A model generated the notes under the pieces. The model saw only the letters and a program-made list of their open reading frames with translations. It was not told the DNA's origin and did not search any database. A stretch of DNA of 64,000 nucleotides from Symmachiella macrocystis (lineage in GTDB: Bacteria; Planctomycetota; Planctomycetia; Planctomycetales; Planctomycetaceae), in assembly GCF_007860075.1 (NCBI RefSeq), contig NZ_SJPP01000001.1, forward strand, positions 3,197,490-3,261,489, in the 5' to 3' direction. The translations under genes and the position numbers were made by a program. Below, one piece after another: positions 1-64,000 of the stretch (position 1 is the stretch's first letter; the number at the start of each line of letters is the position of its first letter).

Positions 1-2
1 CA

Positions 3-650
3 CGGCAAACCAAACCAGCCTTCATCACACTCGATGTAATGATGCCCGAGGTCGACGGCTGGGCTGTTTTGTCCGACCTCAAATCCGATCCGCAGCTTTG
101 CGACGTACCGGTGATTATGATCACGATGGTCGATGACAAAAACCTAGGTTACGCGTTGGGGGCGACCGACTATTTGACCAAGCCGGTCGACCGTGACCGG
201 TTGATGTCGTTGGTCAATAAACACCGCATCGGCGTGCCGTCTCAGGATGCGGTGTTGATTGTCGAAGATGATGATGCCACGCGGGAATTGCTCAGGAGGA
301 TGTTGCAGAATTCGAATTGGACCATCGCCGAAGCTGCCAACGGCCGACTCGCATTGGACGAGGTTGCCAAGGTCCGGCCATCGCTGATTCTGTTGGATTT
401 GATGATGCCCGAAATGGACGGATTCGAGTTCTTGGCCGAAATTCGCAAGGCGCCGCAATGGCGGAGCATCCCCGTGATTGTGGTGACTGCCAAAGAACTT
501 GACGCCGAAGACCGCAAACGGCTCAATGGCGGTGTGACGCGGATCTTGCAAAAAGGGCACTGTTCGCGGGACGATTTACTAAGCGAGGTCCGCGCAATGA
601 TGCACTCGGCGAGCGAGATCACACAAATAAGCACTGAAGAGGAGTCATAA
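3..650 (+). CDS. Two-receiver response regulator or hybrid kinase, C-terminal part (5' truncated)
   Basis: The reading frame is open to the left edge, so the true start lies upstream. The first visible residues already belong to a receiver domain: ITLDVMMPEVDG holds the phospho-acceptor Asp and YLTKPVD the conserved Lys. A second complete receiver follows after a short linker, with the acidic pair in VEDDDA, the acceptor Asp in LLDLMMPEMDG and an unusual end (RILQKGH) where the Lys-Pro pair is replaced by Gln-Lys. This tail is typical of hybrid sensor kinases or multi-receiver relay proteins. The kinase part, if present, is outside the window. The next gene on the same strand is a single-domain receiver, so the locus looks like a phosphorelay. 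Confidence 0.85.
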   Translation, partial: RQTKPAFITLDVMMPEVDGWAVLSDLKSDPQLCDVPVIMITMVDDKNLGYALGATDYLTKPVDRDRLMSLVNKHRIGVPSQDAVLIVEDDDATRELLRRMLQNSNWTIAEAANGRLALDEVAKVRPSLILLDLMMPEMDGFEFLAEIRKAPQWRSIPVIVVTAKELDAEDRKRLNGGVTRILQKGHCSRDDLLSEVRAMMHSASEITQISTEEES

Positions 651-950
651 TCCCGGTCGGATTGGGAAGACCCATGAGAATTAAGTTGCTATGTCACGAG
701 CCTGGGTGTGACTGCTGATGGAACATTCTGCATTCAAGATTCCACGTTGCATCTAGGGTTTTGAGATGGAACAATGGTTGTAATCGCGCTCATCGATACC
801 TCGTGCCTGCAGTTTGAAGCGATTCACGAAACCTTTGCCCGTACGGTGTCCGGTTTTTGTACGATCTTGTGATCTCTGTCTCGGGGGGCGGAGAAAAATG
901 AAGATTCAGGATAACGGACGACATCCTCAATACTCGAAAGGACGCGGCGG
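651..950. other. Intergenic, no gene seen
   Basis: Three hundred bases between the hybrid regulator and the single-domain receiver. No frame with coding character and no clear hairpin terminator was found. A purine-rich stretch (ggggggcggagaaaaatg, about 883-900) looks like a ribosome-binding site, but the frame it serves is a short shadow of the next gene. Confidence 0.5.
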
Positions 951-1328
951 ATGCCGAAGATTTTGCTTGTTGATGACACCGAAGACAATCGCGATATGCT
1001 GACGCGCCGACTTCAAAAGCGAGGTTTTGAAGTCGTGGGGGCCGTCAACGGCGTCGATGCCTGCGAAAAGGCTGCTTCCGAAGCGCCTGACTTGGTCTTG
1101 ATGGACATGCAGATGCCCGTGATGGATGGCTACGAAGCCACACGGACGATCAAAAATGCGGCCGAAACATGCGACATCCCCATCATCGGGTTGACCGCAC
1201 ATGCCATGGCCGGCGATCGCGAAAAGGCATTGGCAGCCGGTTGCGACGACTATGAAGCCAAGCCGATCAATTTTTCTCAATTGCTCGAAACCATCCAAGC
1301 CCTGTTGAAAAAACGGTCCACCCCATGA
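951..1328 (+). CDS. Single-domain response regulator (CheY/DivK-like)
   Basis: A 125-residue protein consisting of one receiver domain. The acidic pocket is Asp8-Asp9 (LLVDDTEDNR), the phospho-acceptor is Asp52 (MDMQMPVMDG), the switch Thr is in GLTAHAM and the conserved Lys is Lys104 (YEAKPIN). The LTAHAM and EAKPI motifs are those of receivers fed by hybrid kinases. There is no output domain, so it probably passes phosphate or binds a partner. Its stop codon overlaps the start of the adenylate cyclase gene by ATGA, which implies translational coupling and a shared pathway. Confidence 0.93.
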   Translation: MPKILLVDDTEDNRDMLTRRLQKRGFEVVGAVNGVDACEKAASEAPDLVLMDMQMPVMDGYEATRTIKNAAETCDIPIIGLTAHAMAGDREKALAAGCDDYEAKPINFSQLLETIQALLKKRSTP

Positions 1329-2974
1329 CACACACACCTCGGTCGGGTGGCCAACAGCGTCGTCACGATGACGCACAGTCTGACCTCCCCACCACCACCA
1401 CCACACATGTGGCCGACCGCGTCCGACGGGCGTTCTTGGCTACAAAACGGGACGAATTGCTGACACCGGTCCGCGTGATCAGCGATGTCAGCGGTCACAT
1501 ACTCACAGTCGCCCGCGACATGGATCAGCCCGGCTTCTCCGGTGACATCCTCAAAATTCAATCCGCCGGCGAGTCGCTCACTGCCTTGGTGCATCAAATC
1601 CTCGCCCCGGCAGCACCGGGAGAACCGACCGTCGATGACGAATCGGTCCGCTCGCGGTTGCGGCATGATATGCTCAACGAACTCAACCCGGTCATCAACT
1701 ATTCGGAGATGTGGCTGGAAGATGCCGAAGAGCAATTTCTGTCCGGCTTCATTCCCGAACTGCGGCTGATTCATAACGCGGGATTGCGTTCGGCTGAACT
1801 GGTCGACAAAATTTTGGCGGCTTGGGATATCGATGCTTCCGACGTGGCCTCCGACCTGGGAGACTTGGATCACCTTCACGCAATTTTCGACTACAAAAAG
1901 GACTCCGCCATCGCCACGGAACAGGGACATGTGTTGGTTGTCGACGATAACGACATCAATCGTGACATTCTCAGTCGGCATTTAGAAATCCAAGGACACA
2001 CGGTCGTCACCGCACGGGACGGCAAGGAAGCGTTGGAATTGCTCAACAACGGCGACTTTGATTTGATGCTCCTGGATATCGTCATGCCCGGCATCAATGG
2101 TTTCGAGGTGCTCGCGCGGACAAAAAGTGATCCGCGGTTGCGGGAAACTCCGATCATCATGATTTCCGCACTGGAGGAAATGGAAATCGTCGCCCGCTGT
2201 ATCGAATTGGGCGCCGAAGACTATCTCCCCAAACCGTTCAACCCCGTGGTACTCAAAGCGCGGGTCGGCGCCTGTTTAGAAAAACGGCGGTTCCGGCAAC
2301 GCGAAATCTCCTACCTCAATCGCATCGAACAGGAAAAACAGCGTGCCGACGAATTGCTGCACGTGATTCTACCAGCCGATATCGTCTCGGAACTCAAGAC
2401 CACCAACGAGGTCGCGCCCCGCCGCTACGACAATGTCGCGGTCCTGTTCGCCGACATCGTCGATTTCACTTCCTTTTGCGAACAGCACTCCCCCGAAGAG
2501 GTCGTCTCCAATTTGCAGAAACTCGTCGTCACCTGGGAAGAAATTGCCCTGCGGCATGGGGTGCAAAAAGTCAAAACCATCGGCGATGCGTTTATGGCGG
2601 CCTGCGGACTGTTTGGAGACAGTGACGAACCGGTGCTGAACTGCGTCCGCTGTGGATTGGAAATGATCCAAGCCACGCTCGATTTACCCATTGGCTGGAA
2701 CGTGCGCATCGGCATCCACACCGGGTCGGTCGTCGGCGGTGTGCTCGGTCGCCGGCAATACCTGTTTGACCTGTGGGGCGACACCGTGAACACAGCCGCG
2801 CGCATGGAAAGTCACGGCATCAAAGGCTCAATCGTCCTCAGCCGTGAAGCCTGGAACCGTGTCGAAAAAGACAGCCAGGGGACGCCGCTGGGAGCGATTA
2901 CCGTCAAAGGAAAAGGCGACATGGAAATGTTCCGCTTCGATGGTTTCAACGAAACTCCGCCATCGCAAACGTGA
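1325..2974 (+). CDS. Receiver-linked class III adenylate cyclase with kinase-like N-terminal helices
   Basis: A 549-residue soluble protein. Residues about 35-185 are helical and resemble histidine-kinase dimerisation helices (RLRHDMLNELNPVINYSE, candidate His114), but no ATPase domain follows. Residues about 202-320 are a receiver with Asp207/208, acceptor Asp251 (LLDIVMPGING) and Lys303 (LPKPFNP). A short coiled linker (about 325-350) leads to a class III cyclase domain (about 365-540): metal-binding Asp377 and Asp421, Lys417 and Asp482 in the purine pocket, and Asn489 and Arg493 for catalysis. The Lys/Asp pair favours ATP, so cAMP is the likely product. Translation is coupled to the upstream receiver gene by a 4-base overlap. 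Confidence 0.9.
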   Translation: MTHTPRSGGQQRRHDDAQSDLPTTTTTHVADRVRRAFLATKRDELLTPVRVISDVSGHILTVARDMDQPGFSGDILKIQSAGESLTALVHQILAPAAPGEPTVDDESVRSRLRHDMLNELNPVINYSEMWLEDAEEQFLSGFIPELRLIHNAGLRSAELVDKILAAWDIDASDVASDLGDLDHLHAIFDYKKDSAIATEQGHVLVVDDNDINRDILSRHLEIQGHTVVTARDGKEALELLNNGDFDLMLLDIVMPGINGFEVLARTKSDPRLRETPIIMISALEEMEIVARCIELGAEDYLPKPFNPVVLKARVGACLEKRRFRQREISYLNRIEQEKQRADELLHVILPADIVSELKTTNEVAPRRYDNVAVLFADIVDFTSFCEQHSPEEVVSNLQKLVVTWEEIALRHGVQKVKTIGDAFMAACGLFGDSDEPVLNCVRCGLEMIQATLDLPIGWNVRIGIHTGSVVGGVLGRRQYLFDLWGDTVNTAARMESHGIKGSIVLSREAWNRVEKDSQGTPLGAITVKGKGDMEMFRFDGFNETPPSQT

Positions 2975-3234
2975 AATCTTGAGGGGCCCGCCTGCCCGCG
3001 CAGCGGTTTTTGATCTCTGGATTCCTCAGTGAAACCTGCTGCGAATGCGGGGATTGCGGTTGAGGAAACCTGCGAATTGATGGTAGGCTAAGCGATTGCC
3101 ATCTCGGTGAATGTCTGAATTCACACAAAAAGTGTGTGATAGATTACATTTCCCACGACGGATATCACGGATCATAGAGTTCAGTTTGCTGCTGACGATC
3201 CGACAATCGCACAATTTCAAGAAAGGGCAACCGC

Positions 3235-3891
3235 ATGTCTAAACGCTTCCTCACCGTGGTCTGCGCATGTGTCGCGCTCGGATTCACCGTCAGCGTCCAA
3301 AGCGCTGAAGACAGTAAGACCGCCGAGAAAAAATTCGACGCTAAATGCATCGTCTCCGGCGCACCGGCCAAAGAGGCATCCTTCGTGGACTATCGCGGCA
3401 AGAAGCTCTTCTTCTGCTGTGAGAATTGCCCCAAGGCGTATAAGGCGAATCCCGACAAGTTTCTGGCCAAAGCCAATCACCAATTGCTGTACACCAAGCA
3501 AATCACCGAGGTCGCCTGTCCGCTGACCGGCAAGCCGATCAATGAAGAAAAGACGCTCGACATCGAGGGGGTCAAAGTTGGTTTTTGCTGCGGCAATTGT
3601 CTGGCCAAGGCAAAAAAAGCGGATGATCGGGCCATCAAGCTGGTGTTTTCTCAGTTCGACAAAGGCTTCACGCTGCAAACCGACTGCCCAGTCTCCGGCA
3701 AGCCGATCGTAGCTGACCAAAAAGTGTCGTTCGAAGGCCAAAACGTCTACTTCTGCTGTCCCAATTGTCCAGACGCATTCAAAGCCGATCCTGAAAATTT
3801 TACCGGCAAAGTCCCGCAACTTGTCGAACAAGCAAACGCAAAAAAGAATAATAAAAGCAATTTGAAGGGTAAAAAAGATAAGGATTCATAA
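3235..3891 (+). CDS. Secreted protein with three YHS/TRASH-like Cys repeats
   Basis: A 218-residue protein with an N-terminal signal peptide (cleavage near VQSAED). It contains three tandem repeats of about 45-60 residues. Each begins with a Cys-x2-(S/T)-Gly-type motif (CIVSGAP, CPLTGKP, CPVSGKP) and ends in FCC-x-NC (FCCENC, FCCGNC, FCCPNC). This layout matches YHS/TRASH-type small metal-binding modules. A Lys/Asn-rich tail ends the protein. A ribosome-binding site (aaaggg) lies 7-8 bases before the ATG. It probably binds a transition metal, perhaps copper, outside the cytoplasm; the metal is not proven by the sequence. It is monocistronic and followed by a hairpin terminator. Confidence 0.8.
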   Translation: MSKRFLTVVCACVALGFTVSVQSAEDSKTAEKKFDAKCIVSGAPAKEASFVDYRGKKLFFCCENCPKAYKANPDKFLAKANHQLLYTKQITEVACPLTGKPINEEKTLDIEGVKVGFCCGNCLAKAKKADDRAIKLVFSQFDKGFTLQTDCPVSGKPIVADQKVSFEGQNVYFCCPNCPDAFKADPENFTGKVPQLVEQANAKKNNKSNLKGKKDKDS

Positions 3892-3961
3892 GTTCCGTAA
3901 GGAACCGGAACTTGCGCCGCATTGAGCGGCGGTGAATTGCAGGATCTAAATTTAAACAAGA

Positions 3962-3996
3962 ACCGCTGAATGGGTACGCCCATTTGGCGGTTTTTT
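3962..3996 (+). terminator. Rho-independent terminator
   Basis: An inverted repeat with arms ACCGCtgAATGGG and CCCATTtgGCGGT around a TACG loop is followed by six T residues. It lies 70 bases after the YHS-repeat protein and just before the convergent adaptor gene, so it ends transcription from the left. A weaker hairpin (GTTCC-GTAA-GGAAC) sits at 3892-3905. Confidence 0.85.
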
Positions 3997-4025
3997 AATA
4001 TACATGGATGTGGTAAATGACCAGT

Positions 4026-5267
4026 TTATTGTGACTCGGTTGGGAGCATCGTTTCGACGGGTTGGCCGTCGACGAGAGAAGAATCGGGCGCGAGGATCAC
4101 CGGTTCGTTGTCGTTCGCTCCCGAGAGAACCTCGACCTCGAAGTCGTTGGCCAGTCCAATCTTGAGGTCCACTAACTGCGCCGCCCCATCGCGAACCACC
4201 ATCGCTTGCCAATTGCCGGCAGCGCTGCGAAAGATTGCCGACCGTGGAATGATCAGTGCGTTTTGTTTTTGCTGCGTGAAGATTTTGATACGGACACGAT
4301 AATCGATGCCCAGTTTCCGCCCCGCTTTTTTGAGTTGCTCCAGCCCCTCAGGGTCAAACGCGATGACGACCTTCACCCGTTGTTGCTCCACGCCCAGCGA
4401 CGAAACTTTGGTGAAGCCGCGCGGATAAATCCGCGTCACCTTGCCGGTGATCGGTTCGGCGCCAATCGCGGCGCCGCTGATTTCCACCGGGAAGCCGACC
4501 TGAATGGTCACCGCATCTTGCGCCAAGATTTCCGCTTCGACCTCCAACTCGTCCGGTTGGCCGATTTCCAACAGCACTTCACCCGACGGGAGTACGCGTT
4601 CGTTGGATTCCATTTTTTCCAACACCACGCCGTCGACGGGACTATGAATCTCCGCCCGCTTGCGATCGCGCTGCGTTGCGGCTTGCGTTTCAATCTGGTC
4701 CTGCCGAAACAACTGCGTGAGAGCTAACGCAATTTTGTAGTTCAGATGCGTCAACTCGTCTTTGCGCAGTTCCGCACGGCTTTCGATCTCCAATAATTCC
4801 GCTTCGCTCTTTTCAGCCTCGGGGACTGCCTCTCGTTCAAACAATTGTGAAATCCGCCGGTGTTCTTCTTCGGCAAACTTGAGTTTCGCCTCGCGGGCCA
4901 GCAATTGCTGCTGTGAGCTTTTGATGCTATTCCCAAGCGTTTCAATCATGCGATCAAAACCGAGCACACGAATCGACTCTTGTGAGACATCGCGATCCAG
5001 ATCTGCCGGATCGAGCCTGGCAACGACCTCCCCTTTAGTGACACGGTCCCCCGCTTTGAGCGAAATCGGCAACACGCGTCCGGCGAGCGGCATGGAGATA
5101 CGATACGTCTCCGGCACGCGCGTTTTCGCCCGTTCTTCGACGTACACACGAATGTCCCCCTTGTGAGCGAGCGCCACATCCACAGGAACTTCCGTAGGCG
5201 AGCGAAAAAACGCTACGCCCCCGACAACAACTCCCAGGATGAGCACCACCCAGATCCAACGCAACAT
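4026..5267 (-). CDS. HlyD/RND-type periplasmic adaptor subunit (second adaptor of the block)
   Basis: A 413-residue membrane-fusion protein. The start at 5267 (MLRWIWVVLIL) is preferred over the longer frame because AGGAA lies 7-8 bases upstream and the single N-terminal membrane helix follows at once. Next come a barrel-sandwich half (AGDRVTKGEVVARLDPADL), a long coiled-coil hairpin (about 95-185), the second half (AEIHSPVDGVVLEKM) and a beta-barrel domain (VEISGAAIGAEPITGKVTRI). It should link an inner-membrane pump to the outer envelope. It is the last gene of a minus-strand run with the ABC permease and another adaptor. Confidence 0.85.
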   Translation of the reverse strand: MLRWIWVVLILGVVVGGVAFFRSPTEVPVDVALAHKGDIRVYVEERAKTRVPETYRISMPLAGRVLPISLKAGDRVTKGEVVARLDPADLDRDVSQESIRVLGFDRMIETLGNSIKSSQQQLLAREAKLKFAEEEHRRISQLFEREAVPEAEKSEAELLEIESRAELRKDELTHLNYKIALALTQLFRQDQIETQAATQRDRKRAEIHSPVDGVVLEKMESNERVLPSGEVLLEIGQPDELEVEAEILAQDAVTIQVGFPVEISGAAIGAEPITGKVTRIYPRGFTKVSSLGVEQQRVKVVIAFDPEGLEQLKKAGRKLGIDYRVRIKIFTQQKQNALIIPRSAIFRSAAGNWQAMVVRDGAAQLVDLKIGLANDFEVEVLSGANDNEPVILAPDSSLVDGQPVETMLPTESQ

Positions 5268-5279
5268 GGTATTCCTTTT

Positions 5280-5422
5280 GTTAGGCTTGAGGCTTGAGGG
5301 GACAGGCGCGAGGGCTGGCCGATGCATGTTGATAGTGGATACGAAACACCATGGCCATTTCTACGTTTGTCGCCTCTGCACATTCTTTCTGGCCACTAGT
5401 CACCGACCACCAACCACTAGCA
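5280..5422. repeat. Intergenic low-complexity repeat region (copy 1)
   Basis: The gap between the permease and second adaptor begins with the iterated heptamer-like ggcttgaggcttgagg and ends with agtcaccgaccaccaacc. The same two blocks in the same order occur at 35541-35632 (ggcttgaggcgtgagg, then gtcactgaccaccagcc), about 30 kb away. This looks like a dispersed intergenic element rather than coding DNA. No gene is seen inside. Confidence 0.55.
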
Positions 5423-5424
5423 TC

Positions 5425-7803
5425 TCACTCCTTCACGTTCAATGCCCGTTGCCAGTCCATTTTACGGACCGCCCATTGGACCGGGAAGTGCGCTAGGAAT
5501 GTGAAGACAACACCGGTGACAATGGTGATCCCAAAACTACGCGGTTCGATGACAAACGGCATCCGCAACATTTCAGTACTCGAGGCTTCGTCGATCACAT
5601 AGCTGAGCCAATAACCCAACGGCAACCCGATGGCCGTTCCCAGCATGTTGATTAAAAAACTCTCGCGAAAGAAGATCGCCCCCACTTCGCGCGGCGTGTA
5701 TCCCAGCACACGTAGCGTGGCGATTTCCTGTTGCCGTTCGGCCAAGGATATCAGCGAAGCGGTCAAGACGCTGCCGCAAAAAATCAAACCTGCGAATAGC
5801 ACCATGATGGCCACCACGGCGATCGTGGGACCTAAGATTAATTCTTCCAGTAAGATCTTTTGCTCGCGCGCCGACCCAACGCCCTGCAAAGCGGGGAACT
5901 GTTTCAATTCTCGGAACAACTTCTGTCGCGCCTCTTCCCCCGGTTGGACTTTCAATTGGAGCGATGTGACAGACGTCTCTTCTCCCACAAGATGATTTAA
6001 GTATTCGAGATTGGCGAACGCGGAGATGCCCATCAGCGATTCATACACATGGGCCACCGGAATCTTGATTTCTCGTGTCTCTCCTTTGAGTGGAGCAATG
6101 GTCAACTGGTCGCCGGCAGAGACATCCAGCATATGTGCCAGTTGGCGGTTGAGCATCACGCCGGTCTTGGGAATGGGCACGGGATTTCCCTGCGCATCGC
6201 GGGGAACCGTCAGACGCGCGGTCGGCACGATCCCCGTGATGCCCCCCGTTTTCTTGTGCAGGCCGTTGTGAAACGTGCAGCCGAGCGAGAACACCGGTTC
6301 GACAAGATCCACACCGGACAAGCGTTGAGCCTCGTAAACCACACTATAATCGTGCTCCCCTTTCAGCGAGATTTCGTAATCGCTGAGCATCATTTTATCG
6401 AACTGGAATGTGATGACCTCATGGAACGAGTCCAGCATATGCAGAGTCACGAACACCAACGACGCCCCCGTCATAGCAGCGAATAGTCCCGTGGCTGTAC
6501 GGACGCGCTGGCGGAAGATGCTGCGGAGCACGATCTGCCAGCGGAAATCGAGCTGCCGCCAAAAAAAACTTCCTCGTTCCAAAAACGTCCGTCGTCCCAC
6601 AACCGGCGGCTTGGGCCGCATCGCCTCGGCCGGTTTGAGCCGCATCACCGCCCGCACGCCGCGGAGAGTCCCCAAGACCGAGAACAAAACACTCAACAAC
6701 AAACCGACACCTAAGATGTACGGATAGGGACGATTGATCAGTCGCGGGAACTCAAAAAACTGCGCCTGCATTTCCGTGACGATGCCGGCCAGCCAATAAC
6801 CCAATCCCACGCCGAGGAGGCCGCCGATCAGTCCAATGATCACACCAAAGTTCAAGTAATGTCCAAAGATGGTCCAGTTACTGACGCCGATCGCTTTCAG
6901 CGTGCCCACGATCGTGCGTTGTTGCTCAGCGATCCGCATCATCAGCACATTGAGAATTAGGATGGCGACCACCATAAAAATCGGCGGCAAAATCATCGAC
7001 TCAATTTTAATCTTCTCGAGTTGGTCGACCACCATCTGGTTCGAGGGTTGTTTGGCCAGCGCCGTCGCTGTTGCTTTGCCATAGGGAGCCAGCACCGTTT
7101 CGATTTGATCGAGCACGCGCTGCGGTCGCTGCCGGACTTCGGGAGCCAGCAGGCCGACCACCTGATTGGCCGCCCCTTGAAAATCGAATACCTCCTCAGC
7201 GAACGGTTGCTTAACGAAGAAAATGCCGTAGTTATTCGCATCGGGAAAAATGCCCCCCTGCGACATCGTATAGACGTACTCGGGACTAACGGCCGTTCCG
7301 ACGACGAACAATTCTTGACGGCGGTTGTTGAGCAACAGGTGAATCGTGTCACCTGGTTTGAGTCCCCGCGCCCGAGCGAAGGCGTCGCTGACGATGACCT
7401 CTTCGCTACGGAGATTGGTGAAGTATCCCCCGCTGCGGATCACGATATTGTTGATCACCGGCGTCGGCTCAGCGGGCAGGGAGATCACCTCACCCGACAG
7501 CGGCCGATCCACTCCCTCCAGATCGACCGAGACGCTGAAGTTGATCCGCGGTCGAAAGTCAGAGATGCCGCGGATTTCCCGCAGGCGCTGTAATTCAAGC
7601 TGAGGGATTTTTTCGATGTCGATCCAAAAATCAGCCATCCGGCTTTGTGCGTAATAACTGCGGCGCGAGAGTTCCAGATTGAAGTACAGCGAAAGATACA
7701 AAACGAACCCGGCAATCCCCACAGTGAGGATCGCCACGATAGCGATCAACAGCCCCTTGACCGCATAAAGATCGCGGCTCAATTTGCGATCAAGAACGCT
7801 CAA
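5425..7803 (-). CDS. ABC transporter permease, double FtsX/MacB-type
   Basis: A 792-residue integral membrane protein with two FtsX-like units. The first has a membrane helix at about 16-38, a large extracytoplasmic domain and three helices at about 270-385; a cytoplasmic linker (LKPAEAMRPKPP) and a second extracytoplasmic domain follow, then three more helices at about 665-780. This matches lipoprotein- or macrolide-exporter permeases that work with a separate ATP-binding subunit. Adaptor genes lie on both sides on the same strand, but no ATPase gene is in the cluster, so the motor must be encoded elsewhere. The small gap to the upstream adaptor holds a nested palindrome that may affect mRNA stability. 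Confidence 0.88.
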   Translation of the reverse strand: MSVLDRKLSRDLYAVKGLLIAIVAILTVGIAGFVLYLSLYFNLELSRRSYYAQSRMADFWIDIEKIPQLELQRLREIRGISDFRPRINFSVSVDLEGVDRPLSGEVISLPAEPTPVINNIVIRSGGYFTNLRSEEVIVSDAFARARGLKPGDTIHLLLNNRRQELFVVGTAVSPEYVYTMSQGGIFPDANNYGIFFVKQPFAEEVFDFQGAANQVVGLLAPEVRQRPQRVLDQIETVLAPYGKATATALAKQPSNQMVVDQLEKIKIESMILPPIFMVVAILILNVLMMRIAEQQRTIVGTLKAIGVSNWTIFGHYLNFGVIIGLIGGLLGVGLGYWLAGIVTEMQAQFFEFPRLINRPYPYILGVGLLLSVLFSVLGTLRGVRAVMRLKPAEAMRPKPPVVGRRTFLERGSFFWRQLDFRWQIVLRSIFRQRVRTATGLFAAMTGASLVFVTLHMLDSFHEVITFQFDKMMLSDYEISLKGEHDYSVVYEAQRLSGVDLVEPVFSLGCTFHNGLHKKTGGITGIVPTARLTVPRDAQGNPVPIPKTGVMLNRQLAHMLDVSAGDQLTIAPLKGETREIKIPVAHVYESLMGISAFANLEYLNHLVGEETSVTSLQLKVQPGEEARQKLFRELKQFPALQGVGSAREQKILLEELILGPTIAVVAIMVLFAGLIFCGSVLTASLISLAERQQEIATLRVLGYTPREVGAIFFRESFLINMLGTAIGLPLGYWLSYVIDEASSTEMLRMPFVIEPRSFGITIVTGVVFTFLAHFPVQWAVRKMDWQRALNVKE

Positions 7804-7842
7804 CGTCGAGTCTCCCGGGGAGTGAGGCGGTCAGATTGTGCT

Positions 7843-7964
7843 GCCCTTTCAGGGCTATTTGTGTTGCGGGCATTCTCGTAACCCAGGGCAAACTCGCGTG
7901 AGCGCAGCGAACGCAGTGCCGCCCTGGGATGCGGTCAAGTGTAAAGAATTCGCCCTGAAAGGGC
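7843..7964. repeat. Nested palindromic intergenic element (REP-like)
   Basis: Two palindromic pairs are nested. The outer pair is GCCCTTTCAGGGC (7843-7855) and CGCCCTGAAAGGGCG (7951-7965). The inner pair is CCCAGGGC (7882-7889) and GCCCTGGG (7921-7928) around a GC-rich core with GAGCGCAGCGAACGCAG. The element lies between two co-directional genes of the transport block and contains no gene. Similar mosaics are, from memory, frequent between planctomycete genes; only one copy is in this window. Confidence 0.65.
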
Positions 7965-8035
7965 GACACAAACTTTGATGCGCGGGACTGTTATTAAACC
8001 GTAATTCGGGGAAGCAATCGAATCGGTTCCCCCCA

Positions 8036-9466
8036 CTATTGGCTCGCTCCGTCCTGGGGTACCCGTTCCTGTTCGGCGACTTTGGGCACGACCAACGGAA
8101 CTTCCATCAATTCCAATTCATCCGCCAACGTGCGGATTTGTTGGACGTCGACTTTGGCGCGATCATCGAGGATGTCGAGATTCGTCAAAATGACTTGATC
8201 GCCCGCTTCCAACCCTTCGTCGATCAGCACCAACGATTGCAAGGTTTGGCCACGTACGATGCGACGCTTCACGGCGCGGCCGTCGTCGGCAACGTACACC
8301 GTCCCGTCTGTGATGCAATCCCGCGGGATGGCGATGGCACTGGGGATCACCGGTCCCTGGATTCTGGCGTTGACGAACGTGCCGGGAAGTAAGGGGATCG
8401 GCTGGTCGGCGTTTTCCACGCGAATGTAGACCTCGACTGTTCGTGTCGACTCGTCCGCTTGAGGAGAAACCCGTTCGATGATCCCCGTCCACTGCCCAGG
8501 AGAAGTCGTATTCCGAGCCAATGTCACGGTGGGGTTGTCGCCCGCTTTTAACAAGGCGGCCACTTTTTCATAGTCACCCAAGGCCAACGGGACGGGAACT
8601 TCGATCACGTCCAAGTCCAGCAATTTCACCAACGGATCGCCGGGACGCAGGTTTTGGCCGACTTCGACCATGACTTCGCTCAGAGCGCCGCTAAAGGGTG
8701 GCCGGATTTCTGTTCGGGCAAGGTCGAGCTGCGCTGTTTCCAAATCCGAGACCGCCGTCGCTCGCTTGCGTTCTAGTTGGAGTTGACGGACGGGAAACAA
8801 CCGGGTTTCGTTGTCCAGATTTAAAACGGATTGCTTGTACCGCTCCAATTCCAATCGGGCGGTCGTCAGTTCCGTTTTGGAGATCACGCCCCGTTTTCCC
8901 AGATCCTCAATGCGTTGATATTCGCTTTGGTATACTTCGACATCGGCAGCGGCTTTTTTGATCAGGCGTTCGTTATTGGCTTCCTGCTCGGCTAGCACTT
9001 TGAGTTCCGCGTCGATCTCAGCAATGCGGCCCGATGCCTGCACCACGCGTTGCTTGTAGGTTTCCGGGTCGATGCGGACCAAGGGCAACGATGGGGTTGT
9101 CGACCGCGTGCGGCCTTGGCTATCGACCTCGACCTGTGAGGCAACGACGTTCGCCCCTGGTTTTAAGGAGGGATGTTTCTCAACGACCCGCCCGCCGACC
9201 TCGGCGGACAAAACGACTTCTCGATAAGCCCGAGACGTTCCAAAGCCCGAGATCACTTCTCCCAGCGGGATTTGCTCCGTCTTGAAAACGTCAACTTTGT
9301 AGACCTTTTCTTCGACCTCGCTCTGCTGGGGTTTTTCCTTCAGGCTGGCCAGTGCTTGAAACACCATGCCTCCGCCCACCAAGGCAAGGATGCAGCAGAC
9401 AATGGTAATGACAACTCGCAGCCAACCGCGCGTCTGCTTTGGTTTTTTTTCGTCCGCCATATTCAC
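8036..9466 (-). CDS. RND-type efflux periplasmic adaptor subunit (first adaptor of the block)
   Basis: A 476-residue membrane-fusion protein with an N-terminal membrane helix (about 16-38), a barrel-sandwich domain (SAEVGGRVVEKHPSLKPGAN), a coiled-coil hairpin (about 140-245), the closing half (TEIRPPFSGALSEVMVEVGQ) and beta-barrel and membrane-proximal domains. The start is a GTG at 9466 or the ATG two codons later. It leads a minus-strand run with the ABC permease and second adaptor and probably docks the same pump. A copy of the 91-bp dispersed element ends 16 bases before its start, so its expression may depend on that element. Confidence 0.87.
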   Translation of the reverse strand: MNMADEKKPKQTRGWLRVVITIVCCILALVGGGMVFQALASLKEKPQQSEVEEKVYKVDVFKTEQIPLGEVISGFGTSRAYREVVLSAEVGGRVVEKHPSLKPGANVVASQVEVDSQGRTRSTTPSLPLVRIDPETYKQRVVQASGRIAEIDAELKVLAEQEANNERLIKKAAADVEVYQSEYQRIEDLGKRGVISKTELTTARLELERYKQSVLNLDNETRLFPVRQLQLERKRATAVSDLETAQLDLARTEIRPPFSGALSEVMVEVGQNLRPGDPLVKLLDLDVIEVPVPLALGDYEKVAALLKAGDNPTVTLARNTTSPGQWTGIIERVSPQADESTRTVEVYIRVENADQPIPLLPGTFVNARIQGPVIPSAIAIPRDCITDGTVYVADDGRAVKRRIVRGQTLQSLVLIDEGLEAGDQVILTNLDILDDRAKVDVQQIRTLADELELMEVPLVVPKVAEQERVPQDGASQ

Positions 9467-9482
9467 TCAACCGTCCCATTGT

Positions 9483-9573
9483 CTAGAACCAGTTTCAAAA
9501 CCCGGTTGCGCCTATTCAGGAATCTGTAATACAAGTGTTTGCGTGATTCGTCAGAGGGTTTTGAAACTACTTG
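9483..9573 (-). repeat. 91-bp upstream element, copy A
   Basis: Read on the minus strand, it has a left arm caagtagtttcaaaaccc, then ctctgacg, a 37-base centre and a right arm caaccgggttttgaaac followed by tggttctag. The left arm matches copy D (55381-55471) at 24 of 25 bases and the spacing is identical. It ends 16 bases before the adaptor start at 9466 and points toward that gene. Arms TTTCAAAACC and GGTTTTGAAA can pair. Confidence 0.85.
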
Positions 9574-9904
9574 TACAGACATCGAGCTTTGGAATAATCG
9601 GCGAACCGACGATCCACGATAATTGTCACACTGAATCATAGACAGCATACCCGCCAAGGTCTATCGGCAACATCCGCGATTTCGCAAACTCGGATCACCC
9701 ACCCTTCCCTTTCTCGCAAAATGAATCCTGTTCTCATGTTAGGAAATCCGCACAACGATCCCAATTTGCCCCGCTGGTCGCAAAAATGCCAGGACCGCTT
9801 GACCTTTCGGGTGAAGGCTACGACGATTACCCCATACACAACGGCTGCGGATCACAATCCAAGGCTGCCGGCCGAAATTACTCTCTGAAACTCACATTCC
9901 GACG
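9574..9904. other. Divergent intergenic region, no gene seen
   Basis: This stretch separates the adaptor (minus) from the dioxygenase (plus) and must hold both promoters. Short frames exist in it but none has a ribosome-binding site or recognisable protein character. I could not assign promoter elements with confidence. Confidence 0.4.
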
Positions 9905-10720
9905 ATGCCCACTGAAATCTCATCTCCCACGAAACGTTCATCACCATTGCCGCCGGATTATTTTTCGGCGGACGAAATCGAGCAATTTCGCCGTGACGGT
10001 TTTATCATCGTCCCGGGAATGGGGGATGCGTTGACAGTGGAAACGATGTTGTCGGTCACCCGCGCACATTTGGAACAGCCCATCGAACCCGTGGAACTTG
10101 AGGCCGATGTGCACTACCCCGGTGCCCCCCCATCACGGTCCGCTGCGGGAGGTCGAACGGTGCGTCGGCTGTTGATGGCCCATGCGCGGCATCCGGTGTT
10201 CACACAGTGGATCTGCAGCCCGGGAGTGGCGGGGCGATTATCGCAATTGTTGGACGCTCCCGTTGTGATGCCCTTGACGCATCACAATTGCATCATGACC
10301 AAACAGCCGCAATACAGCAGCCAGACGCATTGGCATCAGGACATCCGTTTTTGGTCGTTTGAACAACCCAATCTGGTTAGCACCTGGTTGGCATTGGGTG
10401 AGGAGACGCCGGAAAACGGTTGTCTGAGCGTGATTCCCGGCACGCACGCCATGCAGTTCGCACCCGACCGGTTTGACGCGGGCTGTTTCTTGGATCCAAC
10501 CCAACCGCAAAACCAAGAACTGATCGACCGCCGAGTGGACGTGAAACTTTCGCCGGGCGACGTTCTCTTTTTCCACAGCCGCACGTTTCATGCAGCGGGA
10601 AACAACACAACGGACGAATCAAAGTTCTCGGTGGTGTTTACCTTCCGCCCAACGAAAAACCGTCCTCTGCCAGGGACGCGGTCCGCGGCGCTCGCCGAAT
10701 TAATGCTGCCGGTGCTCTGA
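9905..10720 (+). CDS. Phytanoyl-CoA dioxygenase (PhyH) family protein
   Basis: A 271-residue Fe(II)/2-oxoglutarate-dependent oxygenase. The iron-binding facial triad is His144 and Asp146 (HWHQDIRFW) with His229 (RTFHAAGNN); Arg248 in FTFRPT is a candidate 2-oxoglutarate ligand. The opening SADEIEQFRRDGFIIVPGMG and GCLSVIPGTHAMQ are typical of the PhyH family. The substrate cannot be read from the sequence; bacterial members hydroxylate many small molecules. The gene stands alone, divergent from the adaptor cluster and convergent with the MMPL transporter. Confidence 0.87.
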   Translation: MPTEISSPTKRSSPLPPDYFSADEIEQFRRDGFIIVPGMGDALTVETMLSVTRAHLEQPIEPVELEADVHYPGAPPSRSAAGGRTVRRLLMAHARHPVFTQWICSPGVAGRLSQLLDAPVVMPLTHHNCIMTKQPQYSSQTHWHQDIRFWSFEQPNLVSTWLALGEETPENGCLSVIPGTHAMQFAPDRFDAGCFLDPTQPQNQELIDRRVDVKLSPGDVLFFHSRTFHAAGNNTTDESKFSVVFTFRPTKNRPLPGTRSAALAELMLPVL

Positions 10721-10770
10721 GGCTGAGTCGCCACTCCCAAAGGTTGCCGCACGGTTCACCGTTTATGGAT

Positions 10771-13386
10771 CTAGCCGTTTTGGAGTTGGTTATCGGCGGG
10801 CGTTTCGAGGTTGGCGGACGGCGATTCTGGCTCGGTCGTTGTAGGGACCGCCCCGCCGCCTAGCAGCCAGGTCCATTTGCCAAAATCGCCACGATGCAGC
10901 ATGACCAAATAGGCGGGGACGAGGATCGGCCGGACGACGAACGTGTCTAACAACACGCCGAACATCAGCGCAAACCCCAACTGCTGCATGCCCTTGAGCG
11001 TTCCGCCCAACACCAGCGACGAAAATGTGCCCGCCATAATGATGCCGCAACTGGAAATGATGCCACCGGTGCGCAACAACGCGACACGAATCCCCTCAAT
11101 CGGTCCACGCCGCTGCTGTTCCTCATCGATACGCGTCATCAAGTAGATGTTGTAGTCTTCGCCAACGGCGATCAGGAACGTAAACAGGAAGATCGGCACC
11201 TTCCAATCCAGGCCGGCGAATTCCCCAGTCGATTCCAAGAACCAGAACAACACATACGTAAAACCGATGGTGACGAAGTAGCTGAAGAACACCGTCAGGA
11301 TCAGATACAACGAGATCGAAAACCGGCGAAGCAAAATCCAGAGGATCACCAACACAACGGACAACACAGCAACGTCGATCACAATTCGATCGCGGTCCGT
11401 GGTCGTCTTTAAGTCGCGGATGTTCGCCGTGGACCCGATGAAATTCATATGGGTCGCTTTGAGCGGTTCGTCTTGTTTGGAGAAGAAATCGCGGATGACT
11501 TGTTCCACGCCATCCAGCCGCGCAATGCTGTTTTTGGAAAACGGATCTTCGTTGAAGATCACATCCAACCGCGTGGTATCGCCGCTCAAGCCTTCAACTT
11601 GCGTGACGTAATACTCCTTGGTCTTCTCATTGACCGCTTGCCGTTTTGCAGCTAGACGAAAACCTGAAAGTCCTTCCCAGCTTGGTTCATGCCGACCAAA
11701 AGGGGAAGAAAGGCTACGGACGTCGGCGATATTCAGCTCATCGCTTTTTTCCCGCAGTATTGTGGTCAATTCAGCGATTTTGTCCTTGGCATCACTGCTA
11801 TTGAAATTCATTTGATCGTTTGCCAAAAGCACCGTGAGCGGCCCGGCCGTTCCTTCCGGAAAATGCCTCTGAATGGCCTTGGCACCAACAACGCTAGCAT
11901 CATCCGACGGCAATTCTGACATCAGCCCGTAGCTGAGGTGGTTCCACGAAAGCACACCGACCGCAGCAAAAGGGATCATGATCGCCATGGTCCAACCCCA
12001 CAGCCTCCGCGGATGTTCCAGCACCGCCTGCCCGATTTTTTCCCAGCCGTTACTGAGCGGGTTTAGCTCGATCAGCTTCGACATCAGCGTGCTGCCGGAG
12101 ATCCACCCGGCGGTCGTAGTGATCCGTTCACTACGAATGTGCGGCCAAAATGCGAAGCGGCCAAACAACCGCAACAGGGTGGGTGTCAACGTCAGCGATG
12201 CGATCAAAACCACGATCAAGCTCAGAGCAATGCCGATACCGGCGTCGCGAAATTTACCGAAGGCGGCCAGCACCATCATGCCGATGCCGAACGCCGTGGT
12301 GAGCGCGCTGGCGGTCAGCGCCGACCCGACTTTTCCGACTGCTTCTGAGACTGCCTGATCGATATCGGCGCCGGCGTCCAGTTCCTCTTTGTACCGAGCA
12401 ATTAAAAACAGGCAATAATCGACGCCCGCCCCATAAAGAATGACCGTCATATAGACGTGCATTTCCACAAAGGTGCGAAAGCCAAATAAAATGTCGCCGT
12501 CGTTGGCATTGAATTGCGATAGCAAGGAGGCCAACGATAATGAGACTTGGTTGGCAATCCCCACCGTAATCAAGGGAATCAACGCCAATAACGGCGCGCG
12601 ATAGATCAAGATCAGCAGCAGGATCACCAAACCGACGGTCCAAGTCTCCGTGGCGGCGGCGCTCTCGTCACGCGCTTCGAGCATATCGCGGCCGACCGTC
12701 GCTGTACCGCTGAGTTGCAAGTCGAGACCATCGGGAATCAGTTCTTCTTCGAACAATTCGCCCCCGGGTCTGGCGATCAATGTCTCAATCCGGTGTATCG
12801 TATCACGGTTGCCATATTCGAGAAATTTCTCGGACAGCCCCACAATCACGAGCGCTGCTTGCCGGTCCTCACTGATCAACATTTCGCCAATCCACTCATC
12901 CGTGGGAGAACGGATCGACGTGATCTGTGTAATTTCGCTTTCCGGAATCGGACCGATTTCGAGGCGACGGACCAGATCGTCTTCGAGCGCCGTTTTCTGA
13001 CGGGCGAATTCTTCTTCGCCCAATTCCTCTTCGGCAACGGCCAATTGCTCATTGATGACCACATCGTCGATGTCGGCCAAAATGGTTTCCAGCCGGGTTC
13101 GCAATTCCTCCTCGATGAAGGCCATGTCGTTGTCGTTCAGTTCGCCCTTCTCGCGGCGCACGACAATCACAATACTGCTGGCCAACAGATCATCGGGAAA
13201 CGCTGCGGCGAACCGTTTTTCTCCTTGGATGCTGTCCATTTCCTTGGGCAGATGATCGAACTCGCCATCCAGGGCGACTTCTTTCCATTTGGGCGACACC
13301 CATTGGATGAAGGCAAAGAATATCAACCACCCGATGAAGACAGTCTTCCATCGGCCGCTGATCAGTTTACCAAGCTTGCCAAACAT
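10771..13386 (-). CDS. MMPL/RND-superfamily membrane transporter
   Basis: An 871-residue protein with the two-fold layout of MMPL exporters: an N-terminal membrane helix, a large extracytoplasmic domain (about 40-245), a five- to six-helix bundle (about 250-400), a further helix (about 465-485), a second extracytoplasmic domain (about 490-650) and a final helix bundle (about 655-835). The segment YGAGVDYCLFLIARYKEEL and its repeat counterpart VGEDYNIYLMTRIDEEQ are the helix-4/10 motifs with the proton-relay Asp. These pumps export lipids, hopanoids or drugs. It is on the same strand as the upstream adaptors but separated from them by the dioxygenase gene. Confidence 0.9.
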   Translation of the reverse strand: MFGKLGKLISGRWKTVFIGWLIFFAFIQWVSPKWKEVALDGEFDHLPKEMDSIQGEKRFAAAFPDDLLASSIVIVVRREKGELNDNDMAFIEEELRTRLETILADIDDVVINEQLAVAEEELGEEEFARQKTALEDDLVRRLEIGPIPESEITQITSIRSPTDEWIGEMLISEDRQAALVIVGLSEKFLEYGNRDTIHRIETLIARPGGELFEEELIPDGLDLQLSGTATVGRDMLEARDESAAATETWTVGLVILLLILIYRAPLLALIPLITVGIANQVSLSLASLLSQFNANDGDILFGFRTFVEMHVYMTVILYGAGVDYCLFLIARYKEELDAGADIDQAVSEAVGKVGSALTASALTTAFGIGMMVLAAFGKFRDAGIGIALSLIVVLIASLTLTPTLLRLFGRFAFWPHIRSERITTTAGWISGSTLMSKLIELNPLSNGWEKIGQAVLEHPRRLWGWTMAIMIPFAAVGVLSWNHLSYGLMSELPSDDASVVGAKAIQRHFPEGTAGPLTVLLANDQMNFNSSDAKDKIAELTTILREKSDELNIADVRSLSSPFGRHEPSWEGLSGFRLAAKRQAVNEKTKEYYVTQVEGLSGDTTRLDVIFNEDPFSKNSIARLDGVEQVIRDFFSKQDEPLKATHMNFIGSTANIRDLKTTTDRDRIVIDVAVLSVVLVILWILLRRFSISLYLILTVFFSYFVTIGFTYVLFWFLESTGEFAGLDWKVPIFLFTFLIAVGEDYNIYLMTRIDEEQQRRGPIEGIRVALLRTGGIISSCGIIMAGTFSSLVLGGTLKGMQQLGFALMFGVLLDTFVVRPILVPAYLVMLHRGDFGKWTWLLGGGAVPTTTEPESPSANLETPADNQLQNG

Positions 13387-13957
13387 AGGAATGAATTGTT
13401 AATCCATAGAAACGACAGCGAAGATGTCCATAATCGGCGATGACGTCGAATGACGACTAAATCCAACCAATACTTCGCCCGCAATGGCCTGCATTCCAGC
13501 GCAACGGTGCTGGTGGTTATAGAGGAGAATATCAGGACGGAACCGGGTCCCGGCATGACTGTTGGGGGCCATTGAAGCAGCGGCTTGACCAGCTTCGGTC
13601 GGCACATCGATGACGATCAATGACGTCCGTAACCGCCCAAAGCTGTTTAGTGATAACGGAATAAAAAAATACGGTAACTCCCGAACCCTGGCCCGTCAAT
13701 GAACTGCACCATCAGAGAGCACCAGATTCGCCTCCGGTGTTTCCCGTGGTTGTAAAGTAAATTCGTGTAATCTGTTTCATTGCAGCATGTTACGTAGTGC
13801 GATCTTCCGACGCCTGGAAGAGAAATTGACGTTCACGGCGAATCCTGATAATTTTCGGGAAGGAAATTCACCCACTGGATGAATTCAGCAAAACATTGTT
13901 GGACTTCAACTTACATCCTGCGGATCAAATCGCGGGCACCCAACGGAGAACCTCCTT
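13387..13957. other. Long intergenic region, no confident gene
   Basis: About 570 bases between the transporter start and a small membrane-protein gene. Two overlapping minus-strand frames of 73-81 codons cover 13362-13620, but they lack a convincing ribosome-binding site and recognisable motifs. No tRNA or strong terminator was seen. Confidence 0.4.
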
Positions 13958-14140
13958 ATGTTTCGCATGCAACTCAGTGCCGGCGTTGCCATTATTGATG
14001 GACTACTCAACGTCGGGCTAAGTGACAAAATCACCTCGGTTGGTTTGCTGCAAGGGGTCTTAACGCTCACCTTGGGCTTACTCATCGCCTATCAGTCGGT
14101 GAAACGCGTTAGCGCAGACGAGTACGAGACGGCTGTATAA
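13958..14140 (+). CDS. Small hypothetical membrane protein
   Basis: A 60-residue protein with an amphipathic start and a hydrophobic stretch at about 26-46 (TSVGLLQGVLTLTLGLLIAY), ending in a charged tail. A GGAG ribosome-binding site lies nine bases before the ATG, which is the main support for translation. No family is recognised. It is convergent with the sulfatase gene, 24 bases away. Confidence 0.5.
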   Translation: MFRMQLSAGVAIIDGLLNVGLSDKITSVGLLQGVLTLTLGLLIAYQSVKRVSADEYETAV

Positions 14141-14164
14141 TCGGCAAACTTCCCGTAGATACCG

Positions 14165-15499
14165 CTACTTCTCCGGCTGTTTGGTGGCTCCGCTGAGGAT
14201 ATCCGCCTTCCATGCCGCAAGCGACGTGAGCATGGCCTCGAGGCGTGCAGGTTGCTGTGCAGCCAGGTTCGTCGCTTCTTGCGGATCGTCAGCCAGATTG
14301 AAAAGCTGTGGATCCTCGTTGTTTCGTTCGACGATTAGCTTCCAATCGCCATCGCGCATCGCTGAACTCTTGCGATAGCTCCAAAAAAGTGGCCGCGCGA
14401 GACGTTTTTCTTTCCCGGCTAGAATGGAAGAAATGTCCGCACCGTCGAGATAATGGCCCTCCGGGAGGTCGACATCGGCGACGGCCAAAACTGTGGGCAT
14501 CAGGTCCAGACTGATGCATGTTGTGCCGCTGACTGTTCCCTGCGGAATGTGCCCCGTCCAGCGCGCCACGGCGGGCACGCGATGTCCCCCTTCCCACAGA
14601 CTTCCCTTGAACCCCCGCAATGCGCCGTTGGAACCGTTTTTCGTCGCTCCATTGTCGGAGAAAAAGAACACCAACGTCTCCCGGTCCAACTCCAATCGCT
14701 CGAGCGTGTTCAACACTTCGCCGATGCCGTTGTCCATTTCGGTCATCATTTGTTGATAAGCGCGGGCAATGTCCTTTCGAGCTGTGCCAGGAATCCGCTT
14801 GCGGCCTACTGCGCGGACCGGAGGATCATCCGGCGCCTGGTAGGGAGAATGCACTGCTTCGTGCGCCAGATACAGAAAGAACGGCTGGTCACGATGTTGC
14901 TCAATGAATTCGACCGCATTGCGATTGATCAGCCGCGTTGTATAGCCCTCTTCGGGTGTGAGTTGATCGTCGTGCCACCAATCGGCAACGCCCGTGCCAT
15001 CGATGTGTGAAATATAATCGACGTTGCCGCTCACGAATCCCCGAAATCGATCAAAGCCGTGGTGTATGGGATTGAACTGCTTGCGATACCCGAGATGCCA
15101 CTTTCCAAACAATGCGGTCGCATAACCCGCTTGGCGGAGCAATTTTGGAATCACGATTTCAGTGGTCTGCAGACCATGATGTCGATTGCGCTGCGGATCG
15201 GCAAACACAACGCCCGGGATACCCGCCCGCTGTTGATAGCGGCCGGTCATAAAACCCGCGCGGGTCGGGCTGCAGACCGCACCGCTGGAATGAAAGTCCG
15301 TGAACCGCATCCCTTCAGCCGCCAATCGATCTAAGTGTGGGGTTTTTAACGTGGTACTGCCGTAGCATCCCGCATCACCGTACCCCATGTCGTCGGCCAG
15401 GATAATGATCACATTGGGATGGCGCTGTTCAGCGGCGCACAGTTGAGAAGCAGCACCCCACAGGATCAACACGGCCGTCGCAGTTAAAACATTCAGCAT
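14165..15499 (-). CDS. Secreted sulfatase (arylsulfatase family, Cys-type)
   Basis: A 444-residue enzyme with a signal peptide (cleavage near CAAEQ). Metal-binding Asp36-Asp37 sit in ILADDMGYGD. The CSPTR signature (Cys76, GAVCSPTRAGFMTGR) marks the Cys that is converted to formylglycine by an activating enzyme not found in this window. Further sulfatase motifs are GKWHLGY, FFFSDNGAT and FKGSLWEGGHRVP. It should remove sulfate from sulfated polysaccharides or small esters outside the cytoplasm; planctomycetes are rich in such enzymes. It has no operon partner. Confidence 0.93.
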   Translation of the reverse strand: MLNVLTATAVLILWGAASQLCAAEQRHPNVIIILADDMGYGDAGCYGSTTLKTPHLDRLAAEGMRFTDFHSSGAVCSPTRAGFMTGRYQQRAGIPGVVFADPQRNRHHGLQTTEIVIPKLLRQAGYATALFGKWHLGYRKQFNPIHHGFDRFRGFVSGNVDYISHIDGTGVADWWHDDQLTPEEGYTTRLINRNAVEFIEQHRDQPFFLYLAHEAVHSPYQAPDDPPVRAVGRKRIPGTARKDIARAYQQMMTEMDNGIGEVLNTLERLELDRETLVFFFSDNGATKNGSNGALRGFKGSLWEGGHRVPAVARWTGHIPQGTVSGTTCISLDLMPTVLAVADVDLPEGHYLDGADISSILAGKEKRLARPLFWSYRKSSAMRDGDWKLIVERNNEDPQLFNLADDPQEATNLAAQQPARLEAMLTSLAAWKADILSGATKQPEK

Positions 15500-15543
15500 G
15501 GTTCATCACCAGTCTGGAAATACAGGTACGGTGTTAAGACATC

Positions 15544-15765
15544 CTAGTTGTCAGGTTTGTACGTGCCCCTGTCAATCGTACGGCGCGGTGACGGTGCGGA
15601 TGTTGCATGTTCTACGGCCGCTATCGGTTCGTGTGGTCCCGTAGCCTCTACCTTTGGGGATTCGACGTCCGATGTTGGGGCCGGTCGGTGGTCGATAATG
15701 TTAGCAAGGCGGCCCCCTGCGCACTGGGCGGGGAGAGAGCCGTCATTAAAACATGTGTTGTTCAT
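15544..15765 (-). CDS. Possible small hydrophilic protein
   Basis: A 73-codon frame starting MNNTCFNDGS and ending TYKPDN. A strong ribosome-binding site (GAGGAG, eight bases before the ATG) is the main argument for it. The protein is polar and Pro/Ala/Ser-rich, with no recognised domain, membrane segment or signal. It lies divergent from the gene starting at 15804. It may also be non-coding; codon statistics or orthologues would decide. Confidence 0.35.
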   Translation of the reverse strand: MNNTCFNDGSLPAQCAGGRLANIIDHRPAPTSDVESPKVEATGPHEPIAAVEHATSAPSPRRTIDRGTYKPDN

Positions 15766-15803
15766 CCGGTGCACTCCTCATCTCCCGCAGAGGGAATTTG
15801 GTC

Positions 15804-16406
15804 ATGCGACTGCTCATTTCAGCAATGATTTTCACGGCGGCAGGTTTCGGCTACATGCAATATAAAACCGCGCCGGCCGGTGAGGATGGGTTTACGGGAA
15901 TGTTCGTTGAGGATGAAAATCTGATCGACCCCGAGATTGTCAGCGAGACATTGGCGGAAGCTGGCAACGAGGTCGTCGCGGTGGCCGGCCCCCAGGTCCA
16001 GGACTTTTCCGAGATCTTTCGCTTCGATTTGACACCCAACCACGTGATGAACAAATGGCAACAGGTCTCCGCCAGCCTGCGGCATTTGGATCTACAAGGT
16101 TATCGCGTGCCGCTGGTGACGGGAATCGATGACACGGATCTGGCCGGAAGCCTAACGTACTATTTCGATACGCGGCAACGTTTACGACGGATCACATTTG
16201 TGGGGACCACTGGAAATCCATTGCGGCTAACGCACTTTATGACACAGCAGTACGGTTTTCGTCGGGTTGTGAATCAAGACCCCCGCCGCGAAAGTTACGC
16301 GGGCGGCCCCAAACTCGGAGGCTACTACAGCATCACGCCCATGGAACTGATCGATCGCGACGAATCGCACTCGAACTTCTCCATCGATTTGCGAATCGAC
16401 ATTTGA
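15804..16406 (+). CDS. Hypothetical exported protein
   Basis: A 200-residue protein. The start at 15804 (MRLLISAMIFTAAGFGYM) is chosen because AGAGGG lies about nine bases upstream and a signal peptide or membrane anchor follows at once; a longer frame begins at 15753. The middle contains the hydrophilic FRFDLTPNHVMNKWQQVS, and the C-terminal half has alternating beta-like segments (LTYYFDTRQRLRRITFVGTT). No catalytic motif is seen. I do not recognise a named family; the pattern suggests a conserved planctomycete envelope protein. Confidence 0.7.
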   Translation: MRLLISAMIFTAAGFGYMQYKTAPAGEDGFTGMFVEDENLIDPEIVSETLAEAGNEVVAVAGPQVQDFSEIFRFDLTPNHVMNKWQQVSASLRHLDLQGYRVPLVTGIDDTDLAGSLTYYFDTRQRLRRITFVGTTGNPLRLTHFMTQQYGFRRVVNQDPRRESYAGGPKLGGYYSITPMELIDRDESHSNFSIDLRIDI

Positions 16407-16470
16407 AGCAACGCATCGGTCGCGTCGTTTTTTGCGAACAACTTCAGTAGAATGCTTGTCTATACCCTTA

Positions 16471-16560
16471 TCAGTCGTTTCAAAACCTCTGACGCATCTC
16501 GTTGAGACTGAACTGCGAGTTTTCAGAAAAAAGCTCAACCCGGTTTTGAAACGGATCCTA
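16471..16560 (+). repeat. 91-bp upstream element, copy B (one base shorter)
   Basis: Left arm tcagtcgtttcaaaacc then ctctgacg, a 37-base centre with gactgaactgcgag, right arm tcaacccggttttgaaac then ggatccta. One C is lost from the left arm relative to copies A and D. It ends 41 bases before the start of the gene at 16602 and has the same orientation relative to it as the other copies. Confidence 0.8.
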
Positions 16561-16601
16561 AGAAATTACACAAGCCTGCCGGAGGATGGACGCAATCCGC
16601 C

Positions 16602-17231
16602 ATGCAAGAATTTCTCGATGCTGTCGTTGAGCAATTCCAGGAACACTGGATCAAATTCCTAACAGCCGCCGGCTTTATGGCGGTTGGCTGGTTCTTTGGC
16701 AAACGCAAAGCCAAAGCGGATTGGGCTAAGAAGGAATTCTTCGACCGCATCAATGTGTCGCTCAACACGATCCACGACGGCAAACTTTATATTCGCACGG
16801 TGATCGAAAAAAATTGCGCCGATGTATTTCTCAATGCGGTCGCCGTCGACACGATCAACGCCGCTGCACGAAAGACCAGCGAGCAAGACGCAATCATTCC
16901 GCTCGAAAAAGAGGACCATTGGTACTACTTGAATGCGGTCCTCAACGAGGTCGCTGAGAAATTCGCTTCCGGAACGCTCAAACGCGACATGCACCTCGAC
17001 GTCAAGGTGGAACGGTACCTGATCTGCCTCACCTGTGAATGCGCCGGTGACATGCGCACGCGAAAAATCCGCGCGATGCTGATCAAAAAAGCATTGCTGC
17101 AAAAACTTCCTAAAGAGATGCCGCAATTCGAGTCCCCGCGTCACAGCACCCGCTGGGAGACTCTCAAACAACTCGCCGCACAGTACCAAAAGGATCCCCA
17201 TAAATTCCTAGAAGTCGAAATCTGTGTCTAG
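16602..17231 (+). CDS. Hypothetical membrane-anchored protein
   Basis: A 209-residue protein with a single predicted membrane helix at about 18-33 (FLTAAGFMAVGWFFG) followed by a basic stop-transfer stretch and a long, mainly helical cytoplasmic domain. A GGAGG ribosome-binding site lies about 17 bases before the ATG, somewhat far. Conserved-looking elements include HDGKLYIRTVIEKNC and YLICLTCECAGDMRTRKIR. No family is recognised and no catalytic residues stand out. The 91-bp element copy B lies directly upstream. Confidence 0.65.
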   Translation: MQEFLDAVVEQFQEHWIKFLTAAGFMAVGWFFGKRKAKADWAKKEFFDRINVSLNTIHDGKLYIRTVIEKNCADVFLNAVAVDTINAAARKTSEQDAIIPLEKEDHWYYLNAVLNEVAEKFASGTLKRDMHLDVKVERYLICLTCECAGDMRTRKIRAMLIKKALLQKLPKEMPQFESPRHSTRWETLKQLAAQYQKDPHKFLEVEICV

Positions 17232-17345
17232 CGTTTTGTCACGATTTATTATTCGTGTTGGGTGCCACTAGCGAGCCTGTACGTCTTACCGTGAGGCTTT
17301 TCCGGAAACTGAAGACAACTCAAGGCTAAAAACAACTCTTCGACC

Positions 17346-18401
17346 ATGCCCATTTATTCCGCGACCACACTACAACAATTCGCAACACAACTATTCCAAG
17401 CTGCGGGTGTCCCCAATGTGGAAGCTGAGATTGTGGCTGCTAGCCTGGTCGAGGCGAATTTGCGGGGGCATGATTCGCATGGGGTGATGCGGATTCGCGA
17501 CTACGTGCGGCAATTGCGTATCGGCGAGCTGGTGCCGGGTGTCGAGTTGGCTGTACGCACAGAAACGGCGGCGATGTTGGCGGCTGATGCGCAGTTTGGT
17601 TTCGGACAAGTCCAAGCCCGTCGTTTGATCGCGCGATTGATGGATAAAGCGGGTTCCTTGGGCATTGCCAGCGGAACACTCATGCGGTGCGGGCACATTG
17701 GCCGCTTGGGAGAATGGGTCGAATTGGCTGCTGAAGCGGGTTTCGCAGCGCTGGTGGCGGTCAATGACAACGCCTCACTGCGGGTCGTGGCTCCGCCGGG
17801 AGGAACCGAACCGCAGATCAGCACCAATCCACTGGCAATTGGCGTTCCCACCAGTGACGGTCCACTGGTGTTGGATATTTCAACCTCGGCCGTCGCCAAC
17901 GGCAAAATTCGTTTAGCGCTCGCCGAAGGGGTCCCCTGCCCCGATGGCTGGTTGTTGGATGGCGCAGGGGAACCGACTAACGACCCACAGGTACGCCGCG
18001 CCGATCCACCCGGCACCATTCAACCTTTGGGCGGGACGCAGGCAGGTTATAAGGGATTTGGTCTGGGGCTGATGTTGGATATTCTCGTCGGCGGCCTCTC
18101 GGGTGGATTCTGCCCCCCACAAGAGGATGTCGATAGTTGCAACAATGTGCTGGCAATCGTCTGGCAGCCGCAACAATTCGCCGGGACGGAACATTTTCTG
18201 GCGCAAGCTGACCAACTGATCGCCTCGACGCGCAACAGTCGCCGCAAAGCGAACGTCGAGCGAATTCGCCTCCCCGGCGACCGTGGCCGCGAGGTGCGCG
18301 CACAACGTCTGCGCGACGGCATTCCCTTCGACGATGGCAACTGGCAACGATTAGTAAAAACCGCCACAGAATTGAACGTCCCGTTACCGACCACCTCGTG
18401 A
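17346..18401 (+). CDS. Ldh2/malate-dehydrogenase-type oxidoreductase
   Basis: A 351-residue NAD(P)H-dependent 2-oxoacid/2-hydroxyacid dehydrogenase of the Ldh2/YlbC family, which is unrelated to classical Rossmann lactate dehydrogenases. Family motifs are GHDSHGVMRI near the N-terminus (catalytic His), CGHIGRLGEW, AVNDNASLRVVAPPGG, STNPLAIGVP, DISTSAVANGKIR and GYKGFGLGLMLDIL. The exact substrate (malate, lactate, ureidoglycolate or a sugar acid) cannot be assigned. It is a single gene, convergent with the DUF58 gene. Confidence 0.9.
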   Translation: MPIYSATTLQQFATQLFQAAGVPNVEAEIVAASLVEANLRGHDSHGVMRIRDYVRQLRIGELVPGVELAVRTETAAMLAADAQFGFGQVQARRLIARLMDKAGSLGIASGTLMRCGHIGRLGEWVELAAEAGFAALVAVNDNASLRVVAPPGGTEPQISTNPLAIGVPTSDGPLVLDISTSAVANGKIRLALAEGVPCPDGWLLDGAGEPTNDPQVRRADPPGTIQPLGGTQAGYKGFGLGLMLDILVGGLSGGFCPPQEDVDSCNNVLAIVWQPQQFAGTEHFLAQADQLIASTRNSRRKANVERIRLPGDRGREVRAQRLRDGIPFDDGNWQRLVKTATELNVPLPTTS

Positions 18402-18580
18402 TTCTCATCGCTCCCACGGTAAAAAATAGCATTTCACCATAGGAAACCCCCGCAGGATGTGCCGCAGGCACAAGACGCAGCAATTTCTGCTGTCCCTGCC
18501 ATTGAGACTCTGCTCTCAATAAAAGCGCGGAATTGCGGCTTCTTGCAGGTGGCTGTTGCTAGGGACTGGAACTCGGTGGC

Positions 18581-19477
18581 TTAAAACCGGGCTTTTCGTT
18601 GCGACAGGTATTCCACTAGCGCCCGGTCAAATGGGATGCTGGTGTCGAGCGCGACATAATCCACCCCGGCGGACAGGCATTCCTTGCGGTAGTTCTCACG
18701 CAGGGCACCCACGCTGTCGAGATAATCCCCGCGGATGCCGGCAGCGTCGACCAGCATCGTTTCACCGGTCTCCGGATCGCGAAAATCGACCATCCCATCA
18801 AACGGAAAATTCACTTCCGCTTCGTCCATGATGTGAAACAAAATCACATCATGTCCGGCATACCGCAACATGTGCAGCGCATCGATGACCGGTCCAGAAT
18901 CGGCCAGCAGATCGGAAAAAATCATCACCAAACTGCGATGCCGCAGCATCGCGGCGATCCGTTGCAGGTTTTTTGAAATCTCCGTCTGCCCTGTCGGCTG
19001 TAGTTTGGACAACAGCGCCAAGATGTTGCCCAACTGTGTCCGTTTGCTTTTCGCGGGGATCGAATGGCGGATTTTTTCGTCGAACGTGATCAATCCCACC
19101 GGATCTTGCTGGTGGATCATCAAGTACGCCAGCGCCGCTGCCAGACAGATGCTGTAGTCGAACTTGGTCAGTTCTTGCCGGTAGGTGTAGGCCATACTTT
19201 CAGACAGATCCATCACCAGATAACCGGTGAGGTTGGTTTCGGCCTGATATTTTTTGACGTAGTACCGATCGGTTTTGGCAAAGACCAGCCAGTCGATATC
19301 TTTGAGGTCGTCTCCTTGTGTGTAGCGGCGATGTTCGCTGAATTCGACGCTGAATCCGTGGTAAGGACTGGCGTGCAACCCATTGAAAAACCCCTCGACG
19401 ATGAATCGCGCGCGCAAGTCCAACCGGGAGACGGTGCGGATGACTTCGGGCTTGAGGTATTTTTCAGTAGAAGACAT
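18581..19477 (-). CDS. DUF58 domain protein with von Willebrand-like fold
   Basis: A 298-residue cytoplasmic protein of the DUF58 family. It has the family hallmark RRYTQGDDLKDIDWLVFAKT and the metal-ion-dependent adhesion motif DLSESM. It directly follows a MoxR ATPase gene on the same strand (12-base gap). MoxR-DUF58 pairs are thought to act as chaperone systems that insert metal or mature partner proteins, often of the envelope. The usual transglutaminase partner is not here, but a second DUF58-transglutaminase pair lies at 58-62 kb. Confidence 0.9.
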   Translation of the reverse strand: MSSTEKYLKPEVIRTVSRLDLRARFIVEGFFNGLHASPYHGFSVEFSEHRRYTQGDDLKDIDWLVFAKTDRYYVKKYQAETNLTGYLVMDLSESMAYTYRQELTKFDYSICLAAALAYLMIHQQDPVGLITFDEKIRHSIPAKSKRTQLGNILALLSKLQPTGQTEISKNLQRIAAMLRHRSLVMIFSDLLADSGPVIDALHMLRYAGHDVILFHIMDEAEVNFPFDGMVDFRDPETGETMLVDAAGIRGDYLDSVGALRENYRKECLSAGVDYVALDTSIPFDRALVEYLSQRKARF

Positions 19478-19489
19478 AGAACGGTCTGT

Positions 19490-20512
19490 TTACGCCTTTT
19501 CGTATTTTGGCACGGTCGGTTCGGGGGTTTCAGCGACCAAGCGGCGGATGATGTCGTCGGTGGACATCCCCTCGGCCTGGGCTTGAAAGTTTGTCGAGAT
19601 GCGGTGCCGCAGAACGGGGACGGCCACTTTGCGGATGTCATCCAACGAGACGCTCGGGCGTCCGTCCATGGCGGCCATGGCTCGCCCGCCGGCGATTAAA
19701 TTTTGCCCGGCACGCGGACCGGCTCCCCAATCGACCAATTCCTGAACGAACTTGGGAGCGGACTCGTCACGCGGACGACTGGAGCGGACCAACTTGGCAA
19801 CGTAGCTGATTGTCAACGGCGCGACTTCGATCATCTTAATCTGCTTTTGCAGATATTGAATCGAACGAGCGGAGAGAACTTTGCGGATCTCGGGCTGTTC
19901 GGCGCCGGTGGTGCTGTCGAGGATTTGTTCTTCTTCTTCGACGGTGGGGTAATCGACGATGATGTTGAACATGAAGCGGTCCAACTGCGCTTCGGGCAGC
20001 GGATAGGTCCCTTCCTGTTCGATCGGGTTTTGTGTGGCGATCACAAAAAACGGATCGGGCAGCGGATAGGTGGTTTGCCCAATCGTGACTTCATGTTCCT
20101 GCATCGCCTGCAACAGCGCTGCCTGAGTTTTAGGAGGCGTCCGGTTGATTTCATCCGCTAACAGAATATTGGTGAACACCGGACCTTCGACAAAACGGAA
20201 GTCGCGGCGGCCCGATTCTTGTTCGTCCAACACGTTGGTCCCGGTGATGTCTGAGGGCATCAGGTCGGGCGTGAATTGAATCCGTTTGAAGCGGACGTCG
20301 AGAATTTGCGATATCGTGCTGACGAGGAGCGTCTTCGCCAAACCGGGAACGCCAACCAGCAGGCAATGCCCGCCGGTGAAGATGGCGGCGAAGATCTGTT
20401 CGATCACCTCGTCCTGGCCGATGATCACTTTATGTAGTTCTTCGTGCATCACATCGCGATGCCGTTTGAACTTTTCCAAAAACTCGCCGAAGTCGCGGGG
20501 TTCTTTTGCCAT
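19490..20512 (-). CDS. MoxR-family AAA+ ATPase
   Basis: A 340-residue ATPase. Walker A is GVPGLAKT (54-61), Walker B is ILLADEINR (Asp120-Glu121), and sensor 1 (FVIATQNPIEQEGTYPLPEA) is the diagnostic MoxR sequence with its YPLPEAQLDRF insert. A C-terminal lid domain follows. It is the first gene of a two-gene operon with the DUF58 protein and is expected to use ATP to remodel or load that partner or its targets. Confidence 0.94.
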   Translation of the reverse strand: MAKEPRDFGEFLEKFKRHRDVMHEELHKVIIGQDEVIEQIFAAIFTGGHCLLVGVPGLAKTLLVSTISQILDVRFKRIQFTPDLMPSDITGTNVLDEQESGRRDFRFVEGPVFTNILLADEINRTPPKTQAALLQAMQEHEVTIGQTTYPLPDPFFVIATQNPIEQEGTYPLPEAQLDRFMFNIIVDYPTVEEEEQILDSTTGAEQPEIRKVLSARSIQYLQKQIKMIEVAPLTISYVAKLVRSSRPRDESAPKFVQELVDWGAGPRAGQNLIAGGRAMAAMDGRPSVSLDDIRKVAVPVLRHRISTNFQAQAEGMSTDDIIRRLVAETPEPTVPKYEKA

Positions 20513-20806
20513 GAGTGATCGCTGCTTGTTGGGAGTAGATGACCCGGAGGAATATCGCGGCCGCCAGCGCGGGGCGTGCTATGGATTCTAGGAAGGCCGC
20601 TCGCAGCGTTCAAGAAGGTTACGACCGTCAGCAGAAAATATCGGCAGGTTACAAACAACACAACGGGAGGGCGAAGCTCCTGCTGAGCCACGCTAGCACG
20701 TTTGACAGTAGGTGCGCCTAGGTATTGGGAATGATGTTTTCCGCCAGCGCGCGGCACGGTCTGAATCGCCTCATTCCGCTAAGAGAAAGGTGCTTCGCGA
20801 CGCAGC

Positions 20807-23800
20807 CTACTTTTGGGGCACGACCGTCATCGTGTAGTAGCCGATTGCCGGCCAGAGGGGTTGGTTGGCGTCTGGGCCGATGCGGCCGCAGCTGACTTCG
20901 TAGACGAACTTTTTCTGCAGTGCGTCGACAGTCAATACGACTTCGCGTCCATCTTCGGAGACTTGGGCGCCGGTAACGGTCACTTTGTGGCGGCCTGATT
21001 CGGGAGTTGCGTAGCCACCCTCCCAGATGCGTGTGTAGGCCGAAATGGTGTAGTTTTCCGGATCGGCGGCAGCTTTGCGATTCACCGGAGCAGTGAAGGT
21101 CAACGTGAAGCCTTGCGGATTCGCGCGGAGTTCGCGAATGCCGAGTGGTAATTTTCCATTGGGTCGCAACCGCACGATGTCGCCGAGATTGTGTCCGCCC
21201 AACCATCCGCTGTCGTGAATGCTACCGATATAGATATCGCCATCGGGGCTGACGGCACCGCTGAGCGCGCCGGTGAAATTGGCGGTTGCGTCTTCGATAT
21301 CCGTGCGGCTGAGCCGATAGGCGGCGCCTTGCAGAACGTCACCGACTTGTTGCGTCGTAAAGCGAATCAGCGCCCGTGTGTCGTATTCACAGCCAATGCC
21401 GTGACCGGCGAAGGGGCCGAAGACTTGAGGGTTTTTGACAAGTTCGGAGTTCAAAAAGAAGATGCCGTTCACGCTCCGCGTCCAGGGGTGCGGGAGTTGC
21501 ACCGCCGGCCACATGGGGGGGGAATCGGGTGAGTCACGGTGCGGACTGGTCACGCCGTAACCGCGTCCCGGCACGAGGTGATTGATCTCATTAAAGGTGT
21601 TCTGCACTCCTTGTTGATCGGACATATAAATACGATCGGCTTGGTCGATCGCCAATCCGGTGGGATAACGCAGGTCATGCCCCAGCGGTTCGATTTTGCC
21701 CGACGGATCAATCCGCAACACTTTGCCGCGCCAGCGTGTATGTTCGGCGCGCCTTTTTTTTTGAGCGTAGTCACTGCCCAACCCCACGTACAGATTGCCG
21801 GACGAGTCTCGCACGATGCCGGTCGTCCAGTCGTGGTAATTGTCGTTGAATCCCCAACCGGTGGCGACGACTTCCCGCACATCCGCGCGGCCATCGCCGT
21901 CGGTGTCGCGCAGTCGTAGCAATTCTGGTTTGTGGGCCACGATCAAATCCGCTCCGTCGGCGATCACGCCGTAAGCGGCGGCAAGTCCTTCTTCGAAGAG
22001 CCGCAATTCATCCTCGATGCCGTCGCCATCGGTGTCCTCGGCGATATAAACATGCCCTTTTAGCGAGGTGAATACCATCTTTCCGTCCGGCGTCCAGGTG
22101 ATCGCTGTCGGCATAATCGATCGCGACAACGGCAAACGTATTCCGTCATAGCCCGGCACCGAGGTGATTTTTTCGATGGGGAACTTCGAAGGCGTTGCGG
22201 GATTCTTGCCGAGTTCCTCCGGTTTCAGTTCGCACAGGTAGCGGAACGCCCCCAAGGCCGTATCGCCCGTTTTGTCAATCATGCTGCCTTGAGTTTTGCC
22301 ATCGGCCGAAACGGACTCCCACGGCGTGGCCGATTCGTCTATGGCTTTGACCAGGGGATTACCAAAAGCAACCTCAGGCGTGCGATGCAATAAAACCGCT
22401 TGAAATCCCTCCGGGATACCACTCACGGAAATGCGGCGCTTCCAACCTGTTAGTTGAGATTGGTCTGGGGCCACGGCAGGGCGGATGTCTTCGGTGACGT
22501 GCAGTTGCCGGTCGTTGGGGAAATTCAAAACATATTCAAGCTGCACACCGTTGCTGTCAGTATGATAACTGACCAAGCGGCCATGCGTGCCTTGGGCACG
22601 GGTAGGCATCAACAACGCATCGCTTGCTGTGCCGTCGACGTGAAGTGCGATGTCGGGGGCGTTGGGTGTTCCTACGGCAATAGTCACACCGGCCGCGTCC
22701 CAAAACCAACTTTTGCCTTGTGTGCGTTGGCGGGCGAAGTCGCCCAGCCACCATTGGCGTAGCGAAAACGTATCGAGGTCGTAAAGCACGTTGTGCCGAT
22801 TCGGTAGTCCCACGGCGAATGAGCGCGGCGTATAACCGCCGTCCGCTTTGTGATTCGTGAACACGTCACGAACAATGCGCGGGGGTTCGTCTGGGCGGAC
22901 GACCAGATATTGTTCGACCACCGAGGGATTTGTCGGCACGGTGAAGTTGGGATCATTGAGTCCATCCCAGATCGCCGCCAATTGCCGATCGTGATTGCCG
23001 GCCAAAATTTTGGGAACCGGTTTGTCAAACGAAGGCATCTCCATACCCGGTACAATCCGCAGGGGCGAACGTGTCCACCGCAAAAAATACTCCCGCCGCA
23101 TGCGCTGGCCCAACATCAGCAGATCAGACCCGCGCGTGCCCAGTGCGACGTTACGCGGTTCGAATTTGCCAAAGGCGTGGCAGGCAACGCAACTAAATCC
23201 TTTGCCGCCGACGAGTTCATGTCCGGCAATCAAGGCTTGTCTGCGCTCGGTCTCAGTGATGTTGGCCAGCGGCTCGGTGCTGATGTTTGGAATGCGATCA
23301 TGACCGATTAAGAATTTCGTCAAGGCTTGTTTTTCGGCGTCGGTATGTTGAAATCGCGGCATGCGGACTTTGAGCCAAGGCAACCGTGGTTTCTTTTGTT
23401 CGCCGCTGACGGCCTCGGATAACGCATCGTCCTGCAACTTATCGCCGACCGCCGTCAGCGCCGGCGGAATGAGTGCTTCGCTTTGTCCCTGCAAGGTTTC
23501 ATCGACCCGCGACATCTTTCCGGCAATGGCCACGATTCCTTTGCCCAGGTCGCGTTCATGGCAGTTCAAGCAATTCCGCTGCACCAACAATTGCCGTCCC
23601 TGTTCAAATTCTCCCACGGGAGTCCGCAGTTCGTTATGCGTTGCGACATAAGCGGCAATGTCTGCTGAATCGACGTGCGGATAAAATGGGCGGGAATGTT
23701 GGTCCGCGGGTTGTGCGGACAAACAAGACTTCGCCGATTTCATTGTCGCGGCGGACAACCTCGGAATGTTGGCGAGGTTTTCATCAACACCCGGGATGCG

Positions 23801-24958
23801 GTGGCAATTGGCGCAGCGGGCGGTGACAACCAATGCACGACCGGCCTTAATTGTTTGCGCCGAGTCCTGTTGTGATTTGCCTGGATCAGCCGATTGCTCA
23901 GTCGGCGTTAAATAGAGCGCCAATTGCGCGCGTTCTTCTTTCGACAATTTGACCACCGGCATGCGGTGATCTCGATTCAATTTTTCCGGGTGGGCCAACC
24001 AGGTGTAGATCCAATCGCGGCTTCTTTTTTTGCCAATCTGACTTAGGTCCCCACCGGTAAATTCTGAAGTCGTTCCGTACTCACCATGGGTATGGCAGGC
24101 GAGGCAACCGACGGAGCGCAGCAGAATTTCGCCTTCCCGGCGGGCGACGGTTTCGTCCTTGACTGCGGGCAGGTCCGTGGTGGCGACCGGATCGCCTTGT
24201 AGTAAAAATGCGGCGATGGTCTCGGCTTGTTTGCGGTCGAAACCAAATTGCGGCATGTTGGCATGCGGATCGTCGGCTGCAGCGCCGGATAATTGATCGA
24301 TGATCCAAGCACGCGACAACCCGCCGGCAGCATGCGCTAAACTGGGAGCCGGGTTGCTGAGTTGTTCCTGTTTTCGGCGATGGCAGCGATTGCAGCGGTT
24401 AGCAGCAATAGCCGTTTGTCCCCGTTCAATTTGTTTCAGCTCGGCGGCAACATCATTGCGGTACAGGAAACGTGCCGGCAGTGGTTCGCGGTCGAAGCGG
24501 TCCGCGGACCAAAACAATTTGAGCTGACCGGCCTTTCCCGTTTTTTTGTACTGCACATCCAGTTCAAACTCACCGAAGTCGAATTCCAACGGCGGACCAT
24601 TGATCCACCCCGGCTGTTGCTGCTTTCCAGAAAGCACTTCTTTTCCGTCGAGCGTGATCGTAACTTGACCTTGGACGTAGGCAAAGAACCGGTAAGTGCT
24701 CGGTTCCTGCAAAAGCAATCGCCCTTGCCACTTGGCTTGAAAGCGGCCAGCGGGCAAGCGAGGATCGGGGCTAGCGGTTCCCCAAGCGAACTCAATGTCC
24801 GGGTCAATACGGCGAATGTTTTTTTTACCGGATGAATAAACGGCGGACAGTCCGGGCAGATAATCCGCATCTTCTTCGTCTTCTTCCACCGCCGCAACCG
24901 GTGCGACAAACAATCCGAGCATCACAAGACAGAGCAAGCACATCAACGGGCGGGGCAT
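20807..24958 (-). CDS. Very large PVC-type multihaem protein with PA14-like and beta-propeller domains
   Basis: A 1383-residue exported protein with a signal peptide (cleavage near VAAVEED). Residues about 35-165 resemble a PA14 carbohydrate-binding domain. Five CxxCH haem-attachment motifs follow at 189-193, 285-289, 382-386, 463-467 and 590-594, in successive cytochrome c-like modules. A linker of about 200 residues leads to a PQQ/sorbosone-dehydrogenase-like beta-propeller (about 930-1260) with Asp-rich calcium-type loops (DTDGDGIEDE, DTDGDGRADV), and a C-terminal beta domain. It looks like a sugar-binding periplasmic dehydrogenase whose electrons pass along its own haems. The substrate is unknown. 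Confidence 0.88.
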   Translation of the reverse strand: MPRPLMCLLCLVMLGLFVAPVAAVEEDEEDADYLPGLSAVYSSGKKNIRRIDPDIEFAWGTASPDPRLPAGRFQAKWQGRLLLQEPSTYRFFAYVQGQVTITLDGKEVLSGKQQQPGWINGPPLEFDFGEFELDVQYKKTGKAGQLKLFWSADRFDREPLPARFLYRNDVAAELKQIERGQTAIAANRCNRCHRRKQEQLSNPAPSLAHAAGGLSRAWIIDQLSGAAADDPHANMPQFGFDRKQAETIAAFLLQGDPVATTDLPAVKDETVARREGEILLRSVGCLACHTHGEYGTTSEFTGGDLSQIGKKRSRDWIYTWLAHPEKLNRDHRMPVVKLSKEERAQLALYLTPTEQSADPGKSQQDSAQTIKAGRALVVTARCANCHRIPGVDENLANIPRLSAATMKSAKSCLSAQPADQHSRPFYPHVDSADIAAYVATHNELRTPVGEFEQGRQLLVQRNCLNCHERDLGKGIVAIAGKMSRVDETLQGQSEALIPPALTAVGDKLQDDALSEAVSGEQKKPRLPWLKVRMPRFQHTDAEKQALTKFLIGHDRIPNISTEPLANITETERRQALIAGHELVGGKGFSCVACHAFGKFEPRNVALGTRGSDLLMLGQRMRREYFLRWTRSPLRIVPGMEMPSFDKPVPKILAGNHDRQLAAIWDGLNDPNFTVPTNPSVVEQYLVVRPDEPPRIVRDVFTNHKADGGYTPRSFAVGLPNRHNVLYDLDTFSLRQWWLGDFARQRTQGKSWFWDAAGVTIAVGTPNAPDIALHVDGTASDALLMPTRAQGTHGRLVSYHTDSNGVQLEYVLNFPNDRQLHVTEDIRPAVAPDQSQLTGWKRRISVSGIPEGFQAVLLHRTPEVAFGNPLVKAIDESATPWESVSADGKTQGSMIDKTGDTALGAFRYLCELKPEELGKNPATPSKFPIEKITSVPGYDGIRLPLSRSIMPTAITWTPDGKMVFTSLKGHVYIAEDTDGDGIEDELRLFEEGLAAAYGVIADGADLIVAHKPELLRLRDTDGDGRADVREVVATGWGFNDNYHDWTTGIVRDSSGNLYVGLGSDYAQKKRRAEHTRWRGKVLRIDPSGKIEPLGHDLRYPTGLAIDQADRIYMSDQQGVQNTFNEINHLVPGRGYGVTSPHRDSPDSPPMWPAVQLPHPWTRSVNGIFFLNSELVKNPQVFGPFAGHGIGCEYDTRALIRFTTQQVGDVLQGAAYRLSRTDIEDATANFTGALSGAVSPDGDIYIGSIHDSGWLGGHNLGDIVRLRPNGKLPLGIRELRANPQGFTLTFTAPVNRKAAADPENYTISAYTRIWEGGYATPESGRHKVTVTGAQVSEDGREVVLTVDALQKKFVYEVSCGRIGPDANQPLWPAIGYYTMTVVPQK

Positions 24959-25122
24959 TCAATCGACTCCGGTCGCGATTTTCCGGTCGCGATTTACAGT
25001 GGGGATTTCAAACGGTATGACACGCTTCAGGCGCCGTTTTCGATTATAGTATTTACTATTCTAACAGCGAGAACCATGGACAGGCTACCCGCACCAGCAC
25101 GTTCGCATCGCTGACCCGGCGA

Positions 25123-25213
25123 CCGGTCGTTGCAAAACGCTCCGCCGCGTCCGGGAGAGACTGATCTGTAAGCTGCCGAAACAAGCGCGACCGGGTTTTG
25201 CATCTGGTTCTAA
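25123..25213 (+). repeat. 91-bp upstream element, copy C (compensatory arm changes)
   Basis: Left arm ccggtcgttgcaaaacgc, a 37-base centre containing gactgatctgtaag (shared with copy D), right arm gcgaccgggttttgcatc then tggttctaa. Where copies A and B have TTCAAAAC with GTTTTGAA, this copy has TGCAAAAC with GTTTTGCA, so pairing is kept. It ends 19 bases before the carboxyltransferase start at 25233, in the same relative orientation. Confidence 0.85.
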
Positions 25214-25232
25214 ATAGAAAAACCTAAATTCC

Positions 25233-26855
25233 ATGAATGACGAGTCCTCGGCAAACGCATGGCAGGAATTGTTGAGCGAACATCGCGCGCAGCGCGAGGA
25301 GATCGCGCAAGGGGGCGGCGAAGCAGCCATTGTGCGGCAACACGAAAAAGGCCGCCTGACGGCTCGAGAGCGAATCGCCGGACTGATCGATCCCGGTAGC
25401 GAGTTTTTGGAAATCGGTCGCTGGGCGGCGTGGGGTATGTATGAACAGTGGGGCCCGGCGCCGGCGGCGAGCGTGATTTGCGGACTAGGGCGCGTTGAAG
25501 GACGGTCGTTTATGGTGATCGCCAACGACGCCACCGTCAAAGCAGGCGCCTTTTATCCCATGACGGCAAAAAAAGTGTTGCGCGCACAACGCATCGCGAT
25601 GACCAATCGACTGCCGTTAATTTATCTGGTCGACTCCGCCGGTGTCCTGTTGCCGATGCAGGATGAAATTTTTCCCGACGAAGACGACTTCGGCCGCATC
25701 TTCCGCAACAACGCGGTCCTGTCCGCCATGGGCGTCACGCAGTTGGCCGCCATCATGGGGAACTGTGTTGCCGGAGGTGGGTATTTGCCGGTGCTGTGCG
25801 ACAAATTGGTCATGACCGAAGGCTCGGGATTATATTTGGCTGGTCCGGCGCTCGTGCAAAGTTCTATCGGACAGACCGCTTCGCATGAAGAGTTAGGCGG
25901 CGCGGAGATGCATGCGGCCATCAGCGGCACGATTGATTTCCGTGAACCGGACGACGAAAGTTGTCTCGCCCGCCTGCGGGCATTAGCGGCGACGCTCCCA
26001 CACGATGCGGTGAGCGACAATTTCACTCGGCAAGACCCGGTGCCCCCCGCCCGCGATCCCGCGGAGCTGACCGAGATCGTTACGCCCGATCCGCAGCGGC
26101 AATATGAGATCCGCGACGTGATCGACTGCATCGTCGATGCCGGCAGTTTTCAGGAATACAAAGCCGAGTACGGCAAAACGATGGTTTGTGGTTATGCGCG
26201 CATTGGGGGGCAGAACGTCGGGATCGTCTCGAACCAACATCATCCGGAAAAAACAGACAAGTCGGGTCTACAATTCGGCGGTGTGGTTTATCACGAAAGC
26301 GCGGACAAAGCGGCACGGTTTGTGATGGACTGCAATCAGACATGGTTGCCGATTGTGTTTTTGCAGGACGTCTATGGGTTTATGGTGGGCCGCGATTCGG
26401 AGCAAGCGGGCATCATCCGTGCGGGGGCCAAGTTGGTCAGCGCCATTTCTAACAGTCGCGTCCCCAAGCTGACCGTCGTGCTGGGCGGCAGTTATGGAGC
26501 GGGGAATTATGCACTGTGTGGCAAGGCGTTTGACCCGCGATTTATTTTTGCCTGGCCAACGGCGCATTACGCCGTAATGGGAGCCGGACAAGCAGCTTCG
26601 ACGATTTTGCAAGTCAATATTGCCGCCCTGAAACGGCAAGGACAAATTCCTGATGCCGATGAAATGGAACGCTTGCGGCAGCGGATCGTCGATTCCTATG
26701 AAGAACAAACCGACATCCGTTACGCAGCAGCGCGGGGTTGGGTGGATGAGATCATCGAACCGGCCAACACGCGAGCCGTACTAATTGAATCACTGGCAAT
26801 CGCCACCCGTCATGCCAATGACGAACCGTTCCGCACCGGCGTGTATCAGGTGTGA
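25233..26855 (+). CDS. Acyl-CoA carboxylase, beta (carboxyltransferase) subunit
   Basis: A 540-residue protein of the biotin-dependent carboxyltransferase family, covering both N- and C-terminal crotonase-like halves. Motifs are KGRLTARERIAGLIDPGSEF, PLIYLVDSAGVLLPMQDEIF and GGSYGAGNYALCGKAFDPRF; the length and the second motif resemble methylcrotonyl-CoA carboxylase beta more than propionyl-CoA carboxylase. It would move CO2 from biotin to an acyl-CoA. The biotin carboxylase/carrier subunit is not in the window. A 91-bp element (copy C) lies immediately upstream. The exact acyl-CoA is uncertain. Confidence 0.9.
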   Translation: MNDESSANAWQELLSEHRAQREEIAQGGGEAAIVRQHEKGRLTARERIAGLIDPGSEFLEIGRWAAWGMYEQWGPAPAASVICGLGRVEGRSFMVIANDATVKAGAFYPMTAKKVLRAQRIAMTNRLPLIYLVDSAGVLLPMQDEIFPDEDDFGRIFRNNAVLSAMGVTQLAAIMGNCVAGGGYLPVLCDKLVMTEGSGLYLAGPALVQSSIGQTASHEELGGAEMHAAISGTIDFREPDDESCLARLRALAATLPHDAVSDNFTRQDPVPPARDPAELTEIVTPDPQRQYEIRDVIDCIVDAGSFQEYKAEYGKTMVCGYARIGGQNVGIVSNQHHPEKTDKSGLQFGGVVYHESADKAARFVMDCNQTWLPIVFLQDVYGFMVGRDSEQAGIIRAGAKLVSAISNSRVPKLTVVLGGSYGAGNYALCGKAFDPRFIFAWPTAHYAVMGAGQAASTILQVNIAALKRQGQIPDADEMERLRQRIVDSYEEQTDIRYAAARGWVDEIIEPANTRAVLIESLAIATRHANDEPFRTGVYQV

Positions 26856-26915
26856 GCGGAAAAGGCATTTTTCCCAGAAGTATCACGAGTGAGCCCCCCA
26901 AATCGATAGAACGCC

Positions 26916-27305
26916 TTACAATTGCTCGCTCAAGAAATCGGGCATGCGTTGGATTTTTCCTTCGGCATCGACGCACCCCAACAGCGTTTCCGCTTCGCAG
27001 AGTAACACGTCATCGCGAAAGACCTGGTAGTTGTGAATCAACTTCGCCGGCGAGGAACGGATGAGCTGGGTCTTGACGGTCAGCATGTCATCGTAGCGCG
27101 CCGGGGCGCGATAGCGGACTTCCATTTTCACGACGACGATGAACAGACCTTGCTCCTCAACGGAGCGATAATTTCCCCCGGAGGCTCGCAGCAATTCCGT
27201 GCGGCCCATCTCGAAGAAGTTGAGATAGTTGGCGTGATGCAGGTAACCCATGGCGTCGGTTTCGCTATACCGGACGCGGACTTGGATTTCGTGTTCGCGG
27301 AGCAT
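26916..27305 (-). CDS. Acyl-CoA thioesterase, YbgC/FadM-like hotdog protein
   Basis: A 129-residue single hotdog-fold domain. The N-terminal [20 protein letters not shown] carries the YbgC/4-hydroxybenzoyl-CoA thioesterase signature with the catalytic Asp. It should hydrolyse short or medium acyl-CoA thioesters in the cytoplasm. It lies 29 bases downstream of the apparent full end of purF on the same strand and is convergent with the carboxyltransferase gene. The true substrate is unknown. Confidence 0.88.
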
Positions 27306-27334
27306 GTTATTTTTAGTGAGTATGGCGAAATGAA

Positions 27335-27464
27335 TTAGCGGTCATCGTCCGGTGTGTCGCCGGTTTCCTCGGGAGGTTCTTCCTCGGTGGAATCGTCAGG
27401 CTGCAGCGGAAACATCGACTGGCGCGCGGTGAGGTCTAGGTTCGGGCCGTCACAGATAAAGGGG
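27335..27464 (-). other. Out-of-frame acidic tail of PurF (apparent frameshift)
   Basis: On the minus strand, after a run of four C bases (27461-27464) a stop-free frame continues past the annotated purF stop to a TAA at 27335-27337. It reads [16 protein letters not shown], then an acidic end ([17 protein letters not shown]). One extra C in the run would join it to PurF as ...AYDAPFICDG.... Either the tail was lost by a one-base deletion, the run is a sequencing or assembly error, or the ribosome slips there. Confidence 0.6.
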
Positions 27465-29046
27465 CGTCATAGGCCCGCCCATCGTTTTCCTCTTCACCCA
27501 TTTCCAGTTTTTCCAGCGCGATTTGGTACAGTTGCACGCCGGCGGGAGTGGGGTATTTTCCGTCGATACAAGCTTGGCACAACGATTCTTTGGGAAAGCC
27601 GACGCAGCGGGAAATCGCTTCGATGGGCAGGTACTTTAAGCTGTCCGCTCCAAGCGTCTCGGCCATCGTGTCTTCAATTTCCGGCGTCAACGGGCCGTTG
27701 TCCATGAACTTCGGCGCGAACAACTCCGAAATCGTCGACATGTCGATTCCGTAAAAACAGGGGGCGATGATTGGCGGGCAAGCCACCCGCACGTGAACTT
27801 CGCTGGCTCCGCCCCGTTCCTTGAGTTGGGAGACCAGAACCTTCATGGTCGTCGAACGGACGATCGTATCTTCGACGAGCAGTACCTTTTTGCCGCGGAG
27901 AACTTCGGGCAGCGGCGTGTATTTGGTCTTTGCTTTGTCGGCGCGGTTGGCTCCCTCGATGAATGTCCGACCGACGTAGCGATTGCGAATCAGGCCTTCC
28001 AGACAGGGGACTTTCAATTGAAAGGCCAAACTATCGGCTGCCGCTTTGGCTGTGTCGGGAACCGGCACGACGATCGTGTCATCGTCGATCTCGAGAGTTT
28101 CCACCGCGGCCAATTCCTCGCCCAGCCGTTTGCGAGTGAGGTAGACACTTTGGTCATCCAGCGTACTGGCGACATTGGCGAAATAAATCCATTCGAAGAA
28201 ACAGTGGGCCCGATTGGGGCTGGCGGTGAATTGTTGAATCGAAAACTCGCCATCGCGAATGATGACCGCTTCGCCCGGGTGTAGGCTTTTAATGCTCGAT
28301 TCGCGAAATCCTAGATTGGCCAATGCGACCGATTCGCTGGCAGCGGCAAATAGCGGGCCTTCTTTCGCATAACACAGCGGGCGAATCCCTAAGGGGTCGC
28401 GGGCGACAAACATGTTGCCCAGTGCGTTGAGGTAGACGATGTTATAAGCGCCGTCGAAATGCAGACTCAGCTCCGTCAGCATCTCGATCATTTCTGGCCG
28501 GCGATCTCCCGAGAGTTGATGACAAATCATGTGCATCAAGACTTCGGTGTCAGTTTCGCGAGCGAGGTGGAAATCGTTCTCCGAGAGGATTTCATCCCGC
28601 AAGCGCGGATAGTTTGCCAACTGTCCGTTGAAAGCAAAGCTAAACCATTTTGGCTTTTCGATGTGATGCCGTTCGAAGGGCTGCGCGTAACTTTTGTCAT
28701 CCTTGCCACACGTGGCATAGCGGACGTGTCCAATCGCAGCCCGTCCAGCGTACTTCCGCATCAGGGATCGGTAGCTATCCTGATGGTTTAAGTGGAAGAC
28801 TTCGGTCACCGTGCCCACGTCTTTGTGGGTATCGATGAGTTGATTGCGGTGCGGATTGAAGGTCGTCATCCCCGCCGCCAATTGGCCGCGATTTTGGATG
28901 TCGAGCAGCAACCGCGGAATCAAATTGGATGTATGTTCCACACCTTGAGGCGGGGCGAGCGGGCTAACGCCACGGTCGGGAAGGTGGTAAACCGCGGCAA
29001 CGCCGCACTCGTGATTCAACTCGGCCATCGGTGATTCGGCATTCAC
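27436..29046 (-). CDS. purF: Amidophosphoribosyltransferase (first step of purine synthesis)
   Basis: A 536-residue enzyme that makes 5-phosphoribosylamine from PRPP and glutamine. The N-terminal glutamine amidotransferase domain has its nucleophile Cys at position 14 ([11 protein letters not shown]) behind a short leader; starts are GTG at 29046 or ATG six codons later. Further motifs are [17 protein letters not shown] and [12 protein letters not shown]. The phosphoribosyltransferase domain has the PRPP loop [17 protein letters not shown]. It is divergent from proB. The C-terminus appears truncated by a frameshift (see 27335-27464). Confidence 0.93.
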
Positions 29047-29244
29047 TTAGGGATGCGAGGGTGGGGCGAGGAAAGCAAGTGCGTCTTTATGCTTCCTTAA
29101 TACTTTGGCATCATACTCAACCAGCCGCCATGAACCAACCAACAAACGAATGATTTCTCGGCACAGGCGGTGGAAATGACCGCAAAGTCGATCAAGTTGC
29201 CGTAAACCGAGCCATGCGGTAAATTCGAGGTTTCCTAAATTACA

Positions 29245-30396
29245 TTGGATGGAAACCGCGACATGGTCAATTTGGTTCGCCGCGAGGTGATTGAAACCGC
29301 CCGCACGTTGGTCGTCAAAGTCGGGACGAGCGTCCTGTCCCGCGAGGACGATACGCTCAATCTCGAGCGACTGAGTGCTTTGAGCGAAGAAATCCAGCGC
29401 GTTCGTGAAACCGGTCGGCGGGTTGTCTTGGTCTCCAGCGGTGCGGTCGGCGCCGGCATGGGCTTGCTCGGTTTGCGACAGCGGCCCCGCAATTTGCCGC
29501 ATCTGCAGGCTGCTGCTGCCGTCGGACAAGCCCACTTGATCCGGCATTATGACGATTGTCTGAAAAAACATGGCTGTCATGCGGCCCAACTGCTGCTCAA
29601 TGCAGACGATTTCGATAACCGCTCACGATATCTCAATGTCCGCAATACGATTTTGACGTTATTCGAAAACGGCGCGGTCCCCATCGTCAACGAGAACGAT
29701 ACCGTGAGCGTCGACGAAATCGCTTTTGGTGACAACGATCGATTGGCCGCATTGGTCACAAATCTGATGCATTCGCCGTTGCTTGTCATCTTGTCGACCG
29801 TGGACGGTCTCATGGATGGTCCTCCGGATGATCCGAAATCAAAGACGATTCCGTTGGTCAAAGAATGGGATGACAAACTGCTGCAATTGGCGACCGCCGA
29901 CCGCAGCAAACGCGGGACCGGCGGAATGCGCACCAAACTCAGCGCGGTTAAGATGGCGACAGCCGTGGGAGAGAACGTCATTGTGGCGAACGGGACGCAG
30001 TCGGGCACACTGATGAAAGTCTTAGCGGGCGAGGAAACCGGGACGTTGTTCCTAGCGCAGGGAGCGTCCGTTCCGGCTTGGAAACGGTGGATTGGATATT
30101 CCAAGCCCCCCAAGGGAAAGCTGATTCTGGATGCTGGAGCGCGGACAGCCGTTGAGCGGGATGGCCGTTCGTTGTTGGCCATCGGAATCGTCGGAGTCGA
30201 GGGACAGGTGGAAAAAGGGGACGTGGTTGCGTTGATTGATGCGAAGGGAAACGAATTCGCTCGCGGCTTGACGAACTACAGCACAGCGGAGATTCGCCGA
30301 TTGGCAGGCAAAAGGAGCGAAGAAATCGCCCAGTTGTACGAATCACTTCCATATGTAGAAATTGTTCACCGCGACAATTTGATTGTTACGGTATAA
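29245..30396 (+). CDS. proB: Glutamate 5-kinase with PUA domain
   Basis: A 383-residue enzyme that phosphorylates glutamate in the first step of proline synthesis. The kinase domain has [58 protein letters not shown] and [19 protein letters not shown]-terminal PUA domain spans about 285-375, as in the long bacterial form. Start is uncertain between 29245 and the ATG at 29263 (MVNLVRREV). No proA or obgE partner is adjacent. Feedback inhibition by proline is usual in this family. Confidence 0.94.
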
Positions 30397-30866
30397 CGTT
30401 CACTGAGAAGCAACGTGGGGGCAATTTACACACCGTGGGAGGAGCATTGTCTCACAGGGAATGCAGTTTTTCCCTACTCTTCCGACTTCGACATCGCTAG
30501 AATTGCGGTTTACACCCTGTTTTATTGGATTCTTGTTTTATTGGAATCGAATCGAGCAGGGTGTCGGCTGAGCGCAGATGGCTTTCCGAGGCAGGAATTT
30601 CGGTCGCCGTGCGCAGGTGTTGATTCGCGAAGTTGATATTTTGCAGCCTTGATACTCGGAAACCGGGTAGAGTAGGCTTGGTAAACACCCTGCGGTGGGT
30701 TCGATTGAATTGCTGGGGCGCTTTGAGTTTCATTCTCGTCAGACCATGTTATTTTGTAGGCTTTGCGACTTAGCCGCATCCCAGGTGACTTGCAGCGATC
30801 CTGATCCGGGCCTAAGGTTCGAGACGTCTCCCCGTACATCCATTTTTTGCGACGGTGTAACTGAAT
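30397..30866. other. Intergenic region with a short direct repeat
   Basis: About 470 bases without a convincing gene. A direct repeat, gttttattggattctt followed by gttttattggaatcga, lies at about 30519-30550 and could be a protein-binding site. A long minus-strand frame starting further right (30522-31700) is a shadow of the phosphoesterase gene. Confidence 0.4.
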
Positions 30867-31682
30867 TTGAAAGCCATCATCAGCGACATTCATGGAAACC
30901 TGGAAGCCCTCGAGGCCGTACTCGCGGACATCAAAGGTTTGGGAATCGACGAAATCTATTGCCTGGGTGATGTGGTCGGTTACGGCCCCAATCCGCGTGA
31001 ATGCGTCGATTTGGTGATGAAATCGTGCAAGATGTGCTTGCTGGGAAACCACGATCAAGGGGCACTGTTTGATCCTGAGGGGTTTAACGCCGGTGCCGAG
31101 CGGGCGATCTTTTGGACACGCTCGGTCTTGGAATCGGGTGATTCGGCCGGCAACGAACGCCGTTGGGAGTTCCTGGGAGAATTGCCACGCATGCACAACG
31201 AGGGCGACTTTAAGTTTGTGCACGGGTCCGCTCGCAACCCGCTCAATGAATATGTTTTTCCCGAAGACATTTATAACCAGCTCAAAATGGAGCGGATCTT
31301 CGGGTTGATTCAGCAGTATTGTTTTCAAGGACACACACACGTTCCCGGCGTCTTCACCGAAAACCTCAATTTCTTCAGCCCGTCGGAAATCAATCATGAA
31401 TATGAATTGACCGGCGGCAAATTGATGGTCAATGTCGGCTCTGTGGGACAGCCACGCGATGGCGACCCCCGCGCTTGTTATGTTGTGTTGGAAAACGAAC
31501 CCGCGTCCGACGCCAATGCCGAAGCGGCCGCCGAGACCGACGTGGAGTCGGCCACTCCCGCTCCTCCGGCCAAACTGACATATCGCCGCGTTGATTATGG
31601 TTTTGAAGACACGGCGGCAAAAATTTACGACATCCCCGATCTCGATAACTTCCTGGGGGATCGCCTCCGCGACGGCCGGTAA
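30867..31682 (+). CDS. Calcineurin-like metallophosphoesterase (YfcE/UDP-hydrolase-like)
   Basis: A 271-residue protein starting at a TTG codon, directly followed by the motif-bearing [10 protein letters not shown]. Dinuclear metal ligands are Asp7 and His9 (SDIHGN), Asp35 ([10 protein letters not shown]), Asn61-His62 (LGNHD) and the His residues in GHTHVPG. The YGPNPRE and [12 protein letters not shown] stretches are typical of small diadenosine-tetraphosphatase-like phosphodiesterases. A low-complexity Ala/Glu insert sits near residues 213-232. Its stop is three bases before the yidC start, so the two are probably cotranscribed. The substrate is unknown. Confidence 0.88.
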
Positions 31683-31685
31683 ACA

Positions 31686-34052
31686 ATGGAAAATAATCAA
31701 CGCTTTTGGATTTTTATGGTCGCTGCGTCAGCGATCTATTTGGGGTGGATGTGGTTCAATCCCCCTGCGGGACAAAACCCTGCAGCCAATAAACCGGCCG
31801 CGAATGCTGAGGTTGCCGAGAAGGATCCGCAACCAGCCGCGGTGGCGGATCAGGACCCTGACGCGCCACCGGCGGATGCTGCCGCAGACGATAAGAATGC
31901 CGATGATAAGGCAGTTGTTGCGGAAGCTGCCGGAGACGAAGCCGCCCCGGAAGATGGCGACAAGCAGGAAGAACCGGCAGTTGCTGACCTTAAAATCCCA
32001 GAGTTTCTGAACCAGACAGTCCTGATCGGATCCGACAATCCCGAAACCGGATTTCGCATGGCTGTGACGATCGATACCCGCGGCGCGGCTATCGAATATG
32101 TGGAACTCAATGATCCGCGGTATCGCAATCTTAAGAATCGCCAAGCCCCATTGAAGGTTGTCGGCAGTAGCGATCAGGCGGACCACGATAAGTTGCGCAA
32201 AGAACAACGGCAACAGGACCAGCTGGTTCTCAAAGTCCAATCGATCTTCCGCAAAAATTGTTACAAATGTCACGCCAAGCCCGCACCGGCGGGTGGCTTT
32301 CGGATTGATTCCCGCAATGGTTTGTTCGCCGGCAGTGATACCGGCGCGCCGATTGTGCCCGGCGACCCCAGTCACAGTTTGGTCGTGCAGGCCATCCGGC
32401 AGGAAAACGAGCATTTCAAAATGCCCCCCGAGGGGAAGAAGCTCTCAGACAAAGACATCAACGACATTGTGCGTTGGGTCGAGATCGGTGCACCCATGCT
32501 GACACCGATGACGTTGCAGGTCACGGTGCCGCAAATTGAAGACCAATTCGCCGAGGCAATCGAATCGCTGAATTCGGTGAATTGGGAGTTGGTGGAGAAG
32601 GCAAAGGATGACTCAAAGGCGGTCTTTCGCATCACTTCGCCCGATGGCCGATTCGAATTGACCAAGACCTATCAGGTGAACAAGGCCAAAGGTGACAAAC
32701 CGGAAGACGAAGTCGACGCTTACGTCCTAGATTTTGATTTCAGCATCAAGAACCTGTCCCAAGAAGCGCAGAGCGTGAATTATGTTCTGCAAGGTCCGGT
32801 GGGCGTCCCGTTGGAAAGTGTGGTAGGAGCCCGCAAGTTTCGCGATGTGCAATTCGCATTTCTTAACCGCGAAGACAAGGCCTTTCATTCCGACTCACTT
32901 TCGGCCCAGGAAATTGCCGAAGGAGAAACGAGTCTGTGGGAGCAACCGATTTTAAAATACATCGGTGTCGATGCGCAATACTTCGCCGCCTTCCTGCAGC
33001 CCGCCAACGAACCGACGGTGGAAGATTCTTATTTCCGCAACTATACGCCAGTCGCCAGCGGCACCATCGACAAGGAGCATCCCGAGCGGACCGACATTAG
33101 CGTGTCGATCACCTCCAATGACGCGGACTTGAAGCCGGGTGAATCGCTGACGCACGAGTACGAACTCTTTGCAGGACCAAAGCGGAAAGAATTGCTGGAG
33201 CCGCACGGCGCCGAGACAATTATGGATCTGGGCTGGTTCGGAGCCATCGCCAAGGTGATGCTATGGTTGCTGGACAAGTTCTATGCGGTGATTCCCAACT
33301 ATGGTGTGGCGATCATCTTGCTCACGGTCATGGTTCGCTTGTGCATGTTTCCCCTCTCCCGTAAGCAGGCGCTGGGCGCCGCGAAGATGCAGGAGATCAA
33401 ACCGGAAATCGATGCGCTGAAAAAGAAGTACGGCGACGACCGGGAAAAAATGGGCCGCGCCCAGATGGAGTTGTTCCGCAAACACAAATACAACCCCTTT
33501 AGCGGTTGTCTGGTGTTGTTCATTCAGATGCCGGTCTTTTTCGGTCTGTACACCGCGTTGCGGAGCAGCGTGAATTTGCGGATGGCTCACTTTTTGTGGA
33601 TCGACAACCTCGCCGCCCCGGATGCGCTTTTTCCCTTGGGCTTCGAATTACCCTTTAGTTTGGGTGATACGTTCAATCTGCTACCGATCATCACGATTGT
33701 GTTGTTTATCGTCCAACAGAAATTATTCATGCCGCCGCCAACCGATGAGCAATCGGCCATGCAGGCCAAGATGATGAAGTACATGATGATCTTCATGGGA
33801 TTCATGTTCTACAACGTACCGGCCGGACTGTGCGTGTATTTCATCTCGTCCAGCTTGTGGGGCATCGCCGAACGCAAATTGCTGCCGAAGGTCCAAAAAC
33901 ATTCCAGCGGAGGTTCGGACGATGGTGGCGGCGGTTCGAAAGGCGATAAGGGTGGTGGCTCAAAAGGTGATGGATCCCCCACGCCAGGGGCGAGTCCCAA
34001 AGCAACACCCAAATTGGGAGCTGCTAAGAAGAAATCACGACCGCGTCGCTAA
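31686..34052 (+). CDS. yidC: Membrane protein insertase YidC with an inserted c-type haem domain
   Basis: A 788-residue YidC. It has an N-terminal membrane helix (about 7-24), an Ala/Asp-rich linker (28-100), a periplasmic domain and the C-terminal five-helix insertase core (about 510-745) with the groove Arg551 in LLTVMVRLCMFPLS. A Gly/Ser/Lys-rich tail ends the protein. Unusually, residues about 178-272 form a planctomycete cytochrome (PSCyt1-like) module: CYKCH at 192-196, then GGFRID, PGDPSHSLV, MPPEGKKLS (candidate distal Met246) and WVEIGAPM. It splits the YidC beta-sandwich domain. The frame is continuous on both sides, so it is a true insertion. The gene lies between a phosphoesterase and mnmE. 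Confidence 0.93.
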   Translation: MENNQRFWIFMVAASAIYLGWMWFNPPAGQNPAANKPAANAEVAEKDPQPAAVADQDPDAPPADAAADDKNADDKAVVAEAAGDEAAPEDGDKQEEPAVADLKIPEFLNQTVLIGSDNPETGFRMAVTIDTRGAAIEYVELNDPRYRNLKNRQAPLKVVGSSDQADHDKLRKEQRQQDQLVLKVQSIFRKNCYKCHAKPAPAGGFRIDSRNGLFAGSDTGAPIVPGDPSHSLVVQAIRQENEHFKMPPEGKKLSDKDINDIVRWVEIGAPMLTPMTLQVTVPQIEDQFAEAIESLNSVNWELVEKAKDDSKAVFRITSPDGRFELTKTYQVNKAKGDKPEDEVDAYVLDFDFSIKNLSQEAQSVNYVLQGPVGVPLESVVGARKFRDVQFAFLNREDKAFHSDSLSAQEIAEGETSLWEQPILKYIGVDAQYFAAFLQPANEPTVEDSYFRNYTPVASGTIDKEHPERTDISVSITSNDADLKPGESLTHEYELFAGPKRKELLEPHGAETIMDLGWFGAIAKVMLWLLDKFYAVIPNYGVAIILLTVMVRLCMFPLSRKQALGAAKMQEIKPEIDALKKKYGDDREKMGRAQMELFRKHKYNPFSGCLVLFIQMPVFFGLYTALRSSVNLRMAHFLWIDNLAAPDALFPLGFELPFSLGDTFNLLPIITIVLFIVQQKLFMPPPTDEQSAMQAKMMKYMMIFMGFMFYNVPAGLCVYFISSSLWGIAERKLLPKVQKHSSGGSDDGGGGSKGDKGGGSKGDGSPTPGASPKATPKLGAAKKKSRPRR

Positions 34053-34179
34053 CCGGCCCGCCTGGAAACAGGGTGCCCCTAACGGCTTGCCCGCCAGTGC
34101 AAAGCATACATCCGGCAAAGCACAGTGCTGGAGCACCCGGCAGCGGAATTCGACGCGACAGCCAACGTAAGCTTCGGCT

Positions 34180-35535
34180 ATGCCATTCGATTTGCACGAT
34201 ACAATCGCCGCGCTCTCTTCGCCGCCCGGTCCGGCGCAGCGAGGGATCGTCCGCATCAGTGGATCCGCTATTCGCGATGCGTTGAACGGATTGTTTCGCC
34301 CGGATGATCCGCCGTTATGGGAAACCGCGCGCCTGCCGCAAAGGCATCCCGGTTCGTTTTGGTTAGCCGATATTCAGCGATGGATGTCGGTCGATATTTT
34401 CCTGTGGCCAACGCAGCGTAGTTACACCGGGCAACCGATGGCCGAAGTGCACACCTGCGGATCGCCGCCGCTGCTGGAAGCGATACTGGCCGCCATTTAT
34501 GCCGCCGACGTCCGCCCGGCGCGAGGCGGCGAATTCACGCTCCGTTCGTTCTTGGCCGGCAAGGTCGATCTACTGCAAGCCGAAGCAGTATTGGGAGTGA
34601 TCGACGCCGATGATCAGGTCCAACTCAACGCGGCGCTGCAGCAACTCGCCGGCGGAATTTCGGGCGACATCAACACGGTCCGCGAGGACTTATTGTCATT
34701 GTTGGCGGACCTTGAAGCGGGGTTGGACTTCGTGGAAGAGGATATCGAGTTCGTCGATAACCGCGAAATCTTGGCCCGCCTCACGCTGGCCGAAACACGG
34801 ATCACCTCGTTGTTGGAACAAGCGGTCGACCGCATGCGCTCAACTGGAACGGCTCGCGTCGTGCTCGCCGGTCGTCCCAACGTGGGCAAAAGCACACTGT
34901 TCAATGCATTGCTCGGCCGCGATGCCGCTCTGGTTTCCGAAATCGCCGGCACGACGCGCGATTATCTGGCCGCTGAGGTCAATTGGCATGGACGGCCGAT
35001 CGAACTGCTCGATACGGCTGGCTGGGAGCTACAGAGCGAGGGACCGTTACAAGCTGCATTGGCGCTGCGCGAAGATCAACTGCAACGCGCCGATTTGATC
35101 ATTTGGTGCGTCTCCGCCGATGAACCGCCCGATCCGCTTCTCAAGGAAGCCGATTGTGGAAACGCCCGTTCGCTGACCGTGCTCACCAAATGCGATCTTC
35201 CTGATACAACGGGGCCCGCATCAGCCCTTCGCGTGAGTGCCGTAACCGGCGCGGGCTTGGAAGAGCTGACCGCCGCCGTCGCCAGCGAACTGTCGCAAGA
35301 CAGTGCAGCCCCTCAACAGTTGTTGGGCACCACCGGTGCGCGCTGCCGCGACAGTCTCCACGGTGCGGTCGAATCACTCCAACGAGCGCGGGAGGTCGCC
35401 GAACTGTCAGCCGGAGACGAACTGCTATCGATTGAAATCCGCGTTGCTTTAGAGGAACTAGGTAAAGTCAGCGGAGCGGTCTATACAGACGACATTCTAG
35501 ACCGCATTTTCAGCAAGTTTTGCATCGGGAAGTAA
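34180..35535 (+). CDS. mnmE: tRNA modification GTPase MnmE
   Basis: A 451-residue protein that, with MnmG, adds the carboxymethylaminomethyl group to U34 of certain tRNAs. The N-terminal folate-binding domain opens with LHDTIAALSSPPGPAQRGIV, and the G domain has GRPNVGKS (231-238), an AGTTRD switch and DTAGW. The C-terminus is CIGK, with the conserved catalytic Cys. The G4 motif reads TKCD rather than NKxD, a minor departure. It lies 127 bases after yidC, the usual bacterial neighbourhood. mnmG is not in the window. Confidence 0.95.
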   Translation: MPFDLHDTIAALSSPPGPAQRGIVRISGSAIRDALNGLFRPDDPPLWETARLPQRHPGSFWLADIQRWMSVDIFLWPTQRSYTGQPMAEVHTCGSPPLLEAILAAIYAADVRPARGGEFTLRSFLAGKVDLLQAEAVLGVIDADDQVQLNAALQQLAGGISGDINTVREDLLSLLADLEAGLDFVEEDIEFVDNREILARLTLAETRITSLLEQAVDRMRSTGTARVVLAGRPNVGKSTLFNALLGRDAALVSEIAGTTRDYLAAEVNWHGRPIELLDTAGWELQSEGPLQAALALREDQLQRADLIIWCVSADEPPDPLLKEADCGNARSLTVLTKCDLPDTTGPASALRVSAVTGAGLEELTAAVASELSQDSAAPQQLLGTTGARCRDSLHGAVESLQRAREVAELSAGDELLSIEIRVALEELGKVSGAVYTDDILDRIFSKFCIGK

Positions 35536-35540
35536 CGGGG

Positions 35541-35632
35541 TCGGCTTGAGGCGTGAGGGTTGGCGGTTTTGTGCCGAATGGTGCATGGCCCCTCTCATTT
35601 TCTCAGGTCACTGACCACCAGCCACTGACCAC
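35541..35632. repeat. Intergenic low-complexity repeat region (copy 2)
   Basis: Contains tcggcttgaggcgtgagg near its start and gtcactgaccaccagccact at 35607-35626. The same blocks in the same order are at 5280-5422. No gene is seen in the 339-base gap between mnmE and the superoxide dismutase gene; the dismutase promoter must lie in its right half. Confidence 0.55.
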
Positions 35633-35874
35633 TTTCTACCCTCGGGGCAGTTTCTCTAGGTTGCCTTTAGGTGGAATCGCCTAAAATTCCGGAAATGCGT
35701 CGCCGTGCTCAGGCGTGTGCTTTGCAAAGATGCGAATCAGGTTGATATAACCAATCGAAACCACAAATAAAGGGAAGTTCACGGCGGAAATTCTGCGCAG
35801 CTGAGCTTCAGTTTATCGCTTTTCTTACACGTTGCCTCTCGATTGACCGAGGCCCAACAAGGAGAACACCGACC

Positions 35875-36483
35875 ATGGCTTATTCATTGCCTGACTTGCC
35901 GTACGCGTACGATGCTCTGGAACCGCATATCGATGCTCGTACGATGGAAATTCACCATACGAAACACCATCAAGCCTACATCAACAAGGTCAACGATGCT
36001 CTGAAAGGGCATGACGACTTGGCGGCCAAAACGATCGAAGATTTGATGAGCGACTTGGCAGCCGTGCCGGAAGCCATTCGTGGCGCCGTGCGGAACAACG
36101 GTGGTGGACATGCCAACCACTCACTGTTTTGGACAGTCATGAGTCCCTCAGGAGGCGGAACGCCCTCCGGCGATTTGGCTGCCGCGATCGATGCCGCTTG
36201 TGGAAGTTTTGACAAGTTCAAGGAACAATTCAGTGCCGCCGCCGCAACTCGATTCGGCAGTGGTTGGGCTTGGCTGTCGGTCGATGGCGACAAGGTCGTT
36301 GTGGAAAGCACCCCGAATCAAGATACGCCGCTGTCCGAAGGACGCACGCCGATCTTGGGATTGGATGTTTGGGAGCACGCCTACTATCTCAATTACCAAA
36401 ACCGCCGTCCGGATTATGTCTCGGCGTTTTTCAACGTGATCGATTGGGATACCGTGGCCGCCCGTTTTGCCGCCGCCAAATAA
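35875..36483 (+). CDS. sodA: Iron/manganese superoxide dismutase
   Basis: A 202-residue cytoplasmic enzyme that converts superoxide to oxygen and hydrogen peroxide. Metal ligands are His27 ([10 protein letters not shown]), His82 ([10 protein letters not shown]), Asp164 and His168 ([18 protein letters not shown]). The sequence [15 protein letters not shown] and Gln-less centre favour Mn-type, but Fe or cambialistic use cannot be excluded. An AGGAGA ribosome-binding site precedes the ATG. It is monocistronic and followed by a strong terminator at 36556. Confidence 0.95.
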
Positions 36484-36555
36484 GCTCGCGCCGTTTGTGA
36501 GATGAGTCGCGTAACAGCGGTTGGCTTATCTCTTAATCTGCAGCGAATAAAACAA

Positions 36556-36597
36556 GACAGGGAACCGCCGCGAACTTGGCGGGTTCCCTGTCTTTTT
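36556..36597 (+). terminator. Rho-independent terminator of the sod gene
   Basis: A GC-rich hairpin with arms GACAGGGAACC and GGTTCCCTGTC around CGCCGCGAACTTGGCG is followed by five T residues. It is 72 bases after the dismutase stop and just before the lipoprotein gene. Confidence 0.9.
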
Positions 36598-36672
36598 ATG
36601 CGCCCGGACAACCTGCCTAACCGATACAATGAGACGAAGTTTCCTTTTCTCACGGGGAGAGTCTCGGTGGCG

Positions 36673-36945
36673 ATGCGTTGGTTGAACATCTTGCTCATGA
36701 CGCTGATGCTGGCGATCAGCGGCTGCCACTATCTCGATCCACAATACAAGCCGACCGGTTTCAGCAGTACGCAACACAAGTACGAAGTCGAAGAAAAAAT
36801 CCGGGAATGGCATGCCCGGCAGGAAAAGGAAAAGAAGCTGGCCGAACTGCATCGCCGGTTGGCCTTAGCGGACGAAGCGAAACAAGATGGAACACGGACC
36901 GTCAATGCTCAAAACAAGATGAGTCCGTCGCTGCCCGCTCGCTAA
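36673..36945 (+). CDS. Small lipoprotein
   Basis: A 90-residue protein starting MRWLNILLMTLMLAISGCHY. The signal peptide ends with a good lipobox (AISGC, Cys18), so the mature protein is lipid-anchored. The remainder is highly charged and probably a coiled coil (KYEVEEKIREWHARQEKEKK). The longer frame from 36502 runs through the terminator and is rejected; a GTG two codons upstream (36667) with GGGGAG before it is an alternative start. No family is recognised. Confidence 0.7.
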   Translation: MRWLNILLMTLMLAISGCHYLDPQYKPTGFSSTQHKYEVEEKIREWHARQEKEKKLAELHRRLALADEAKQDGTRTVNAQNKMSPSLPAR

Positions 36946-37457
36946 CCACTCAACTACGGTCGCCGCCCGCGGCGTAGCATCTGAAAATGCTAGCCCGCAA
37001 GTTGCCAGCGACACTTCGTTGTGCTGACTGCCTCTATGCGTAAACCATGATCGCTGATGCGCGGTTTTGTAACGTTTACAAGCATTGTGAAAAAGGGCCA
37101 AAATCGGGTTGACCGTTTTTGAAGAATCACGAGAATGCCGACCACTCAAACACACCCGACGAGTCAGCATTTCGTGACACTCAACACATCTCAGCGGTCG
37201 GTTCACGACCACCATTCGATTCAGTGCTGCGGCGCCTAGCCGTCATCTCCCACGTTCTGAGTCGAGCCCGTTCCTTGTTTTGAAATTCGTTTGCGCGTGC
37301 GGTCTTGACTACCGGATATGCAAAAACAGTTTCACCGTTTCTCTCGAGAGCTGGCCGTCGGTTTTTCTCACACGTCCATTTGTTTTGCCAGGATGGTTTC
37401 GCCAGCGTTGGCGTATCACCAAGCCTGGATCAAGCGGAAAGGCAGGAGGCCTTTCGC
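36946..37457. other. Intergenic region before murE
   Basis: About 510 bases. The frame of murE is open to 37305, but the strong AGGAGG site near 37447-37452 and the start of homology place the start at 37458, so this stretch is untranslated. It should contain the promoter of the murein gene run. No tRNA or other RNA gene was recognised. Confidence 0.45.
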
Positions 37458-38996
37458 ATGTCCCTAATTCACCCTCGAATTCCCCTGGGAATTACGCTGC
37501 GCCGCATTTTGTCGGGCGCCAGCTTCGTCGGATGTGCGGACATTCGCGTGCAACATGCCACGAACAATAGTCTCGATTGCGGCAGTCAAGCCTTGTTTGC
37601 AGCACTGCGTGGTCGAGAATTTGACGGCCATCATTTCATTCGTGATGCAATCCAACATGGTGCGACATCGGTTTTAGTCGAATACCCACAATCAGACGTG
37701 CCGGTCCCGCAATGCGTTGTCCGCAATTCACGACAAGCTTTTGCTCGTATTTGCAGCGCGCTCAATGGCGATCCTTCGCGGGAACTCTCAACCGTCGGCG
37801 TCACCGGCACGAACGGAAAGACAACCACCACTTGGTTAGTACGATCAATTTTGCAAACGGCCGGCATCCAAACCGGACTGCTGGGAACGATTGAATACAA
37901 CGACGGGTTTCGCGTCGAACCCTCTACCTTGACCACGCCCGATTCGATGATGCTGACGGATTGGCTCTCCTCGATGGTGTCGCACGGGACGACCCACGCT
38001 GCGATCGAGATGTCCAGCCATGCCTTGGATCAATTCCGTTGCGCGGGGATATTGATCGACGCCGCGGTGATTACCAACATCACACACGACCATCTTGATT
38101 ATCATCTGGACTATGACGCCTACCGCGCCAGTAAGCTCCGCATTTTTGAAAACCTCAAACCGGGCGGCGTGGCTGTGCTGAATGCCGATGATCCAGGCAG
38201 CATCTCCTGCTTGGCGCATGCTCCGGGACAAGTCATCACGTTTGGCATTCACAATTCAGCCGATGTTTCAGCCACGATTTTGCAACAATCATCGCAGGGT
38301 ACGACTTTCGTCTTAACGGCCGGAGTTGAGCGCATCGAAGTGCGGACCTCGATGATTGGCGAACACAATGTATCGAACTGCCTCGCGGCCGCAGCGGCAA
38401 CGCTACATGCCGGAATTGCCCTGCCGGATATTGCCGCCGGCATCGAAGCCTTGACCGATGTTCCGGGCCGGTTGGAACGGGTCGATTGCGGACAACCTTT
38501 CAACATCTTTGTGGATTATGCACATACCGACGATGCGTTGCAGCGGGCGATTGCCGCGGCAAAAACGCTGACGACCGGTCGTGTGTTTTGTGTCTTCGGC
38601 GCTGGAGGAGATCGGGATCGCAGCAAACGCCCACTGTTGGGTTGTGCCGGGGCATCCGCCGATGTCGCTGTGGTGACCAGTGACAATCCACGTTCAGAAT
38701 CACCAACTCAGATTATCGACGAGATTGTGGCCGGAATGCCTATCACCGCACAATCACACATCGAAGCAGATCGGGCGGAAGCGATTCGCTGGGCATTGTC
38801 CCAAGCCGGTCCGCAGGACACCGTCCTCGTCGCCGGAAAAGGGCACGAATCCGAACAAATCATTGGCAGTCAGCGATTACATTTCGACGACCGAGAAGTC
38901 ATCGGCCGCCTCGTGACAGCAGGGCTGAAGGGCCCGCACGACATTCCCGCTACAAATCTCATTGGGCCGCACAAAAACGTCGGCCAAATCGCCTAG
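37458..38996 (+). CDS. murE: UDP-N-acetylmuramoyl-tripeptide synthetase, meso-DAP type
   Basis: A 512-residue Mur ligase that adds the third amino acid of the peptidoglycan stem. The start at 37458 has a perfect AGGAGG eight bases upstream. The ATP loop is GVTGTNGKTTTTW, the UDP-MurNAc region has NITHDHLDYH, and DNPR at 409-412 is the motif that selects meso-diaminopimelate rather than lysine. It is the first of five murein/division genes on this strand. No ftsI lies upstream. Confidence 0.95.
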   Translation: MSLIHPRIPLGITLRRILSGASFVGCADIRVQHATNNSLDCGSQALFAALRGREFDGHHFIRDAIQHGATSVLVEYPQSDVPVPQCVVRNSRQAFARICSALNGDPSRELSTVGVTGTNGKTTTTWLVRSILQTAGIQTGLLGTIEYNDGFRVEPSTLTTPDSMMLTDWLSSMVSHGTTHAAIEMSSHALDQFRCAGILIDAAVITNITHDHLDYHLDYDAYRASKLRIFENLKPGGVAVLNADDPGSISCLAHAPGQVITFGIHNSADVSATILQQSSQGTTFVLTAGVERIEVRTSMIGEHNVSNCLAAAAATLHAGIALPDIAAGIEALTDVPGRLERVDCGQPFNIFVDYAHTDDALQRAIAAAKTLTTGRVFCVFGAGGDRDRSKRPLLGCAGASADVAVVTSDNPRSESPTQIIDEIVAGMPITAQSHIEADRAEAIRWALSQAGPQDTVLVAGKGHESEQIIGSQRLHFDDREVIGRLVTAGLKGPHDIPATNLIGPHKNVGQIA

Positions 38997-39170
38997 TACA
39001 AGAGGCCACATTGGAAACAAACATCAAGTAAAAAGCGATCGGTGCAAAAACACAGGTCCACAACATGCGACACAAAGCGAATACAACTTTGAATCACCAG
39101 GAACCAATCCGTCCGATCACGTTCCTGTCGCGGATTACGATTCCGGGAAAAGCAGCGGTGTAATTTCAAC

Positions 39171-40574
39171 ATGGATCCCATCTCTATCTCGGATCTTTTA
39201 GTTGCCACCGGCGGTCATGCCGCCGACGGGCTGGATCGAGATACAAATTTTAAACAAGTGGTCATCGACTCGCGACAAGTCACCTCGGGAAGCGTCTTCT
39301 GGGCCTTGCCGGGTACTTTATGCGACGGCCAAGATTTTGTACGTGACGCCTGTCAACGCGGTGCGGCATTTTGTGTTGTCAATTCAGACCGCAACGACTG
39401 GGGCGGACCTGTGGTAAAAGTCGCCAATACCGGCGCTGCCTTATCACAGTTCGCACAATGGTATCGAGAACAATTGGAACCGCTGGTGATTGGTATCACC
39501 GGCAGTGTAGGAAAAACAACAACTCGTGAAATGATCCATGCGGCGCTATCTGCCGATCATTGTGGAATTCGCAGTATTGCGAACTACAACAACGAAATCG
39601 GCCTGCCGTTGAGTCTCTTTCAACTGGAGAAAACACACGATTACGGCGTATTGGAAATGGGAGCCTGCCAATCCGGCGACATTCGCGACCTGTGTGTGAT
39701 TGCTCAACCGGAAGTGGGAGTGATCACCGGAATCGCGCCGGTGCACATTGAAAAATTCGGCAGTCTGGACCAGATCATTCAAACCAAAGCGGAGTTACTA
39801 CAGGCGTTACCGAGTCATGGATTTGCGGTCGTCAACGGCGACTGCCCACACGCTCAGAGCGTCGCGGCTTATGCCAATTGCCCGGTGATATTTGTCGGGG
39901 AATCGCAGGAGAACCAATATCGCGCAACGAACGTCCGCGCCAGTCAGCATCAATTGAGTTTTGCTGTCAGGGAACACGAGTACCACATACCGGTCAGCGG
40001 ACGGCATCATTTGTCGGCGGCACTCTCCGCGGTCGCCGTCGCCACGGAAGTCGGCATGGCGGCCGAGCAGATTGCGGAAGGTTTATTAAGGTTTGCGACT
40101 CCCGCAGGGCGTTGCCAAATCAAACAGGTCGGCTCGTGGACAATTATTGACGATTCTTACAACGCCAACCCCACATCAATGCGGGCCGCCTGCCAATTGA
40201 TGCAGGCTTGGAAAACAGGAAACAAGAAAATCGCCGTCGTGGGCGACATGTTAGAACTTGGTGAGGAAGCCGGTCGGTATCACCACGAATTGGGAATTCA
40301 AATCGCACAGGCCGACGTCGATTGCTTGCTGGCCTATGGAGACAACGCACACAACGTGATCGCCGGCGCTTTTGAAGCGGGAATGGATGCACATCAGATG
40401 GCTGAGTGCCCCATGTTTGAATCACTACTGATGAACTTGGATTGCTGGCTGGAAGCGGGCGACGTCTTGCTCGTTAAAGGCTCGCGGACCATGCGTATGG
40501 AACGCGTGGTCGAATGGGCGACACGACAGACGGAAGAGGTCAACAACCTCGATGCCTTGAGCGTGCCCGCCTAA
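39171..40574 (+). CDS. murF: UDP-N-acetylmuramoyl-tripeptide--D-Ala-D-Ala ligase
   Basis: A 467-residue Mur ligase that adds the D-Ala-D-Ala dipeptide. Motifs are VVIDSRQVTSGSVFWALPG, the ATP loop GITGSVGKTTTREMI, NYNNEIGLPLSL, LEMGACQSGDI and DDSYNANPTSM. It follows murE on the same strand after 174 bases, the usual order in division/cell-wall clusters. Confidence 0.95.
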   Translation: MDPISISDLLVATGGHAADGLDRDTNFKQVVIDSRQVTSGSVFWALPGTLCDGQDFVRDACQRGAAFCVVNSDRNDWGGPVVKVANTGAALSQFAQWYREQLEPLVIGITGSVGKTTTREMIHAALSADHCGIRSIANYNNEIGLPLSLFQLEKTHDYGVLEMGACQSGDIRDLCVIAQPEVGVITGIAPVHIEKFGSLDQIIQTKAELLQALPSHGFAVVNGDCPHAQSVAAYANCPVIFVGESQENQYRATNVRASQHQLSFAVREHEYHIPVSGRHHLSAALSAVAVATEVGMAAEQIAEGLLRFATPAGRCQIKQVGSWTIIDDSYNANPTSMRAACQLMQAWKTGNKKIAVVGDMLELGEEAGRYHHELGIQIAQADVDCLLAYGDNAHNVIAGAFEAGMDAHQMAECPMFESLLMNLDCWLEAGDVLLVKGSRTMRMERVVEWATRQTEEVNNLDALSVPA

Positions 40575-40753
40575 TGATAAAACTTCTCTCTGATCACAAC
40601 CAATACATACACAACCCCCATTGATTGAAAAACGAAAGGGTAGTTCCGCTACGTGCTGAGGGTTTGCGGGGATCTAAGCACTGCTCAAATATTTTGGGTA
40701 GAAGCGTGAATGGCAAATGGATCAAGTGGTTACTGGGTCAATCACTCCAAATG

Positions 40754-40810
40754 CCGCTTCGCAGCGGAATCTATCTGTCCGGGCGCCGAGGTGGGGACTT
40801 CGGCGCCCGG
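40754..40810. other. Tandem hairpins in the murF-mraY gap
   Basis: In the 491-base gap between murF and mraY a small hairpin CCGCT-TCGC-AGCGG (40754-40767) is followed by a very stable one with arms CCGGGCGCCGA and TCGGCGCCCGG (40779-40810). No T run follows, so it is not a normal terminator. It may be an RNA-processing or attenuating structure, or a palindromic repeat. The rest of the gap has no convincing gene. Confidence 0.6.
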
Positions 40811-41065
40811 TACTTACAACGGTATACTGCAATGGTTTATTGCGACGGAATTTTGAATCCCCAAAGAACGCGTGGTAGTGGCTTTTAGCGCAGAAAGCGA
40901 CGCAGCCACCATCGAATCAGGGTTTCCACCAAGTCTGACAGCATGACGTCGCAAGCGTCTGCGGGCGTTTGATCTTTCGGCTCACCCCTTTTCGATATCG
41001 AATCCCTTCCTTAGATACGGAACACTTGGCGGTACGTCAGACCGTTTCGTAGTGTTGTCACCCGC

Positions 41066-42169
41066 ATGCTAGTTTGGCTTCTTGACCATTTTGCTCCGTT
41101 GCTGGAGAGGGTCGAAATATTCTCATCCGGTGATTCGCGCGTGTTCCTCACGGCGCGGACTGCCTTAGCTAGCCTGACTGCCTTTTTAATTGCACTCCTC
41201 TCAGGACCAGCCGCGATCCGCTGGCTGCAATCTCGGTTTCGCGAACGAGTGGTTAGTGGCTCGGCCCGTTTGAACGAAATCCAGGCGTCGAAGAACGCGA
41301 CCCCTACAATGGGCGGTCTGTTCATCATGGCAGCCATTTTGATTTCGATTCTGATGTGGGGCAATCTCCACAGTCCGTTCGTTCTAGTTGCCATTTTCGT
41401 GGTGGTTGGCTTCAGCGTCCTGGGCGCAATCGACGATTGGGTCAAACTCAAAGGCGCGCGGAACGGCTTGCGTGCTAAGGAAAAACTCGTCGTGCAACTC
41501 GTGCTGGCGGGTGTGGCTTCCTTGCTCTTATATTGGCATCACCGGCAAGTTCCACAGGGCCTGGATCTATATTGGCCGTTCGGAGAGCACAGCATCTACT
41601 TGGGGATCGGGTTTATCCTGTGGGGTGCCTTCGTCATGGTCGGCAGTTCCAATGCGGTGAATCTGACCGACGGACTCGACGGCTTGGCTTGTGGGTGCAT
41701 GGTGTTTGCCGGATCGGCCTTTGTCGCGCTGTGTTATCTGTCGGGACATCGGGAGATGTCCGAATACCTCAGCGTGCCGTATATTGCCGGCGCCGGCGAA
41801 ATGAGCGTCGTTTTAGGCGCCATGGTCGGAGCGGTGATGGGCTTCTTGTGGTTCAACTGTTATCCCGCGCAGGTCTTCATGGGCGATACCGGGTCGCTAC
41901 CGATGGGCGCTCTACTCGGATTGGCGGCCTTGGTGATTCGACAAGAGTTGCTGCTGGTCATCGTGGGCGGCGTGTTTGTGATCGAAACAGTGAGCGTGAT
42001 CTCTCAGGTTGGCTGGTTTCGGATGACCGGCCGCAGATTGATCGCTTGTAGTCCGCTGCACAATCACTTCTTGTTTCGCGGCCAACATGAAATGAAAATC
42101 GTCGTGCGATTCTGGATCAGTTCGGCACTTCTGGCGATCATCGCCGTTGCGAGTCTCAAGATCCATTGA
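41066..42169 (+). CDS. mraY: Phospho-N-acetylmuramoyl-pentapeptide-transferase
   Basis: A 367-residue protein with about ten membrane helices. It links UDP-MurNAc-pentapeptide to undecaprenyl phosphate to make lipid I. Motifs are [18 protein letters not shown] (catalytic Asp pair), [30 protein letters not shown] and the loop HNHFLFRG. The next cluster member usually found here, murD, is missing; ftsW follows after 151 bases. Confidence 0.95.
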
Positions 42170-42320
42170 GTCCCTCGGCCGTACAATACGCACAATCTGC
42201 TCAACCGGATGTCGGGCTATGACTCTTGCCGCGAATGTTTGACCGCGCTCGTCGATCCTCTCGCCGCGAGCTTGCGCAACCTCAATCGGACTCAGCGCTG
42301 ATCGACCAAATCGACGATTT

Positions 42321-43544
42321 ATGAAGGAGACGTCGCACACTGTTTATCAGCCGTATCCCGGTCTATCGGGGTGCGGATCACCCCAGCCGAATGTTCAAAC
42401 CGTGAACAACGATCGCGGATTCTTTCTGGTATTGATTGGCATGCTGCTCGCCTTGGGCGTGCTGATGGTGCATAGCGCCAGTATGACGTCGCACCCCAGC
42501 CAATCGGAGCAGATTTATCTGTCACGGCACTTGGTGTTCTTGGCCTGCGGTATCGCGGCAGGCATCATCTCCTCGCTGATGCCCGCACGCTTCTTCTATC
42601 GCGCCGCCCCCTATCTCTTTGCCGTGGTGACCGGTCTGTTGGTTTTGGTGCTCCTGCCTGGAATCGGTACGCAGGTCAACGGCGCGCAGCGCTGGCTGCG
42701 GTTGGGCACGTTTACGATGCAGCCCGCCGAATTGGCCAAGTTGGCGCTGCCGCTATTTTTAGCGCGGTTGGTGGTGCAAGTCCGAGTGAGAGAGTCAGGT
42801 TGGTGGGCGGGTTTTCTCTTACCGTGTTTGCCGGCGGCAGTGATGGTGCCGCTCGTCATGCGGCAACCCGATCTTGGGACAGCCTTATTCTTGGCGGCGG
42901 GGAGCGGGATTCTGCTGTTCGTGGCCCGTTGGCCGCTGCGCAATTTCGCATTGATAGCTGCGCCGACCATTCCTGCCATCGCCTATCTGGTGATCCATCG
43001 CCCCTACCAAATGCAGCGGATCTCGGGGTTCGTGGCAGCATGGACCGATCCCAGTTCTGCCCCGTATCAATTGAAACAGTCCTTGATGACACTGGGGGCG
43101 GGAGGAGGACAAGGCGTTGGATTGGGGAAAGGCTGGCAAAAATTGAGTTTTTTGCCCGAGGCCAACACCGACTTTGTCTTTGCTGTGATTGGTGAAGAAC
43201 TGGGGCTGATCGGCACGTTTACCGTGATCGCTTTGTGGATCGGCGTTTACATATTCGGCATCCGCTTGTTGGCCTGCCACGACAAACTTTCGTTTACTTT
43301 TTTAGCGGGGACCACGTTATTAACGCAGATCATTTTGCAAGCGGCGATCAACGTGGCCGTGGTGACAGCCATGGTCCCGCCCAAGGGCATTCCCCATCCG
43401 CTGATGAGTTACGGTGGCAGTAACCTCGTGACGACTTTAATGGCCGTTGGCCTGATTGTGAGTTTTTCACGCGCACCAGAATCCGTTGAGTCAGCCGCGG
43501 TCGATGATTCAGAAGTTGAGACGCCACAGCCGCTCGCCGCGTAA
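42321..43544 (+). CDS. ftsW: FtsW/RodA/SpoVE-family glycosyltransferase
   Basis: A 407-residue SEDS-family protein with about ten membrane helices that polymerises lipid II. Motifs are NGAQRWLRLGTFTMQPAELAK, LGKGWQKLSFLPEANTDFVF (with the catalytic-loop Glu/Asp) and PPKGIPHPLMSYGGSN. Its place between mraY and murG supports FtsW rather than RodA. The N-terminal 30 residues are hydrophilic. Planctomycetes lack FtsZ, so its divisome partners here must be different. Confidence 0.93.
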   Translation: MKETSHTVYQPYPGLSGCGSPQPNVQTVNNDRGFFLVLIGMLLALGVLMVHSASMTSHPSQSEQIYLSRHLVFLACGIAAGIISSLMPARFFYRAAPYLFAVVTGLLVLVLLPGIGTQVNGAQRWLRLGTFTMQPAELAKLALPLFLARLVVQVRVRESGWWAGFLLPCLPAAVMVPLVMRQPDLGTALFLAAGSGILLFVARWPLRNFALIAAPTIPAIAYLVIHRPYQMQRISGFVAAWTDPSSAPYQLKQSLMTLGAGGGQGVGLGKGWQKLSFLPEANTDFVFAVIGEELGLIGTFTVIALWIGVYIFGIRLLACHDKLSFTFLAGTTLLTQIILQAAINVAVVTAMVPPKGIPHPLMSYGGSNLVTTLMAVGLIVSFSRAPESVESAAVDDSEVETPQPLAA

Positions 43545-43674
43545 AAGCGTTTAGGCAATTGCGACCTAAGTCCTCTGGCCAAGCAGCGCAATTCGTTCTA
43601 ACCTTGCAGGCGCATGATCGATTCGTCTTCACCACCATTCCACCTATTCGTTCGCCGCAAGCGCCATTCACCTC

Positions 43675-44799
43675 GTGTCCGAACCCTCATCTAACGCCTC
43701 CCCGATTTTCTGTTTTGCCGGTGGCGGTACGGGAGGACATTTGATTCCAGGTTTGAACGTCGCCCGTGAATTGCAGCAACGCTATCCCCAGGCGGTCATG
43801 CAGTTCCTTGGGTCGGGACGGCCCCAAGAGGAGGGATTGGTCGCTTCTGCTGGTTTCCAGCACTATGCGTTGTCGTCGGAATCACTTGCCACAGCGCGGC
43901 GGCGGCCTTGGCAATTTCTCTGGCGGAATTGGCGAGCGGTACGGCAGGCGAGGACGCTGTTTCAGACTCAAAAACCTACGGCGGTGATCGGACTCGGCGG
44001 CTTTGCCAGTGTCCCCCCGGTCGTAGCAGCGCGGCGGATGGGGATCCCCACTGTTCTCTTAGAGCAAAACATCATTCCCGGCCGCGCCACCCGCTGGTTG
44101 TGCCGCCGCGCACGGGCTGTTTGCGTTTCCTATACCGCTAGTGCGGAGCATCTGCCGGCCGCGGTGAAAGTGGAACAGACCGGCAATCCAATGCACACCG
44201 ACATCGCCGCTTTAGTCGCCTCGAGCCACACCGACGACCGCCGGATATTATTGATTCTCGGAGGCAGCCAAGGAGCCTCGGCGGTCAATCGCGCGATGAC
44301 AATGGCTGCGGAAAATTTGCGAGACCAATTGACCGGTTGGACGATCGTACATCAAACCGGCATCAACGATTGGCGGGAAGTGGAACATGAATACCAACGA
44401 CTCGGGCTCGAGCATACGACGTCACCGTTTTTCTCCGACATGCCGCAACGGTATGCGGCCGCTGGTTTGGCAGTCTCACGTGCCGGGGCGACCACGCTAG
44501 CGGAATTGGCCTGCGCGGGATGTCCCACAATCGCCATCCCCTACCCCTATGCCGCCGATGACCACCAACGACTCAACGCTCGCGAATTTGAGACCGCGGG
44601 AGCGGCGAAGATCGTCGAGCAACAATCGACTCTGGATCAAACCGCTGAACTGTTGGCAAAACAACTTTCCCACCTGCTGGCTGATGAAAATAGAAGGTTG
44701 GAGATGCGTCATGCAATGCACACCCTCGCCCGCCCCCTCGCCGCTCGCGATGTCGCAAACGTCATCTGTAGCACCGTTGATGGCAGTCTAAAACGGTGA
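43675..44799 (+). CDS. murG: UDP-GlcNAc--lipid I N-acetylglucosaminyltransferase
   Basis: A 374-residue peripheral membrane glycosyltransferase (GT28) that makes lipid II from lipid I. The start is GTG at 43675. Motifs are FAGGGTGGHLIPGLNVA, GLGGFASVPPVVAA, LEQNIIPGRATRWL, LGGSQGASAVNRAM, SRAGATTLAELACAG and PYPYAADDHQRLNA. It is the last gene of the murein run; murC, murB, ddl and ftsQ do not follow. A palindrome lies just after it. Confidence 0.95.
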   Translation: MSEPSSNASPIFCFAGGGTGGHLIPGLNVARELQQRYPQAVMQFLGSGRPQEEGLVASAGFQHYALSSESLATARRRPWQFLWRNWRAVRQARTLFQTQKPTAVIGLGGFASVPPVVAARRMGIPTVLLEQNIIPGRATRWLCRRARAVCVSYTASAEHLPAAVKVEQTGNPMHTDIAALVASSHTDDRRILLILGGSQGASAVNRAMTMAAENLRDQLTGWTIVHQTGINDWREVEHEYQRLGLEHTTSPFFSDMPQRYAAAGLAVSRAGATTLAELACAGCPTIAIPYPYAADDHQRLNAREFETAGAAKIVEQQSTLDQTAELLAKQLSHLLADENRRLEMRHAMHTLARPLAARDVANVICSTVDGSLKR

Positions 44800-44812
44800 A
44801 TAGTAATTCCCC

Positions 44813-44842
44813 CTGGTCCCCAAACTCCAGTTTGGGAACCAG
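44813..44842. repeat. Palindrome at the murG / haem-protein convergent end
   Basis: Arms CTGGTCCCCAAACT and AGTTTGGGAACCAG pair at 13 of 14 positions. It lies between two convergent stop codons, 13 bases after murG, and is followed by AATAAAA rather than a T run. It may act as a bidirectional terminator or belong to a dispersed palindromic repeat family. Confidence 0.65.
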
Positions 44843-44861
44843 AATAAAAGGCCAATCAATG

Positions 44862-47800
44862 CTACGGCTTGGCATTGCCCTGCAGATACGCAAACAAATC
44901 CCGCCGTTGTTGCGGACTCAGTTGCTGTAGCAAATTTTCCGGCATCAGCGATGTCGCCGACTCATGCAGTGCTTCGATTTGATTGCGCGGCACTTTGGTG
45001 CGCTTGTCCTTGGCATCAACCAACGTCATCGTCGCCGCGTCTTGTTCCGCTAAAATCCCGGTCATGACTTGTCCGTTGGTTGTCTCCAACACGTAGCTGA
45101 GATACTCCTTGCGAATCACAGCGCTGGGGTCGACGATGTTGGCCAACAGTGCTGCCAGATCGTTGCGATTGGCTTTCGTCAAATCGGGACCAATCTTGCC
45201 CCCTTCGTTGAAGAGTGTATGGCAGGTGGCGCAATGCTTCTTAAAGAGTTCAGCTCCTGCGGTGGGGTTCCCGGAGGCAGCGCGGAGATCGTTATTGAAC
45301 CGCCGCATTTGTGCGAGTTTTTCTTCCGCTGTTCCGGGTTGAATGTTGCCCCAATGTTTACGGACGATCGCATCCAACTCCTCATCCTCATACAACGCGA
45401 CGCGGCGGAGTTGATCGACGGGGAGACTCTCCGGTGAAATCGAGCCCTTTTCCACGAGTGCCAATAACCGCCGTGCCGAATCATGCCGTGCCAACAGTAC
45501 GTCGCGAACTTGCGATTGCAGCGGTGCCGGAAGAGTCGCGTACTGCTCAAACAGCGCGTCAATGTATTCCGCCGATCCAAACCGATTGAGCACTTGAATC
45601 GCCGCCGCCCAGACGTCGTCCGGCTGGTCATCGGTTAGACGCTGCAACACAACAGCCTCGCAATCCTCACGACCAAATTCCTGTAGCAGCGACAATAAGG
45701 ATATCAATTGGGGGTCGTCGGCCGCCGCTTGCATCGTGGTCTCGAGGAGATATTGATGTGCTTCCTCAACGCCCGCCCGCAGCGCCAGCGTTAAGGCGTC
45801 GCGGTCTTGTTGATTTTTTCGCCAGATGCCGAGAATGTATTGCTTCAGCTCCGGCGATGGTTCGACAAATGTGCGACGAGCCCGCTCCGCCGCGTCGTTT
45901 CCGCCCGCTGCGAATTGCGCATACAGTCCGCCATGTCCAATCCCCCCTAATCCGCCCGCTCGTTCCGACAACCCTTGCCCGAGCGCTTTGTGTGCCTCGG
46001 CTAAATCTTGCGAGGGTGTGTTTTGCAAGAGCTGCAAGCCAGCGGCATACCCGGCCGGTGTCCCTTCGGCGGCATAACGACGGATCAGGTTTCGCAGGAT
46101 CGGTTGATTGGCCACCACATTCCAGGCGTCTGCGTGGGCGAATTGTTCCAGAACTTGATCGGCATCGGTGACTGCCTTGCTCTCCACCGCCCACCACAAC
46201 AAAAGCGGAATTCGTAGGTCGTCGTTGTCCAGATTGCGATTCAGAATCGCCTGCACGATCGGCAAGGCCGTCGCTGTTGGGAGCCGTTTGGCGGTGCAGG
46301 CCAATTGGCTTCGCACGATCGGACTCGGTTCCGTTTCGGCTAAGGCGATCAGCAGTTTCGCCATCGGTTCAGAAACCGACTTGGCATCCCCCAACAATCG
46401 CACCGTCCAGGCACGTACATATTCATAAGGATGGGCGAGCAGTTGAGCAGCGAATTCATCGTCCAGTCCGCCACTGACATGTAAGGCCCACAGCCCTTGC
46501 AGTGCATAACGACCGTTGTCTTGAGTGAGGGCGATTTCACGCAACCGCGGCCACGTCGAGGCATCCCGCCGCTCGGCCAACAAAACCCGCGCCCGCTGTC
46601 CGTACCAACCGTTGGGATGCGACAGCAGATCGACCAATTCGTTGCTCGAAAGCTCCGCCAGATTGATCGGTGGCGTCGGTTTCGCGTCCGTCGCTTGAAG
46701 TTTATAAATCCGACCGTTGCTGCGATCCCAATTCGCATCGGGGTCGGGGTGGGCGGTCCGTTGATCGTGAAAGTCGGCGAAGTACATCGCCCCATCCGGT
46801 CCCAACGCCAAATCGGTCGGCCCAAACCAGGTGTCGTGGGAATCAAACAACAATCCCCCGTGCTCTGCCGCGACCGTCGTTTGCCGTGGCGTCACTTTCC
46901 ACCACGAAGCGGAGTGCCCCAAAAAATTCCCACACAAAAACGCGCCGCGAAACCTATTGGGAAACGTATCGCCCAAATAAATCGTGCCGCCGGTGGTCGG
47001 CGTGCCGGTGACGCCGGAGTTCTGGGTGTGGGCGAAATAGCCGTAGGTATAAAGATTGTGCAGCGGGCCATGTTTGCCGAAACTTTTTTGATAGTACCCC
47101 CCCTGCACCGCATGCCAAAACAATCCGCCGTTGGAGCTATAAAACAGATTGCCGTCAGCGTCGAAAGTCAGCCCGTACAGGTTGCCTCCGCCCTCGGCGA
47201 ACAATTCGAATTCCTTCGTCACCGGATGATACCGCCAGACGCCTTGTTGAAATTCGATCCCGCGAATGTTGCAAGTCGTCGTGCTACCGTTCAGCCCATA
47301 CAACCAACCATCCGGTCCAAAGGTGAGATGATTGGCCAGCGACTGCGCGTCTTCCATGCCGAAGCCGGTTAACAGCACTTCCGGATCCGCATCGGGAACA
47401 TCGTCGCGGTTCTTGTCGGGATAAAACAGCAGGTAGGGCACCTGCAAGACAAATACTCCGCCCTGCCCAAAGGCGACGCCCGTGCAAAGATTCAATCCAT
47501 CGACAAAATCCCGTGATTTGTCGGCGTGTCCGTCGCCATCGGTGTCTTCCAGTATCGTGATCTTGTCCGCACCCCGCGGTCCGTGCGGCGGTGGTTTGGG
47601 GACGCGGTCGTAGACAGTCCGCGACCAACGATCGACTTTGACCCGTTTCAGCCCCGCCGGATTGGGATATTGCAGGTATTGGATCGTCCACAGTCGCCCA
47701 CGATCGTCGCATTTCACAAAAATCGGCTGCCGGATTTCCGGTTCCGAGGCGAAAACTTGGATCTCCAGCCCGTCGCTGACGGTCATCTTTCCAGCCGCGT

Positions 47801-47897
47801 CGGCAGGAGAATAACCTTGCCCGCTCGCCGCCGGAGCGTAGATCACAAGTCCGAGCAACAGAGTCAAGCAGACCACACCGCGGTTCATCTCCAACAT
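44862..47897 (-). CDS. PVC-type haem-binding dehydrogenase-like protein with HEAT repeats
   Basis: A 1011-residue exported protein (signal peptide ends near ASGQGY; start M1 or M4). A PQQ/sorbosone-dehydrogenase-like beta-propeller (about 40-400) includes a calcium-type loop DTDGDGHADK and LTFGPDGWLYGLNG. A helical HEAT-like region (about 405-840) follows. The C-terminal cytochrome c domain has CATCH at 889-893, GGKIGPDLTKANR and DPSAVIRKEYLSYV. This domain order is the common PVC single-haem type. It is likely a periplasmic sugar or alcohol oxidase passing electrons to its haem; the substrate is unknown. Confidence 0.88.
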   Translation of the reverse strand: MLEMNRGVVCLTLLLGLVIYAPAASGQGYSPADAAGKMTVSDGLEIQVFASEPEIRQPIFVKCDDRGRLWTIQYLQYPNPAGLKRVKVDRWSRTVYDRVPKPPPHGPRGADKITILEDTDGDGHADKSRDFVDGLNLCTGVAFGQGGVFVLQVPYLLFYPDKNRDDVPDADPEVLLTGFGMEDAQSLANHLTFGPDGWLYGLNGSTTTCNIRGIEFQQGVWRYHPVTKEFELFAEGGGNLYGLTFDADGNLFYSSNGGLFWHAVQGGYYQKSFGKHGPLHNLYTYGYFAHTQNSGVTGTPTTGGTIYLGDTFPNRFRGAFLCGNFLGHSASWWKVTPRQTTVAAEHGGLLFDSHDTWFGPTDLALGPDGAMYFADFHDQRTAHPDPDANWDRSNGRIYKLQATDAKPTPPINLAELSSNELVDLLSHPNGWYGQRARVLLAERRDASTWPRLREIALTQDNGRYALQGLWALHVSGGLDDEFAAQLLAHPYEYVRAWTVRLLGDAKSVSEPMAKLLIALAETEPSPIVRSQLACTAKRLPTATALPIVQAILNRNLDNDDLRIPLLLWWAVESKAVTDADQVLEQFAHADAWNVVANQPILRNLIRRYAAEGTPAGYAAGLQLLQNTPSQDLAEAHKALGQGLSERAGGLGGIGHGGLYAQFAAGGNDAAERARRTFVEPSPELKQYILGIWRKNQQDRDALTLALRAGVEEAHQYLLETTMQAAADDPQLISLLSLLQEFGREDCEAVVLQRLTDDQPDDVWAAAIQVLNRFGSAEYIDALFEQYATLPAPLQSQVRDVLLARHDSARRLLALVEKGSISPESLPVDQLRRVALYEDEELDAIVRKHWGNIQPGTAEEKLAQMRRFNNDLRAASGNPTAGAELFKKHCATCHTLFNEGGKIGPDLTKANRNDLAALLANIVDPSAVIRKEYLSYVLETTNGQVMTGILAEQDAATMTLVDAKDKRTKVPRNQIEALHESATSLMPENLLQQLSPQQRRDLFAYLQGNAKP

Positions 47898-48076
47898 CTT
47901 CCAGTGCCTCTCCGCATCCAGACTATAAAAACCGGTCCTCTAACGAGTATTATTAGATGAAAGGCCCGTCACAAGCCCATCGGAGAATTCCGCCGTCGGC
48001 GTGTGACGTAGGGATTCTGAACTTCCTCGTACCTGCCGTGGGCGGGGCGAAATTAAATATCGAGAGAGTTGAGTGG

Positions 48077-48943
48077 ATGTTGGAAACGATACCGATCGGT
48101 CTAGCGAGCGAGGTTCCGCTCGGAGCGAGCAAGATTTTTGAATCGGACGGTCGCCGCGTGGCGGTTTTCAATCTTGACGGCCAATTTCATGCCATCGACA
48201 ACACCTGCCCCCATCGCGGTGCATCGCTGGCTGTGGGTCACCTGTCGGGGACAATTGTTTCCTGTCCGCTGCATGGCTGGGAATTTGATGTCATCACCGG
48301 CGATTGCACCTCGCATGCAGGCAACCCGGTCGAGCGGTTCGAGGTCCATGTTGAAGCGGGCGAGCTGCGAATCGAAATTCCTCCGGCCGTCGAACCCCCG
48401 CCGGTCAAGGACGATGGCGTGCATCGTTATCTCATCCGTTACGGCGCGCTGGGTTGGGTCGCTTGGTTCGGTTCGATTGAAACGGTGGAATGTCGCCACA
48501 AAGACCGGGTCGTAGTAAATACCTCACGCGGTTTGGAACTCGGAGAAGTTCTGTCGAGCCCGTTGGACGGACGCCGTCCTCTTTCCGTCAACGCCGAAAA
48601 ACCAACCGGCGAAGTGCTACGCCGCGCGAGCGACGATGATCTGGCGCAAGTCAAACTGATGTCTGCTGAACCCCCCGGATTGTTGGATGCCTGCGAGCAA
48701 TTGTTGGCCGCACACGACCCCACGGTGGATGTCGTCGACTTCGAGTTTCTGTTCGATGGCGAGACGGTTGTGCTGTATTTCTTGGGAGAGCAACTCCCCG
48801 AGTTGGAAACCATCGGCGAGCAACTCTCGAAGCAATTCCATTTCGAGGTCCGCTTTTTCCCGCTCGTCGAACCTCCGCCACAAGCGGGAGGTTGCGGCTC
48901 CGGAGGCTGCGGTTCGGGCGGTTGCGGCTCAGGCCACGAGTAG
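48077..48943 (+). CDS. Rieske [2Fe-2S] domain fused to a PSP1 (RicT-like) domain and a Cys-Gly tail
   Basis: A 288-residue soluble protein. Start 48077 is chosen because the Rieske fold begins at once; the frame is open to 47957. Residues 1-105 are a Rieske ferredoxin with ligands Cys44/His46 (CPHRG) and Cys63/His66 (CPLHGW). Residues about 115-262 match a PSP1 C-terminal domain: VVVNTSRGLELGEVLSSPL, GEVLRRASDDDL, VDVVDFEFLFDGETVVLYF and FHFEVRFF. The end is three GGCGSG repeats (271-286) with three Cys. PSP1 includes Bacillus RicT, part of an iron-sulfur complex that aids RNA processing. The joint use of two Fe-S-linked modules suggests a redox regulator; this is inference. Confidence 0.87.
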   Translation: MLETIPIGLASEVPLGASKIFESDGRRVAVFNLDGQFHAIDNTCPHRGASLAVGHLSGTIVSCPLHGWEFDVITGDCTSHAGNPVERFEVHVEAGELRIEIPPAVEPPPVKDDGVHRYLIRYGALGWVAWFGSIETVECRHKDRVVVNTSRGLELGEVLSSPLDGRRPLSVNAEKPTGEVLRRASDDDLAQVKLMSAEPPGLLDACEQLLAAHDPTVDVVDFEFLFDGETVVLYFLGEQLPELETIGEQLSKQFHFEVRFFPLVEPPPQAGGCGSGGCGSGGCGSGHE

Positions 48944-48953
48944 GGCAGGCTTC

Positions 48954-50642
48954 TCACAATCGGAACAACGCAGCGACACGTACGTCGTCGATCCGTAATT
49001 CCCAAAGCGGCTGGCCCTGTAAAAACAACCGCCCCAGGTTTCCGCTGCGAGGGTCCAGCAAGCGTCCTAGTCGTCCATAAAGCAGCAGATACTGGGCTTG
49101 ATCGGGGCCGACAATCGTGATGTCCTGCCGCAGGTCGCCCCACTCTTGCAGCTGTTCGAGTCCGAAGTGTTCCGGAAAGACCCACAGCTTGGCCCCTTGC
49201 GGCAGTTGCAGTTGCATCTCCGCCCAGGCCGTTTTGTTCATCGCTGCCCACCAATAATCAATTTCAAATTGCGGGCGTTTGAGATTCCCCGGCAAGGAGC
49301 TCACCTCCTGCGGCGTGGCCGCACCGTGCAGTCCGCCGACTGCCAGGTTGTAATACGAAAGCTGCCCCGGATGCATCCGCCACAGCGGCCAAACGGCTAC
49401 GGCTGCCAGCGCGGCGATTGCCGCCCACTCCCAGCGCGAACGCGTCGAGTCTGTGGATTGGTCTGTCCGCCGTAGCCATCGGTCACTGAGTGTTTGGAAT
49501 CCATAAGCGGAGATCAGCGCCAAAAAGAAAAATGATGCGCGATACAGCCGCACGCCGTCATGAGCCGGGGTCGAGGGAAGCATGACGATCAACGGCAGCA
49601 CCACGCTGCTGCCGACCCACAGCCCCAACAGGTCCGAAGTGCGTTCGCGGCGCAGCCAATGCACCAATCCGCCCGCAGCTAAAACCAAGATCCAAATCGG
49701 CGTGGTGACCAACGGCAATACGATCACGCTGTGCCAGGGAACCGGCGGCATGCCGGTCATTTGATAGACGTCGCCCAGGTAAAAGGCATCGATCTGCCAA
49801 CCGTTTTCCTCTTGCCGCAACAGAGCGATGTAATCAAAAAACCCGCCAACGGGATTGGACCACCACAGGGGAATCAGCAAGAGCGCCGTCAACGGTGTCA
49901 CGGTGGCCAAACAGACTGCCGCGCGCCACAGTCCTCGCCGGTGATAGAACAGACCCCACACACAAAACCACGGCAGCGCAAACCAAAACGTCGGTTTGGT
50001 CATCATGCCCACGCCGCAAAACAGGGCAAACCCAATCGGCCACCGCCAATTCTCGCGGCTGTAGTACAGTGCCCAGGCGGCCAAGACCCAGAAGCAGCCC
50101 ACGAGCGTATCGATGTTCAAAAAATGCGCATTGGCAAACAGTCGCGGTGTGCCGAGCAGTGCGAGCACGGCAATCAGGGCGGCGCCGTACGACAACTCCC
50201 GCCGTATCCATTGAAACACCACGCCACACGTGATGGCAAAAACAATCACGTTCCCCCAACGATAAGCCGCCGGGGCGGAATCGAACTGGCCAACGGTGAC
50301 GTAGCCCAATGCGGCAATCAGCGTTGTGGCTGGAAGATTCTTGCTGTCGCTCCGCGCAAAGTAAATCCCTTCCCGCAATCGCTCCTCCTCAAACGCAACC
50401 GACGGTCCCTGCCGAAACAAATCAGCCGTCCAATCGATGAAACGATGCGTGTTGAGAATGTAGATCGGTTCATCGGTCGTCAGACCGTAGTCGCGCACCG
50501 TGATCCCCATCAGCAGTAACACAACAATCGACACCACGATTCCGCCTATGGGGAGGCGCTGCAGCAACGGCGGACGTGTTCCTGCGGTCTGGGCAGCGAC
50601 GGCGGGTTGAGTCGTGGCTACGTTGTCATCCGGGGCCGCCAT
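48954..50642 (-). CDS. Membrane glycosyltransferase (GT39/ArnT-like)
   Basis: A 562-residue protein with about eleven membrane helices and a C-terminal extracytoplasmic domain. The early loop GLTTDEPIYILNT holds the Asp-Glu pair typical of dolichyl/polyprenyl-phosphate-dependent mannosyl- or arabinosyltransferases. The start at 50642 (MAAPDDNVATTQ) has GGGA about 11 bases upstream; the longer frame starts at 50693. It would transfer a sugar from a lipid carrier to an acceptor outside the cytoplasm. Donor and acceptor are unknown. It is convergent with the Rieske-PSP1 gene. Confidence 0.82.
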   Translation of the reverse strand: MAAPDDNVATTQPAVAAQTAGTRPPLLQRLPIGGIVVSIVVLLLMGITVRDYGLTTDEPIYILNTHRFIDWTADLFRQGPSVAFEEERLREGIYFARSDSKNLPATTLIAALGYVTVGQFDSAPAAYRWGNVIVFAITCGVVFQWIRRELSYGAALIAVLALLGTPRLFANAHFLNIDTLVGCFWVLAAWALYYSRENWRWPIGFALFCGVGMMTKPTFWFALPWFCVWGLFYHRRGLWRAAVCLATVTPLTALLLIPLWWSNPVGGFFDYIALLRQEENGWQIDAFYLGDVYQMTGMPPVPWHSVIVLPLVTTPIWILVLAAGGLVHWLRRERTSDLLGLWVGSSVVLPLIVMLPSTPAHDGVRLYRASFFFLALISAYGFQTLSDRWLRRTDQSTDSTRSRWEWAAIAALAAVAVWPLWRMHPGQLSYYNLAVGGLHGAATPQEVSSLPGNLKRPQFEIDYWWAAMNKTAWAEMQLQLPQGAKLWVFPEHFGLEQLQEWGDLRQDITIVGPDQAQYLLLYGRLGRLLDPRSGNLGRLFLQGQPLWELRIDDVRVAALFRL

Positions 50643-50707
50643 GCGGATGTGTCCCGTTATGGAGTGAAATTCAATGCGAATGTGGGATGCCAATCCCAGA
50701 GACGATG

Positions 50708-51826
50708 TTACCGGCCGCTGATGGGGAGGAAGCGTTGCCCGGTTGGTCCGGTGTAGCGACTGCGTGGACGAATCAGTCGGTTATTGGCCGTTTGCTCGAT
50801 GGCATGTGCCGCCCAGCCGGAGACGCGACTGGCGACAAACAGGGGCGTATACAATTCGACATCCAAGCCGAGATAGTGATACAGCCGCGCGCTGGGCCAA
50901 TCGAGATTCGGAGGAAGTCCTTTCTCCTCCACAACAATCCCTTCAATCACGTCGGCCATTTTTTCCAATTCCAGGTTGCGCGTTTTCTCAGCCAATTCCC
51001 CGCAGTAACGTTTCAAAATCACAGCCCGCGGGTCACCCGTTTTATAGACGCGGTGTCCGAATCCCATAATGCGACGTTTCTTCGCCAGCGCATCACGGAT
51101 CCAATCTTCAGCGTTATCCGGAGACCCAACTTCCTCCAGGACTTCCATCACCCGTTCATTGGCACCGCCATGCAGCGGACCTTTGAGCGCCCCGACCGCC
51201 GCAACGATGGCCGAATAAATATCGGACTGCGTCGAGGTCACGACCCGCGCCGTGAATGTCGATGCGTTGAACTCATGTTCGGCATATAAAATCAGCGAGA
51301 CATCCATGGCCCGCTCCCGCTGTTCCGACGGGCATTTGCCGGTGATCATGTACAGGATGTTGGCGGCGAAGCTGAGGTCGGGATCGGGTTCGATCAAGTC
51401 CATTCCCAGACTCATGCGATACCGCGCCGCGATCAGAATGGGAATCTGCGCTAACATGCGGACCGCTTTGGCGATGTTGCCCCCTTCGGAATCATCGTCG
51501 AGTTGCGGGTCGAAATGCGAGATTGCGCTGATTCCGGTTCGCAACACGTCCATCGCCCCGACGTGCAGCGGAATCTGCCGCAAAAACTCGATGATCGAGT
51601 CGTCGACTTCCGCCGATTCGGAATAGATGGCCAGAAAGTCCGCCAACTCTTCTTCCGAGGGGAGTTTGCCGTGCAGTAAGAGATAAGCGACTTCGAGAAA
51701 CGTGGAGTGCTCGGCGAGGTCGGCGATCGAATAACCGCGGTATTGCAATCCCCCTTCAATCGTCGAGATCGCAGTTTCGCCGGCAATCACGCCTTCCAGT
51801 CCGGGATGATAAGCTTCGGTTGTCAT
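50708..51826 (-). CDS. gltA: Citrate synthase
   Basis: A 372-residue enzyme of the short citrate/2-methylcitrate synthase type that condenses oxaloacetate and acetyl-CoA. Motifs are GLEGVIAGETAISTIEG at the start, LILYAEHEFNASTFTARV (catalytic His), PLHGGANERVMEVLEE and GFGHRVYKTGDPRA. The start at 51826 (MTTEAYHPGL) is taken because the upstream frame has no family resemblance. No other TCA-cycle gene is adjacent, and no clear ribosome-binding site was seen. Confidence 0.93.
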   Translation of the reverse strand: MTTEAYHPGLEGVIAGETAISTIEGGLQYRGYSIADLAEHSTFLEVAYLLLHGKLPSEEELADFLAIYSESAEVDDSIIEFLRQIPLHVGAMDVLRTGISAISHFDPQLDDDSEGGNIAKAVRMLAQIPILIAARYRMSLGMDLIEPDPDLSFAANILYMITGKCPSEQRERAMDVSLILYAEHEFNASTFTARVVTSTQSDIYSAIVAAVGALKGPLHGGANERVMEVLEEVGSPDNAEDWIRDALAKKRRIMGFGHRVYKTGDPRAVILKRYCGELAEKTRNLELEKMADVIEGIVVEEKGLPPNLDWPSARLYHYLGLDVELYTPLFVASRVSGWAAHAIEQTANNRLIRPRSRYTGPTGQRFLPISGR

Positions 51827-52002
51827 GGTATCGCATGGAATGAATGAGGGAAGAAGTGCAGAGGTTTCGTGCGGAGATTTCCGCCTTGCCACGTTATACC
51901 AAACAATTCGGCCCTCGGCGACGGATACCGTCATTGCCGTGCCGTCGGTATCCCGTCACAATGACAGGACTGACACAGCACATTGGCGTTAAGGATTCAT
52001 CT

Positions 52003-52839
52003 ATGCGGGCAATTGTTTCTTGTTTGACGAACAGTTACGGACGCTTCGGAGCGCGGGGCGCGATTGAAAACATCCAGGCTGCTGGGTTGGAATACCTCGA
52101 ACTGCCGATCCGCACCGCCGGGGCAAAATCGATTTTCGGCGATGAGCCACTAGTAACAACCGAGACGAGCACGGCGGATTTAACAGCTGTCCAAAGTCTG
52201 CTCAGCGATCATGGTGTCAAACTGGCCAGCTGCAATATCACCAGCGGCAACCCACTGCAGCGTGATGTCGTCGATATCACAAAACACAAACTTGGCATCG
52301 CCGCCGAGTTCGGCGTGAAACTCGTTGTCGGGGGCGCGGGAGAAGCGGAGGGTGCTGAACAACTTTCGCAGCTTTACACGCATCTCCGTGAGATCGGCGA
52401 TTGCGCGGCGACGCACGGCATCACTTATTGTTTCGAGACGCATCCGGGAATCTGTGTGAATCATCGCTATATGCTGCAAACCATGGAGGAGCTGCAGCAC
52501 CCCAATCTGCGGATCAACTTCGATACCGGCAACATGTTGTACTACAACGAAAACATCTTCGTTGAAGTCGGATTGGCCAAGGTCTCCCACTACGTCAAAC
52601 ACCTGCACCTGAAGGACAGCCAGGGAAATCCAGGCGAATGGTATTTTCCGGCACTTGGGTCTGGAGGGGCGGTTGATTTCTTGCAGGTGCTGCACATCAT
52701 GCGCGGCTGCGGATTCACAGGACCCTACAGTTTAGAACTGGAAGGCATTCGCGGCGAACCGGAGCTTTCTCTCGCTGAGACGCAGCAACGAATCATCGAC
52801 AGCGTCGATACGCTCAAATCGTGCGGTTACTTTGATTGA
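52003..52839 (+). CDS. Sugar phosphate isomerase/epimerase-type TIM-barrel protein
   Basis: A 278-residue AP-endonuclease-2/xylose-isomerase-like TIM barrel. The start at 52003 (MRAIVSCLTNSYGRFG) has AAGGA eight bases upstream; longer frames begin at 51844 and 51961. Likely metal ligands lie in CFETHPGICVNHRYM, RINFDTGNMLYYNEN, HLHLKDSQG and SLELEGIRGEP. Members isomerise sugars, inositols or hydroxypyruvate. The substrate is unknown. It is divergent from citrate synthase. Confidence 0.85.
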   Translation: MRAIVSCLTNSYGRFGARGAIENIQAAGLEYLELPIRTAGAKSIFGDEPLVTTETSTADLTAVQSLLSDHGVKLASCNITSGNPLQRDVVDITKHKLGIAAEFGVKLVVGGAGEAEGAEQLSQLYTHLREIGDCAATHGITYCFETHPGICVNHRYMLQTMEELQHPNLRINFDTGNMLYYNENIFVEVGLAKVSHYVKHLHLKDSQGNPGEWYFPALGSGGAVDFLQVLHIMRGCGFTGPYSLELEGIRGEPELSLAETQQRIIDSVDTLKSCGYFD

Positions 52840-53098
52840 CCGTCGTGCATGCGACTTGAGAATAGGCAAGGTTCGCCGACCAGCTAGACGACGCAGGGGT
52901 TTCGGGTTTTAGGGATCGTGCGGCGCGTAGAACGAACCATTCGCTGAGCGGTGCCATGTGCTGAGCTTGCCCTGTGTCTCAAATTCTAGTTGTGCCGATT
53001 TTGACAGACACGCAAAGTGATTTGGCTTTGCGGAATAACAGGCAGCTGCCCGGTCGACGCGGTAGAACAGCACATGGTTGGTAGGATGGATACTGCAC

Positions 53099-53740
53099 AT
53101 GACTCCTTCGCGCATCTTAAAACTTTTGGGACTCCTGATCGTACTCGCCCCCTGCGCCGGGTGTTGCTGCCACCCCAAGAAGGGTATCACGTTGCGCGGA
53201 GGATTGGATTTCCGCGAATGCAAAAAACCGTCGGGATTTGTGGAACTTGTTGAAACCGGTTGGGATGAACGCCGCCGAGTGCAGGACTTGCGCTGGTTGG
53301 AAAACACGGACTATGCGGAGTCGACCACGCCCTCGGTTCCCACTTCTTCGTCACCAACAAAGCCGGCGCAATCTTATTCACAACCCACAACGACTATCCC
53401 CAAAGTCAATCAGCCTCCCCAGTCGGGTGTCCCCCCGATGCCCGAGGAACTTCCGCCCCCGCCCCCGGTATCTACTCCTCCTGTGCCGGCTCCGGAGCCT
53501 GAAGCGGAACCCAAATTGTCGCCGCAGTTGAATGAGCAGTTCGAAATGGACCTGGAGTTCGACGAGTCGGTCTCCTTGCCCGCGGACTATAGCGACGAAG
53601 AGGATTATCAACGCATGATCGAGTTGTCGGGATACGAACGCCCCGTTCGTTCGGTCTCGAATCGCCCCACACAAGCTCAACCGTCGCCGCGGCAACCCGC
53701 AGCGTCTCGATCGGGCGGATGGCTGTGGTCCAAGCCGTAG
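53099..53740 (+). CDS. Proline-rich putative lipoprotein
   Basis: A 213-residue protein starting MTPSRILKLLGLLIVLAPCA with Cys residues (CAGCCC) after the hydrophobic stretch, consistent with a lipoprotein, although the lipobox is imperfect. A conserved-looking N-terminal part (GLDFRECKKPSGFVELVETG) is followed by a Pro/Ser/Glu-rich disordered region (about 80-150) and an acidic C-terminal part. An upstream ATG at 53078 is an alternative start. AGGATGG precedes the chosen ATG. No family is recognised. Confidence 0.6.
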   Translation: MTPSRILKLLGLLIVLAPCAGCCCHPKKGITLRGGLDFRECKKPSGFVELVETGWDERRRVQDLRWLENTDYAESTTPSVPTSSSPTKPAQSYSQPTTTIPKVNQPPQSGVPPMPEELPPPPPVSTPPVPAPEPEAEPKLSPQLNEQFEMDLEFDESVSLPADYSDEEDYQRMIELSGYERPVRSVSNRPTQAQPSPRQPAASRSGGWLWSKP

Positions 53741-53800
53741 TGCGAAGCACGCGTGCCGGGATCGATGGCTCAATTGAGGCGCTGGTGCTCTGTCGGTCGC

Positions 53801-55081
53801 CTACGGGGCGTCAGTCAGCTGGGCGAGGTCCTCGAAAAAGCGGGGATACGTTTTCGCAGTGCAGCCCGGGTCCGCAATTTGAATGCCGGGCGATTTGAGG
53901 CCCGTGATCGCGAAACTCATTGCCATGCGATGATCGTCGTAGGTTTCAATCGTTGCCGGGTGTAACGGACCAGGGTGGATCATCAGCCCGTCGTCGAATT
54001 CGTCGACTCGCACGCCCAGCCGCCGCAATTCGATGACCAGGGCGGAAATTCGATCCGTCTCTTTGTGCCGCATATGGGCGACATTGCGAATCCGTGTCGG
54101 CCCCTCGGCGAACGGCGCGATGGCTGCCAATGTCTGGGCTGTGTCGCTGATCGCGTTCATGTCGATGTCGATCCCTCGCAACGCTCCGCCACGCACGGAG
54201 ATGCTGTCGCTGCCATCGATCACTGTACAGCCCATTTCCGCCAACGCATCGACAAACCGCACGTCCCCCTGCAGTGCGTCTCGGGTTAAACCTTGCACCG
54301 TAATCTCTCCCCCCGTGACGGCCGCGGCGGCGAAGAAGTAACTGGCGGCCGAAGCATCCGGTTCAATCGCGTAACGTGTCGGCGCGTAGCATTGCGGTTC
54401 GATTGTAAATCGCGTGTACGAATCATATTCGACTTCGACACCAAATTGTCGCATCACGGCCAACGTCATTTCGACGTAGGGCACGGAGACCAATGTGCCG
54501 GCGACTTGAATATCCACACGATTTGCCGCCGTGGGGGCTGCCATTAACACGGCACTGAGAAATTGGCTCGAGATACTACCCGGGACATCGACCGTGCCTC
54601 CCCGCAGACCGTCAGCAACAACGCGTACCGGAGGACAGTCCGTGCCGGCAACCGAAGTGACTTGGCCTCCCAGTTGATTCAAAGCGGCAATCAGATCGCC
54701 AATCGGGCGTTCACGCATGCGCGTCGACCCATCGAGACGAAAATCGCCTTGGCCCGCCGCACAAAGTGCCGTTAGAAATCGAATGCTCGTGCCGCTGTTT
54801 TCCAGCCATAACTCCGCACCACCGGCTGGGACCGTTCCGCCACAGCCTCTCAGACTGACTCTGGCCAGCGACTGATCATGCTGCACTTTAAAACCCAGCC
54901 GCGTCAGGCTTTCGAGCATGACCTGCGTATCTTGGCTGTCTAAAACGCCCGTCAATTCCGAGTCTCCATCGGCCAAAGCGGCCACAATCAAGGCACGGTT
55001 GGTGAGACTCTTGGAACCGGGCGGACGGACAGTCCCCGAGAGTGGTTGTGTGACGTGCGAAATGGGGAGTGGGTCAGACAT
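53801..55081 (-). CDS. aroA: 3-phosphoshikimate 1-carboxyvinyltransferase (EPSP synthase)
   Basis: A 426-residue enzyme of the shikimate pathway that joins phosphoenolpyruvate to shikimate 3-phosphate. Motifs are [66 protein letters not shown] and [11 protein letters not shown]. The SGTSIRF sequence has no Gly-Ala change of the insensitive class; sensitivity to inhibitors cannot be fixed from sequence alone. It is a single gene. Confidence 0.95.
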
Positions 55082-55380
55082 AGTCGAATTGTCGTTCAGC
55101 CGCCGTGACTTGGTTGTGAAATGTTGCGTTAGCCATGAGTGTGGGGAATCGCGTGCTTTCCCGGAGATGTATCCCCCAAGCGGTTCTTACTGGGAGGGGA
55201 ATCTCGTAACCCATTATAGGAGCATGCCTTAAAACCCACAATCAAAGCTCGGCTTCCCGGCCAATCGTCGGGAGGGCAATCTTATCAGCCACAACCCGCA
55301 TGATCCTATTTTCCGCATTTCCCCTAATCGGACGTGGCTGCAATTTCCGATGCACAGCGTAGTGAGGATCGATGTTCCTG

Positions 55381-55471
55381 CAAGTCGTTTCAAAACCCTC
55401 TGACGCGTACCGCTGGCACTGATCTGTAAGTCTCGAGAACAAACGCAACCGGGTTTTGAATCGGGTTCTAG
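55381..55471 (+). repeat. 91-bp upstream element, copy D
   Basis: Left arm caagtcgtttcaaaaccc then tctgacg, a 37-base centre with gcactgatctgtaagtc, right arm caaccgggttttgaatc then gggttctag. It lies in the 467-base gap between aroA and the gene at 55549, ending 77 bases before that start and in the same orientation as the other copies. The long frame that begins with TTG at 55456 starts inside the element, so that start is rejected. No other gene is seen in the gap. Confidence 0.85.
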
Positions 55472-55548
55472 GACCGTCCGCAGACAATTGTAGAAATCCA
55501 GAACGCAACAGCCGTCCCTGTTGCCGAAATATTGACGTACGAACTCCC

Positions 55549-56346
55549 ATGAACGACCGCATTATCGCCCTGGTGGCATTTCTAACACTGTTTGCGTGGC
55601 TTTGGTCCACGGAACACAAGAATCGAGAAGAGCGTATCGCTCGCCGCGCTGTTGCCGCATCGCAATTGGCGCTCGACGATGTCGCCCCTTCCACCGTGAG
55701 GATTGTGTCCGTTGCCGAGCAATCCCGCGACGTGTCCTGTTTTTCCGTGGATCTGTTTCACATTGCGTCATTTCCCTCGCCCGACGGCATTTGGCCGGAA
55801 TGCTGCTGCGTTGGGAACTGCCGTGATGCTTTGCGGAACCTCGACTTTGTGTCGGAGCAAATCAGCGCTGCCGAAAACCGGACAGCCACGCCTCAGCGAG
55901 ATTTCAATCTGTTGTTCCTGGAGAGTCAGCATTGGATTTTTGAAAACCTCCGCGCCTTCGAACTCGCCGCCACGACATCAACCCCCGCAGGTAAGCACAC
56001 GGCCGCGGGCGACGTTGAGTCCTATCCCACCGGCGCCTGCTTCGAATCGATGCGGGCATCCGCGCCCACTCAATCTGCCGAGCCGCAAGTCATGCAATGG
56101 GGGCCATGGCTGGACGATGTCCGCAACAGTGCGACGCAGTATTGGGCTGAGCAGCGGCAGGGGCTGATGGCACGCGTAGAACAACGCCGGGCGCGAGCGG
56201 ACGACAGCCGCAGCCGCGCCCGGCGTCTCGTCAACTCGCTGACATCAGAAATCGAAGCGTTCGGCATTCGCTGGATGGATCGCTTGGTTCCCGCTCCGGA
56301 ACAAGACGAAATCACCTTGCCTGAGCCCGTCGGTCGCTTACTGTAA
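55549..56346 (+). CDS. Hypothetical membrane-anchored protein
   Basis: A 265-residue protein. Start 55549 (MNDRIIALVAFLTLFAWLWS) gives a single N-terminal membrane helix or signal anchor. A cluster of Cys residues lies near the middle of the first half (PECCCVGNCRDALRNLD). The C-terminal half is rich in Arg and Ala and probably helical (QQRRARADDSRSRARRLVN). No family is recognised. It overlaps the convergent SDR gene by nine bases. The 91-bp element copy D lies upstream. Confidence 0.65.
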   Translation: MNDRIIALVAFLTLFAWLWSTEHKNREERIARRAVAASQLALDDVAPSTVRIVSVAEQSRDVSCFSVDLFHIASFPSPDGIWPECCCVGNCRDALRNLDFVSEQISAAENRTATPQRDFNLLFLESQHWIFENLRAFELAATTSTPAGKHTAAGDVESYPTGACFESMRASAPTQSAEPQVMQWGPWLDDVRNSATQYWAEQRQGLMARVEQRRARADDSRSRARRLVNSLTSEIEAFGIRWMDRLVPAPEQDEITLPEPVGRLL

Positions 56347-57207
56347 TTCGCCCAAAGCCGCGGGCAGGCCGGTTTCGATCGTCGGATACGCCAGTTCGAC
56401 CGCCAATTCATCACGCAACCGGCGGTTCTTGCAGCGTTTGTTGAGACTCTCCGCCCCGTGCCGACCCGAGCCACCACCGCCGAATTGGGGAGGCGACGCT
56501 CCAATCAGTTGGGCCAAGGTTTCATAATATGCGCGACGCGTTATAGGACGGTCGTCGCTGACTAGGTACGTCTGCCCAGCGACACCGCGCGCCGCACAGG
56601 CCAAAATTGTGCGGACAATGTCGTCGACGTGGATCAGATTCAAATACCCATCAGGATTGCCGGCCAACGGTTCACCGTCGCGGAGGGCAGCGACGCGGGC
56701 CAACAAACGGTTCGGCCCGTAGATACCCGCCAGGCGGAGAATATGGAACTCCGCAGGCGAATTGCCGCCCAGTTGCGATTCGACAACACGTTCGGCATCC
56801 AGGCAAACTTGGCCGTTGTCACGAATGGGCTCGCACGGGGACGACTCATCGACCCACTCGCCCCCGGTTTGGCCGTACACACTCGTGCTCGAAATGTAAA
56901 TCCAACGGCCCGTGCGCGCGTGAATCTCAGAGAGAACATTCTCTAAACCGTTCACATAGACGTCACGTTGCGAATGCGCAGCCGATCGGTCGAAACCAAC
57001 GGCGTATAACACCAAGTCCGCGGCCGGCAGGTCGATTAACGATGCCGGCCGCGTGACATCACCGATGATCGGCGTGATGCCTTGCGCAGCCAACCGTGCC
57101 GCGTTTTCGGCATTTCGCGTCAACGCGCTCACGGAGTGACCTTCGCTCAGCCAGGCTTGCGCGGCGCGTTGGCCGACATACCCACAGCCAATGATCAAAA
57201 CGTTCAC
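56338..57207 (-). CDS. NAD(P)-dependent SDR epimerase/dehydratase-type protein
   Basis: A 289-residue extended short-chain dehydrogenase/reductase-like protein. The nucleotide loop is GCGYVGQ near the N-terminus, followed by a Rossmann fold with GDVTRPASL. The active-site region has YISSTSVYGQTGGEWVDESS, with a Tyr but no clear YxxxK lysine, so catalysis is uncertain, as in YeeZ-like proteins. GIYGPNR and GYLNLIHVDDIVR are conserved in the family. The substrate is unknown. It runs into the gene on the other strand by a nine-base convergent overlap. Confidence 0.85.
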   Translation of the reverse strand: MNVLIIGCGYVGQRAAQAWLSEGHSVSALTRNAENAARLAAQGITPIIGDVTRPASLIDLPAADLVLYAVGFDRSAAHSQRDVYVNGLENVLSEIHARTGRWIYISSTSVYGQTGGEWVDESSPCEPIRDNGQVCLDAERVVESQLGGNSPAEFHILRLAGIYGPNRLLARVAALRDGEPLAGNPDGYLNLIHVDDIVRTILACAARGVAGQTYLVSDDRPITRRAYYETLAQLIGASPPQFGGGGSGRHGAESLNKRCKNRRLRDELAVELAYPTIETGLPAALGELQ

Positions 57208-57246
57208 GGTCCCAGCTTTCCGATGTGGTTGACCTGACGGCTTCGT

Positions 57247-57939
57247 TTACTTCCGCGGGATTTCGCGGATGTAAACGTTCTTGAAGTACAGCGTGTTTCC
57301 GTGATTTTGCAATTCGATTTGCCCCGTGGGGTAGATCGGCTTGTCACGTTCCCAGAAGTTCTCCAACGTCACGTTGTCCACGACCAATTCGTCATTCAGG
57401 TGTACTGTGACCTTGTCACCGACCATTTTGATCTTAAACGTGTTCCATTCCCCAATGGGGTTATCGGCGGTCTTGAGCGGTTTGGAGGGATTCTTTTTGT
57501 TGTTGTACAACCCACCCGAACCAGTGTCGAACAGCTTGATGTCCCAGATTTGCACTTGGGGGCTGCCGCGGAGATAGATGCCGCTATCCCCCTTCTCTTT
57601 GATCTTCCAATCAACCAGCATTTCAAAGTCGCCGTAATCTTTGTCGGTGCAAAGCGGCCCGCCTTTGTTATTTCCGTCGAATATCAACACACCGTCGTCG
57701 ACGCTCCAATGTTGCCGCATATTTTCGTCAGCTGCTTTTTGTGCCGTGGCCAACTCCCGAGGCGACATTTTGGCCCGCTCTTTGGGGTTTTTAACAAGCC
57801 CTTTCCAACCAGCAAGGTCTTTTCCATTGAACAGTGCTTTAAAGCCTTTGGGGGGCACGTTGTCGTTGCCAGCATGCGCCGTTGCTGAAAAAACGGCGGC
57901 AACCAGGGCCATGGTACAGATGATCGCGGTGAGTCTCAT
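57247..57939 (-). CDS. Secreted DUF1080 (3-keto-disaccharide hydrolase-like) protein
   Basis: A 230-residue exported protein. Start 57939 (MRLTAIICTMALVAAVFS) has AAGGAG six bases upstream and a signal peptide cut near AHAGND. The DUF1080 concanavalin-like jelly-roll shows GFKALFNGKDLAGWKG, FEMLVDWKIKEKGDSGIYLRG and GEWNTFKIKMVGDKVTVHLN. Family members include 3-keto-glycoside hydrolases; many in planctomycetes are uncharacterised. An unusual Lys-rich insert (KNPKERAKMSPRELATAQKA) follows the first strand. Confidence 0.88.
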   Translation of the reverse strand: MRLTAIICTMALVAAVFSATAHAGNDNVPPKGFKALFNGKDLAGWKGLVKNPKERAKMSPRELATAQKAADENMRQHWSVDDGVLIFDGNNKGGPLCTDKDYGDFEMLVDWKIKEKGDSGIYLRGSPQVQIWDIKLFDTGSGGLYNNKKNPSKPLKTADNPIGEWNTFKIKMVGDKVTVHLNDELVVDNVTLENFWERDKPIYPTGQIELQNHGNTLYFKNVYIREIPRK

Positions 57940-58078
57940 TGTTGCTCCTTGTGTGCAAAAACTAATACCGTCAGGGGCGGCAAGCTGAAAGTTCGTCAAT
58001 GGATCGTTTCCAGCGATTGCCAATGGGTAGAATACTCCCCGCAGCGTCCGATTGCTACCAACGCGGCCGAAGCTAAGA

Positions 58079-60439
58079 CTATCGGGGCCGCCGTTTCGAC
58101 AACGCTTCCATCAACTGCAATTGTCGATCGACCTGCCGTTGTTCCTCGGCATCGAGGGGATCGTTCCCAAAGCGAACACGATAAAACGAGTCGGCGATCG
58201 CGGTGCTGACGTTGTTCAGCTCCGGTTCCTCCGCTGAGGCATCAACGACCTGCTGGATCGCGGCGGCGTACTCACGTTGTGTCTGTTGGGGCTGCCGGAT
58301 AAATCCCATCCGACGCGTGAGGACTTGAAACCGTTGGTAAAACTCAACCAAGCGGGTCGGACCGGAGTGAGCCGATTTCCCCCGCGACCATTTCCCTCGC
58401 AGTCGACGCAGGATTTTGCTTGTCCAATGGAAAATCAAGACCGGAACACCCAAAAGCAAAAACACAAGTATCCCGCCATCGATACTGATCCATCGCTGCG
58501 GATTGGTGACTGTGCTGTAAAACCAATTCCAAAAATCGACCGCAGCGGCCCGCATCCCGGCAGTGGAACTGAACGCTTTTTTGAGATATGCCAGCATGGG
58601 ATCGAAAATCTCCCGTCGCTGTTGTGCCAACGAAAAACTGACCACGTTCTCTTGCCAAAATCCCCAAAAAGTCCGTTTCAAGACCTCCCAATATCCCGGC
58701 TTGTGTGAGGCAACAATTCGTTGTCGCTCCGCCGCAGGCGTCGCATCCATTGTGAGCCAACGGTCGCCGATCGCCGCTTCAACCCAAGAGTGCGCATGCC
58801 GCTGTTCGACCCGCAGGACCTTCTCTTGTGGATCGTATTCTCCCCCTTTGAATCCATTGATCAGCCGCGCGGGAATCCCAACCGAACGTAGCATCAACGT
58901 CAACGCGGCGGCATAGTATTCGCAATGCCCGGATTTGCGGTTGAATAGAAAATCATCCACCGGGTCAATATTTGGATCCATCACCGCCGCACTGAGTGAA
59001 TAGCTAAATTCACCGCTGTCGCGCAGATGCGATTCCAAAGCACGGGCCACGGCCAATGTGTAGTCGTCCTCTTGTAGCGATTGTTGATCGACGCGTGCGG
59101 CGACTTGCTGCGCAAGTGCGTTCAGCTTCGTTGACTCGGGAACTGCGACCAGTTCACGGCCAGCTTGCGTCGTTTCCAGGTACCGAAACGACAAAAAATC
59201 TTTTGGGAGCGATGAGTTGTTGTTTGGCGGGCGGGAATAAATTCCATATCTGATTTGTTTCGAACCAGACTCGCGCGAACGCGGGGTAATCGTATAGGAG
59301 GGATATCCCAGAAAGAGCGCGTTTTCGTTGCCGTCACGTGCCCCGATGGCGGTCCTGCCAGAACAGAAAGGCCGCATGGCAAATAACAGCTTGGTGCCCA
59401 TTGGTTCTAACGTGATGTCCTGGCGAATCCACCCTTGGCTTCCTCTAGGCGGTGCGTGAGACATTCGGTCTGGATGGCTATCCCTCTTCCCTGTGTGCCA
59501 CTTGCCCGAGCGATATCTCACGAGGACTGAGCCGCGCAGGTATGGTTCGTTCATATCATATGAGTTGGCAAAATCGATTACGTCTAATGCCGTATTCGTA
59601 TCATTGTCGACAACCTGCACTGACAGCACAGGCTCGCTACTTTCCAGGATCTCGCCAATGTCACCTAGCTGAACCTCCTCCGTGAAGCCGGTCACTGATC
59701 GAATGGGCGAAACATTGGGGGATTCGGTTTGCTCCGATTTTTTCGGTGGAATCCACACGCGGGGAGTCATCACAAAAATGGCGGAGCCCACCAATAAACC
59801 GGATAACGACGTGACAAGTGAACCGAATGCCAAACGGCTTCCCACGCGGGACCTGCCGAAGTCGCTTTGCACATTGCCCTGAACACGGCTATGTCTCCCC
59901 GCGTTTTCCCCTGAAGCTTGCAGTAGCGCGGTCCCCGTATCGGAAGCAAACACCGTGGGGGCGGAGACAACCTCTTCTTCTGCGCGATACAACGAAAACA
60001 GCGTCAAATTCCAGACCATGAAGAGCACGTAGACGACAAGCACCATGCCGAACCAGCTGGCTTGCGTTAATACGGCAGCCAGTGCAACGTGCAGCAAGCA
60101 CAAGGCGCAGATCCACCAAAAATGCCGCATTTCCCGATTCCACAGGAGCACGATCCAAAGCAAATAGATGATCAAGTGCGTTCCGGCGAGGAGTTTGGAT
60201 TCTGGACTGTCGCCCATGAACTCCCAAGTCGCCACCAAAAATGCTCCCAACGCCAAACCATTCGCCCACCACTCCGACAGACCAAACTCTCGGCGTGAGT
60301 CATTAAAAATCAGCGCGACTAAGCCAACGACGAATGTTAGGTAGGCCGGCGATGCCCCCCCCTCGGCTGCCGCTAACAGCCCACTGGCCAAGAAGACCTG
60401 GGCATACATGCTCAATTGAAAGGTTTTGAGGAACGGCAT
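58079..60439 (-). CDS. Transglutaminase-like membrane protein (TgpA/DUF3488 type)
   Basis: A 786-residue protein with about six N-terminal membrane helices (within residues 10-150 and near 205-225), a periplasmic transglutaminase domain and a further membrane helix at about 635-655 with a cytoplasmic C-terminal domain. The catalytic triad is Cys506 (KSGHCEYYAA), His550 (RHAHSWVEA) and Asp565 (TMDATP). It follows a DUF58 gene on the same strand after six bases; this pairing is the usual partner set of MoxR ATPases, but the MoxR gene is at 19.5-20.5 kb instead. The substrate is unknown. Confidence 0.9.
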   Translation of the reverse strand: MPFLKTFQLSMYAQVFLASGLLAAAEGGASPAYLTFVVGLVALIFNDSRREFGLSEWWANGLALGAFLVATWEFMGDSPESKLLAGTHLIIYLLWIVLLWNREMRHFWWICALCLLHVALAAVLTQASWFGMVLVVYVLFMVWNLTLFSLYRAEEEVVSAPTVFASDTGTALLQASGENAGRHSRVQGNVQSDFGRSRVGSRLAFGSLVTSLSGLLVGSAIFVMTPRVWIPPKKSEQTESPNVSPIRSVTGFTEEVQLGDIGEILESSEPVLSVQVVDNDTNTALDVIDFANSYDMNEPYLRGSVLVRYRSGKWHTGKRDSHPDRMSHAPPRGSQGWIRQDITLEPMGTKLLFAMRPFCSGRTAIGARDGNENALFLGYPSYTITPRSRESGSKQIRYGIYSRPPNNNSSLPKDFLSFRYLETTQAGRELVAVPESTKLNALAQQVAARVDQQSLQEDDYTLAVARALESHLRDSGEFSYSLSAAVMDPNIDPVDDFLFNRKSGHCEYYAAALTLMLRSVGIPARLINGFKGGEYDPQEKVLRVEQRHAHSWVEAAIGDRWLTMDATPAAERQRIVASHKPGYWEVLKRTFWGFWQENVVSFSLAQQRREIFDPMLAYLKKAFSSTAGMRAAAVDFWNWFYSTVTNPQRWISIDGGILVFLLLGVPVLIFHWTSKILRRLRGKWSRGKSAHSGPTRLVEFYQRFQVLTRRMGFIRQPQQTQREYAAAIQQVVDASAEEPELNNVSTAIADSFYRVRFGNDPLDAEEQRQVDRQLQLMEALSKRRPR

Positions 60440-60445
60440 GATGGT

Positions 60446-61909
60446 TTATTCTGGCTCCGATGCGAGGTGAAATACATCGGAGAGGACCTGCGGATTGGCC
60501 TCAATAATCTCCATGCTGTACTGACTGCGGTCGGCACGATCCGCAGCTGATAATTGCATCAATTCCTCATGCGCCACCCGCAATTCCTCGCCGCCGGTGT
60601 TCCACCGACGTCCCTTGCCGTTCGGCATGGGTGTCTCAGCGGGCCGTGTGGGTCGCGTAGTGATCAACAGGCAGCGTCCCTTTGTGCCGTGCAGCGACAT
60701 GGCTTCGTTCACAAATTCGTCTAACGTCCGCGCGGTGCCTGCTTGAGAAAGTGCTAAGCGTTCTAAAAAAGGGTGAATCGCGAAGGGACCGGCGACACCT
60801 GACCACTCGTCCACTTCCTGACCGAGTACCGAAATTCCCAGCTGACTGCCCCGTGCATCGAGGCAATGCATATATCCCACTGTCGCGGCAAAACTAATGG
60901 CGTATTCCGCACGTTGATAGTTGGCAACCGATGACCGTCTGGGGGTCCATAGATCCAACAAAATCGTCAGGTCATCCTCGCGACTCTGGTGATACTCCCG
61001 CACCATCAGTTCATTCTGACGAGCCGAGGTCTTCCAGTGGATCGCACGGGGATCGTCGCCGGTGCGGTATTCGCGGATTCGGTGAAATTCATCATCGTAA
61101 CTGCCACGCTGCGACGCTGATTGTTGGACCAACTCCCGCGCGTGCTGGGATTGTCGCCGCCAACGAGGAGCTAGGTCACCCACTTGGGGATACACCAGGA
61201 TCTCCTCCGCCTCCTGGATAATCAACGACCGTTCGGCCAATCCTAGCGGAAACCGGGTGGTCACTCGGATCGGTCCCAATTCGTATTTGCCGCGATGCAT
61301 CAGCCGCGCTTGATAGTGCTCTGATCGTTGAGAACGAGCGGGAACCCGCGTGAACAATACACGGGGGAGCACCTGTTCGTGCGTGTGCTGGACACGATCC
61401 ATCACCGTCAACACCCAAGAAGATAACAGCCGCTTGGAATTGGTCACTGTGATTTCTACCGAAAACGGCTCACCCGCCATCACGTGGCGAGGACTGCGCC
61501 GTGTTGCATCAATCCCGCGCAACAACATGTAACACAGGCTGCCGTTCACGATCCACGGTCCTGCCATGAATGCGAAGACCAACAACAGCAGGTTTGATTT
61601 TCCTAATAGCGCCCCGCACATCAAGATGATCAGGATCACCATATAGGCTAATCCTTCGTACGGGATCCGGGCTCGCATCGAGCGGCGGCGATATCGTTTC
61701 CAGGCCCGACTGAGCAGCGATCCATTGCCGTTGCGACCATTCTCCGGCGTCGCCGACCCGTTGCCGATCATCAAAGGCAGCATGGCCAGCAGCGACGTGC
61801 CGACCCACAAATCATCGGCTATAGCCATCCACAACACGAGAACCGCCGCGCACTGCAAGCCGCTGCTTCGAACCAAACGTCCGCCCCAGGTTCGCGGCCC
61901 CGTTGACAT
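60446..61909 (-). CDS. DUF58 domain protein, membrane-anchored
   Basis: A 487-residue protein. Start 61909 (MSTGPRTWGG) has GGAG seven bases upstream; the longer frame to 62356 overlaps the next gene and is rejected. Membrane helices occur at about 20-45 and 85-125. The DUF58 core is EFHRIREYRTGDDPRAIHWK. In contrast to the DUF58 protein at 18.6 kb, the metal-ion motif is degenerate (LLDLWTP instead of DxSxS). It is coupled to the transglutaminase gene by a six-base gap. Confidence 0.88.
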   Translation of the reverse strand: MSTGPRTWGGRLVRSSGLQCAAVLVLWMAIADDLWVGTSLLAMLPLMIGNGSATPENGRNGNGSLLSRAWKRYRRRSMRARIPYEGLAYMVILIILMCGALLGKSNLLLLVFAFMAGPWIVNGSLCYMLLRGIDATRRSPRHVMAGEPFSVEITVTNSKRLLSSWVLTVMDRVQHTHEQVLPRVLFTRVPARSQRSEHYQARLMHRGKYELGPIRVTTRFPLGLAERSLIIQEAEEILVYPQVGDLAPRWRRQSQHARELVQQSASQRGSYDDEFHRIREYRTGDDPRAIHWKTSARQNELMVREYHQSREDDLTILLDLWTPRRSSVANYQRAEYAISFAATVGYMHCLDARGSQLGISVLGQEVDEWSGVAGPFAIHPFLERLALSQAGTARTLDEFVNEAMSLHGTKGRCLLITTRPTRPAETPMPNGKGRRWNTGGEELRVAHEELMQLSAADRADRSQYSMEIIEANPQVLSDVFHLASEPE

Positions 61910-62045
61910 CAACGTTCTCCTCCGTCGTGAAGTGTGGCCCACAACTAACGCGCGGGAACTCCCCTGCATTGTCCCGTCGCACCGCGCGAACATCAAGGGC
62001 CGGATCAAGCCAGAGCGTCGAAATCCACCTTCCGCATCTCGCGTT

Positions 62046-63722
62046 TTAGACGCAGATGCCTTCCATGAACGGTCGCAGTTTCTCCTCGGAATACAGCGAA
62101 AACGAGAATTCGCGGCTGGAGAGGACCTGATTGGCGACGAGCTGCTTCTCCAGTTCGGAGCGCTCCTGGACGATCTGCTCGGTTTGACCAGCGACCGCAA
62201 CAGCGAATGTGGCCGTGATTTCACGCAAACGGCGGCCACGGTTGATGCGGGCATGCCGACCCGCACGACGCTGCCGCCGCATGAGCGGTTGGTCTCGCTC
62301 GTGATTCGCTTCGGCCAGCAATTTGTGCTTCTCTTCCAGAAGCGGCATGAATTCACTCACTTGGGATTCGCTGAGATATTTCTCAGGATTATGCCGCATG
62401 TCACGCAACATGAAATTGGCTCGCGTAACGTCTTCCTGTTGGACCTGATGCGCGTGCAGCGGCAACAAGACTGTGGCGGAAACGGCCATGAAGGATGGCG
62501 GCGCTAGGCCATAGAAGCGGGCCATGATTCGATCCGTCATTTCATCGTATTTCGCACCGCCGATGCCGTGTAAAAACAGGTCCCCCAAGCAGAGCCGCGC
62601 AAACAGCGTCGTCGTCAACGCCCGGGTACGCAGGTGATAGCCCCGTTGCGGCAATTCACGCAGCACCTCGACCGCACAACATGCTTCGTCATCGGGCGTT
62701 AAGGGCAATTTGGCGAAGACCGTTTCACCATCTTGGAGATGAATCTCCGCTGCCACTTGCTTGGCATAAACGCGGCGGCGTTCGTGGGTACCGTCACGCC
62801 AAATCCAAAACGGTGCCTCCAGCCAATCGTCCTGCTGTCGCAATTCGGGAACAGGATGGGTATGGCTTCGGACTTTGTTAATCGTGCGGTATTCGGCCAA
62901 TGCGGTGTTGTAGACGTCTCCGAATCGGGGTAGCTGCGCAACGATATGGCTGAAAAACCACAGAAACGACTCGCTCTGACACAATCGGCTGAGCGGCAGC
63001 TCCAGATTGTTCACACCCCAACGCCGTTCCAATTGGTTTCGCCCTGCCGTAAAGCAATCGGAGAACTGTTGGGAATCCCGCGAGCGTTCAACGACCAACG
63101 GCCACAACTCTCGAATCAACGGGTCGATGCCCCAAGACGACATTTCGTCAGCAACGCGATCCCCAAAGCTTTCAAACAACTTGCGGTCATGGATTTCCGC
63201 TCCCTCCCAGGGGCGGGCGAAATGGCCGCTATCGAAGGCGATGGACCCGAACGACGGCTGGTCCCGATTGCCGGAGGGAACACGCAATGCCGCTGAGGCA
63301 AATGTATCGTTGTCGACAACCAGATTGATGCCGATCGCCTGGGGAGCTTGCGCCAGCTTGCCAATCGCAAAATTCTTGACCCAGACTCCGGGATGGAACA
63401 GCAGCGGCTGATGCCCCGTCACGTACACAAGTTCCGTCGAGTCGCTGCAGCTCGGCACATCCGCCCAGGTCCCGGTATAGCTTCGGGCGGCTTGGCACAG
63501 TTCCTTTCGCGCTCCGGCCCGTACGACGGAAAGTGAACGTCCCTGAATATCGGTGGTGGCCGCTGTGAGAAGCTGATGGTTTTCGTTGGCAAACCGTGTT
63601 GCGTTTTCCAAAGCGGGAACGGAATACAAACTGCCATCGTCGCGGGGGACGCTCAGTCGTATCCGCCGCTGAGCGACCTGGGCTTGAGTTTCCGATTCCG
63701 GCATGACCAGCGATTCAAACAT
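62046..63722 (-). CDS. Uncharacterised protein with BshC-like N-terminal segment
   Basis: A 558-residue soluble protein. Residues about 98-125 (VTGHQPLLFHPGVWVKNFAI) resemble the GQQPGL motif of BshC, the putative last enzyme of bacillithiol synthesis, and a predicted coiled coil lies in the last third, as in BshC. The match is short, so the name is tentative. The central part has DDWLEAPFWIWRDGTHERRR and LHGIGGAKYDEMTDR. It lies upstream of the DUF58-transglutaminase pair on the same strand, with 136 bases between. Confidence 0.55.
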   Translation of the reverse strand: MFESLVMPESETQAQVAQRRIRLSVPRDDGSLYSVPALENATRFANENHQLLTAATTDIQGRSLSVVRAGARKELCQAARSYTGTWADVPSCSDSTELVYVTGHQPLLFHPGVWVKNFAIGKLAQAPQAIGINLVVDNDTFASAALRVPSGNRDQPSFGSIAFDSGHFARPWEGAEIHDRKLFESFGDRVADEMSSWGIDPLIRELWPLVVERSRDSQQFSDCFTAGRNQLERRWGVNNLELPLSRLCQSESFLWFFSHIVAQLPRFGDVYNTALAEYRTINKVRSHTHPVPELRQQDDWLEAPFWIWRDGTHERRRVYAKQVAAEIHLQDGETVFAKLPLTPDDEACCAVEVLRELPQRGYHLRTRALTTTLFARLCLGDLFLHGIGGAKYDEMTDRIMARFYGLAPPSFMAVSATVLLPLHAHQVQQEDVTRANFMLRDMRHNPEKYLSESQVSEFMPLLEEKHKLLAEANHERDQPLMRRQRRAGRHARINRGRRLREITATFAVAVAGQTEQIVQERSELEKQLVANQVLSSREFSFSLYSEEKLRPFMEGICV

Positions 63723-63807
63723 AGGTGGGTGGCAACAAGTTTCGAGGAACGATTATCAGCTGCGTTTTGGCTGTCCAATCCATGTTAAGGAGACTTGCCC
63801 CCGAAAC

Positions 63808-64000
63808 TCAACTCATGCGGCACGGCTCGCGGAGCTTCTCGCGGTTACATGTCGCAGGCGTGGATGACGACGATATTTCGGATGATGTCGGTTGCACCCC
63901 AAGCTCGCGATCCAGCACGGTACGGTAATAGGCTAGCCGCCGCTCCGCATCGTCCAACGAACCCCCGAAAGAGCGTTCCTCGTCCAAATAGACCCGCGGA
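63808..64000 (-). CDS. Partial protein, C-terminal end only
   Basis: On the minus strand a stop-free frame enters from the right edge (first full codon at 63999) and ends with TGA at 63808-63810. It reads PRVYLDEERSFGGSLDDAER, then RRLAYYRTVLDRELGVQ and a Ser-rich tail. The start lies outside the window. It is probably the gene upstream of the BshC-like protein. No family is recognised from this fragment. Confidence 0.6.
   Translation of the reverse strand, partial: PRVYLDEERSFGGSLDDAERRLAYYRTVLDRELGVQPTSSEISSSSTPATCNREKLREPCRMS

Follow-up and report, generated by a model that had tools for sequence, protein, structure and literature searches.

The single yidC gene of Symmachiella macrocystis encodes a membrane protein insertase that carries, in frame with the rest of the protein, a c-type cytochrome domain of the PSCyt1 family. 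The fusion is real and is conserved in three genomes of the genus Symmachiella, and its cytochrome domain is under purifying selection. YidC and PSCyt1 are each known, and to our knowledge the combination of both is not; a search of the open-licence literature found nothing on YidC as a haem protein or with a cytochrome domain. We lean towards reading the fusion as a genuine, haem-bearing and functional (that is, selected) part of a working YidC, and the arrangement that most likely accounts for the observations is a haem arm tethered to a working insertase.

The gene was located in the 64-kb stretch of DNA analysed here (the window), which belongs to an assembly of 7,574,949 bases in 6 contigs (referred to as G000). 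The features of yidC and of its two neighbours are given below in window coordinates, with residues numbered as in the yidC product.

30867..31682, + strand: calcineurin-like metallophosphoesterase, upstream neighbour
31686..34052, + strand: yidC, membrane protein insertase with inserted c-type cytochrome domain, 788 aa
31686..31769, + strand: N-terminal transmembrane segment, residues 1-28 (hydrophobic stretch, read by eye)
32010..32165, + strand: P1 domain, first part, residues 109-160, ending just past the strand PLKVV (alignments; predicted strand at model positions 56-60)
32166..32219, + strand: charged linker, residues 161-178 (predicted helix running into the first cytochrome helix)
32220..32501, + strand: PSCyt1 cytochrome c domain, residues 179-272 (PF07635, E 3.9e-14; alignment; dN/dS)
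32259..32273, + strand: CYKCH haem-attachment motif, residues 192-196 (sequence; C, C and H in 36/36 aligned PSCyt1 rows)
32421..32423, + strand: Met246 in MPP, putative distal haem ligand (M in 36/36 aligned PSCyt1 rows)
32502..33290, + strand: P1 domain, second part, residues 273-535 (PF14849 at 297-528; match to the E. coli YidC P1 fold)
33300..33875, + strand: insertase core 60KD_IMP, residues 539-730 (PF02096; low dN/dS)
34180..35535, + strand: mnmE-like GTPase, downstream neighbour (named by reading of the sequence)

The yidC open reading frame starts with ATG and has no internal stop codon. Three Pfam models matched this one polypeptide above their cut-offs: PSCyt1 (PF07635) at residues 192-250, with 53.5 bits against a cut-off of 22 (E 3.9e-14), YidC_periplas (PF14849) at residues 297-528, with 48.2 bits against 24, and 60KD_IMP (PF02096) at residues 539-730, with 175.2 bits against 35 (E 1.3e-51). 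The PSCyt1 profile was matched over its full length (positions 1-59 of 59). The sequence-only reading had proposed a PSCyt1-like cytochrome domain in frame inside YidC, and this was borne out, with CYKCH at residues 192-196, PGDPSHS, MPPEGKKLS (containing Met246) and WVEIGAPM all present. The NCBIfam models of YidC domains were also reached (TIGR03592, 197.2 bits against 84.3; TIGR03593, 79.4 bits against 58.25). None of the NCBIfam full-length YidC equivalogs (PRK01318 and the others listed) matched at its cut-off, the best score being 228.4 bits against 447. These full-length models look lineage-specific, and family membership is carried by the domain models.

The same YidC-cytochrome architecture is encoded in two further Symmachiella genomes, G001 (93% identity) and G002 (66%); the cytochrome insert is thus present in the YidC of 3/3 Symmachiella genomes examined. 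The G001 assembly is a single contig of 7.8 Mb, and the G002 frame is equal to that of JANQPT010000038.1 (L038). The sequence-only reading had named a lack of relatives with the insertion, which would suggest an assembly chimera, as one outcome that would speak against the fusion. Such a chimera is ruled out, because the insert recurs in all three genomes of the genus, down to 66% identity, in agreeing assemblies of which one is a single contig. A joining of two genes by an error of assembly or annotation is accordingly extremely improbable, given the same in-frame architecture in three separate assemblies and the purifying selection found on the inserted frame and on both of its flanks.

The screen of planctomycete YidC proteins for CxxCH that had been suggested with the original observation did find relatives, but the trait was found in one genus only. 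Among YidC frames chosen from the listed high-scoring matches (not at random) and covering selected families of the class, the motif was found in 3 of 132 distinct frames (134 read), all from Symmachiella; these were 3/65 in family f1 and 0/67 elsewhere, and one of the 129 non-carriers (L037, family f1) is a fragment that stops short of the insert site. The stop-to-stop frame of L022 has a variant motif at its residue 8 (CGPAACH), which was disregarded. In a survey of family f1, a YidC match at E <= 1e-30 was obtained in 159/170 genomes, and among the matches listed all but those of the three carriers start at residue 253 or later. In a sample of the class (YidC match in 390/397), two of the listed matches, from G329 and G319, span the insert region, and both have a PDZ domain and no CxxCH. 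A sample of the phylum (392 genomes, with G000 the only member of the genus listed) was searched with a junction peptide, residues 100-345, which matched 35 genomes at E <= 1e-18. The score was 550 bits for the yidC of the window against at most 82 bits elsewhere in the sample. The matches outside yidC fall in query positions 61-208, the cytochrome occupying approximately positions 80-173, and none of nine other matches inspected as loci had a YidC core; a very divergent YidC-cytochrome chimera could escape these searches.

In a profile search, PF02096 matched once in each of the three Symmachiella genomes. Wherever it has been studied YidC is essential, and since each genome has a single match, the chimeric protein presumably does the essential job. 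The same count rules out that the essential function is performed by a further YidC of normal architecture.

The borders of the insert were defined by the distance between a conserved LGS and a Trp in P1. This spacing is 186, 186 and 188 aa in the Symmachiella YidCs, compared with a median of 81 aa (range 72-152) in 61 family f1 frames without the cytochrome, and therefore about 105 aa were added. The added segment corresponds approximately to residues 161-276 and comes after the strand PLKVV and before TLQVTVP; it is made up of the cytochrome domain (179-272), preceded by the charged linker (161-178). A model of P1 with its insert, made from a 66-sequence alignment (pLDDT 84.7, pTM 0.84), has strands at positions 56-60 and 179-181, between which lie the linker and the cytochrome helices. 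Within the insert, the pLDDT blocks of this fused model were 66-77 (positions 61-100), 43-61 (101-130) and 71-88 (131-180). The best solved match of residues 100-520 was the P1 domain of E. coli YidC (PDB 3BLC chain B; Z 22.9, rmsd 3.1), with 256 of the 278 residues of that chain aligned. The rest of P1 matches this E. coli periplasmic domain, and the insert is thus predicted to leave the host fold undisturbed. When the alignment profile of P1 plus cytochrome was compared with solved structures, no match at E <= 0.01 was obtained. The Symmachiella protein thus resembles E. coli YidC (3BLC, 6AL2) in having the P1 fold followed by the insertase core, but differs in the approximately 105 extra residues after PLKVV, which, judging from the aligned lengths, have no counterpart in E. 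coli P1. In the preferred explanation, the cytochrome was inserted into a loop at the surface of periplasmic P1.

The residues expected of a haem domain were compared across 36 aligned PSCyt1 rows (35 different), all from Symmachiella and made up of 33 paralogues and the three YidC domains. C192, C195, H196, M246, P247, P248 and W264 were invariant in 36/36 rows. CxxCH and the Met of MPP are present in 3/3 Symmachiella YidCs, and the three YidC domains keep all 9 positions that never vary among the paralogues, those of the haem motif and the Met among them. The haem of c-type cytochromes is attached in the periplasm, where respiratory cytochromes receive it. Two matches to Cytochrom_C_asm (PF01578) were found in each of the three genomes, and the larger PF01578 protein has, in the part examined, a ResB match just below the cut-off. 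As P1 faces the periplasm, the cytochrome c assembly machinery would very probably attach haem to the domain, which would then fold as a monohaem cytochrome with His/Met ligation.

The cytochrome part modelled in isolation, without haem, was predicted with a pLDDT of 84.8. Its best fold match was the iron oxidase FoxE (Z 8.1, rmsd 3.9, 106 aligned), a Z about as high as models without a clear match reach, and the second was the alpha subunit of hydrazine synthase (Z 5.8, rmsd 4.8, 106 aligned). Below these two, most fold matches were cd1 nitrite reductases or c-type cytochromes, and a small number of RNA polymerase chains ranked near the end of the list. Foldseek gave 0/48 matches at E <= 0.001 for the isolated domain (best E 0.08). 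A sequence-profile search placed FoxE first (E 4.6e-07, in two weak stretches), and FoxE and hydrazine synthase, which we take to be haem c proteins, were the top two matches, counted by protein, by profile as well as by VIA-align. Unlike YidC, they are by name enzymes of iron oxidation and hydrazine synthesis and not insertases, and the similarity is weak. A fold predicted without haem would suit a domain kept as a haem-free adaptor, that is, a cytochrome fold maintained for protein-protein interaction without covalent haem. This is improbable, as CYKCH and Met246 are intact in three species and genes for cytochrome c assembly are present.

Selection on the domain was estimated from pairwise dN/dS. 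The values for the cytochrome domain were 0.18 for G000/G001 (95% interval 0.07-0.38; 1000/1000 bootstraps evaluable) and 0.22 for G000/G002 (0.10-0.41; 945/1000 bootstraps evaluable), synonymous change in the latter pair being near saturation. No evaluable bootstrap value was 1 or above for either pair. The values were lower for the P1 sequence around the insert (0.08 for G000/G001 and 0.13 for G000/G002), and the insertase core (residues 536-735) gave 0.02 and 0.05. In the G000/G002 comparison, 23/27 family-conserved positions (conservation in >=75% of the 33 paralogues) were identical, compared with 28/61 of the others (Fisher p 0.0008). The domain of the window departs from the family residue at 9 of these 27 positions (185, 186, 188, 197, 205, 207, 233, 241 and 265).

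The rate of change of the YidC domain was also compared with that of other PSCyt1 domains. For G000/G002 its identity was 51/88, against 69/87 and 69/88 in two assumed orthologue pairs and 53/88 in a third, doubtful pair, and for G000/G001 it was 79/88, equal to the lowest of the seven pairs with which it was compared (range 79/88 to 88/88). On these alignments, the YidC cytochrome evolves faster than most of the PSCyt1 pairs compared. This lower conservation, together with that of the linker (22% identity between G000 and G002), is in keeping with a domain that is merely tolerated: it would sit in a permissive loop of a region that is largely expendable, fold and bind haem without being of use to YidC, and selection would act only to avert misfolding of an essential protein. 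Against such a passenger, the 9 paralogue-invariant positions are kept in three species even though 37/88 domain positions differ between G000 and G002, and the domain has been trimmed in none of the three species.

The origin of the domain was addressed with a tree of the 36 PSCyt1 rows, which took in Symmachiella domains alone. In it the YidC domains of the three genomes group together as a single clade (100/100) with a long branch. L166 and L146 fall with this clade on one side of a 98/94 split, and its closest neighbours are L166/L159 and L157 (91/91, a fork without a star; midpoint root). L166 and L146, which are encoded in the same genome as the window, are PSCyt1-PSCyt2 proteins, and the domain of the window is identical to theirs at 42/85 (49%) and 40/87 (46%) positions respectively. 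They share the haem-motif residues of the YidC domain, but in them the domain precedes PSCyt2 (DUF1549) in open frames of >1100 aa, whereas in Symmachiella YidC it is internal to a membrane insertase. The GC content of the insert is 56%, compared with 56% for the window and 54% for the rest of yidC. The tree agrees with the domain having been gained once, from a PSCyt1-PSCyt2-like relative. Because the YidC domains form one clade, their relatives are resident and the GC content of the insert is like that of the window, one capture from the resident family, some time ago, would fit. The family is abundant, with 43, 41 and 38 PSCyt1 matches in the three Symmachiella genomes (those in YidC included), which is another point in favour of a passenger. 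The functions of PSCyt domains are described as unknown in general in PMC5615132, and homology therefore offers no further functional help.

A second kind of domain was encountered in planctomycete YidCs. A PDZ domain was identified in P1 of six named Planctomycetia YidCs (Pfam PDZ_2, E 2.4e-13 to 3.6e-08). A PDZ profile made from these six proteins was run on the 132 distinct YidC frames and matched 42 of them, the six included. The matches comprised 36/36 YidCs from families f5, f7, f9, f11-f14, f22 and f23 and 6/17 further named records, and none was obtained in f1 (65 frames), f2 (6), f3 (4), f4 (3) or f6 (1). The PDZ-bearing loci are L039 (same protein as L086), L040, L041, L043, L046, L048, L056, L082-L114, L117, L122 and L131. 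These proteins resemble Symmachiella YidC in holding a foreign domain in the same part of P1, but they belong to other families of the class and have no CxxCH, and their PDZ precedes the strand PL(K/E)V(V/I) whereas the cytochrome comes after it. Placement of both domains in the same loop was considered and was ruled out on closer alignment, as the two inserts flank one strand. PDZ on YidC is perhaps a substrate- or protease-recognition domain; nothing was found on PDZ-bearing YidC in planctomycetes in the open-licence literature.

Another insert, roughly 70 aa long and lying on the cytochrome side, was observed in L017 (G024, family f1) at approximately residues 215-290 of the stop-to-stop yidC frame. 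It had no Pfam match above cut-off, with one sub-threshold match (E 0.044). The 1024-aa stop-to-stop YidC frame of L139 (G009) has many extra residues before P1, its LGS being at residue 300.

The role of the P1 domain is debated. The PDZ, cytochrome and L017 inserts indicate that this part of P1 accepts whole domains, and the cytochrome- and PDZ-bearing YidCs show P1 to be a site at which lineages attach additional modules, a point relevant to its purpose. The same tolerance of insertions adds weight to the passenger explanation, as does the report from E. coli (PMC5766551) that removal of most of P1 leaves YidC function uninhibited. Taking both sides together, a passenger is a possible but doubtful explanation, about as likely as a docking or redox arm.

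In the preferred reading of a haem arm on a working insertase, a PSCyt1 domain, probably copied from a protein of the PSCyt1-PSCyt2 type, would have been inserted into the single yidC of Symmachiella, once, before the sampled species diverged. This would place the predicted periplasmic haem domain beside the exit site of SecYEG-SecDF-YidC. According to PMC7618853, P1 contacts SecD and SecF, and YidC together with SecYEG helps to insert cytochrome bo oxidase and NADH dehydrogenase. While respiratory complexes with cytochromes, or other haem proteins, are being assembled, the haem arm might make contact with them, and it would leave the insertase chemistry unchanged in what is otherwise a standard YidC. 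A function of this tethered haem in docking or redox is put forward only tentatively. More speculative still is the proposal that it reports the state of periplasmic electron transfer, or attaches to nascent respiratory complexes, and in this way couples insertion and folding to respiration. If true, a haem- or redox-coupled insertase would link membrane-protein insertion at the translocon to respiration. Cultured members of the genus exist, and the cytochrome is carried by its sole YidC, on the face of the membrane at which respiratory cytochromes receive haem c; Symmachiella YidC thus offers a testable case in which membrane-protein biogenesis may be coupled to redox state or haem.

The genes next to yidC were also considered. 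The stop codon of the metallophosphoesterase gene ends at 31682 and yidC starts at 31686, a distance at which the two genes may be close enough for co-transcription. Relatives of mnmE were found in 78/134 yidC loci, in cytochrome carriers and non-carriers and with flanks of varying length, and in 73 of these 78 loci the relative lies <=1.5 kb downstream on the same strand. Since an mnmE relative is kept beside yidC in carriers and non-carriers, the Symmachiella yidC is the ancestral gene, altered in place. Neither the metallophosphoesterase nor the mnmE-like gene suggests a haem or respiratory role. Promoter- and terminator-like sites around yidC were near the shuffled expectation, and no Rfam match was obtained within the window.

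Two other cytochrome-containing proteins are encoded in the window, both on the - strand. The first, at 20807-24958, is a large multihaem cytochrome of 1383 aa that contains five CxxCH motifs and matches PA14, cytochrome c and DUF7133. The second, at 44862-47897, is a DUF7133-HEAT protein of 1011 aa whose cytochrome c domain is C-terminal (CATCH at residue 889).
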